DNA from: Bolinopsis microptera
Lineage: Eukaryota > Ctenophora > Tentaculata > Lobata > Bolinopsidae
Length of the DNA stretch: 64,000 nt
Assembly (NCBI RefSeq): GCF_026151205.1
Contig: NC_087079.1
Location: 10,034,635-10,098,634 of the forward strand
Direction of reading: 5' to 3'
Part shown: piece by piece, positions 1 to 64,000 of the stretch
Layout: every line of letters starts with the position of its first letter
How positions within the stretch are numbered: position 1 is the stretch's first letter
The notes under the pieces: generated by a model
Told to the model about the DNA's origin: nothing
What the model saw: the letters and a program-made list of their open reading frames with translations, nothing else
The model's database searches: none
Position numbers and translations under genes: made by a program

Positions 1-734
1 TTGATTTTGTCTTTGTTCCCTTTAATGAGTTGTCCACTGTGTTCACTACCTCCCGCGTAATGTTTGTTAGTTTCATCATCTGAAGAGTCATCATCTCCAG
101 TGTTTAATGATGCTATTGTGCCAAACCTGGATAAATAAGAGATTAACCTTTTTAATAATTTAAACAAAAAAACAATTGATTGGTGTTTTAAAATAATAAA
201 ATTATCCTTTCTCATCACTAACATACACCGAATTGATTAAAAATTGGAGCAAATTCATATAATATTCATTTATGAATAATTTGTGCAGAGATAAAAATAA
301 AAATACCTTGGTGGATCTCGTGATGAGGGTTGACCTCCAGAGGCAATTTCTCTCAAAGTAGGAGGTTGACTACCAGTGCTAGTACCGGTAGTTACAGGAG
401 GCTGACTAGCAGTGGTTGTTGGGGGAGCAGGTATTTCTTGGACCTCATCTTGAGCATCCATACCAGATGGATCCAAAAACGTGTTCAATGCAGACTGAAA
501 TTGTAGACTTTCTTGCAACAAAAGATGGAAAACTTTAGAATGATACACATTAGCATGTAAAAATTTACAAAAGTATTGACGATGAATCAATAATTAATTA
601 GAAAATTTTACATCACCACCATTTGAAACACTAACCTCAAGCTCCCAATTAGATGCAGCAAGGAAGAATTTTGCTCTTTCAGGGTCACAGTCAGCAATGC
701 CACAGAACGTTGATACCAACTCGTCTTGATCCAT
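1..734 (-). CDS. NSFL1C: NSFL1 cofactor p47 (UBX-domain p97 adaptor), 5' part
   Basis: Three minus-strand exons splice in frame: 636-734 (ATG at 734, 33 codons), 307-494 and 1-126, with GT-AG borders at each join; the gene continues past the left edge. Exon 1 encodes a UBA-like three-helix start (MDQDELVSTFCGIADCDPER, then AKFFLAASNWELE), joined to SALNTFLD as in animal p47. Exon 2 is a Pro/Thr/Gln-rich linker (res. about 42-95). Exon 3 has an acidic DDDSSDDE stretch and then YAGGSEHSGQ, the signature that opens the SEP region of p47. The SEP and UBX domains must lie outside the window. In this family the protein binds p97/VCP and ubiquitin in Golgi and ER membrane fusion. Identification rests on the UBA start plus the YAGGSE motif. 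The gene is divergent to the PKC gene, with 9.4 kb between them. Confidence 0.9.
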
Positions 735-938
735 CACAAACTAAATTGAATGGGCAATAAAAAACAGTTTGAAAAAATGAAAATATTTTTACTAGAAACA
801 AAATAGTATACAATATAATGTAGATTTATAAATGTCTGATTTTTTTATAAATAGAATGACGTGTTGCATCCTCATTACAACATTGTCATCACTGGATATG
901 TTCATGAAAATTCATAAATTTCCATTTAAAAGAATGAT

Positions 939-1404
939 CTGTAGTATTTGTACAGCAATACTAAGGTAATGGGACCACTGCGGACCCTCTACCGGCCAAA
1001 CCTTGTTAACTAAGCCGCAGTCAAGGTTTGTAGTGGACATGATGTCGGAGAAGATAAAGGCCTTGCTCAGCAATGGGTAGGGTTTGCAGTTTAGCTAGCC
1101 ATGTGGCACGCTGCAACTAAATTATTCTCTAATAATTTTCAAGACTTGATGTCAATTTATAATCGGAGAATAAGACGATCTATGAAGGAGCAACCTTACA
1201 TTCTACTACATTACATTCTACTACCTATTACTCATTTCTCAAGATGTCCACTACATGATGTTGCTCTACCACTTTGACTTATGTCCCTTAAGCGCTTTTA
1301 ACTACCGTTCACCAAACCTTGACTGCGGCTTTGTTAACAAGGTTTGGCCGGTAGAGGGTCTGCAGTAGTCCCATTACCTTAGTATTGCTGTACAACTACT
1401 ACAG
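939..1404. mobile_element. Non-autonomous TIR element (MITE-like), about 466 bp
   Basis: Long inverted repeats of about 90 bp bound this piece: left arm 939 to about 1032, right arm about 1312-1404. Both read from the outside as CTGTAGTA, then TTGTACAGCAATACTAAGG, then a segment with ACCGGCCAAACCTTGTTAAC; the arms differ at only a few positions. The 280-bp centre has no open frame. The ends are seen directly; assignment to a superfamily is not possible because no clear target-site duplication is visible. Confidence 0.7.
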
Positions 1405-1800
1405 AAGTAATCCCGATAACACTCAACCTCTGCCTGATCCAGAGGATGTCATCATTTTACCTTCACACAGACATTGAACGCTGTAAGAAGATGACGTTTG
1501 CTTTTTCTCAGGTAAGGGCGCCAACATGCAACGTTACACCACTGCAGCTGCACTGGTAACACTCAATTTTGAGAGAAATATTGATATTCTTTCATATATG
1601 TTATCAGAAGGTTATGGTTTCAAGTCCTGCTTGAGCATTCAATTCTAAAGTGCGCTAAAGACGTCATTAGATCTAAACCTAATGTCTAGAATCAGGTAGC
1701 CCTGTCAGTTCTAGGATGTTGTAGGTGCATCTTTCAGTAAAAATTCAAGGGGAACAACAGCCAAGTATTAATTCAATAAGTGTGCTAGCAAATTTTTGAA
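1405..1800. other. No gene seen
   Basis: Between the TIR element and the LINE reading frame. No open frame with recognisable content. It may include decayed 5' LINE sequence, because the frame that becomes LINE-like after 1801 is closed by a TGA at 1798-1800. Confidence 0.4.
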
Positions 1801-3980
1801 ACTGTTAAATATCATAATCGCTTTCGAAACAATCCATCTGATCAAGCTGCCCTTTTTAACGAATATTTTTATGAGCAGTTTTCTCAAGAGAGCGATTATG
1901 GCATTGACATAGATTTTCGTGATGATTGTTTTTCCAGTCTTGTGTTTAATAGAGAAGATGTTCTGTTTCGATACTTAAAAAGTTAAATCCTAACAAGGCC
2001 CCTGGCCCTGATGGGATTCATGGGAAAGTCCTCAAAAACTGTGCCCAAAGCCTTGCATACCCACTTAGTGTTTTATTTAACCTGTCTTTCTCAAGCGGAT
2101 GCATACCCCCTGATTGGAAGCTGGCACTTGTAGTACCAGTGCACAAAAGGGGTGATAAGTCTTCGGTTGAGAACTACAGGCCTATCTCGTTAACATCTCT
2201 TGTAATGAAAGTCTTTGAAAGGTGCATAAAGACTGCATTATACGCTGCATGTTCTGATCTGTTGGATGACCGACAACACGGTTTTGTTAATGAACGTTCA
2301 TGCACAACCCAAATGATACCTTTCACAGACAATCTTGCACTTGCACTGAACAACAGGTCCAGGACTGATATAATATATTTTGATTTTGCGAAAGCTTTTG
2401 ATAGCGTTTCGCATGACCTCATTTTAAGTAAATTAAAGAATATTTTTAAAGTCGATGGACTAATGCTTAAATTTATCAAGTCCTATCTTGAGGGGCGACA
2501 ACAACAAGTAGTGATAGGAGGCCAAACGTCTTCCTCTCTACCAGTTCGGTCTGGTGTCCCTCAAGGTTCTATACTTGGCCCTCTATTGTTTGTAATATTT
2601 ATAAATGACATGTTCTCCTGTGTCTCTGAAGGCACCAATATCGCCCTTTATGCAGATGACACTAAAATTTGGAGGGAGATTCTTGGTTACCCTGACCATC
2701 ACATAATCCAAAATGACATCAATAGATTGTATGATTGGTCAGTGAGAAATCGAATGAAGTTCCATCCACAAAAGTGCAAAGCCCTCTCTGTGTCCCTGCA
2801 AAGAAACGTGCTGGATAACTTGCCATTCAATACCTTCTTCTATAAACTTTCTGGAAGTGATATTGACTTTGTGCCCTCTCAGTCAGATTTAGGAGTCGCA
2901 ATAAACTCCAGGTTTAATTGGGGTGCACAATGTAAAGCGCTTGTTTCCAAAGCTAACTCCAGACTTGGACTACTTAAGAGAACATGTCATTTCACTACTG
3001 ATAAAAGGCAGAAAAGATCGTTCTATTTGGCGTTAATTAGGTCTATATTTGAACATTGTTCTGTCATATGGTCCCCTCAATCTGCAACTCATCTTCAACA
3101 GTTTGTTGCTATCCAAAAGAGGGCTATTAAATGGATCAATGGTGAACCCTACTCCAGTTATAATGACGATAAACTTGCTACAGAGCAAAAGAAGCTAAAT
3201 ATTCTCCCTGTCATGCAGAAGTTTATTTATAACGATCTTATGACCTTCTATAAAATAGTGAATAGCATAATCCCAGTTTCGCTTCCTACCTATATAGTCC
3301 TATGCCGTCCAGAGGGCACCCGATACACTAGGCACAATGCTCAAATAATTGATAGGTCGGATACTTCAACTTACATGAGTACCACTGTGCCCTGCTCGGA
3401 TGCCTTCCGAAATAGCTTCTTTCATAGATCTATGCTGAAATGGAATAGTCTACCAGTATGTATCCGGCAGTCAGAGCGGATTTCTACTTTTAAGGCCAAT
3501 CTGATCAAGTACCTCTGGGCTGCCGATACAGTCTGGCCAGACTAGCTCATCAGTCTTATGTTTCTCTGAAATGTGTTTTTGTTGGTTACAATTCTGCCGT
3601 CCAATTTCCTATCCGCTTGACCTATTCTTTTTTCTTCTATCAGTTGTGACGGAATTGTAATGAACAAAACCCATATATAATTATTTAGGATATGTTTGAT
3701 TTTTTTGTTATTGTATGTAATTCAAATTTGGTAGACGGCCCCAACGTTAATGTGGCTCTTGCTATGTGTTGGTTCAGCCGAATTAATTATTATGTAATCA
3801 AGTTTATTTTTTTCTTTTAGTTAGTTGTCATCCGGCCAAACATTAAGCAACTTATATTGCAGTTCCATTTATCAATTAGTATACCAAAATATGTGATATG
3901 TCATTGTAATTTTGCATGGCTGAAATGTAACGCTTGATTTATATATATAATAATTAATTGAATTTTCAAATAAAAAAAAA
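1801..3980 (+). mobile_element. 5'-truncated jockey/CR1-like LINE, reverse transcriptase region, one frameshift
   Basis: From 1801 the plus strand reads as a LINE linker up to about 1981. A one-base deletion in a run of A then shifts the frame, and NKAPGPDGI and the RT domain continue to the stop at 3545. Visible RT blocks are KAPGPDG, YRPISL, FDFAKAFDSV, VPQGSILGPLLF, FINDM and YADDTK with the catalytic Asp pair, followed by an RT thumb and a C-terminal region ending AADTVWPD. No apurinic endonuclease is present, so the copy is 5'-truncated. A non-coding 3' tail runs to an A-rich stretch near 3970. The frame from 2139 is open for 468 codons, so the insertion is fairly young, but the frameshift makes it dead. 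Confidence 0.88.
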
Positions 3981-4056
3981 GAATTGTGAACAAAGTATAA
4001 CCAGAATATCATGGCTGAAGGTTAAATAAGGGGCAGCCCACAAATCAATGATAAAT

Positions 4057-4094
4057 GTGTAGGATACAAGGATACAAGGATACAAGGATACAAA
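4057..4094 (-). repeat. 8-bp tandem repeat at LINE 3' terminus
   Basis: Four to five copies of GGATACAA on the plus strand (TTGTATCC in LINE sense). It marks the 3' end of the minus-strand LINE instead of a poly-A tail, as in CR1-type elements. Confidence 0.6.
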
Positions 4095-5850
4095 AGTGAT
4101 AATTATTTTATTGAATTCACAATAGTTATAATTCTGAAATAATTTAAGGTTACACAATTCTAGTTATTTACAAATGTGTAGGGATAAAATAGAAATGTTT
4201 TATAATACTATTTTTGAGGTCCTATAGCATTATGCATTGGCCAGTATTTGAGTGGAAATCTGGGCTCTTATAGTAGGCTGTAAAATTTTCGTTCACAGAG
4301 AGAATTGAATGGATTGCTCTTGCTGTGGCAGTAAATTTTGTAGGGTCTAGTGTTTTATCGGATAGCAAACCGGCTAGGTCAGTAATATTTTTGGGATGGA
4401 AGTTAAATTTTTCTCTAACTGAGGAGTAGAGTAAACAGTCAGTTAGAACATGAATTTCGTCCTCAATAGGCCTAAGCCCCTTGCTGAAAAAGCAAAAAGT
4501 GCACCATCGATGTTCTCTTGGTACTAGGGGGGTTTCGTAACGGCCCCTCTCAATGTAAAGATTGTGGCAGCTAATACGAAACCTTGTTAAGCTTTTCCGA
4601 GCATCGGGGATCTTGACCACTCCTAAGTATGTTTCTGGTTCAAAATCATGTTTAATTTGATTGTAGAATTCTAATTTAGGTGAGGATGCCTTGGCAGATT
4701 TCCAGGTATCCACAAATTCTTCCCTCATGTTGTGACTGATTTGGGTAGAGCTTGGATTTTGAAGAGGATGAGTGGGGGAAGTTATATTTGGTGAGAAGAT
4801 TAGAGATGTTGGTGTACCAAGGAAGGCCCAGCATAATCTGCTCGTGAAATGCAGCGGAGAGAAGTTCATTTTCAGTGCTTTCAAGGCGACTATAGAAATC
4901 TATTGCAAGTTTGCAGGCTTCAAAGAAGAGGGGGTGGCGCCCACTTTCGCCCCAGCAGCCTATATTTGATGCTTTTGAATGGACAGACAAGGACCACTTG
5001 ATAAACTTAAGGTGGAATCTTTCATAGTGGTCTTGTGAGATGTACCTGAGAGTATGCTGGGGGTTGGCTTTGCTATCTGTTTTGGAGAGGTATCTCATGG
5101 TTTTTGAGTGAGGACATAAGATTTGGCAGCCATAGAGCAGTATCGGTTTTATTAGAGAGTCAAATAGAATGTTTAGGGAACGGTGAGAGAGGGCATCTTT
5201 GACGATATTGCCTTTGAGGCCATAGAAAGCACGGAGAGCCTTGGCCCTCAGTTCAGTATTTGCTGCTGTAAAAGATCCATTTCTGTGGAATATAATGCCA
5301 AGATAGCAGTATTTTTCGGTGTGTTGGATGGGCTGGCCTCCCAAAATGAATGTTTCATAGGATTGTTTTCTTTTAGGAGGGCAGAATATGATAATCTTGG
5401 TTTTTTTAATGTTTACTTCAAGGCCCATAGAGTTACAGAAGTCGAATAGGATGTTTATATTGTCTTGCAAGGCCTTGGGACTTAGGGCAAGTAGGACAAG
5501 ATCGTCAGCCCAGAGCAGATGTGATATTAGGACGTCAGCTAGAATAGGATAATCACCAACAGATTTCAGGAGAGATGACAAGTCGTTGATATAGATTTTA
5601 AAAAGGTCCGGTGATAGGGGGTGTCCCTGCTCTGTTCCTTTTCCAATGTCAATATTAGGGGACAAGAGTTTGGAGATTTTTATATGAGCTATTGAGTTTC
5701 TATACATATCACTTAGGCAATTGAAGAAGTTTCCAGTTATTCCAAGGCATGTGATTTTGTGCAGAAGGAGGTCCCTACATACAGTGTCAAGTATAGAAAC
5801 CTCAGTATATATTGTAAAATTTACAGAAAATCTATTCAAACTAAGATTAA
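4057..5850 (-). mobile_element. 5'-truncated LINE with WADD reverse transcriptase and C-terminal zinc knuckle, frameshifted
   Basis: Minus-strand frames 5839-4676 and 4884-4222 overlap and together make one RT-containing ORF broken by a frameshift near 4740. Visible: GTEQGHPLSPDLFKIYINDL, the catalytic LLWADDLVLL, a long thumb/connection region with YLGIIF and RAFYGLK, and at the C-terminus a Cys/His cluster (RISCHNLYIERGRY, WCTFC, EDEIHVLTDC) of the kind that ends many metazoan LINE ORF2 proteins. The 5' half with the endonuclease and fingers is missing. The 3' tail ends in an 8-bp tandem repeat at 4057-4094. It lies head-on against the plus-strand LINE at 1801-3980. Confidence 0.86.
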
Positions 5851-6222
5851 TGCTTTTAATTAAATGATTCTGCTTTACTGTTTACGATCGGCAATTATCC
5901 AATATATCGATGGGTGCAATTCAAAAAAAATAAGACAAATGTATTTTAATCCCAAAACGAATAGTTTTAAAATTGCGCGAACAATATTTTTATGAGTTTG
6001 CCTTCTTGCATGGCTCTTTTAAGTACTTGGTGAGGTATAAAACGTGTGTCAACGTATCAAAATTGTTTAATTAAAAAAATTACAAATTTGTCGCAAAAAA
6101 ATGCGTGTTTGTGCTTGGTGCTGCGTGGCCATTTTAAAAATATTTTGGTACATTTGTATATTTGTTGCAAAAATTTATAAAAAATCGGACAAAAATGTTT
6201 AAAAACTTTTTTCGAAACAAAA

Positions 6223-6272
6223 CTAGTAAGTTTACAACGTACCAGGACGCGCGCCGAGTTGGACTCAGATAT
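6223..6272 (-). repeat. Copy of a dispersed GC-rich repeat (partner at 29624-29674)
   Basis: The stretch around ACCAGGACGCGCGCCGAGTT is the near-exact reverse complement of 29624-29674. It lies in an otherwise AT-rich spacer (5851-6660) in which no gene is seen. Confidence 0.6.
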
Positions 6273-6663
6273 GGAACAAATATTTTACAAGTATTACCCG
6301 TTAACAAATACAATATATTTATTTAAAATTTATCAAAACATTTTATTATTTTAAAAACCTAATCAAACTTCTCGCAGTGAAATAAAAATTCGCTTTTTGC
6401 CACATATGCATGAGGATGGCAAAAGCCACAATATGGCCGCGCGGCGGGCCCACACCTCGGTGCAAAATAAATATGATTTAATTTGTTTAATAAAATATTG
6501 ACTATCAAATTGAAACTTTTTGAGAGTTTGAATTACATGCCATAGTAAAATGATTGAGTAAAATGAATATTTATTTGTAAATCAGTCATTTTAAAACTTT
6601 TTGAGTTTAATTATACCACATCGTTTTAGCGTTTCCGAGATTTTAAGAACTATAAATTTAATC

Positions 6664-6776
6664 ATTGTCCATTGTTAATGGACTAGCCCGGCGCGCGCTA
6701 CTTCGTAGCACTTGGCTCGAGAAGAAAGCGGCGCGCGCAACTTCGAAGAAATGTATACGAGTTACATCCGTCAATA
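6664..6776 (+). repeat. Copy of a dispersed GC-rich repeat (partners at 29338-29460 and 30365-30415)
   Basis: Starts CCATTGTTAATGG, continues CCCGGCGCGCGCTACTTCGT, then a second GCGCGCAACTTCGAAGAAAT and ends at ACATCCGTCAATAT. The 29338 copy matches over about 115 bp with few differences. No frame is conserved, so this is a non-coding mobile or satellite-type unit. Confidence 0.65.
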
Positions 6777-7424
6777 TAAATCATAAATTAACATATTTGT
6801 TGTGCTTTTGTGCTTTTTATTTGTGCCAGCAAAATAAAGATAATCAGTAGTGAATTTTTTTGAAACCCATATAATATTGACAATTTATCAGCATAACTTT
6901 TTCAAATTCAACTTTGCTTTGGAATAACTATTTTAAAGTTACGACTGCATACCTTGATGATACGAATCGTAAATTTATGTTGTTTACAGTGCACTCCAAG
7001 TTCTGGAGTCCAATGTATGTGTGATGAAGGGGAACCTTCACATTTAATAATATATCTCAGTTTTCCTGACTATGCTGAGTTGAATGGTGGGGCTGCATAG
7101 ACCTAGTGTAGTGGAGTCTTTAGCTAATAGCTTACCATTGCGATCGATGGCACAAGCGACTCTAACCTGCACTCATACGCCTCTAATGGCAAATTATCAA
7201 TGCCACTGAACTACCAGACCCTGTTATGGTATATTTAAGTACAATATAGTGTAGATATATTGGAGGGGTATCTAAGAATGATTCTTGATCTTAGGGCTGG
7301 CCCCTCTTGATTTTACATTCAATCACCTTCTTCTGATCATTCGAGTCAACGAACAAAACATCGCATAATTACACAAATGTGCAACCCCATATTGGTCAAA
7401 CAGATCCTTAGCTATCTCCCTAGG
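6777..7424. other. No gene seen
   Basis: AT-rich spacer without recognisable coding sequence, RNA gene or repeat structure. Confidence 0.4.
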
Positions 7425-7520
7425 CTAGGTGGCGAAAGGATTCGAACCCTGGACCTTCTGCACAGAAAGCTGAAGCAGTGGTGTAACGAAGGTCCCGCTG
7501 ACCCTGCTGTGCGCCATTTT
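7425..7520 (-). mobile_element. tRNA-like SINE remnant abutting a hAT-type TIR fragment
   Basis: The minus strand of 7425-7460 contains GGGTTCGAATCC, a match to the tRNA B box/T-arm, followed by TTTCGCCACC. A convincing A box and cloverleaf are absent. From 7474 the plus strand reads CAGTGGTGTAACGAAGGTCC, then GCTGACCCTGCTGTG, matching in reverse the right end of the hAT element at 42357-42643. A G17 homopolymer follows at about 7521. Probably a SINE broken by a non-autonomous hAT. Confidence 0.45.
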
Positions 7521-8040
7521 AGGGGGGGGGGGGGGGGCATGCAAATCTATGATTTAAACCAATAGAAACTAGCCATTTTGATTGATTTTCCTTTAACAGG
7601 GAGCTGGTTATGCTAAACAGCTAAGGAATATTAGAACTTAGCCATCACTCTGATCAATATGTTTCACTGTTCATTACTTCAGATGAAAATGGTTTAACAT
7701 AGTAATTGGTAGTAACTTCGATGCGTCAGTGGGAGAAGAACCCAATACCTTGACTTCATTAAGCAACAATAAGGGCATTGTATTTCCTCAATCAAACACA
7801 AAATTCCAGCCAATTTAGTATTTATGGAAGGTAAGTTAGCAAGAGCTCAAGAGATGCCCATTTTTTTCACAAGGTGGTTTAGTGCCCTCACTGCTACTGA
7901 GCAGTAGTGTGGCCTGAGCATTGTCTTCCTCAACTTATTGGGATTAAATTATGCATACTAACTCACGGGTCCGTATTGCCTGATTTAAGTTACAGAAAAG
8001 CCAGCGGATGGCTAGCGGGCGCCTAACGGAGATGCACTAA

Positions 8041-9319
8041 AATGCAGCATTCTGTTACTGTTACTGTTTAGTCCTGGACGGCTTTAATCCGTAACCGGGT
8101 TTCTCCTCCGGAGTAGGACCTCAAAATTTCTTACTGGTAGAGGTTCGCCGTTCGGCCTCCCTTCTAAGGGAATCCACGGAGATAGGTGCGAATAATGGGC
8201 TATCTGGATAAGCCTTCAAGCCCTCGCGGATCCTTAAGTATCGTCCTTTCTGTACTGGCTGTGCACATGAGGACTTCCCAGCGACCTGTGGGGCAATATG
8301 TCTGCCACTGAAATCAAAGCAACAGAGCAGAATTATTATTATAAGACATAATCGTCCCGAGAATTAATGGCCAGATGTACGGGCAGCCAACTGACCATTT
8401 TCCTCGTGAGAGTCATTCCATACTAATCATGAGTTGGGACAGTGAAAGACCCTCAGAAATTCTGTCCCACCTCCTAAAGTTTCTGCGAGGAATTGTTTGG
8501 GTTTAGTTTTGTGGTTATTATTTGATCGAGTTATAATTGGACGTGCTTGTGAGAGGTTCACAGGATTTCAGTGTCGTGGGGAGGCTGGAAGATCTCTCTT
8601 TTTGGATAGGGTTTCAGATTTTGTGAAGAATTTGATTATGTTTTTAGTAATGTGTTTTTTTGTGTCTTTATTTTTTAGTAGTTCTTCTAATGTGAGAATG
8701 GGTTTTCCAAAGGTGTATTGTCTTTCTTTTGTGAAGGCTGCACAGTCTAGTAGGATGTGCATAGCAGTTTCATTTTCCTCAGCGTCTTTACAGTAGTCAC
8801 ATTTTGGGCTGTCTGCAAGTTTTGCTCGGAAGGCATGGTTGTTGAGGTTGTTGTGTCCAGTTAAGATTTTAGTGAGAATTGCTGTGTCTTGTTTGTCTAG
8901 ATGTTTAATTGCCTTTGTTAGCCAATTGTGTAAGGTTTTCATGGCAAGTTTTGATTGTAATGTGTTTAATGATCGTTTTGTCAAGTGCTTTGATAGCGGC
9001 TTGAGAGTCGGAGTAAATGATTATGTTTTTGTTTTGTGTGTCTTTATCTAGTAAGTTAAGGGCCAGTCTGTTAATGGCAAAGGTTTCTGCTTGGAATACA
9101 GAGTTTGAGTTATTCAGCTTGCCGTGTTTCCGAATAACCTGAGCCTTCCCTTGGGTCAATGATATGAAAGTCAAATCCTGTGTTGTCTTTTTCATCCTTG
9201 GAGCCATCTGTGTATCCTATTATGACATCCTGGTTTTGTGTTACTTTAAAGTTAGATCTAGTTTGGCTTTGCAGATCATAAAAAATCACATTTTCTCCCA
9301 TAACTTCAAAGGGAAGCAT
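8041..9319 (-). mobile_element. LINE 3' fragment with RNase H domain, several frameshifts
   Basis: Three overlapping minus frames (9319-9110, 9207-8905, 8984-8568) form one decayed LINE C-terminus. An RNase H domain is visible: YTDGSKDEKDNTGFDF with the first catalytic Asp, ETFAINRLALNLL (catalytic Glu) and IIIYSDSQAAIKAL (catalytic Asp). A Cys/His tail follows (CDYCKDAEENETAMHILLDC). RNase H plus this tail fits I/Jockey-group non-LTR elements. At least two frameshifts separate the pieces and the RT is gone. The 3' UTR probably runs to about 8041, ending in ACAGTA-type repeats. Confidence 0.82.
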
Positions 9320-10189
9320 TTTAGGGTGTTTTGTTGTTCATAACTCATATATGAATGTGCTAGTTGCGGTTATTTTGCGTCCTTCAAAAAGTCGCTAGCA
9401 CATTCCTATCAAAATTTTAGAAAAATCAGTAAATATGAAAAACGAAAAATGTGCCTAAATTTGTTGTTTGGCTTTGAAGTCCAATAGATCTGAAGATAAA
9501 TGAGGAAAAACATTTTTGAGGTTATCAAAAACTGTGCCAGAATTCAGAGAACAAGTTCATGTTAACCATCAAATCAATCCGATCTTCACTGACTGACTTT
9601 TTGGTTAAAATAAGTCTGAAAAGGACAATTTCAACTTTTTGACTTTTTTAAACTTTAAAACTTTATAACACACCAGCCTTTTTAGATACGATATCAAGAT
9701 TTTACACACACCTTGAAATAGATGTGAATAGACGGCGAGCAAAATTTCAACCCGATACCGCAAGAAATGATTAACTTATATATATAGCCTCTCCACGAAA
9801 CAAATTGTGTTTTTCCGAAAATTCCACTCTAACCAGGAAGTGCTCGATTACAAAAATGGGTATTCTCAAAATAATTTTATTTGATGTGGAAACAGTGCGC
9901 TAGATGGTCACTGAACTGCCTATGAGGTCATTTGGGTTGGACGGCACAAACCACTGTTTTGGTGTATGCCCCCTTAAGGCACTTGAAGACCAGAAGAGCT
10001 ATTTTGAACTTGATTCTGAACTAGACTGAGTTGCAGTAATCTAAGAAACAGAGTTGGAGCGAACTGAACTTTAAGGTCATGGCAAAATATCATATTATAA
10101 TTTGTTACATGATATATTGATAAGTTGTTGAAACCATTTTAAGTAACAATCTAAGTGAATTGGTGATTGCCTATATTACGTTATTACAG
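9320..10189. other. PKC upstream region, no gene seen
   Basis: No recognisable coding sequence. The PKC start codon lies 7 bases after a splice acceptor (AG at 10188-10189), so a non-coding first exon and the promoter should lie here or further left, but I cannot place them. Confidence 0.4.
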
Positions 10190-26150
<15,961 letters not shown>

Positions 26151-27221
26151 GCACCACGTGTAAAGCTTTGAGCACGTGGAGTCGCTGAAATTGTGCACGT
26201 GTGAAAGATTTTGCGCGGCGCATATCGTGCATGTGTGATTACAGTGCGCGGCGCTACGACGAGTTTAGTCTTAACGGAAGAATAGAAGGAGTACTTAGAT
26301 TAAGATATTATCGATTGTACAGAAAGTTTGTTTCTGTCGTGTATTCTGCAGTCTGGTAGCCAGCAAGTATTCGGCTACTGTATGTCCGTGTGTAAGTTTG
26401 TATGATACCTGTTTTTGTTGATTTTGCTAATAGTTTGATTAACGGTTTTTTTGGTCATTTAATTATTACTGGATTAGATTTAAGTTTGAACTGTTTAGCA
26501 CCTAATTTGGGCGTTTTGAGGACTATTTCATGAGACATCGTTCTTAGGAAATCATGTATTATTATAGTATCGATTGGTATAATATTCTGTAATTACGTTT
26601 GTTATTTTCACCTGGCATATGAATTAATTTTAACAACTTCAAAATATTCCGTGGGCTCATTGTTATATTGATTATCAGTTTCATTAATTTTAATTCAGAG
26701 TTCAGTTTTTTTGCAATCGTCTGATAAAGTCGTGACTGTGTAGATCTGTAATTAGTATTATTAAGTAAATATTAAAATTAGTATACTCTATCATAGTTGG
26801 ATATATACGTACATAGTTTTGTCACATACCACCAAGTAATAGTAACAGTTTCGATGAATGTAAAAACGACTGGTTTTGATTTTTGATGTTTTATGGTGAA
26901 ATTTTCATGCGCTTAATCGTACTTCTTCAAGGACTTCTGACAAATACAGTACTTAAAGTACTACTATGGGTGTTATTGATAAATCTCATTCAAATATCGA
27001 CAACAACAGTATCATTATGATTAATAAATGTATGATATAGATATTTTAATAAAAGCTTACATTTACTCTGTGTATGATCTGGAAGTTGATTATCATAAGA
27101 ATAGACGGGTTTAGATAACGTTTTATCTGATCCCTGCTCAATAACTATAGTCGAGGAGCTCCATTTCAACTTCATCCCTCGCTGTCATGGCGATCAAATA
27201 ATTTCAATTAAGTTAACAGTT
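26151..27221. other. Downstream flank of PKC: no gene seen
   Basis: AT-rich 3' UTR and spacer. Several AATAAA-like words occur (for example near 27048), none clearly the PKC poly-A signal. Confidence 0.4.
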
Positions 27222-27389
27222 AGGGGTCGTTCACATATTACGTAATCAGCCGAGGGGGAGGGGGCTTTCCGAATGATTACTTTAGTGTAATTTTGACACA
27301 ATAGCTATGTGTAAAAATTATTACGGAGGGGGAGGGGGGGTTAAAAATTGGTCAAAAAGTGATTACTTAATATTATGTGAACGACCCCT
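27222..27389. mobile_element. Small TIR element (MITE), 168 bp
   Basis: Ends AGGGGTCGTTCACATATTAC and its reverse complement (about 24 bp with one to two mismatches). The interior has two G-rich patches and no frame. Confidence 0.8.
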
Positions 27390-27779
27390 CATGATGTACT
27401 CGATTTAAGGTCCAGTTTGTTAAAAGTTATTTCGATCACTTTTACCCAGATTCCTTTCTCTGATAGTATTATAATTACAGTCACAATTATGGAGTCACGT
27501 TTTTGAGCTGTTTTTGTACAATACACTTACGTAGTTTAATGACGATTCAATAATTATATAATATGATACAGCATCTCTCCAGTTTGGGAAGATGATGTAT
27601 GAAATGAAATGCGGGCTTCTCGACAAAACATAATTTTTATGGTATCAATGATAACTTTTTACTATTGTTTACTAAACATGTTTCCTGATCAAATTTGTTT
27701 AGCTTAGTTAAAATTATGTAAATATCGCGGTACTGTAAATATCAAGAGACCTCGCTCGGTGGCTCTGCTTTTACACGCC

Positions 27780-28220
27780 CCGCCCCAGTGAGATATTACT
27801 GGGCAGCACTCAGCTTGTCAGTGTCATTCCGCCATATCTATGAACACTATTAGTCTAGAGTCAGAACGTGCTAAATCACTCTACATTATAACTTCGAAAT
27901 GTTTCGAAAAGACAATTGAAACCAACCTGAATCGATTATTTTTGAACGTTGATTCACGATGTCAATCCTTCGCATCTCGCCGATCTGCATACGTGGTTAT
28001 CTGCATATGTGGTTGCGAGAAGCATTATTGGATGCGCGCGCGACCCAGTAGTGCATCGCGCTACAATTTTGAACGCTAATTCCGAATCACCCTACTCCCT
28101 TGTCATACGTTGTATGACTCGCCGCGCACGAGTGCGCGGCTCCCCTTCACTATAGTGAAGCGACAGTGGGGGTCACCACGTGATCTGATACAACTACTCC
28201 CTAAGCACTAAGCCAATGGC
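27780..28220. repeat. Dispersed non-coding repeat, first copy (related to 29838-29910 and 30670-30742)
   Basis: A start with TACTGGGCAGCACTCAGCTT, then CATTCCGCC, resembles 29838-29880. At 28110-28193 a GC-rich foldback runs from TTGTATGAC through GCCGCGCACGAGTGCGCGGC to GGGGGTCACCACGTGAT, then ATACAA. Confidence 0.65.
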
Positions 28221-28369
28221 ATAAAAGTAAGAATTACTCAAGGGTTTTTCCATTTTCTCCACAAAAAAGCTAGGATTCCTGATTCCGGGGATCACACTAT
28301 ACTACACATTTGATACCAATTACTTTAAAGTTGGAATTTCAGATTCTTTATGCCACTGGGTCCGCTCCT

Positions 28370-28732
28370 ACTAAATCGCTCGCCCAAATTTTAAGAAAAT
28401 TCTTGTGAAAAGGCGCCCTTTGGGCATGAAAGTGATCTAAATCGGTGTATTTTTGGACGCTGATTCCGAATCACCCCCCATGACGTAGGGTTAAAATGCT
28501 TCCCTGGAGAGTTATGGGCAAAAAACCATTTTGGTCACGTGACAGGCTAGTAAAATACGAATTTGATTGTTTAGGACTCGGGTTAGGGTTAGGGTTGTGG
28601 TAAGGGTTATGGTTAGCTTCGAGGTTATGGTTAGGGTTAGGGTTGGGATTAGGGTATATGTAAAACCGTTTTGTATGGCTGCAAAACCATAGAAACCAAA
28701 GTCACGTGAAATTTTTGGGCGAGCGAATTAGT
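28370..28732. mobile_element. TIR unit containing telomere-like GGTTAG repeats
   Basis: Inverted ends ACTAAATCGCTCGCCCAAA (18 of 19 match). The interior 28575-28660 holds degenerate GGTTAGGGTTAGGG repeats, identical in unit to the animal telomere repeat. Confidence 0.6.
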
Positions 28733-29337
28733 AAAAGCCCACTGGGTAGTGGTAGGAGGTGCACCATAAAAATAAACTTGCTCGGATTTTAAAAATTTTT
28801 GTACCATTGTTTTCTAGAGACTGTGAGAATTTTCACAATACCAAATTTGTCATACCTTTTTGGAAAGATCGGTGAGTTTCGCCTAGGTGCCATAATTGAT
28901 GGTGCGCGGCTTTTGGAGCAAAATTAGCTGTAAAAGTCGCGTAATTTGACCAAATTTGACCAAATTCGTTGATTTTTGTCGTATTATTTGGATATATCTT
29001 CAGTTCCTTGAATGAGATCATTCTGAAAATTGGCGACGACCTTCCAATAGGGCTTTCACAACTGTCCGAAAAATTTGGTGGATATCGGAGTTGATATAGT
29101 GATCAAAATGGTGCAAAATACGCTGCTTTTAGCTGTAACATAATGTTTAATGGTTGGATATGCTTTAAACTTTTCGGACACCTTCTTTGTAAGTCTATGA
29201 GTAAGCTTACCAATTTTTGTTGCAATCGGAGGTCGGGAAGGATACTTAATATCTATTTGTTTGAAGAAAATTGTGCTGGCCGAAATTAGCGCTAAAAAAC
29301 CATCCACCAGTCGGCACGCGCGGCTCACTGTCGATGT

Positions 29338-29460
29338 TGACCATTGTTAATGGTCTGGCCCGGCGCGCGCTACTTCGTAGCACTTGCCGTCGGGCCAGAG
29401 AAGAAAGCGGCGCGCGCTACTTCGAAGAAATTTAGACGAGTAACATCCGTCAATGTCGAT
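29338..29460 (+). repeat. Second copy of the 6664-6776 dispersed repeat
   Basis: Matches over about 115 bp: CCATTGTTAATGG, CCCGGCGCGCGCTACTTCGT, a second GCGCGCTACTTCGAAGAAAT, CATCCGTCAAT. Confidence 0.7.
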
Positions 29461-29623
29461 GGCGCACTACCTAGTAGTGGGTCAGTCCTTTTGCTTTCTG
29501 TTCCACTCCATCCACAAATACAGCTACAGTCATCACATTGTCCATGTCCGGTTTCACTAATTCACTCGCCATGGATTATTTAACGGGTGATACTCGTAAA
29601 ATATTTGATTCATATACAGCTAG

Positions 29624-29674
29624 GACCGTCGACGAGTCCAACTCGGCGCGCGTCCTGGTAGGTTGTAAACCTAC
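29624..29674 (+). repeat. Second copy of the 6223-6272 dispersed repeat
   Basis: GAGTCCAACTCGGCGCGCGT, then CCTGGTAGGTTGTAAAC; inverted relative to the first copy. Confidence 0.6.
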
Positions 29675-29989
29675 AATGGATTATGGGAAAAGCGCGCTAT
29701 TTTGTATTTCGCGCGCATTGGATATAAAGATGCATGACCAATGATATTGCAGTGTTTAAGTCACGTGCACGTGATATAGCTGATGAAAAACTGAAAACAA
29801 TTCGATATTGTTTTATTATACTGCTTATATTTTACTCTTACTGGGTCGCGCTCAGCCTGTCATTCCGCCGAATCTTTATGTTTATGAACATAATAGCCTG
29901 AGGTCCCAAAGTAAATTTTACCCTTGACCAACAAGATCTATAAAACCTTTTATAAAACCTACACAGTCGCTTCACTGTAGAGTTTCGAT

Positions 29990-30055
29990 CGTTGTCATGT
30001 GCGCGGCTCCCCCTGTATCGTCGACGATACAGGGGGAGCCGCGCACATGACAACG
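29990..30055. repeat. 66-bp perfect palindrome without spacer
   Basis: Arms of 33 bases meet at GTATCGTC/GACGATAC (30022/30023) and match at every position; pairing stops just outside. The outer part reads CGTTGTCATGTGCGCGG. Each arm matches the inner half of the GC-rich foldback family at 28110, 30414 and 30670. Confidence 0.9.
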
Positions 30056-30364
30056 TGTAACAATGAACACGTTGGATAGTGATTCTGCGAACAGAATTAA
30101 ATTATAATTTGATCCATAAATTGCGAGTCGTAGCCGGCCCCCAATTATTAATAATACATTTTGCTCTAGTATGAACACTAAAAAATAAAACTAAGTTTTT
30201 ATTTGGGTTTGACTCGGATGATATAAAACGAGTCTAAATTTTTTCAAAGTATTGCTTGGCCTTCACCTAACTATGTCACATGTGCCACTGCGGGCGCGCT
30301 TGTTTCACATGAAGTAAAGACAGCGCCTGGCGCCAGGGCTCTGGATAGAGCAATGCTTGGCCCG

Positions 30365-30489
30365 TTGTTACGAAGTAGCGTGTGTCGGATTAATTCATTA
30401 ACAATGGACAACCTTGTATCACGTGGTGACCCCCACGGTCGCTTCACGATACAGGGGGAGCCGCGCACTTCGTGCGCGGCGGGTCATAG
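30365..30489 (-). repeat. Two dispersed repeat fragments, minus orientation
   Basis: 30365-30412 is a shortened copy of the 6664 family (TACGAAGTAGCG, then CATTAACAATGGACA). 30414-30489 is the CACGTG foldback family running TTGTATCACGTGGTGACCCC to GCGCGGCGGGTCATA. Confidence 0.6.
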
Positions 30490-30669
30490 AATCAAGAATG
30501 TATGACAAGGACAACCGACCCGAGGTCCCCAGGAAGATTTGAAATATGCTAAACAAGGTCTTATTCAATTACAACACTTAATCGCTTTTCCAGCAATTTG
30601 TCAACAGATTAGTGGACCTTATAGCCAGAGCCCAGAAATAAAGAGGAAGGAGAGGTATTTTGTCATAAG

Positions 30670-30742
30670 TTGTATGACCCGCCGCGCAACAAGGGCGCGG
30701 CTCACCCTGTATCGTCGAAGTGGGGGTCACCACGTGATACAA
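30670..30742 (+). repeat. CACGTG foldback family, plus copy
   Basis: TTGTATGACCCGCCGCGC to GGGGGTCACCACGTGATACA; near-identical to the inverse of 30414-30489. Confidence 0.65.
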
Positions 30743-31179
30743 GATGCAAGAGGTATTGTGATGTGGTAAGGTATGTAAGAACGAGGATAAGACTAGATTT
30801 GCAATGCTAAGAATAACACTTATTGATATATGTGGGTACAGAGGAAAGAAGATGGACAGCAAACATGAGACCCCTCTATCAGAAGTCTCATGCAACATCA
30901 TCCCTGCAGCTGCCCTATGATGGAGTAAAATTATGTTTTTCAAAATTTTGTGTACATATTTGATTGTTTCAAGTTCAAAAATATTGGTTACAATGGCAAA
31001 TGGACCATTTCCGTTTCCTATGTATTGTGCTCTGCCAATTGCATCACTTCGTTTAATTGAATGTATATATTGTTTGAATGACCTTTTCATTTCGGCAATT
31101 ATCAATTAATTCATAAGATTTATAAAATTTTCTATTTATAAAATGTTTAGCTATACTAGACGCAGGGAGACTACAGTGC

Positions 31180-31355
31180 AAAGAAACTGCTGCAAACTGC
31201 TGCTAACTGCTGCTAACTGCTGCTGTCGCGTGCGCGCCATTTGCAGCAGTTAGCAGCAGTTGCGTGTGGGTGCGCTGCGCAGTTAAGACACGCATAAACC
31301 TGCTGCTAACTGCTGCTGACTAGCAGCAGTAACAGCAGTTAGCAGCAGTTTCTTT
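31180..31355. repeat. Foldback of CAGCAGTTAG units
   Basis: Ends AAAGAAACTGCTGC and GCAGCAGTTTCTTT are inverted. The inside is made of alternating ACTGCTGCTA and TAGCAGCAGT blocks, so several nested hairpins are possible. A run of about 22 G follows directly. Confidence 0.75.
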
Positions 31356-31622
31356 GGGGGGGGGGGGGGGGGGGGGGCAGAGTTGAAGTCCATGCTGTAT
31401 TGTTGGGAGCATATTGCATCTTTAGGAGTTCCTTTTTAGGAAGATTTTATAGGAGTACTATGGTGCTCCAGATCTTGGGAAATCTTGATATAAAATCTCT
31501 AGATTGGAATTAAGCAACGAGGGGGGGGGGGGGGGGGGTAGGGGTAATGGATATTATGCCTTTACTACAATCAATTTATTATAGTAAAATGGAATCTTAC
31601 CTTCTTTCTTCTTCCTTTCTCC

Positions 31623-31789
31623 TCACTCTTCTACGTTTTCGTCCTCTACGACTTCGTTATCATTGTCCACTTCATTGTCTTCATTGTTGTTAGTGTCACG
31701 TACTAAATTGAGGTCCAGGTCGTCAACAGGGATCGCTTTATGATAGTACCGTCCTCGGTATCCTTTTACATGGATAAGTACGGTCTTAA
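31623..31789 (-). pseudogene. Open-frame fragment with acidic C-terminus, interrupted at TTAA
   Basis: From the TTAA at 31786-31789 the minus strand is open for 54 codons to a TGA: LLKTVLIHVKGYRGRYYH near the start, then an Asp/Glu/Asn-rich tail ending VVEDENVEE. If the TTAA-bounded element to its right is removed, the frame continues upstream into 34913-34960 for about 17 codons. I do not recognise the family; it may be the end of a retroelement or a host exon. Confidence 0.35.
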
Positions 31790-32408
31790 CCCATATAATA
31801 CCAACAACTCTAAACGTTCGAATTTTTTGGCGAAATTTTGTTTCCTAAGCACTGAGGTACCAACTCCGACGGTGCAATAATTATTTTGAAAAAATTTATA
31901 TTTTTTATAGCTTTTTCGACCCGTACTTTTAAAAGTTCATTGTTGGAGCTTGCTTTTTTGGAACATTGCATCGTACTTTTAAAAGTACATCATATTTGAA
32001 TGATGTACTTTTAAAAGTACGGGTTTAATAAATAATGTACTTTTAAAAGTACGGGTTTAATGAATAGTGTACTTCTGGAGGTACGTTAGTTAATTAAACA
32101 GAAACTCAGGGTCAGATAATAAAACTAAAAGCCCTTGTCAGAATCGCTGAATAAAATTTAAACAATACATACAAAATTTAAGTGGTACACTAAACAAATC
32201 ATGATGGTGGGAACAGCTATATACTTATAAACTACTATCATAATTCCATTTACCAATTTACTAGAATTTTACGAAAATTTTCGGGTTTTGTGCTTTTTAC
32301 TCTAACTGATGATAAGGCTAAGGATAAACAAAGCACGCAAAGTGCAACGTCACACACTTCACACTTAGCCAGACGCTTTTCACAACTTAAAGAATACCGA
32401 AAATGGTG

Positions 32409-33803
32409 AGAATGAGAAGAGAGTAGCAGAGGCTGAGACAATTCTAGAGGAACAGAAGAAAGTAGCAGAAGCTGAGAGAGTTCTAGAGTAACAGAAGAGA
32501 GTAGCAGAAGCTGAGAGAGTTCTAGAGGAGCAGGAGAAAGTAGCAGAAGCTGAGCGTATTCTAGAGGAACAGAAGAGAGTAGCAGAAGCTGAGCGTATTC
32601 TAGAGGAACAGAAGAGAGTAGCAGAAGCTGAGCGTATTCTAGAGGAACAGAAGAGAGTAGCAGAAGCTGAGAAAGTTCTAGAGGAGCAGGAGAAGGTAGC
32701 AGAAGCTGAGCGTATTCTAGAGGAGCAGAAGATAGTAGCAGAAGCTGAGCGTATTCTAGAGGAGCAGAAGATAGTAGCAGAAGCTGAGAGAGTTCTAGAG
32801 GAGCAGGAGAAGGTAGCAGAAGCTGAGAGAGTTCTATAGGAACAGAAGAGAGTAGCAGAAGCTGAGCGAGTTCTAGAGGAGCAGGAGAAGGTAGCAGAAG
32901 CTGAGCGTATTCTAGAGGAACAGAAGAGAGTAGCAGAAGCTGAGCGAGTTCTGGAGGAACAGAAGAGAGTAGCAGAAGCTGAGCGAGTTCTAGAGGAACA
33001 GAAGAGAGTAGCAGAAGCTGAGCGTATTCTAGAGGAACAGAAGAGAGTAGCAGAAGCTGAGAGAGTTCTAGAGGAGCAGGAGAAGGTAGCAGAAGCTGAG
33101 CGTATTCTAGAGGAACAGAAGAGAGTAGCAGAAGCTGAGAGAGTTCTAGAGGAACAGAAGAAGGTAGCAGAAGCTGAGAGAGTTCTAGAGGAGCAGGAGA
33201 AGGTAGCAGAAGCTGAGCGTATTCTAGAGGAACAGAAGAGAGTAGCAGAAGCTGAGAGAGTTCTAGAGGAACAGAAGAGAGTAGCAGAAGCTGAGCGTAT
33301 TCTAGAGGAACAGAAGAGAGTAGCAGAAGCTGAGAGGGTTCTAGAGGAACAGAAGAGAGTAGCAGAAGCTGAGCGTATTCTAGAGGAACAGAAGAGAGTA
33401 GCAGAAGCTGAGAGAGTTCTAGAGGAACAGAAGAGAGTAGCAGAAGCTGAGCGTATTCTAGAGGAACAGAAGAGAGTAGCAGAAGCTGAGAGGGTTCTAG
33501 AGGAACAGAAGAGAGTAGCAGAAGCTGAGCGTATTCTAGAGGAACAGAAGAGAGTAGCAGAAGCTGAGAGAGTTCTAGAGGAGCAGGAGAAGGTAGCAGA
33601 AGCTGAGCGTATTCTAGAGGAGCAGAAGAGAGTAGCAGAAGCTGAGAGAGTTCTAGAGGAGCAGAAGAGAGTAGCAGAAGCTGAGAGTGTTCTAGAGGAG
33701 CAGAAGAGAGGAGCAGAAGCTGAGAGAGTTCTAGAGGAGCAGAAGAGAGTAGCAGAAGCTGAGAGAGTTCTAGAAGAGCAGGAGAAGGTAGCAGAAGCTG
33801 AGG
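32409..33803 (+). repeat. 39-bp minisatellite with coiled-coil-type coding content on the plus strand
   Basis: About 36 tandem copies. Read on the plus strand each unit gives 13 residues, VAEAERILEEQKR or close variants (alternative RVLEEQKRVAEAE), an ideal charged helix. The plus frame has stops at 32489 (TAA) and 32837 (TAG) and no start Met, so it is not an intact gene. Because 39 is a multiple of 3, the opposite strand also shows long open frames (33860-32250 and 33831-32380; LLLLSS and SASATLFCSSR repeats), which are by-products. It may be a captured coiled-coil exon that expanded. A run of about 17 G ends the array at 33805. Confidence 0.75.
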
Positions 33804-34294
33804 GGGGGGGGGGGGGGGGATCAGGTACCAAGTGCTGTACGTGACGTCGACTAAGTGCAACTTTGGAATTTACAAAAAAGACCCACCCACCCCCTTCGCG
33901 GTACTAACTTTTTTTTTTCGGATAATATTTAGGACACCCACCCTTTTTGCGGTACTAACTGTTGAGTAATCACGGTACTGACGTCTGACTGTGTTTTGGT
34001 ATACAAAATAAGATACCCACCCATAAATTGCTTTAAACAGCTCATTAAACATTGGGAATGGACAAAGTATACCCACTATTTAATAGGGGTTTTGTTTTCA
34101 ATGCAGTCGAATTAAATAAAAAGTTACAAAAAAAGGAAACAAAATAAAAAAACCCAAAAAAAAGGAAAAAAACCTCAAAACCAAATAAAATATGACCCAC
34201 CCCCCGCATTAAGTAAGAGTATACTGAAGGCCGCTCTGGAAGACGTGGAATAACCGGGTGAAAACGTGGATCCTTCAAGATCGACTAAATCCCA

Positions 34295-34327
34295 GAAGTC
34301 ACAACAGAAAGTTTCTGTTGTGACTTC
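34295..34327. repeat. Perfect inverted repeat, 16-bp arms, 1-base loop
   Basis: GAAGTCACAACAGAAA, G, then the exact reverse complement; inside the TTAA element. Confidence 0.75.
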
Positions 34328-35202
34328 CGTTCTGATTCAGAACAATTTACCTGCCATTACAGTCTTACCGACATTAATCATGCCAGCACACATTGTGTAG
34401 TCTATATAGATTATAAACCTGTACTTTTAAAAGTACATTTTTCGTGAAACCTGTCCTTTTAAAAGTACAATATTCGAAGATAATGCACTTTTAAAAGTAC
34501 GTACTTTTAAAAGTACATCATTGTCTAGAATGATGTACTTTTAAAAGTACACCCAATTAACATCTCAATTAGAGGCAATTTATGATTTTTATGTCGCCCC
34601 ACATTATTGCCTATTTATTGCACAATCGTTTAGGCAATATTAAAAAACCAAATTTGGGATCCATCAAAGTTGGAGAATTGGCTGGTGGTACCGAGAATTT
34701 ACCATTTTTCAAAGTACCATTTTTGACCACCTTTGCCAACATCCTATAAATTTCTTGCTTTTTTAGACCATCTGGCCAGGGTGTTGAAATCATCAGCAGA
34801 CTTTTTCTTACCTAATGCAAAAAACTGTATCAAAAAATATTTGTCACGAGACAAGTTAGGTCACTGTTTATGAACCGTACTTTTAAAAGTACCGTGGAAG
34901 AATATGGGTTAAGCAAATCAAACCCCAAACGACATCTGAGATTTGCCATATTGAGGCCTAACACGCAATTTTACACCACTGCTTACTACATGCCTTGCTC
35001 CAGACCAATCTGACAGGGGGTGATCAGATGATTTGTTTCATGTCAGGACCTTCCAGGAAACTAGTATTTGCCTGGAGACATCTTTTCGATGAACAGGCAT
35101 TTACCTGTTGCCAATGTCATAATTTGCATGAAATAGTAATGATTTGAAAATCTTTAAATCTCATCATAACAATATTATACAGTCGAATGTAAAAAAGCAA
35201 GA

Positions 35203-38200
35203 ATGATTAGAGGACTCAGGAACTTACATCATGCCAAGAACCTTCAACAGATATCTGTATCTTTCAAGTACTTTTCAGCTAAGGTAAACATTACGATACA
35301 ACATGAACATGTTTAATGTTTTACACAGGCTGTTCTATATAATTGTCATCAATCAATGTGATTAAATATGTTACATCAAACTCTAACGATGCTATATAAC
35401 AGTACTGACACTGAATAGTATCATACTTCATTCAGACAGAGGGGAGGAAGATTTCAAAGTTGCTGATAGCAAATAGAGGAGAGATTGCGATACGAGTGAC
35501 CAGAGCTGCACATGAGCTTTCTCTAAAGTCTGTTGCCATTTATGGCACCGAGGACAGATATTCTATGCATAGAGCTGGGGTTAGCTCATCACTTTCTTGT
35601 ATAATTCCTTTACCTCACATATCTTAATCAATATTTTTATCATTCCATTAATCCAATACTATCTCACTATATAATTCATTTGCTTTCATTCCATATTATG
35701 GTTGTTAATTATGAAATCGTATCAATAATTAACACTACGATTTTTTGACTACAGGCAACAGAGTCGTACGAGATCCCGGGATATAAAGATAGTCCGGTGA
35801 GAGCATACCTTGACCAGGATGCTATTATAAAGATAGCCCTTCAAGCTGGAGCTGAGGCGATACATCCTGGTTATGGGTTTCTATCAGAAAATGCTGAATT
35901 TATTAAAAAGTGTGAGGACAGTGGGATTATATTTGTGGGACCGCCTTCTCATGTGGTGCAAGGTATGTTGCTTTGTTGGCACTATTTGTAAGGGAATCAA
36001 GTCTTGTGTCATCAACTTATTGATTAGCTGATAAAACCGATGAATAAGTTGGTACTAAATTGGTGGTACTAAATTTTTATAGAAAACCGACAGGATGAAA
36101 GATGTTTAGAATTCTCTAGATGTCTATGATTATTAAGACTACATTTCAATGTTCATGGTTTTGTGACAGAACTGTTTTATGCAGGTTTGGGAGACAAGAC
36201 TGCTGCACGTGACACAGCAATAGCTGCGGGACTTCCGGTCATTCCTGGATCTGATAACACGGTTAGCTCCCTGTTACTACAGTATATTTCTGATCGACTT
36301 ATCGAGCTTATAAGAAACGAAATTTTAATAATTTTAAAACCTTACCAGATTTTAATCCAATACTATGATATCATAGTGAAATTAAACTATTAGTTTATGG
36401 TCCATACAGGTGGCAAATCAACCTTTAGTACGGACGTTGTGAGTAGTGAAAGTAATATATAGTTTATTAGGTTCCTATTGGGTAAATTATTTGAAGAAAC
36501 TGTGAAAATTTCGGATAAGGCAAGAGGTAAGAAACATAAAACTATTATCTGCTTCTTGATCTATTTAATTTAATTCTATTTCAAACAAAGAGAAACACTC
36601 ACTTGGCGGGCAAACGATCCGTTTCATGATATTATATAGAAAACAATACCAATTGCACTGAGGATTGGTATTGTTTTCTACATAATATCATATAATATAA
36701 CGGATCGTTTGCCCGCCAATTTGAGTCATTCTGTTTGTTTGAAATATAATGCTCCTGCTTGATTGCAGTTGAGCATTCTTTAGGAAACCAAGCAACAACT
36801 TATCATTAATTTAATTCTATATAGATACATAAGGTGAAGCTCATTCAAGTTTCTCGCTTTAGATAATTTGTAAAATTTGATTACAAACACTTCCAAAAAT
36901 TATTATTATTTAATTAAAGAATTTAACAAATATTCTAATTCCCGCTAACTCCCACTAATAACTAAGTGTTTGAAAAAGGAAGTCCCTCTCTACACAGGCA
37001 CGTATCTGCAGTACACAGTCGTTTTGATTTTGTGGTCTTTGGTCCAAATCCAGGATGCTTCCCTTGAGATATCTCCTACAAAACCTCTCCAGGGTTTAAC
37101 TCCGTCGTGTTTTCTTATCATATCTCCTTCTTCCCAAGCCTCAAAATCAACTTCAAATCCAGGTTTTGCCCAGTCTTCTTCTTCCTCTTGAGTACATAAC
37201 CACGTGTCGTCAGTTAACACTACAATCTCTCCGCTCTCATCATGTAGTGAAGCAAGGATTCCGGCGACTACTCCATTGTCAACACATTTGATACCAATAA
37301 CTTCAAAGTTGGACGGGACAGGAATTTTAGATTCTTTATGCCACTGGGTCAGTCCTTCTGCTTTCTGTTCCACACCATCCACAAATACAGTCATCAAATT
37401 GTCACACGTAGCTCTGAGGGTGTAGGTTTGCACCTGCACATGCACTGGTTCGTAGCGACAGTAAACAGTTGTTCGGATCTTGTGGTCTTTGGTCCAGATC
37501 CAATTTGCGTTCCTAGAGATTTGCCCTATGAACGTCCAAGGACTAGCCCCATGCTTACCAATGACGTCTCCTTCCTCCCATACTACAGAATCAGAAGCAA
37601 ATCCAGGTTCTACCCACCCTTTCTCTGCCTCTTGTGTACAGGTCCAGGACTCGTCTGTGACCAATATCTCGTCTCCTGCTTCATCGTGTACAGAAGCTAG
37701 GATTCCGGGGATTACTCCTACGTCTACACATTTGATACCAATTACTTTAAAGTTGGACGGGACAGGGATTTTAGATTCTTTATGCCACTGGGTCAGTCCT
37801 TCTGCTTTCTGTTCCACTCCATCCACAAATACAGTCATCAAATTGTCACACGTAGCTCTCAGAGTATAGGTCTCATCGCTTGCTGCCAGAAGTGCAATAG
37901 CTGCCAAAGAAAAGAGTACTAGCCACGTCATCATTACCAAGTGAGGAGGATCAAGAAATAAGATGAGGATTTTACTGAAGTGTTTATAAGAGAATCAATA
38001 GATATACTTCCAGAAGAGTAATCTATTTTCAGGCCTAGCCACTGACCAGATGGTTGGTAAGTTGTCAGTGCTTCAGTGTGATTGTATTAACTTCAAAGTA
38101 AATGATCAAAGCGGTCTATCATTGGGAAACTCGAGGATAATTACTGTAATGTTAATTTCCGGGGATTTGTAAAGAAGGCTAATGAAATTGATTGCTAGGT

Positions 38201-41200
38201 GTGGCAGTAAAGTATGATGTTTTTGCCTTTGAAGAAGTGGTTTTATTGTATAACATATGGTGAGTTAAGATCGATTGATCCATAAGTGAGCTCCGCCAAA
38301 CAACTGTTACTCAACCCCTGGAAGGGTGTCAGACCGAGGCTATGTGTTTTAGAAGTGTTTAGAGTTTCTGAGTGCTCAATGTTTGTTTGTCAGAACAATA
38401 ACATCAAACATTTATAAACTGTTGGAATATATAAAATTATTTCGAATTGAGATTGTTTTGAATAAAATTGTTTCATATAAATTATAAAAGAAACAATTTC
38501 CATTTCAGGTGACGTTGTCAGAAGGCCGGGAGTTTGCAGAGAAGTATGGGTTACCTGTCATGTTGAAAGCAGTACACGGTGGAGGTGGCAGGGGTATGAG
38601 GGTTGTCAAGGAAATGTCTCAATTTAATGACAGTTTTCAGGTATCATTCACTTCAGACATTGTTCCGATCTTTTCAAATCTTTTAAGCTTTAACTTTCGA
38701 TTTACCAATAGATTTGATCCATGGAAGGAGTTCATACAACTACAGCCAAATTGCCACAAATTTATGACACTTAAGGTACGGTTACCATAGTTTCTTCAAC
38801 ATCTAACAACTGTTGCTATAGTAACGGTTACTCTGATTTTTATTGAAAGAAGGCGTTATTACCAGGCGTGTGTGAGAGAAGCTGAGCAAGCATTTGGTAA
38901 CGGAGACATGTTCATTGAGAAGTTCCTGGATAGACCCAGACATATAGAGGTTCAAATACTGGGTATGTTTTTAACTTTCTTACAGTCATCATAGTTATCA
39001 CACACTACACAGCCATAGTTACTAAGTTACTAGTCAATCGAAATTCGGGCCGATTGTCTCTCTCGAATAGCTTTTCGCCCCAACTGTGCCCCAGGAAATT
39101 CAATTTTGTGCCCCAAGTGTACCCCAAGTGTTCCTAGCTTTATTACCAAATTGCCTAACGGACGTTGTTCATCAACTGGAGACTCTATCATGTTTTGAAA
39201 ACCGGTTGTAATATCCAGGTGACAAACACGGCAACATAATACATTTGTTCGAGAGGGACTGTTCAGTGCAGAGACGACATCAGAAGGTTGTAGAGATTGC
39301 TCCCTCTGTTAATCTTGGTACGTCTTTTCTATCCTCTAAATTCTAGTAGATAGTTCTTATCTCCTTTTACTTAGAATTTTATCATTTACTATGTTAAAGA
39401 TACAGACTTGATTACTAGTAAGTGTACCTGTTTGGTAAGTAGAGGCATATCTGGCTCATAGCCAATGCCCAAATATGGTATACTACATATTATCTCACCA
39501 GAGTCCCACTAACAGATCCAGTGCTAAGAGAAAAGATGCTGAGTGACGCGGTGAAGCTGGCAGAACATATCGGGTATATAAACGCGGGTACTGTGGAGTT
39601 TCTAGTAGATAACATTGGTAACCACTATTTCATGGAGGTGAACCCTCGTATTCAGGTTAGATTTTTAGATTATTTTTGTAGCTTATTATCATAATTCAAT
39701 ATTGTTTTAGTTTAAGAGAACACTTGGTAATCACCATTTGAGCTGGTGCTTGTTTGTCTGGCACGACTTTTATTTAAGGGATCTTTCAAAATATCTTGTC
39801 CAAAAAAAGTGAGACTTTATAGTGTATGTCCAAATATTTATTGATCAACAATCATTACAGATATATTTGTAAGAAGTACTAGCACTATAATTTCACTTTG
39901 CTCCAATAAGTTTGCTCTTAAATTCAGATTTTATTAGCACCGTTAGACCAAGATTAAAGGTATCCAAACCACGTACCAGAAGAGGAACTTTGATATCTTT
40001 CAAATCTCAAACGAACACGTACACTAGACGGAGGTTCTAAGATTAAATATTCACGTTTGGGAGGTGTTATCTTTATTCCATTATTCAATATGTAGGTTAT
40101 TTTTATTTCACCCCGTGTTCAAAGTTATTGTAGCCGGTGTTATACTAATGGTAAAGGAATGGAGTCAGAATTAAGTTTAGACCAGCGTGACAGATTCATA
40201 CGTAAAACTGTGAAATGTTATATATATCTTACTATATATATAAAGCGAGAAGATATATATGTGTTTATCCGTACCATTTTACTGACACCACGGCATCAAC
40301 TTTAACACGAATTTCCGCAAAAAACCGTAAAAGATATAAAACTTAAACTTTTTTGACTGAGTCAGATGCTTTAATGGCCTTCAAATCAGCATGAAAAAAT
40401 AAAAAATAAATATTATATACATAATGTAACATAATGTACATATAATATGTAATAAAACACCTTCGACTAAATTCATCAAATAGTCCAAATATTGCTGTAG
40501 TATTACCGTGGACAATAAATATGTTTGATCTTCGAGTTTTTAAGTATAAGAGTTCTGTATTACCGCGAGAGAACCGCATCTTATTTCACCTAGTACTTCA
40601 CACGAAGTATTTCACTCTTGTAACACTACTTCAGGTTGAACACACTGTAACAGAGGAGGTGACAGGTGTAGATATCGTATGTTCCCAGCTTGAAGTTGCT
40701 ATGGGAACGTCTCTACCTGAACTTGGTCTTTCTCAGGTCAGATTCTAGAACTTTTATAATATAGTAACCATGGTAACTTTGTATGTTCAATTATTAGATT
40801 CCGGATCAGAACTTACAAACATATCTGAATGTAATTTTACTTTCGCTGTATTTCCCCGAGGCAATGTGATAGATAACTGCAGTACATTTGCAGGACAAAG
40901 TAGAATGTGTAGGCTCGTCTATTCAATGTAGGATAACGACAGAGGATCCAGAGAACGGGTTTATCCCTGACAATGGCCGAATAATCACCTATCGGTAAAT
41001 ATGACTCTATGATAATATTTTTCTCAACTATTAAACTTTGTTTATATATCTTGTCGCCTCTTACAACTAAATTGATTCGTGAAACAAGTAAAAAACGCTA
41101 TGCCTTCTTGCTGACAAAACTATGCCTTCTTGCCGCCATCACAACATAACACTATCCGGATATTACTTATACATAATATGTATTATAATTCATATCCTAT

Positions 41201-44200
41201 ATATCGTAACCGGGTGTTACACAACATACCACCTTATACATACCTAATACCTACTTACTATATACCTAATACATACCTACTACATACCTAATACATACCT
41301 AATACATACCTAATACATACCTAATACATACCTAATACATACCTAATACATACCTAATACATACCTAATACATACCTAATACATACCTAATACATACCTA
41401 ATACATACTTTATATATACCTAATACAGTACATACTATATACCTAATACATACCTAATACATACCTAATACATACCTAATACATACCTAATACATACCTA
41501 ATACATACCTAATACATACATACTATATACCTAATACATACCTAATACGTACCTAATACATACCTAATACATACATACTATATACCTAATACATACCTAA
41601 TACGTACCTAATACATACCTAATACATACCTAATACATACTTTATATATACCTAATACATACCTATTACCTAATACATACCTAATACATACCTAATACAT
41701 ACCTAATACATACCTAATACATACCTAATACATAACTTACATAACACCTAACTAATAATACCTGCAGGAGTCCAGGCGGGTACGGAGTGAGACTAGACAG
41801 AGGGAGTGGGTACAGTGGATCTGTTATCACACCCTACTACGATTCTCTGCTCGCTAAGTGTATCACTACTTCCTCCTCATTTGACAGTTAGTTATGTTCT
41901 TGTTTGATTGAAGTTAAAAGAAGATAAAAAAGGGCAGGTTAAGCTTTTACCAGGGAATAAGGATATTTGATATGTTTCTTGGCCGATGAAGCATATCAAA
42001 CGCTACCTTTTTTCAGTACTGAAGCTCGGTTATAAAATGCTATAAGCTGTATCCCTCCACTAGGCTATAATTTCAATTTCCCTAGGGTATTTTTTGTAAG
42101 GTTTTTCGAAAACGACGTACTTAATAAGGCAGTTATTGTAGGAGTTCTACCTTTAACAATGTTTCACTCTATCAGGAGCTGTTGCCAAGATGGTACAGGC
42201 CCTGTCAGATTTCAGAGTGAGAGGTGTAAAGACTAACATTGCATTCTTGGAGCGAGTAATGCATCACCCTGACTTCATATCTGGAAACAGTCAGTTTGTT
42301 TATTTGTTTATTTGTTAATTCTATAGATACGATAGATATTTTCCTGATGGGCTTATCAGTGGCGTAACGTTGCCTGTTGGCGCCCCCTGCCGAAAAAGCG
42401 CCCCCCTGTTGGCGCCCCCTCCCCTTTTGGTGCCCCTCCCTAAAATTGAACAAAATAGGTGATTTTAGAGAATACGCCGGTAAAATCTCTAAAAAAGTGT
42501 GTATCTAGAGCAAAACGCGCAGTTTTGCTAGTACTTTAGTTAAGTTTTCGAAATTGTCCCACATTCAAACGACGATTTGGCGCCCCCCTAAGACGGCGCC
42601 CCCCTGCACAGCGGGGTCAGCAGGGCCTTTCGTTACGCCACTGGGGCTTATCTATCTATTTTACAACAACTTGTTGCCCGAGAATTAAGTAAATCTAACC
42701 TTATCCATTCCTTCAGTCGACACCTCGTTTATCGAGAAAGAGAGCGACTACTTGCTCGCTCCCTGGGACGACAAGTCAGGAATGTTAAACACCTTGAGAT
42801 ACCTGAGTGAGGTAATGGTGAACGGCACTGACATTCCGGGTCTCCAAGGAAAACCAGGAGCAAACCCAATACCTTTAGCTCCTGTGGAGGAGGTGTATCA
42901 GAGGGGGTACAAACAGGTGCGAAATAGGGTTGCCATTATCGGTACAAAATTTTTTATCGCGATAATCGATAATTTTTTCAAAATTATCGCGATAATATCG
43001 GTTATCGGCGATAAATTTGGCAATATAATTGAAGTAATATTTATATGCACTCTGCATACTTGAATTATGCTCATATGCTATGTTACATCTTGTGCTGATT
43101 GCTTTGTTAAAGAATCAGTTGCAATATTGCCCTTTTATTTAACAAGCCCAAATTTCATAGACAAAATATGTTATTGCTTTTAGCAAACAATTTTTAAAAA
43201 GAAATCAGCACATGCACGACGTATTTCTTTGATAGTGTCAGTTTCCTGCCTGTTAGCAGTGAACAGACCTATCTCCCGAGCAAGGGTATCTGTCCTTGCT
43301 ACCGTAGTCAAATCACTGCCCTAATGTAGGTCTGATAATTCTTTTGTCAGCGGGATAGGATTGGAATCTGGTATCTGAAATTGTGGGAGTCGCCTGTGAG
43401 TCCTGAGGAACAATCGTCGAACTACATGCGAAGCTCAATCGCTGTTTGTCTCTTTCTGCTTAAACAACCGCTGGTGCAGAGACTTAGAGTTACGTATCAA
43501 GGTTGACTTTGTGATAACTCTGTATTCTTGTCCTACATCTTCATCTAGAATACCGGGGTCCGAGTAGAACTTTACCAGCGATACGAAGTGAAGGCCCTTT
43601 CTCTTGGCATATCGTGTACGTAGCCTATCGAGAAGGGTTCGAGAAAGTGGCGAGTCTATCTCAGATCTCTTCTAGCTTGCTGTCAATAAACTAAATAATC
43701 ACTTCTGCTTGAGCGAGCATGCTGTCTCTTTTACACAAAAACTCAGTTACAATCTTGAACGGTGCGAGAGTCTTGGTAATGTCTTTTAAAGCTAACTCAG
43801 TCTCTTCTACATCCAGTTTTAGATTGCCTAGCTCCAAGTCATCTAAAATTCCGTGCACTGCATCAGTTATCCGGTCATATCTCTCCAACATACTGCACAG
43901 CGAGCTCCAACGGGTTTAGTAGTCTCGTTGCAGTCTGCAAGTACCTTTTCGTGCTTCAACAAACAACAATAACGAGGTCTACAACCTCCAAGTAGACTGC
44001 AAATTATGCTAGCACTGGGTTTTAACTTTACAAACAGAGAAATGGATTCGAAAAATATGTTAAATGTTGGCCATCTTACCCTAATAAAAATTTGTTGATT
44101 ATCGCGATAATTCTCGAAAATTATCGCGATAATCGATAACGATTTTTGGGAAATTATCGCCGATAATTATCGGCCGATAATATCGGTTGGCAACCCTAGT

Positions 44201-47200
44201 GCGAAACATGTCCTCTAAATTCGGGCTTATTGTGCGGACATTTAATCTGTGATTTTACATGTATCTCTATATGGAATAATAATCCTTACAACGGTTTCTA
44301 CAGATTACAGACTGCACATTTCTGTGCTGCATGTCATCTTGCGATGTACATTGTATGTGTATTTCTCGAGCTTGATTAATTACCAGGTTGTAGTGTTGGC
44401 AGCTAGGAATCCGGCAATAATGATTACAAAATATGCTTGGCTTATTTTTAATTTTACAAGAATCGCTTTGGATAGAATGAGGCTTTAGCTGACTACAATT
44501 GATTAAAAGTAGAGTAGAGCAGTTTTGAACAGCTATATAAGATAAGTGTAGAGTTTAACCTGTACTCTATCAGGTGTTAAATAAGAGTAGAGTTTAAGCC
44601 CGTACTCTATCAGGTGCTAGATAAGTGTAGAGTTTGACCCGTACACTATCAGGTGCTAGATAAGTGTAGAGTTTGACCCGTACTCTATCAGGTGCTAGAT
44701 AAGTGTAGAGTTTAAGCCCTTACTCTATCAGGTGCTAGATAAGAGTAGAGTTTAAGCCCGTACTCTATCAGGTGCTAGATAAGTGTAGAGTTTAACCCGT
44801 ACTCTATCAGGTGCTAGATAAGTGTAGAGTTTGACTCGTACTCTATCAGGTGCTAGATAAGTGTAGAGTTTGACCCGTACTCTATCAGGTGCTAGATAAG
44901 TGTAGAGTTTGACCCGTACTCTATCAGGTGCTAGATAAGTGTAGAGTTTGACCCGTACTCTATCAGGTGCTAGATAAGTGTAGAGTTTGACCCGTACTTT
45001 ATCAGTTGCTAGATAAGTGTAGAGTTTGACCCGTACTCTATCAGGTGCTAGATAAATGTAGAGTTTAACCCGTACTCTATCAGGTGCTAGATAAGTGTAG
45101 AGTTTGACCCGTACTCTATCAGGTGCTAGATAAGTGTAGAGTTTAACCCGTACTCTATCAGGTGCTAGATAAGTGTAGAGTTTGACTCGTACTCTATCAG
45201 GTGCTAGATAAGTGTAGAGTTTGACCCGTACTCTATCAGGTGCTAGATAAGAGTAGAGTTTAAGCCCGTACTCTATCAGGTGCTAGATAAGTGTAGAGTT
45301 TGACCCGTACTCTATCAGGTGCTAGATAAGAGTAGAGTTTGACCCGTACTCTATCAGGTGCTAGATAAGAGTAGAGTTTGACCCGTACTCTATCAGGTGC
45401 TAGATAAGTGTAGAGTTTGACCCGTACTCTACCAGGTGCTAGATAAGGGTAGAGTTTAAGCCCGTACTCTATCAGGTGCTAGATAAGTGTAGAGTTTGAC
45501 CCGTACTCTATCAGGTGCTAGATAAGAGTAGAGTTTGACCCGTACTCTATCAGGTGCTAGATAAGTGTAGAGTTTAACCCGTACTCTATCAGGTGCTAGA
45601 TAAGTGTAGAGTTTGACTCGTACTCTATCAGGTGCTAGATAAGTGTAGAGTTTGACCCGTACTCTATCAGGTGCTAGATAGGTGTAGAGTTTGACCCGTA
45701 CTCTATCAGGTGCTAGATAAGTGTAGAGTTTGACCCGTACTCTATCAGGTGCTAGATAAGAGTAGAGTTTAAGCCCGTACTCTATCAGGTGCTAGATAAG
45801 TGTAGAGTTTGACCCGTACTCTATCAGGTGCTAGATAAGAGTAGAGTTTGACCCGTACTCTATCAGGTGCTAGATAAGTGTAGAGTTTGACCCGTACTCT
45901 ATCAGGTGCTAGATAAGAGTAGAGTTTAAGCCCGTACTCTATCAGGTGCTAGATAAGTGTAGAGTTTGACCCGTACTCTATCAGGTGCTAGATAAGTGTA
46001 GAGTTTGACCCGTACTCTATCAGGTGCTAGATAAGAGTAGAGTTTGACCCGTACTCTATCAGGTGCTAGATAAGAGTAGAGTTTGACCCGTACTCTATCA
46101 GGTGCTAGATAAGTGTAGAGTTTAACCCGTACTCTATCAGGTGCTAGATAAGTGTAGAGTTTGACTCGTACTCTATCAGGTGCTAGATAAGTGTAGAGTT
46201 TGACCCGTACTCTATCAGGTGCTAGATAGGTGTAGAGTTTGACCCGTACTCTATCAGGTGCTAGATAAGTGTAGAGTTTGACTCGTATTCTATCAGGTGC
46301 TAGATAAGTGTAGAGTTTGACCCGTACTCTATTAGGTGCTAGATAGGTGTAGAGTTTGACCCGTACTCTATCAGGTGCTACATAAGTGTAGAGTTTGACC
46401 CGTACTCTATCAGGTGCTAGATAAGTGTAGAGTTTGACCCGTACTCTATCAGGTGCTAGATAAGAGTAGAGTTTGACCCGTACTCTATCAGGTGCTAGAT
46501 AAGAGTAGAGTTTGACCCGTACTCTATCAGGTGCTAGATAAGTGTAGAGTTTGACCCGTACTCTATCAGGTGCTAGATAAGAGTAGAGTTTAAGCCCGTA
46601 CTCTATCAGGTGCTAGATAAGTGTAGAGTTTGACCCGTACTCTATCAGGTGCTAGATAAGAGTAGAGTTTGACCCGTACTCTATCAGGTGCTAGATGAGT
46701 GTAGAGTTTGACCCGTACTCTATCAGGTGCTAGATAGGTGTAGAGTTTGACCCGTACTCTATCAGGTGCTAGATAAGTGTAGAGTTTGACCCGTACTCTA
46801 TCAGGTGCTAGATAAGTGTAGAGTTTGACCCGTACTCTATCAGGTGCTAGATAAGTGTAGAGTTTGACCCGTACTCTATCAGGTGCTAGATAAGAGTAGA
46901 GTTTAAGCCCGTACTCTATCAGGTGCTAGATAAGTGTAGAGTTTGACCCGTACTCTATCAGGTGCTAGATAAGAGTAGAGTTTGACCCGTACTCTATCAG
47001 GTGCTAGATAAGAGTAGAGTTTGACCCGTACTCTATCAGGTGCTAGATAAGTGTAGAGTTTGACCCGTACTCTACCAGGTGCTAGATAAGGGTAGAGTTT
47101 AAGCCCGTACTCTATCAGGTGCTAGATAAGTGTAGAGTTTGACCCGTACTCTATCAGGTGCTAGATAAGAGTAGAGTTTGACCCGTACTCTATCAGGTGC

Positions 47201-50200
47201 TAGATAAGTGTAGAGTTTAACCCGTACTCTATCAGGTGCTAGATAAGTGTAGAGTTTGACTCGTACTCTATCAGGTGCTAGATAAGTGTAGAGTTTGACC
47301 CGTACTCTATCAGGTGCTAGATAGGTGTAGAGTTTGACCCGTACTCTATCAGGTGATAGATAAGTGTAGAGTTTGACCCGTACTCTATCAGGTGCTAGAT
47401 GAGTGTAGAGGTTGACCCGTACTCTATCAGGTGCTGGATAAGTGTAGAGTTTGACCCGTATTCTATCAGGTGCTAGATAAGAGTAGAGTTTGACCCGTAC
47501 TCTATCAGCTGCTAGATAAGAGTAGAGTTTGACCCGTACTCTATCAGGTGCTAGATAAGTGTAGAGTTTGACCCGTACTCTATCAGGTGCTAGATAAGAG
47601 TAGAGTTTAAGCCCGTACTCTATCAGGTGCTAGATAAGTGTAGAGTTTGACCCGTACTCTATCAGGTGCTAGATAAGAGTAGAGTTTGACCCGTACTCTA
47701 TCAGGTGCTAGATAAGAGTAGAGTTTAAGCCCGTACTCTATCAGGTGCTAGATAAGAGTAGAGTTTGACCCGTACTCTATCAGGTGCTAGATAAGAGTAG
47801 AGTTTGACCCGTACTCTATCAGGTGCTAGATAAGTGTAGAGTTTGACCCGTACTCTATCAGGTGCTAGATAAGAGTAGAGTTTAAGCCCGTACTCTATCA
47901 GGTGCTAGATAAGTGTAGAGTTTGACCCGTACTCTATCAGGTGCTAGATAAGAGTAGAGTTTGACCCGTACTCTATCAGGTGCTAGATAAATGTAGAGTT
48001 TAACCCGTACTCTATCAGGTGCTAGATAAGTGTAGAGTTTGACTCGTACTCTATCAGGTGCTAAATAAGTGTAGAGTTTGACCCGTACTCTATCAGGTGC
48101 TAGATAGGTGTAGAGTTTGACCCGTACTCTATTAGGTGCTAGATAAGTGTAGAGTTTGACTCGTACTCTATCAGGTGCTAAATAAGTGTAGAGTTTGACC
48201 CGTACTCTATCAGGTGCTAGATAGGTGTAGAGTTTGACCCGTACTCTATCAGGTGCTGGATAAGTGTAGAGTTTGACCCGTACTCTATCAGGTGCTAGAT
48301 AAGTGTAGAGTTTGACCCGTACTCTATCAGGTGCTAGATAAGAGTAGAGTTTAAGCCCGTACTCTATCAGGTGCTAGATAAGTGTAGAGTTTGACCCGTA
48401 CTCTACCAGGTGCTAGATAAGTGTAGAGTTTAACCCGTACTCTATCAGGTGCTAGATAAGTCTAGAGTTTGACCTGTACTCTATCAGGTGCTGGATGAAG
48501 GAGGACCGGACGCACTGGCTCGCGCAGTCCGACAGAAAAGCGGTCTGCTACTGACGGACACGACGTGGCGAGACGCGCATCAGAGTTCACTCATGACCCG
48601 CATGAGAACACACGACCTCTGCAAGGTTTGTTAGATTATTTATAAATAAACTATTTGTAAACAGTATAAACAGTGATAAGCAGGTGTAGAAGTTGAGAAT
48701 AAGCTTCCGTGTAGAGGAATAATAATAGGAATAGCAGAGAATCAGAGAACATCCGAGAGTTTACTATACCAGCAAATTTCAAGAGATAAAAGCAACAGCG
48801 TAGAATTGAGAGTCAACTAGCAAATTTCAAAAAATAAAAATTATAGCGTAGAATTGGATAACTTTCGACATGCTATTTGCTACTACATGATCTCAATAAT
48901 TAAAATGATTGGAGAATGGTCGAGAATGTACTACCAACGTAGCGGTATGGTTAATTTGTGATTTTCATTGACAAATGTGCCTTACAATGTAGTCAGGGTT
49001 ATATTAAGTAATTTATCCTCGAATTAGCCTAATTATGCTGTTGTACTATAATTATAATGAAAACACTAATGCTTCAAAGTTCAATGGACCATTGGTGCTT
49101 TTATTAATTTATTATGAAACCAACAAATTATCATAAGATTTACAATCGTGTGATGTCGTCTTATGTGATATTTAATATTATCATACGATGCATGGTGTGA
49201 TAGTGAATATTTATCTAAGAAGGTGGTTTGAAGTGCTGGTCCTTGTGCTGAAAGGTTACGTAGTACTCACTACTCAACCTACTCGACAGATAAAAGGCCG
49301 GTATTGGCAGTTCTACTATTAGAAGTATATACAGTTTTATCAATATTATAATCAGAATATATACAGTTTTATCAATATCATCCACTTTTCACTGGTATTT
49401 CTAATATGTTGACATAATTTTCTGATGAAGTTAGATGATTTAATCATGCTAGTGCCTTGAATCTGTAGAATGCTGATTGCTGGTTCGTAATCTCACTAAA
49501 TTGTACCTGATTCGGACGGGTTATAAACAAGTCAGAAGTTGAACTACCGTTTCCACAATAATTATCACGATGCATAACACGTTTAACTTCTGCAAATAAT
49601 GCCATTATATTATGGGGTATGTAATCCGAACACGAACTACCGCTCCCACAATATAGCAGTTATGATCACCAAATCACGAATAACCTCTACAAAATGCTGA
49701 TGTTGTGTGTGCGTGTGGCAAGGGGAGTCTTGATTATATTATGGTGAACATTTCCGGATTACTAGAGAATAAAGATCCGTTATGTAAACAAAAGTAATGT
49801 TAACAAAAGTCACATACTAACTACGTGTATTCGTAACCTGTTTGTAGCCCAAAATATGTCCTAGAAAATGGAGATTTTTTCATGATCAAGAATGTGCCAG
49901 ATCTTCCATATTCTGTTGGAAACAACTAAACCTGTATATAACTTTTTAGTTATATAAGAGCTATGGTTTGGGCACAGACAATATTTGTATCATGTTCTCG
50001 TATTTTGAAAGACTCGCTAAATTTGCCATCATGAACTACTACAGGCATATCCTATGTCAAACGTATTTAAAAAATCACATTACCAATACCAGCCACAGAA
50101 TATAATGTAGGATAATAAGATGATGCCACAGGACACGATCCTGTGGCAAGATGGGGTACAGTTTGAAATGCTCTGTTTCAATCTCATTATCAATCTCATT

Positions 50201-53200
50201 ATCAGGTACATATCTCATTAAGTGTTTCAGGTGAAGACTGTACTACCATGTTTCAATCTGACAATGTGTTTCAGGCTGCTCCTATGACTGCTAAGTACAT
50301 GAACAATCTCTTCTCTATCGAGATGTGGGGAGGCGCTACATTCGACGTGGCTTTAAGGTTTGTCTTCAAATTATTATGTACACTATCATATATAATTACC
50401 ATAATCAATAATATACAGTGAAATATCAATTTCCGGACTCAGGACCTGTTGATTCCGGACATTACTGGACCATCTTTTAGTTGTCTGGCTAATCAGATAA
50501 CCACACATCAGGTTTCTACACGAATGCCCTTGGAGGAGATTAGAAAGACTAAGAGAGGCTGTACCCAACATTCCTTTCCAGATGTTGCTGAGAGGAGCAA
50601 ATGGAGTTGGATACACTTCATACCCTGACAACGTGGTAGGTTACTGACAAGTTACCATGACAACGTAGTAGGTTACTGACAAGTTACCCTGACAAAATGG
50701 TAGGTTACTGACAAGTTACCCTGACAACGTAGTAGGTTACTGACAAGTTACCCTGACAACGTAGTAGGTTACTGACAAGTTACCCTGACAAAATGGTAGG
50801 TTACTGACAAGTTACCCTGACAACGTGGTAAGTTACTGACAAGTTACCCTGACAACGTGGTTGATTTACTAACGCAATGTCTTCCAAATTTCATGTAGTT
50901 TGTTGAGCCATATCGTGCTGTGTCATCTTGTAAGTTTAAATCAATTTTTTTATCCTTATCTTGTTTTATCCTTTTAGGTGTACGAGTTTGTAAAGCAGTC
51001 CTCGGAGGCCGGAGTTGATATCTTCAGAGTGTTTGACTCCCTCAACTTCGTGGACAATATGCTGCTAGGTAGACTTTCAACTTCAGACCTTGTTATATTG
51101 CCCAGAATCACGTGATATTTCTAATTGAACCTCCAGTATAAGACAGTATGTTCTTCTTCCTCCAGTTTTTTAAACGGGATAATGGACCTATCCATTTTAA
51201 TCATAGTATTGTACTGCTATTGTAACATAAACCATGGTATTGTAACATAAACCATGGTATTGTAACATAAACCATGGTATTGTAACATAAACCATGGTAT
51301 TGTACCACTAATAATAGTACATTTAACCAGGGATAGATGCAGTGAGACAAACTAAAGGAGTAGCAGAGGCTGCTATCTGTTACACAGGGGACCTATCAGC
51401 TACTAATGGTGGAGGCAAATACAACATTGATTACTATCTTAACTTAGCAAAGGTACAACATTGATTACTATCTTAACTTGGCTAAGGTATGGTCACAGTT
51501 GTGCAGCTTAATAGTTAATATTGCTGTGTGACAGCAAGGTCCTCTTTAACAATCGTGAAATCGTAATGATATATTGTTGGAGACTTTGGAATCTGTCTGA
51601 CGAATTAAAATCTAGTCAAATGCTTTTATCGTCGTTGTACAATATCTTTGCATATCTATTCCTCTGTAGATTAAGTATATCTTACTAACTACTGCCTACT
51701 CAATATCTCAGGTATTTGTTGAAGCAGGAGCCCACATTCTCTGTGTAAAAGATATGGCAGGGTTACTGAAACCGGCTGCGGCGACTACACTAATCTCAGC
51801 GCTTCGAGCGGAGTTCCCGGATACGCCGATACACGTGCACACACACGACACTGCAGGTATACATTATACATTGTACATCCTGTATACACTATACATCCTG
51901 TTCAGGGTCATAGTTAATTGTATTTGTATACACGGTGGTTATGTCAATAAGCTCAGACTAAACTGAATTATAAAAAGGTTTCAGGTTAAATTTCCTTGTT
52001 ATGTTCGTTCTAGTTATTAAAGTTTGTCGCAAGTTTAATTGTAGATATTACATGCACATGTTGATGTAAGATCAGGCGATTATTTATGATAGATATTTTC
52101 AAGTTCAACAGTTATTCTCAGTCCGATTATATGCATAATAATATGGTAATGTTTGTAATCCAGAATATCCATACATTCAACAAAGACTCTCTTTTAACCT
52201 GGAACAATTTTACTTGCAAGGATCACGATTCTTCCAGTTCGCCTGTCATAGACTAAATTTGAATTTCTGTGGTGATATTTATCGAATTTTCGTTACAAAG
52301 AAATCAATTTATTAATTAACAGCATTTTATCAAATTAAGGAAACGACTAAATCACACTATAGTGTCACCAATAAAACGAAGGGGAAATATGAACTAGAAA
52401 ACTCCAATTTTGGTAGATCTATAAACGGTTTTAAATCGGTAATAAAAATTCATCATTCTTTCGCAACTACTTGTGGTCACTGTACTGAAAGTTTTCTGTT
52501 TTATAGGATTGATGATATGACGATGAATAATATTTATTTAGGAACTCCCGCGCCTTGGGCTGATTACGACAATTGTAATTTGTATGTAAAAAGGTGGGCA
52601 TCGACAATACTTCCGCGCGCGCGCGATTGGACGTGACGCGCGATGCAATGCTTCATTATAATATAATTTATATTATGATATTTTCGGCGACATATCAGAT
52701 CAGCTGTTCAATCTTTCAGTCCGTTCTTGCAAACTTGTTAAGGCAGATTCGTCCGAGTGCCGATGTTTTACCTGATGTCTCCACAGATATACAGTTGTAT
52801 TTAATTGAGTCTATAGCCACCACTGTACCAAAGTATCGGCCATCTCCAGATATAAATCTATGTATTTACTATTTCTCGCTTCCTTGTGTTATTTTTCTCA
52901 GATTATTAAAGTTGAAGTCTCAGTTCACTGATTCTAAAAATGTAAGGCCCTATTATGCATTTTATCACTCATCTTGATCTTATACCACGATAAGTCAGCA
53001 CAACGTCGTTTAGTAATGTTAAATCCCAAACTTTTGTGAAGAGTCAAGAGTGAACAACTCCCGAGATTCGAGAATAACATACACTGAGCGAATTTTCTGA
53101 GAACTGGCATGAAAGCAAATTTATAATTCGTGATTCATTTCGGTATTAATCAACTTGAAATTATCATGTTAACATCTAAAATCCCAAATATTTCAATGTG

Positions 53201-56200
53201 CTTTCTATCGAATTAATGCAATTTTACGTTATATCACGAATTGTCGTGGATACTGGATATCCTCGAATTTGTATTTTTATAATTCATCGCAAGGATTCAC
53301 CTTAGTATAGGTCACTGTGAGGCTGTCTGATTTGAAGGACTATCAAAGAATTCACAACGCTGACAACAATTTTTATCAGCTCTCAAAAACTTAAACAAAA
53401 ATCCCTCCACTATTAAAAGAGATGCAGCTTTAAATTGTTTGATCACAAAATTTAATCATAACGTGGGGGCTTTCAATTGAATTGCAGATCTTCAAATATC
53501 ACTTGTTCATGCTGAATAGTTCCAAATGTATTTTGTTGAATGTTACACTCGTCCTTATGTTAGTAAAGTCCCGGCATGTGTCCAAAGCGTACCTCGCATA
53601 TTTCCTCTCTCTTTTACTCCTCTAGGTCCTCATCAATTGCCCTTAACTTGGTGTCTCCTCTCTTAAAAGAAACGTTTTTAGAAGTTGTGGTCGGATAAGT
53701 GATGTAGGCCGACGTCGATTGCTTCATCTCAGAAAAAAGTTGCTTTTTCTCATTGATCGACTTTCTGATACTTTCTGTGGCCTCATCTTGGAAAATTATC
53801 ATGGCTATGAATAAAAGAGGACCCTGCATGCCCGATAGAACGATGAACAGATATTGCACGAAGGCTCTGAAAGCTACAGGGCCCACAGCTAGCCCAATAA
53901 CGATCCAAGGTAGCCCTACTGACACTGCAACTACCATCATAGCCCTCGCTGCCTTTATTACATTTGTATTTCCTTTACCAAGTCTCGCTGATTTGATAAT
54001 CACTCTCGCCACCATACCAAAGCACACGCAATTGAACAGTAAGATCAGGTATCCAGGTGCTAGGAACCCGATGTATCTCCATGGATTTTCAACCCAACAG
54101 CTTGTTCCGTTTTCTTTGCTTGCTCCGACGTAAGGCATGGTGTATCCGTCCTTGTTCTGGACTTTGAACAGAAGTAATGCTGCAACTGGGAAAACTGCTG
54201 GACAAACCCAACTGATTACAGCGCACTTGTGAAAGTAATATTTATCCGTATTTCCAAAAGTCTTGATTGCGTTCGCGATCTTTTTGAAGAAGGTCCAAGC
54301 AATGCAACCCATCCAGAAGAAAGCGGAGAGAAAGAAGTACTGAGTCAGGGTTACTCCTGCCACACATCCGGTGTTTAAAGACAAAAGAGGATCTCCCGAT
54401 GCGTCCACAGTTATTCGGGCGGAAGCGGAAAGTGAGGCGAAGGATACGTGCCCAAGTATCAGAGTTAAGATTAAGCTGAGTTGGATTGCCACCAGCTGTT
54501 TATTCCTCAGCTTCTTGAAAGGAGCTACCAGGCAGAATGTCAGCGAGAGGAACATTATATTTATCAATCCTACGATATAGCTGACCAGCTCTTGTGTATC
54601 AGTATCGGTTATTTTTGTTGGGCTCATCAGAATAGCAAAGCTTGTTGTGTGAGAACAGTTGCAGGTGCAGGTTTCGTCTTTGTTGATAATGGTTGTGCAA
54701 CCGTTAGTCATCCATTCGTCAGTTGTAGTGTTTAAATAGACACACTGACTTTCCATAGTGTATCCTTCGTGCTCTGGGTATTGCTTTAGCTGGAATGTCA
54801 GTGAGAATGAGGATTTGGGTACTTTTTGAGTGTTCATGAAGTTTACTGACACGATCGGAGAACCGATAGTGTCGTTGATACCTTGAGGTTTTGGCAGAAT
54901 GTCTTTGAAAGATTCATCCATTACAACCACGTTAGCCCTCTGTCCTTCTTGGGTCCCAAAGTTAATTCTTACAGGAAGATTCACTTTTGGTACGGCTTTC
55001 GGAGCATCTAACTTTACCCCTTCTCTCTGTGAAACGATTGACTTTGCCAACATTGAAGCTGTCGTGATATTACTGCCCTCTTTTAACGTCATTGACACGG
55101 CTTCGATAATCTCTATAATTTCAGAATTCTTTTTCTCGTTGCTAAATTCGGGTTTACTGTTTTTAACGATTTCAATTATCTCCATAATTGCTGTACTAAG
55201 TCCCTCAATGTTTGTTGAAGCATTTTTCAAGAGATGTTTGATGGATGACAATAATTGTATTAATTGTTGGGCATTTTCTGGTGACAGGGAAACATCTGAA
55301 TTCACGATAACATTGAACCCATTTATAACACCTTGGATATTGCCAGATTTGAATGCCCCGTTTAAAATGTCCATGTATTCAGATGTTTTGGACTGACAGC
55401 TGTCCAAACGTTCACATCTTCTGCAGGGCGGCCGATCTCCGTTAGTAGAATGCCATCCAAGTGTACAACCTGAAAAATACAACAATTCACTGCTTCAAGA
55501 CTTCTACTTCTATACTTTTTAATGTTTTGTTGTGACAATCATTCTGACTAAAATTACACCTAAAAAGGGTAATATTCCCTGCTACTTAATTTAAAGGTAA
55601 AGTATAAAAAGTAACTTACTACAACTAGTAAAGTTAGCATTAGCTTCGGAACCAGCCGGGCAGGTAGTGCACTCTGTTGAACCGACTTCACTGACAGTGT
55701 TTACTCTGCAGTTTGCACATGTAGTCATATTATAGCTTCTGTACTGACCGGCAGGGCATTCTTCTGAAACATACAATATTTTGAAAATATGTATGTTATA
55801 CAAGGAAACGATGTAAAAACTCGTAATCTCGTGAATCAAATAAAATCTGAATGAATGCAGTTTTTGATCAGTTCTCATCAGAATAATTACAAAAGAAATG
55901 AAATATCAAACATTTTAAATTCCTTTGTGAAAAGAATGGTGCTAACAAAAGCAAGTGACAATATCCAAACTTATAATTTAATCCATTTTTACCAAAGAAA
56001 CAATCATCTGATGTAGATCCAGCTTCAGAAACCATGCCCTCAGGACAACTCGTACAAGAAGAAGCTCCATCAGCACTGAAAGTGTTCTCTCCACATTGTT
56101 GACATCCAATGTCTGTCATGTAGTTTCCAGCCGAGCATGGTGCTGCAAAAAGCGTACAAGTAGAGACCAGAAAAATGAGTTCATAATCTTACTAAATCGA

Positions 56201-59200
56201 AGATATTAATTTGAACTGTCAAATAATACAAATTTAATCACTCTTATTCTTACCAAAGAAACAATCCTCCTCTGATCTAGATCCAGCAGTAGACACCATA
56301 TCCTCAGGACAACTTGTACAAGAAGAATCATTATCAGTACTGAACGTATTCTCTCCACACTGTTGACACCCATTGTCTGTCATGTAGCTTCCAGCCAAGC
56401 ATGGAGCTGAGGAACAGTGATCAAGACCAGAAAAATGACAGTTTTTTAAAGAATTAAAGATACAATTTTGAATAGATTTAATATCGTTTACTTAGCTCTT
56501 AGTGATCAGCGGTCAAATGGGACAAATTTAGTTAGTCTTACCGAAGGAACAGTCGTCCTCTGATGTAGATTCTGTTGCTGAAACCATGTGCTCTGAACAA
56601 TTTGTACAAGAAGAAGCCCCCTCAGCACTGAAAGTGTTCTCTCCACATTGCTGACATCCAATGTCTGTCATGTAGTTTCCAGCCGAGCATGGTGCTGCAA
56701 AAAGCGTACAAGTAGAGACCAGAAAAATGAGTTGACAATCTTATTAAATAATTAAATCGAAGATTTTATTTTGAACTGTCAAATAATACAAATTCAATCA
56801 CTCTTATTCTTACCAAAGAAACAATCCTCATCTGATGTAGATCCAGCTGCAGAAACCATGCCCTCACGACAACCGGAACAAAAAGAAGCTCCAGCAGCAC
56901 TGAAGGTGTCGTCTCCACATTGTTGACATCCATTATCCGTCATGTAGTTTCCGGCCGAGCATGGTGCTGCAAAAAAAGCTTAAAAGTAGAGACCAGAAGA
57001 ATTAACAGAAATTTTTGTAAATTGGAGATATGTTTTTGAACTGTCAAATAGTAAAAATTCAATCACTCTTACCGAAGGAACAGTCGTCCTCTGATGTAGA
57101 TCCAGCTGCAGAAACCATGTGCTCTGAACAATTTGTACAAGAAGAAGCTCCAGCAGCACTGAAAGTGTTCTCTCCGCATTGCTGACATCCACTATCCGTC
57201 ATGTAGTTTCCAGCCAAGCATGAGAATGTAAGAGCAGCCAGAGATTCTGATGGTTTTTGTGAAAAAAAGAGAACGATTTATCGTAATATAGTTAATGAAT
57301 TTGTTGTAAATTTTTGTTCCCTATTTCATTTAAACTATTCGAACAGTCTTCACCGAAGTGGGATACATATTATTTTAGCACCTGTTGTCGTTGATCCTTG
57401 ATCCAACACTGCTGATGTTGTTGATTGTGGTTTAGTCTCTGAACTCTCGGTACTTCCTGAACAAAACGAATAACTGAATTCTTATAGGTACAAATATTTT
57501 CGATTTTCGGAACGAGATTCATCAATAAATGATTTGTATCATTTTGATAGATTAACAACTTGGAAACCAATTATATCTTACCAACAATTAGCACATCAGT
57601 AGTTGCTGTCGTAGGCGGGGGCGTAATTGTGGGAAGAATTTGATCTTCTGAAAGATTTTTCATTTTGAAAAAATGGCAGCCAACTACCAAAAGTGCATGA
57701 ACTTTGATAGGGAGTCGCCAATTGATTTACTTATTACTTGCAAAAATAATTGAGCTGGGAATGATGAGGACTACTTTAATATGTTGACTTTAATGATTTG
57801 TTTACTTCATATATATACTAATAAGTTCTAAATAACGGATAGTGTAAACACAACGCTGCTATCTAATCTTTCTCTAAAGAAACACAATTATAAAACTTGC
57901 ATTCTGCGCCGATTTGCTCTGTAAAAAAAATATTCCTAATCTAAACATTCCCATGTTGGAACTACATGTTCTTACCTTTTCTTAGTCCTATAACAGCAAT
58001 CTCGCGAACTGGCAGTACCCAAGCACTGCTCTTCACATTAATGGTGATAATGTCTCCGTATATACATTCCGGACGAATCAGTTCTGATGACACATGAGCT
58101 TGCTCAGTAGCGGTACTGACTGTTGCGGTGTAAAGACGGCAGAAAGTGTAAGAACCCTTACACTCGCATGTCCTGCCCGAGCATGTCCATGTCCCTACAT
58201 ATGGGCTCCTTGTGAAGAACAAAACCTGCTGAATACAGTGCACCTGATCAAAGAATACCTTAAACCAAGGGTTGGTACCTCCGCCTGCTATTAGTACAGG
58301 TATGGCATTGGTCTCCGGGTCCAAGTCAATAGCGTTGGAAGCCCCGTGCTGCTCCTGTTTAGCCCACGCAGCTCCGGACTGTTCAGCGCGTACTGGTACA
58401 ATCTCACCAGCTAGTCTTTCTCTTTCTAAAACAACAAATATTTCAATGAAACCCAGACCGGTCTTAACCCAACAAAAAGCAATAAATATTTTGGATATGC
58501 CAATGTTTTTAATATTTCATAAAATTAAAATCAGCACGATAGGTGTGGATACTCGTGAGGTAACCCATATTTGTTCTGACTCGTGATCAAAAGCTGGCAG
58601 TCATCCAATGTAATTATGCCATTAGCTGAAACCACGTGCTCTATAAAATTGGTTTCACCAACTAAAAACTTTCAGCTTTTGGTGACATTGAAACAGAAGA
58701 CACTGATATCAGAGAACAATTGCAAATTTGTGTGATCATAGTCTAGACGTCCAGTGAGCTCGTGGTGAACAAAAGAGTATTGCATTTTGATTTTTAGCAC
58801 GTGAGTTTAAAATCAGGGTCAACCCCAATTCGGAAAGAGCCCGAATGGACGAGCATTAACTAAAATGCTCGTTCGGCTTGACCCCCAATCAAAATTCTTT
58901 GGGTTGCACTGACTACTTTATACTTCATTGAACAAGTCAAGACAACAATTTGTATACTTAAAATGTTAAAAACGTGTCCAAATGTGTGATCTTACCTTGA
59001 GTAGCGAGGAGTGGAAGATAAATGATATTGAAAATCACAAAGTGTATAACAAAGTAGCAAGCCATGTTATTGATCATAGATCCAATCATGTTGGCAGATC
59101 ATGAGTTATAATCAAAGTTCCTTTCAACAACACGACCATTTAGCAATCGCAGCTGAAATTGAAACAATAGGGAATGATTGAGAAATAAACATTATCCATA

Positions 59201-61956
59201 CGACTTTATATTACTACCTCATACTACGAGGCGTTAGCGGAGTCGTTGGATTGCATTATCATATCATTTTGTCATTACCAAAATATCATTCTGCGCTATT
59301 ACTTTTGCCTAACAAAAGCGTCGTTCCTCACGAGGAATAGCATCAATTAGCACAACAGACAATTACTATTTTAGTGAAGTAAGCTTGTAATATTGTACCA
59401 CAAGTGTAGTCGGCTGCCTCCTTTCTGCTTGAGAAGAATAAGCTTAGTAATACTTAATAGTAAACATTTGACAAATGGCACTAATGATCAACAAATGGGT
59501 AATGAAAGGAAAAAACATACTTTTTCTCAGATACCTATTGACTGACTAAAAGGTGAACACAAGCAAGAGAAACTGATTTAAGTTTTAAGATTTTTTTTTC
59601 GCCACCACTTTAAAGCATGACCGTCAGCCTTTGTACCCCCTTAAATATATAATGTTTAGTTTAGATTCATCAGAAGTCGTTTGGCAGGTTTATTTATAGA
59701 ATTTCATAGTTCAAAATATTATAATTTGATGTTGAAGATGACAGGAATACATAATACCTATAAAGAGATTTTTACGCAATTTGCACAAAAAAGCGCTTGC
59801 ACTGATAAATTAAATTCGGTTAAAAAACCCAAATTCGTCGATTTCGTGCGACCGATTTCATTCTCGGCATCATTTCGCGTTTGAATACGGTAATTCAAAT
59901 TGATATCATTTCCTTTTGTTTGAAAAAAGGAGACATTGTGCATTGGTGACAGTCCACTATAACCAATATATAATATTCTGGTTTTAGAATAGTGAATAAC
60001 AATTCGGCACATAAAAGAAGAATTTGTATAGATAAACAGGCAAAAGGAACGTTTCTATTTCAGATAGAAACTGCAGTGCGGGATTAATCCGATAGACAGA
60101 CCCGAGTTCGCAGTGTTATCACGTGACAGTGCCGTCACAAACAATTGAATAAATCATTAGTGAAAAAAGTGTATCTATTTTAGATGAGTCGGCCTGCAGT
60201 ATGAGTCATGTGAATAAAATTACTAATTAATGGTGTAAAATCGATTTAAAAAGTTGTCACTTTGTCAAAAAACAAGTTTTAAAACGGTTAACTTGATGAC
60301 GTCATCCATTGGCAATGATAGTGTCAAATCATTTTTATAGATAAAGTAAACTGAAGTCTAAATAATTATCTTCAAGATCTGTGGCCGGAAATGGCTGTAT
60401 CTTTTATACTTATATATGCACAATTTCAGATCTCTAACTCAATTTTAACATGGTTTTCAAGGCACCTGAATATGGAGATTTTTGGTTTTATACCGAATTT
60501 CGTATAACAGTGCTGGCGCGTATTTTACGCAAATTTCTTGAAAACCTCTAAATAACTATTTCTTATTCCTGTCAAAGCTTGTTATTTGTCTGATATTAGC
60601 TGGCTTTAACTTGGTATCTTCACTCATAATCCCGGAGAGATATATAAAGCAAAGGGCTTGACATGTTGTAAATCGTAAAATTCATACCCAACAAAATAAA
60701 ATGATAAGCGTTCAATAAAAATCTGCTTCCCAAGAGAACGTCCAATACATCAACAATCAACATATAAAAAAAGTAAAAACACGTGTCTATATGCAAAAGG
60801 AAATCTATAATTGAAAAAAGGGAAATCAACCTGGCGGCTTCTTTCTAATCCGCGACAGTCCTGCCAACAATGATCATTGTGATTGAGCACGTACTACAAA
60901 TTCGGCTGGTCCAATTTAATCAAAACTAATTGTAATGATCTTTTCTATTAATAATCTTCATTGTAAAGCACCGAACATCATCTGAGCAATAAAGCATGGT
61001 CTGAATACGATATAACATCCGGTGAAATTGTAGCTTAACTTCCATCTGTGCACGTGTTCATCCAACGATGGCCAATATTTGTCAATAATCAAGAAACAAA
61101 GCTTGAAGTTAAACTACACGTACCGCAGGCATGCCACCGGAATATACGGGTAACTGTCACTTGTCAGCCAAGATCTGCCACAAATTATTTTGGTGGAAGC
61201 CATCAAATTCAATCATGGTTTGAAATCATTATTGCAGTTTTCTACACAGAAGTGTCCAGAAAAAGGTGGTTTAAATAGTCAAAGTGGTAAAGGTGGTTAA
61301 CACAACATTATCACCCAGGTACCGGAGTTGCGAGTATGGTGGCATGTTATCAGGCTGGAGCTGATATAGTCGACGTCGCAACGGATGCTATGTCTGGGGT
61401 AACCTCGCAACCTAGCATGGGGGCTGTGCTTAACTCCCTGCCTGCCATAAACTCTGACTTTGACCAGGAGAGACTGTTCGAGATTAATAATTATTGGGAA
61501 CAGGTGGGTTCTACTTTGTGAAAGTTACATTTTAGTGTCATAATTATTTTATAAGCTGTTGTAACGACGATTGATTATTTAGTTGGGTTAGTTGGATAGA
61601 GTCTGTTGTGTTTTATCATTTCAGTTGTATATCTGTATCAGCTGTAATGATTCCAAAAACGACCGTAACATAAGCCCCCTACAAGAAGTTTTATCAAACG
61701 TTTTACCGAACCTGTTTTATCTTGTAACGGAAGAATTCTTTGCTTTCAGATAAACCTGCACAGATTTGTTGTAACCCAGAATAACCTAGAATAACCCAGA
61801 ATAACCCAGAATTACCCAGAATTACCCAGAATAACCCAGATTTTATCTCAGGTTCGACAGCTTTACAGGTGCTTTGACCCAGGCACCCAGGCTACCAACA
61901 CTGAGGTCTATAAACACGAGATTCCGGGGGGCCAGTATACCAACATGCTCTTCCAG
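35203..61956 (+). CDS. PC: Pyruvate carboxylase, mitochondrial; 21 exons, 3' end beyond window
   Basis: Exons 35203-35283, 35436-35579, 35755-35962, 36185-36261, 38509-38640, 38866-38962, 39219-39317, 39516-39655, 40635-40736, 40894-40994, 41768-41886, 42176-42289, 42717-42916, 48488-48625, 50275-50357, 50512-50635, 50978-51068, 51331-51452, 51712-51856, 61319-61503, 61852-61956 join in frame (869 codons). Exon 1 is a basic, Ser-rich presumed mitochondrial presequence. Biotin carboxylase: [24 protein letters not shown], the ATP-grasp loop HGGGGRGMR (193-201), [32 protein letters not shown]. Carboxyltransferase: [10 protein letters not shown] (562-571), MLLRGAN, carbamyl-Lys737 in CVKDMAG, HVHTHD (765-770), [11 protein letters not shown]. 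The rest of the carboxyltransferase and the biotin carrier domain must lie right of 64000. The enzyme makes oxaloacetate from pyruvate in the mitochondrial matrix. Introns 4 and 19 hold antisense genes; introns 13, 16 and 18 hold junction-derived tandem repeats. Confidence 0.97.
36579..36744. mobile_element. Foldback element, 166 bp, in pyruvate carboxylase intron 4
   Basis: Almost the whole piece is an inverted repeat: TATTTCAAACAAA outside, TTGGCGGGCAAACGATCCGT and AGAAAACAATACCAAT inside, with a short centre near 36655. Arms differ by small gaps. Confidence 0.8.
36990..37940 (-). CDS. Secreted protein with two tandem about 145-aa repeats, single exon, nested antisense in PC intron 4
   Basis: 316 codons from ATG at 37940 to a TAG at 36990. 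A signal peptide is clear: [20 protein letters not shown] followed by SDET. Two repeats follow, residues 24-163 and 173-314, each beginning [18 protein letters not shown] and ending [10 protein letters not shown] or [10 protein letters not shown], then TTVYCRY. Each has four Cys (C31, C71, C101, C161 in repeat 1), probably two disulfides, and several conserved Trp. The [11 protein letters not shown] pattern resembles beta-sandwich, lectin-like modules of marine invertebrates, but I cannot name the family. The first 48 residues of the two repeats are identical except one (Lys/Glu), while the rest has diverged. There is no intron, and a TATA box lies upstream. A broken copy is at 28268-29545. 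Confidence 0.85.
   Translation of the reverse strand: MVMMTWLVLFSLAAIALLAASDETYTLRATCDNLMTVFVDGVEQKAEGLTQWHKESKIPVPSNFKVIGIKCVDVGVIPGILASVHDEAGDEILVTDESWTCTQEAEKGWVEPGFASDSVVWEEGDVIGKHGASPWTFIGQISRNANWIWTKDHKIRTTVYCRYEPVHVQVQTYTLRATCDNLMTVFVDGVEQKAEGLTQWHKESKIPVPSNFEVIGIKCVDNGVVAGILASLHDESGEIVVLTDDTWLCTQEEEEDWAKPGFEVDFEAWEEGDMIRKHDGVKPWRGFVGDISREASWIWTKDHKIKTTVYCRYVPV
37983..37988 (-). promoter_or_regulatory. Candidate TATA box of the nested secreted-protein gene
   Basis: The minus strand reads CTTATAAAC 43 bases before the ATG at 37940. The spacing would leave a 5' UTR of only about 15-20 bases. Confidence 0.4.
41211..41755 (+). repeat. 11-bp minisatellite TAATACATACC just upstream of PC exon 11
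   Basis: About 45 copies of TAATACATACC with a few variant blocks (TTTATATATACC, TAATACGTACC). It ends about 12 bases before the acceptor CCTGCAG at 41761-41767, so it supplies most of the upstream intron sequence. Confidence 0.9.
42357..42643. mobile_element. Non-autonomous hAT element, 287 bp, in PC intron 12
   Basis: Inverted ends CAGTGGCGTAACG. Perfect 8-bp target duplication GGGCTTAT at 42349-42356 and 42644-42651. C-rich interior (GGCGCCCCC repeats), no frame. A fragment of the same family is at 7474-7520. Confidence 0.9.
42925..44198 (-). mobile_element. hAT transposon with decayed transposase, inserted 8 bp after the PC exon 13 donor
   Basis: Ends TAGGGTTGCC and GGCAACCCTA with subterminal TATCGCGATAAT and CCGATAAT palindromes. 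8-bp target duplication GTGCGAAA at 42917-42924 and 44199-44206. The minus strand holds transposase-like pieces: 43891-43691 ([20 protein letters not shown], then [12 protein letters not shown]), and further down about 43690-43430 a second frame with [20 protein letters not shown] and a stop after KLEEI. The pieces are in different frames and short, so the element is dead. Confidence 0.85.
44541..48487 (+). repeat. About 100-copy 39/40-bp satellite built from the PC exon 14 acceptor junction
   Basis: Units run GTGCTAGATAAGTGTAGAG, TTTGACCCGT, ACTCTATCAG. The last copy ends in CTCTATCAG at 48487 and exon 14 follows as GTGCTGGATGAAG, so the first 10-12 bases of each unit copy the exon start and the last 7 copy the splice acceptor. 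Common variants are TTTAAGCCCG (40-bp units), TTTAACCCG, TTTGACTCG, AAGAGTAGAG and ATAGGTG. They recur in similar order, indicating higher-order repeats. The array fills most of intron 13. Read in the exon frame each unit hits TGA or TAA after seven codons. Confidence 0.95.
48626..50274. other. PC intron 14: no gene seen
   Basis: AT-rich intron sequence with no recognisable coding, RNA or repeat structure. Confidence 0.45.
50621..50876 (+). repeat. 32-bp tandem repeat built from the PC exon 16 donor junction, 8 copies
   Basis: The unit starts TACCCTGACAACGTGGTAGG and continues TTACTGACAAGT. Copy 1 straddles the real exon 16 end (GACAACGTG at 50635, then GTAGGT). Seven intronic copies follow, with AACGTAG, AAAATGG or AACGTGG at the junction. 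Copy 7 has GTGGTAAGT, a better donor consensus than the real GTAGGT. All copies read GTA GGT TAC TGA (or AGT TAC TGA), a stop, if the exon were extended. Confidence 0.92.
51218..51303 (+). repeat. 20-bp tandem repeat, 4 copies, upstream of PC exon 18
   Basis: Unit TATTGTAACATAAACCATGG, nearly identical copies, ending 27 bases before exon 18 (51331). Confidence 0.85.
51420..51487 (+). repeat. 34-bp duplication of the PC exon 18 end with its donor
   Basis: Copy 1 (51420-51453) is the last 33 bases of exon 18 plus the first donor base; copy 2 (51454-51487) follows at once in the intron and ends GCTAAGG, then TATGG. They differ at two bases, TTA/TTG and GCA/GCT, both synonymous in the exon frame. 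Using the second donor would put TGA four codons past the first. Confidence 0.9.
51857..53613. other. PC intron 19, left of the nested gene: no gene seen
   Basis: AT-rich, with a short GCGCGC patch near 52614-52642. The 3' UTR of the nested receptor should lie in 53000-53613. Confidence 0.45.
53614..59089 (-). CDS. Adhesion GPCR with F-type-lectin-like domain and GCC2/GCC3 cysteine-rich repeats, nested antisense in PC intron 19
   Basis: Exons 58996-59089 (ATG 59089), 57976-58425, 57582-57647, 57382-57456, 57073-57246, 56814-56966, 56542-56694, 56254-56406, 55993-56142, 55620-55763, 53614-55469 join in frame, 1155 aa. All introns are phase 1. Exon 1 is a signal peptide. Exon 2 (32-181) resembles a discoidin/F-type lectin module ([29 protein letters not shown]). 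Exons 3-4 are a Ser/Thr/Pro stalk. Exons 5-10 each encode one about 50-aa Cys-rich repeat ([35 protein letters not shown]) of the GCC2/GCC3 kind. Exon 11 has a GAIN-like region, a GPS (C780 to C809, H811-T812-T813), a tethered SFAILMSPT stretch and seven TM helices from about 832, with the class B2 CWVE in loop 2, then a short Ser/Thr cytoplasmic tail. It is a surface receptor; ligand unknown. Confidence 0.93.
59090..61318. other. Upstream of the receptor, PC intron 19 right part: no gene seen
   Basis: Should contain the receptor promoter. No coding sequence or clear TATA element recognised. Confidence 0.4.
61774..61840 (+). repeat. 10-bp tandem repeat ATAACCCAGA upstream of PC exon 21
   Basis: About seven copies (variants ATTACCCAGA, ATAACCTAGA), ending 11 bases before the acceptor TCTCAG at 61846-61851. 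Each copy carries a CCCAG. Confidence 0.85.
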
Positions 61957-62180
61957 GTAATTATATTTGTTTGTTTGTTTGTTTGTTTATAGAACCCGTC
62001 CCCAATCTCGTATCGGAAAATGACTAAACTCAGGTCTGAGTGTGAATACGGGTGGTACCTGCAAGAGTGTTCATTAAGCATTTAGAGTTCTGTAAAACTG
62101 CAGTTACAATTGTGCTAGAGTATTTTTAGTTTATACGATTGGTATCAGATATATATCCCTACATGCTTCCAAAATTTGTA

Positions 62181-62344
62181 AAGCCGTAGTACATACATAT
62201 CACATTACACCGGAGCCTACACAGTGCAATCTCCTCCAGTCGATCTGCGCCGCGTATGTTTATATAAGCGCGCGGCGCAGACTGGAGGAAACCACACTCT
62301 GCAAGTTCGATCCAGTGCAATGCTACATGTACGTACTACGGCTT
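62181..62344. mobile_element. Foldback element, 164 bp, PC intron 21
   Basis: Outer arms AAGCCGTAGTACATACAT and its inverse ending at 62344; inner arms CTCCAGTC and CTGCGCCGCG with inverse at 62271-62287. Confidence 0.75.
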
Positions 62345-63005
62345 CATCTCCAACTTTCTGCACAATGTACTGGAATGTTTTGAAGGAAAAGAAAGAACCA
62401 AAAAAAAAAGATATATATAAATAAAATCAGCGATTTAATGTTAGCCTTAGGAGGGTAACTTTAATTGAAATTCCCTGGTTTCTAAAATCATCTTTTAAAA
62501 AAAAAAATAATAAAGTATGTAACGTCGATACCAAACCGATTATTGAGCGATAATAACTGAATAGTGGATTCCTGGGTTGCAGAGTCATTCAGATGTTTCA
62601 GTCTTCGAATGTGGTTCTTTGTTCAGTTTTGTCCATGTTTCCTCGTGTTATGTTCAAAGTTTTAGGTGCCATGTTGTCCTGTGATGATAATTTCTAAAGC
62701 GTGTTATTTATGGGCTAACGTGTTTTAGCGAGTGTAGAGTAGCGTAGCTTGAAGATATTTATTTTGATTTTTATTTTTATTTGATTTTTTTTAAATGAAG
62801 AAGAAGTACATTGAGTAAAAGAAGTGTATGATGGAATATTAATTGCAATGTATCATAAGTGAATATAAGTAATGTATCTTGAGTGAAGTGAAAAAATCCT
62901 AAATTGTAAAAACGGAAGGCTACAGGATAATGTAGTTACGGTATGAAAAATATTTAATCGGACCCTCAAGAATTAGCAATAGAAATAATTGTATAGTAAT
63001 GTAAA

Positions 63006-63430
63006 TCATTGTACGTATTGTCTAAGGAAAATTTCGCTTTTTTTAATGAATGATAATAATTTAAAGGATTTTATTTTGAAAAGGTCATTTATTTTAAGAA
63101 CTGGAAAACCAAAGGTAGCGCTTCGTAAGGTGAATAAAAATGGGCAATTACAAAGAAAATGGACATTGTCTTCTGGTTCTAGATGGCATCGAGGACAGAT
63201 ATCTGTAGGTTTCTTTTTTATTTTAAACAAAAATGAGTATAGAGGTGCTCTGTTAGAAAGTATGTTGGTAAGTTTATGAAGGTCCGCTGTTGTCATTTCT
63301 GTGATGGTGGATAATGATTCTTTCTTATGGAGGGAGACAACTAGCTTATGAAGCTTATTAGTGGAGGGTGATGCTTCTAAAGATGATTTGCTTTGCGCGA
63401 AAGACCAACTTTTGAGTTTGGCTTTGAAGC
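63006..63430 (-). mobile_element. LINE C-terminal fragment, PC intron 21
   Basis: A minus-strand frame from about 63430 to 63006 ends in a Cys/His cluster CPRCHLEPEDNVHFLCNCPF, typical of the tail of LINE ORF2 proteins, after a Ser/Lys/His-rich stretch. No RT remains; strongly 5'-truncated. Confidence 0.7.
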
Positions 63431-64000
63431 TGGAGTACGGATAATATATATATCATTACTTTAATTTATTATTATATATGCATGTTACCTCGTCCGTGAT
63501 CTATTCACTTCTCCCTTTGATCGTTTCGGAACAGTTTTATATCACGTTAACTATTCTTTGGCAGTTTATTATTATCAAGCTTTCTAGCAGTATATATTTT
63601 GTTTTCTATATTCTTTCAGACTTTTATTTAAGTCTAGTTATACATTACTTTATCATATTTTATCGAACTAAGGTGTAGTATTGCCAGATCCCAGTTCATT
63701 TTGTAACGGAGTTTTATATTAACAGGAAACGGTGTAACAGAGTCGATATATTTTAATGCTGCCATGGGGTGGCAAGTCCCCATACATCGTGGTCCGGTAG
63801 TTTCATTGCGTCCTAATTTATATATATAATAATAAATTAAAGTTTAATAACACCACTTTTAAGATAAAACTTATACATAGTAATCTATATATACTATCAG
63901 GTCGGTAGAAATCCAAGTATTTTGTTAGCACGCACTGTACAGGCCACAGGGATTTTTTTAGATAAGCTAGGTGTGGCAGCGAAATATTTAAAAACCACGG
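63431..64000. other. No gene seen
   Basis: AT-rich intron sequence of pyruvate carboxylase; the next exon is not in the window. Confidence 0.4.

Follow-up and report, generated by a model that had tools for sequence, protein, structure and literature searches.

In the window analysed here, 64,000 nucleotides of the genome of the ctenophore Bolinopsis microptera, one acceptor of a pyruvate carboxylase gene lies at the end of an array of about 100 tandem copies of its own splice junction. We assign a probability of roughly 0.85 to the reading that this array is a mirage, a minisatellite that was born at the intron-exon junction, was lengthened to about 100 copies and is passive. The features of the intron and its flanking exons are as follows.

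42717..42916, + strand: upstream exon, ending ..RGYKQ in phase 0; start read by eye, donor CAG|GTGCGA at 42917.
42925..44198, + strand: element of 1274 bp that carries 11-bp terminal inverted repeats TAGGGTTGCCA and lies within 8-bp direct repeats GTGCGAAA.
44540..48496, + strand: junction array of 39/40-bp units (Tandem Repeats Finder, unit split and distribution of matches over the whole assembly).
48488..48625, + strand: pyruvate carboxylase exon (PDB match, E 4.3e-12), with the genuine acceptor CTCTATCAG at 48479-48487.

Using a human protein as query, exon matches to pyruvate carboxylase were found from 35439 to 61956. The exon that follows the array belongs to this enzyme according to its best PDB match, and the reading frame continues unbroken across the genuine junction into it. 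The array occupies most of its host intron (42917-48487), and Tandem Repeats Finder describes it with a period of 39, 101.1 copies and 95% matches. Splitting it unit by unit gave 39 bp for 86 units and 40 bp for 14, with 101 boundaries of the CAG|GTG type between 44574 and 48488, that is, 100 decoys and the genuine exon start. This bears out the sequence-only reading, made from the letters of the window, which had described a satellite of about 100 copies of a splice acceptor junction.

The final 9 bp of the array are exon sequence (GTGCTGGAT, against GTGCTAGAT in the unit, with one mismatch), and the repeated unit thus spans the exon-intron boundary as in a mirage, the array covering the acceptor together with these exon bases. 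This overlap supports the proposed origin of the array by tandem expansion of the 3' splice junction and a few bases of the exon, the exon portion being slightly shorter than the 10-12 bases first suggested. A block of 13 units (CECKKLMCKFGCN in unit-type code) is present twice inside the array, a pattern expected of unequal exchange, which fits the length instability of mirages as far as one assembly can display it.

To evaluate where the unit comes from, both of its halves were searched as patterns in the whole 264.65-Mb assembly, a procedure that misses stretches of N. The junction half gave 100 matches at up to 2 mismatches, every one inside the array (the window alone likewise gives 100), and the other half gave 87 matches at up to 3 mismatches, again every one inside the array. 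The absence of either half elsewhere points to a local origin, with copies derived from the gene's own junction and not dispersed, as is described for mirages. Copies of the unit at other places that lack the exon segment, named in advance as one of the findings that would undo a junction origin, were not encountered in this assembly.

These searches bear directly on a different origin, in which a satellite from elsewhere, for instance one carried by a transposon, inserted at the acceptor, and the exon start either matches it by chance or was derived from it. Such a satellite would be expected at multiple places in the assembly, and, outside stretches of N, both unit halves were found at one, which led us to reject a transposon or dispersed satellite as the source. 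The intron does harbor a transposon-like element, presumably hAT-like, flanked by its 8-bp direct repeats, although it ends 341 bp short of the array start. This element begins 8 bp past the upstream exon, so that its left direct repeat contains the donor. A foreign origin could also be argued from the alignment of 80 bacterial relatives, in which 9 have a gap near the junction; however, the other 71 are gapless around it, and the start of the exon looks ancestral, its sequence fitting the pyruvate carboxylase family. A residue is present at codons 1 and 2 in 80/80 relatives, codon 2 is L in 62/80 and codon 4 is E in 44/80, while the D of codon 3, among the three codons shared with the unit, is poorly conserved (23/80). 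Taken together, we give scarcely any credence to an arrival from outside. A second copy of the pyruvate carboxylase gene without the array, sought in order to read the ancestral junction, was not found.

Given that the unit carries AG|GT and that CAGGTGC stands at both ends of the intron, we also considered that the whole intron may have arisen when an AGGT-bearing piece of exon was duplicated in tandem, the array being a remnant of that birth (the Rogers model; potato RdRp, PMC4974935). In the available part of that work the gain likewise involves duplicated DNA bearing AG|GT; here, in contrast, the copies occupy one end of the intron, which contains other sequence as well. This other sequence amounts to 1,623 bp; once the 1,274-bp element and a single copy of the direct repeat are subtracted, 341 bp remain at the upstream-exon end, and by eye the last bases of the upstream exon have no clear copy in the unit. 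An origin of the whole intron in this way is highly improbable.

We then assessed what splicing at the decoys would produce. Read in the frame of the exon, each of the 100 decoys gives 7 codons followed by a stop; the peptide is VLDKCRV in 54, VLDKSRV in 28 and one of ten near variants in 18, so the anticipated addition of VLDKCRV and a stop is correct for the stop in 100/100 and for the exact peptide in 54. With the scoring matrix used here, 94/100 decoys equal or exceed the score of the genuine acceptor, which lies at the 25th percentile; the possibility that the genuine site is the stronger one is thus ruled out. As decoy and genuine acceptors score alike, splice-site strength by this matrix cannot pick between them, and an array of 100 equally high-scoring decoys offers a natural experiment on how the spliceosome identifies the correct acceptor.

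These same properties count in favor of a regulatory role, with the array kept as a poison switch that lowers pyruvate carboxylase output or as a recursive-splicing ratchet that aids removal of the intron. CAG|GT is kept in 96/100 decoys, as it is in the genuine site, and gives the AG|GT juxtaposition from which recursive sites are built, also described, in the portions of the literature available, for the recursive splice sites (ratchet points) of Drosophila and vertebrates. The array differs from those sites in its roughly 100 tandem copies, known here from DNA, and in its weak regenerated donor: CAGGTGCTA (CAG|GTGCTA), formed upon use of a decoy, ranks at percentile 18 among 255 donors, some called donors being weaker, whereas the real donor of the upstream exon ranks at percentile 62. 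Furthermore, 75/262 sampled exons begin with GT, which makes AG|GT at a copied junction unremarkable. The junction positions show no clear sparing, since the 86 units of 39 bp have 65 substitutions, of which 4 fall at these five sites where about 8 would be expected from an even spread, numbers too small to tell. RNA hairpins masking the decoys were also considered, and the folds of three stretches were unconvincing (z of -0.04, -0.80 and -1.38). Considering both sides, we regard a switch or ratchet as very unlikely.

We consider a passive minisatellite most likely, one that is tolerated because the splice site chosen is the one adjoining the body of the exon. The array would have been born when a stretch of the pyruvate carboxylase gene spanning the intron-exon junction was duplicated in tandem, and further duplication, including that of blocks of many units, would have taken it to about 100 copies. 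The spliceosome would take the acceptor closest to the exon body, through exon definition or exonic enhancers, and would mostly ignore the decoys deeper in the intron. Splicing to a decoy would yield a transcript that meets a stop and is lost, or that might be re-spliced through the weak donor CAG|GTGCTA.

Although the sequence-only reading was aware of no earlier description of such a satellite, the array is a very long mirage and belongs to a known kind. Mirages are tandem repeats across exon-intron boundaries in lancelet genes, namely Adh3, the globins BflGb6 and BflGb9, troponin C and PGBD5 (PMC3087553, PMC3902484), and are reported there to be harmless to regular splicing (PMC3087553). 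Like the array described here, and as far as the accessible text of these papers goes, they are minisatellite-like copies spanning a boundary, at donors or acceptors, many with AG/GT signals; this one is far longer (about 100 copies against 6 and 3 units in BflGb6 haplotypes) and is found in a ctenophore, whereas the published ones come from lancelet genomes. In human genes of segmental duplications, boundary minisatellites with units of about 30 bp are reported to have given novel introns in some genes (PMC2812944). These too are tandem repeats at the boundary, but in the accessible text they have a mean of 4 repeats, were found by comparison of paralogs and are described mainly as altering exons or introns, not as copies of a junction still in use. 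The available part of a paper on earthworm metallothionein, which has intronic minisatellites, yielded no boundary-spanning array.

The gene bears two further mirages besides the acceptor array, both on the donor side.

50621..50861, + strand: second junction array, 32 bp x 7.5, its unit being the last 15 bp of the exon (TACCCTGACAACGTG) plus the donor GTAGGT.
51420..51489, + strand: third junction array, 34 bp x 2.1, its unit being the last 33 bp of the exon plus the donor.

Arrays at splice junctions were counted more widely. Exon matches per family were 109 for kinesin, 35 for chaperonin, 73 for dynein, 52 for DEAD and 73 for myosin, from which the subset in retrieved stretches was used; homeodomain and kinase matches were left out of every count. 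The first set comprised 189 exons, including 20 from pyruvate carboxylase entered by hand, and the second 93. Exon edges were otherwise called by script as the best-scoring AG or GT near the family match. An exon-side end was defined as an array end 5-35 bp inside the exon, a range fixed after the overlaps of the first set had been viewed and applied unchanged, together with two array thresholds, to the second; a third threshold was added later, the main (middle) one being score 100, identity 85 and period 15. Ratios are corrected for exposure (ends per bp), and P values take arrays to be independent, though some share one gene.

In total, 14 junction arrays were obtained among 517 sampled splice boundaries, plus one found by eye. 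Beyond the pyruvate carboxylase gene there were 11 in 477 boundaries (235 donors and 242 acceptors) and the by-eye case, which is in myosin, the further mirages lying in kinesin, dynein, DEAD-helicase and myosin genes. An acceptor array call in myosin (C3:9157378) was judged wrong on reading and excluded from the counts, and one in dynein (C12:1011231), with the array 80 bp into the supposed exon, looked wrong and lay beyond the counted range.

Outside the pyruvate carboxylase gene, 9 exon-side ends were counted at donors over 7,050 bp, compared with 3 ends over 24,422 bp of intron, a ratio of 10.4 that varies with the array threshold from 3.9 (loosest) to 27.7 (strictest), and 9/235 donors have an array of their own copies. 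Acceptors displayed no excess, with 2 exon-side ends in 7,260 bp against 7 in 24,427 bp of intron (ratio 1.0). Being an acceptor case, the pyruvate carboxylase array is no more than intronic arrays would predict. Array ends also cluster at the junction itself (-15 to +5), short of 5 bp into the exon, with 4 donor and 2 acceptor ends at the middle threshold outside this gene. The split between donors and acceptors was noticed in the first set and recurs in the second (5 donor exon-side ends against 1 intronic).

As a class, duplications taking in a donor junction seem to be formed or retained more frequently than those elsewhere in the intron, a statement restricted to donors. We tentatively propose that donor junctions may be birthplaces of minisatellites in this genome, with 5' splice-site duplications several- to tens-fold commoner than elsewhere in introns (tenfold as the best estimate), a few percent of donors affected and arrays of about 100 copies at the far end of the same process. 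A rate spanning several gene families and showing a donor bias was not found in the available portions of the mirage literature surveyed. Mirages, known mainly from single lancelet genes, thus extend to several gene families of a far more distant animal, and the donor excess, present in both gene sets, suggests that tandem duplication at splice junctions is a general process, feeding intron growth and perhaps intron gain.

At least three of the junction arrays sit in what we take to be recognised motifs, NTSLSELG of kinesin and VATP and TPTR of the DEAD box. The two kinesin units tested, one donor (52 matches) and one acceptor (13 matches), were each private to their own locus.

Pyruvate carboxylase exon matches span positions 35439-61956 when compared with the human protein. 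Three tandem repeats cross splice junctions of this gene, the two shorter ones both at donors.

Junction-spanning arrays of the pyruvate carboxylase gene and the host intron of the 39-bp array
42917-48487, forward strand: host intron of the 39-bp array, 5,571 bp
44540-48496, forward strand: 39-bp array, 101.1 copies with 95% matches (Tandem Repeats Finder)
50621-50861, forward strand: second junction array, donor, 32 bp x 7.5, with 15 bp of exon in the unit
51420-51489, forward strand: third junction array, donor, 34 bp x 2.1, with 33 bp of exon in the unit

Splitting the 39-bp array at CAG/GTG gives 101 boundaries, comprising 100 decoy acceptors plus the true start of the exon at 48488, with units of 39 bp (86 units) or 40 bp (14 units). 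The sequence-only reading, which had reported a splice-acceptor satellite of about 100 copies inside pyruvate carboxylase, was right and described it well (101 boundaries, 44540-48496). The genuine site keeps CAG/GT, and so do 96 of the 100 decoys. The upstream exon ends with RGYKQ at 42916 in phase 0, so the protein reads on across the genuine junction, and the exon after the array, when searched by itself, hits pyruvate carboxylase chains of the PDB (best E 4.3e-12). Read in the frame of this exon, all 100 decoys give seven codons and then a stop, as anticipated from the sequence alone, where decoy use was expected to add a short peptide and a stop. The same intron holds a 1274-bp element, which we take to be hAT-like, with 11-bp terminal inverted repeats (TAGGGTTGCCA) and flanking 8-bp direct repeats (GTGCGAAA), occupying 42917-44206 including the repeats; it begins 8 bp into the intron and the donor site itself sits in its direct repeat. 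Arrays at 41231-41734 (11-bp unit x 46) and 61772-61840 (10-bp unit x 6.9) end just before other acceptors of the gene and do not enter the exon.

A junction origin had been tied to the unit not occurring elsewhere in related species without its exon piece; in the present 264.65-Mb assembly, searches with both halves returned matches only in the array: 100 for the junction half (21 bases, at most 2 mismatches), equal to the count in the window, and 87 for the other half (24 bases, at most 3 mismatches). Since both halves are confined to the array and a search for a second pyruvate carboxylase gene copy found none, the unit most likely arose at its present locus. The exon start seems older than the array, because the alignment over the 4 residues preceding the junction and the 6 following it is gapless in 71 of 80 prokaryotic relatives (fetched from 146 found; gapped in 9), with L at codon 2 in 62 and E at codon 4 in 44; D at codon 3 is found in only 23. 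A 13-unit block present twice inside the array points to unequal exchange.

The claim that no satellite of this kind had been described does not hold, given that published accounts describe minisatellites spanning exon-intron boundaries as mirages in lancelets (PMC3087553), carried also by troponin C and PGBD5 (PMC3902484), and place minisatellites at such boundaries in human genes within segmental duplications, some tied to new introns (PMC2812944). Junction arrays are already known as a kind; what this case adds is its length, the organism it occurs in and a spread across genes that favours donors. Among the papers listed by literature searches, none reports such arrays in ctenophores, which is weak evidence of their absence from the literature.

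This spread was determined in two exon samples. Set 1 comprised exon matches of the myosin, chaperonin and kinesin families with surrounding DNA (189 exons, 20 of them pyruvate carboxylase; boundaries assigned by script, 181 acceptors, 171 donors), and set 2 dynein and DEAD-helicase exons (93 exons, 82 acceptors, 84 donors), with array thresholds carried over from set 1. Among the 517 boundaries of both sets there are 14 arrays, 11 at donors and 3 at acceptors, whose ends fall 5-35 bp into an exon; 11 of them, among 477 boundaries, lie outside the pyruvate carboxylase gene. One acceptor case, judged a wrong call, was left out of these counts.

Examples of junction arrays in other genes
Kinesin, donor: 33 bp x 52
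Kinesin, acceptor: 21 bp x 24
Kinesin, another donor: 53 bp x 8.1
Dynein, donor: 32 bp x 5.1
DEAD, donor: 43 bp x 2.9
Myosin, donor: 31 bp x 4.1 (seen by eye, not among the counted exons)

The exon portions of the kinesin, dynein and DEAD examples translate to the expected protein, and two of the units, searched assembly-wide, are private to their own loci (52 and 13 matches). For the kinesin acceptor unit (contig G000:C13:6735250-6736842), 3 of the 13 matches stand apart as a second group some 1 kb upstream of the rest, before the same exon. On another contig (G000:C3:9154012-9154485) two adjacent myosin exon matches map to one and the same segment of the domain (105-167 and 102-167), perhaps as alternative exons.

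Enrichment was measured as exonward array ends per base, comparing the exon side (5-35 bp) with intron sequence lying 15-200 bp away from the junction and truncated where the next known exon was reached. Outside pyruvate carboxylase, all boundaries together show 11 ends in 14,310 bp of exon side versus 10 in 48,849 bp of intron (3.8-fold, p 0.0028). This excess stems from donors, where 9 ends fall in 7,050 bp versus 3 in 24,422 bp of intron, a ratio of 10.4 (p 0.00016). For acceptors the figures are 2 in 7,260 bp versus 7 in 24,427 bp, a ratio of 1.0. From the loosest to the strictest array threshold the donor ratio goes from 3.9 (p 0.0058) to 27.7 (p 4.6e-05) and the acceptor ratio from 0.7 to 1.7. 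Counts are small and the 5-35 bp range was picked after set 1 was seen; kept unchanged for set 2, it gives 5 exon-side donor ends versus 1 in the intron (p 0.0033). The 39/40-bp pyruvate carboxylase array is an acceptor case, so no special hotspot is needed to account for it.

Splice sites were scored with a position matrix, for which the sampled exons supplied 262 acceptors and 255 donors. The genuine pyruvate carboxylase acceptor lies at the 25th percentile and 94 of the 100 decoys equal or exceed its score; the intron's own donor ranks at the 62nd percentile, and the donor that splicing to a decoy would recreate at the 18th. RNA folding of three stretches revealed nothing unusual. Thus neither score nor local structure, as measured, separates the true acceptor from the decoys. 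Where arrays were counted, the junction touching the exon body is the genuine one, a pattern partly built in by calling exons from protein matches; exon definition or exonic enhancers would presumably choose such a site.

Two other repeats were observed in the window: an A/G-rich 39-bp array at 32415-33802 (35.6 copies, 89% matches), perhaps a coding repeat, and separate arrays at 15964-16097 and 19497-19640, about 3.4 kb apart, sharing one 10-bp unit (GTCGGGGTTT).
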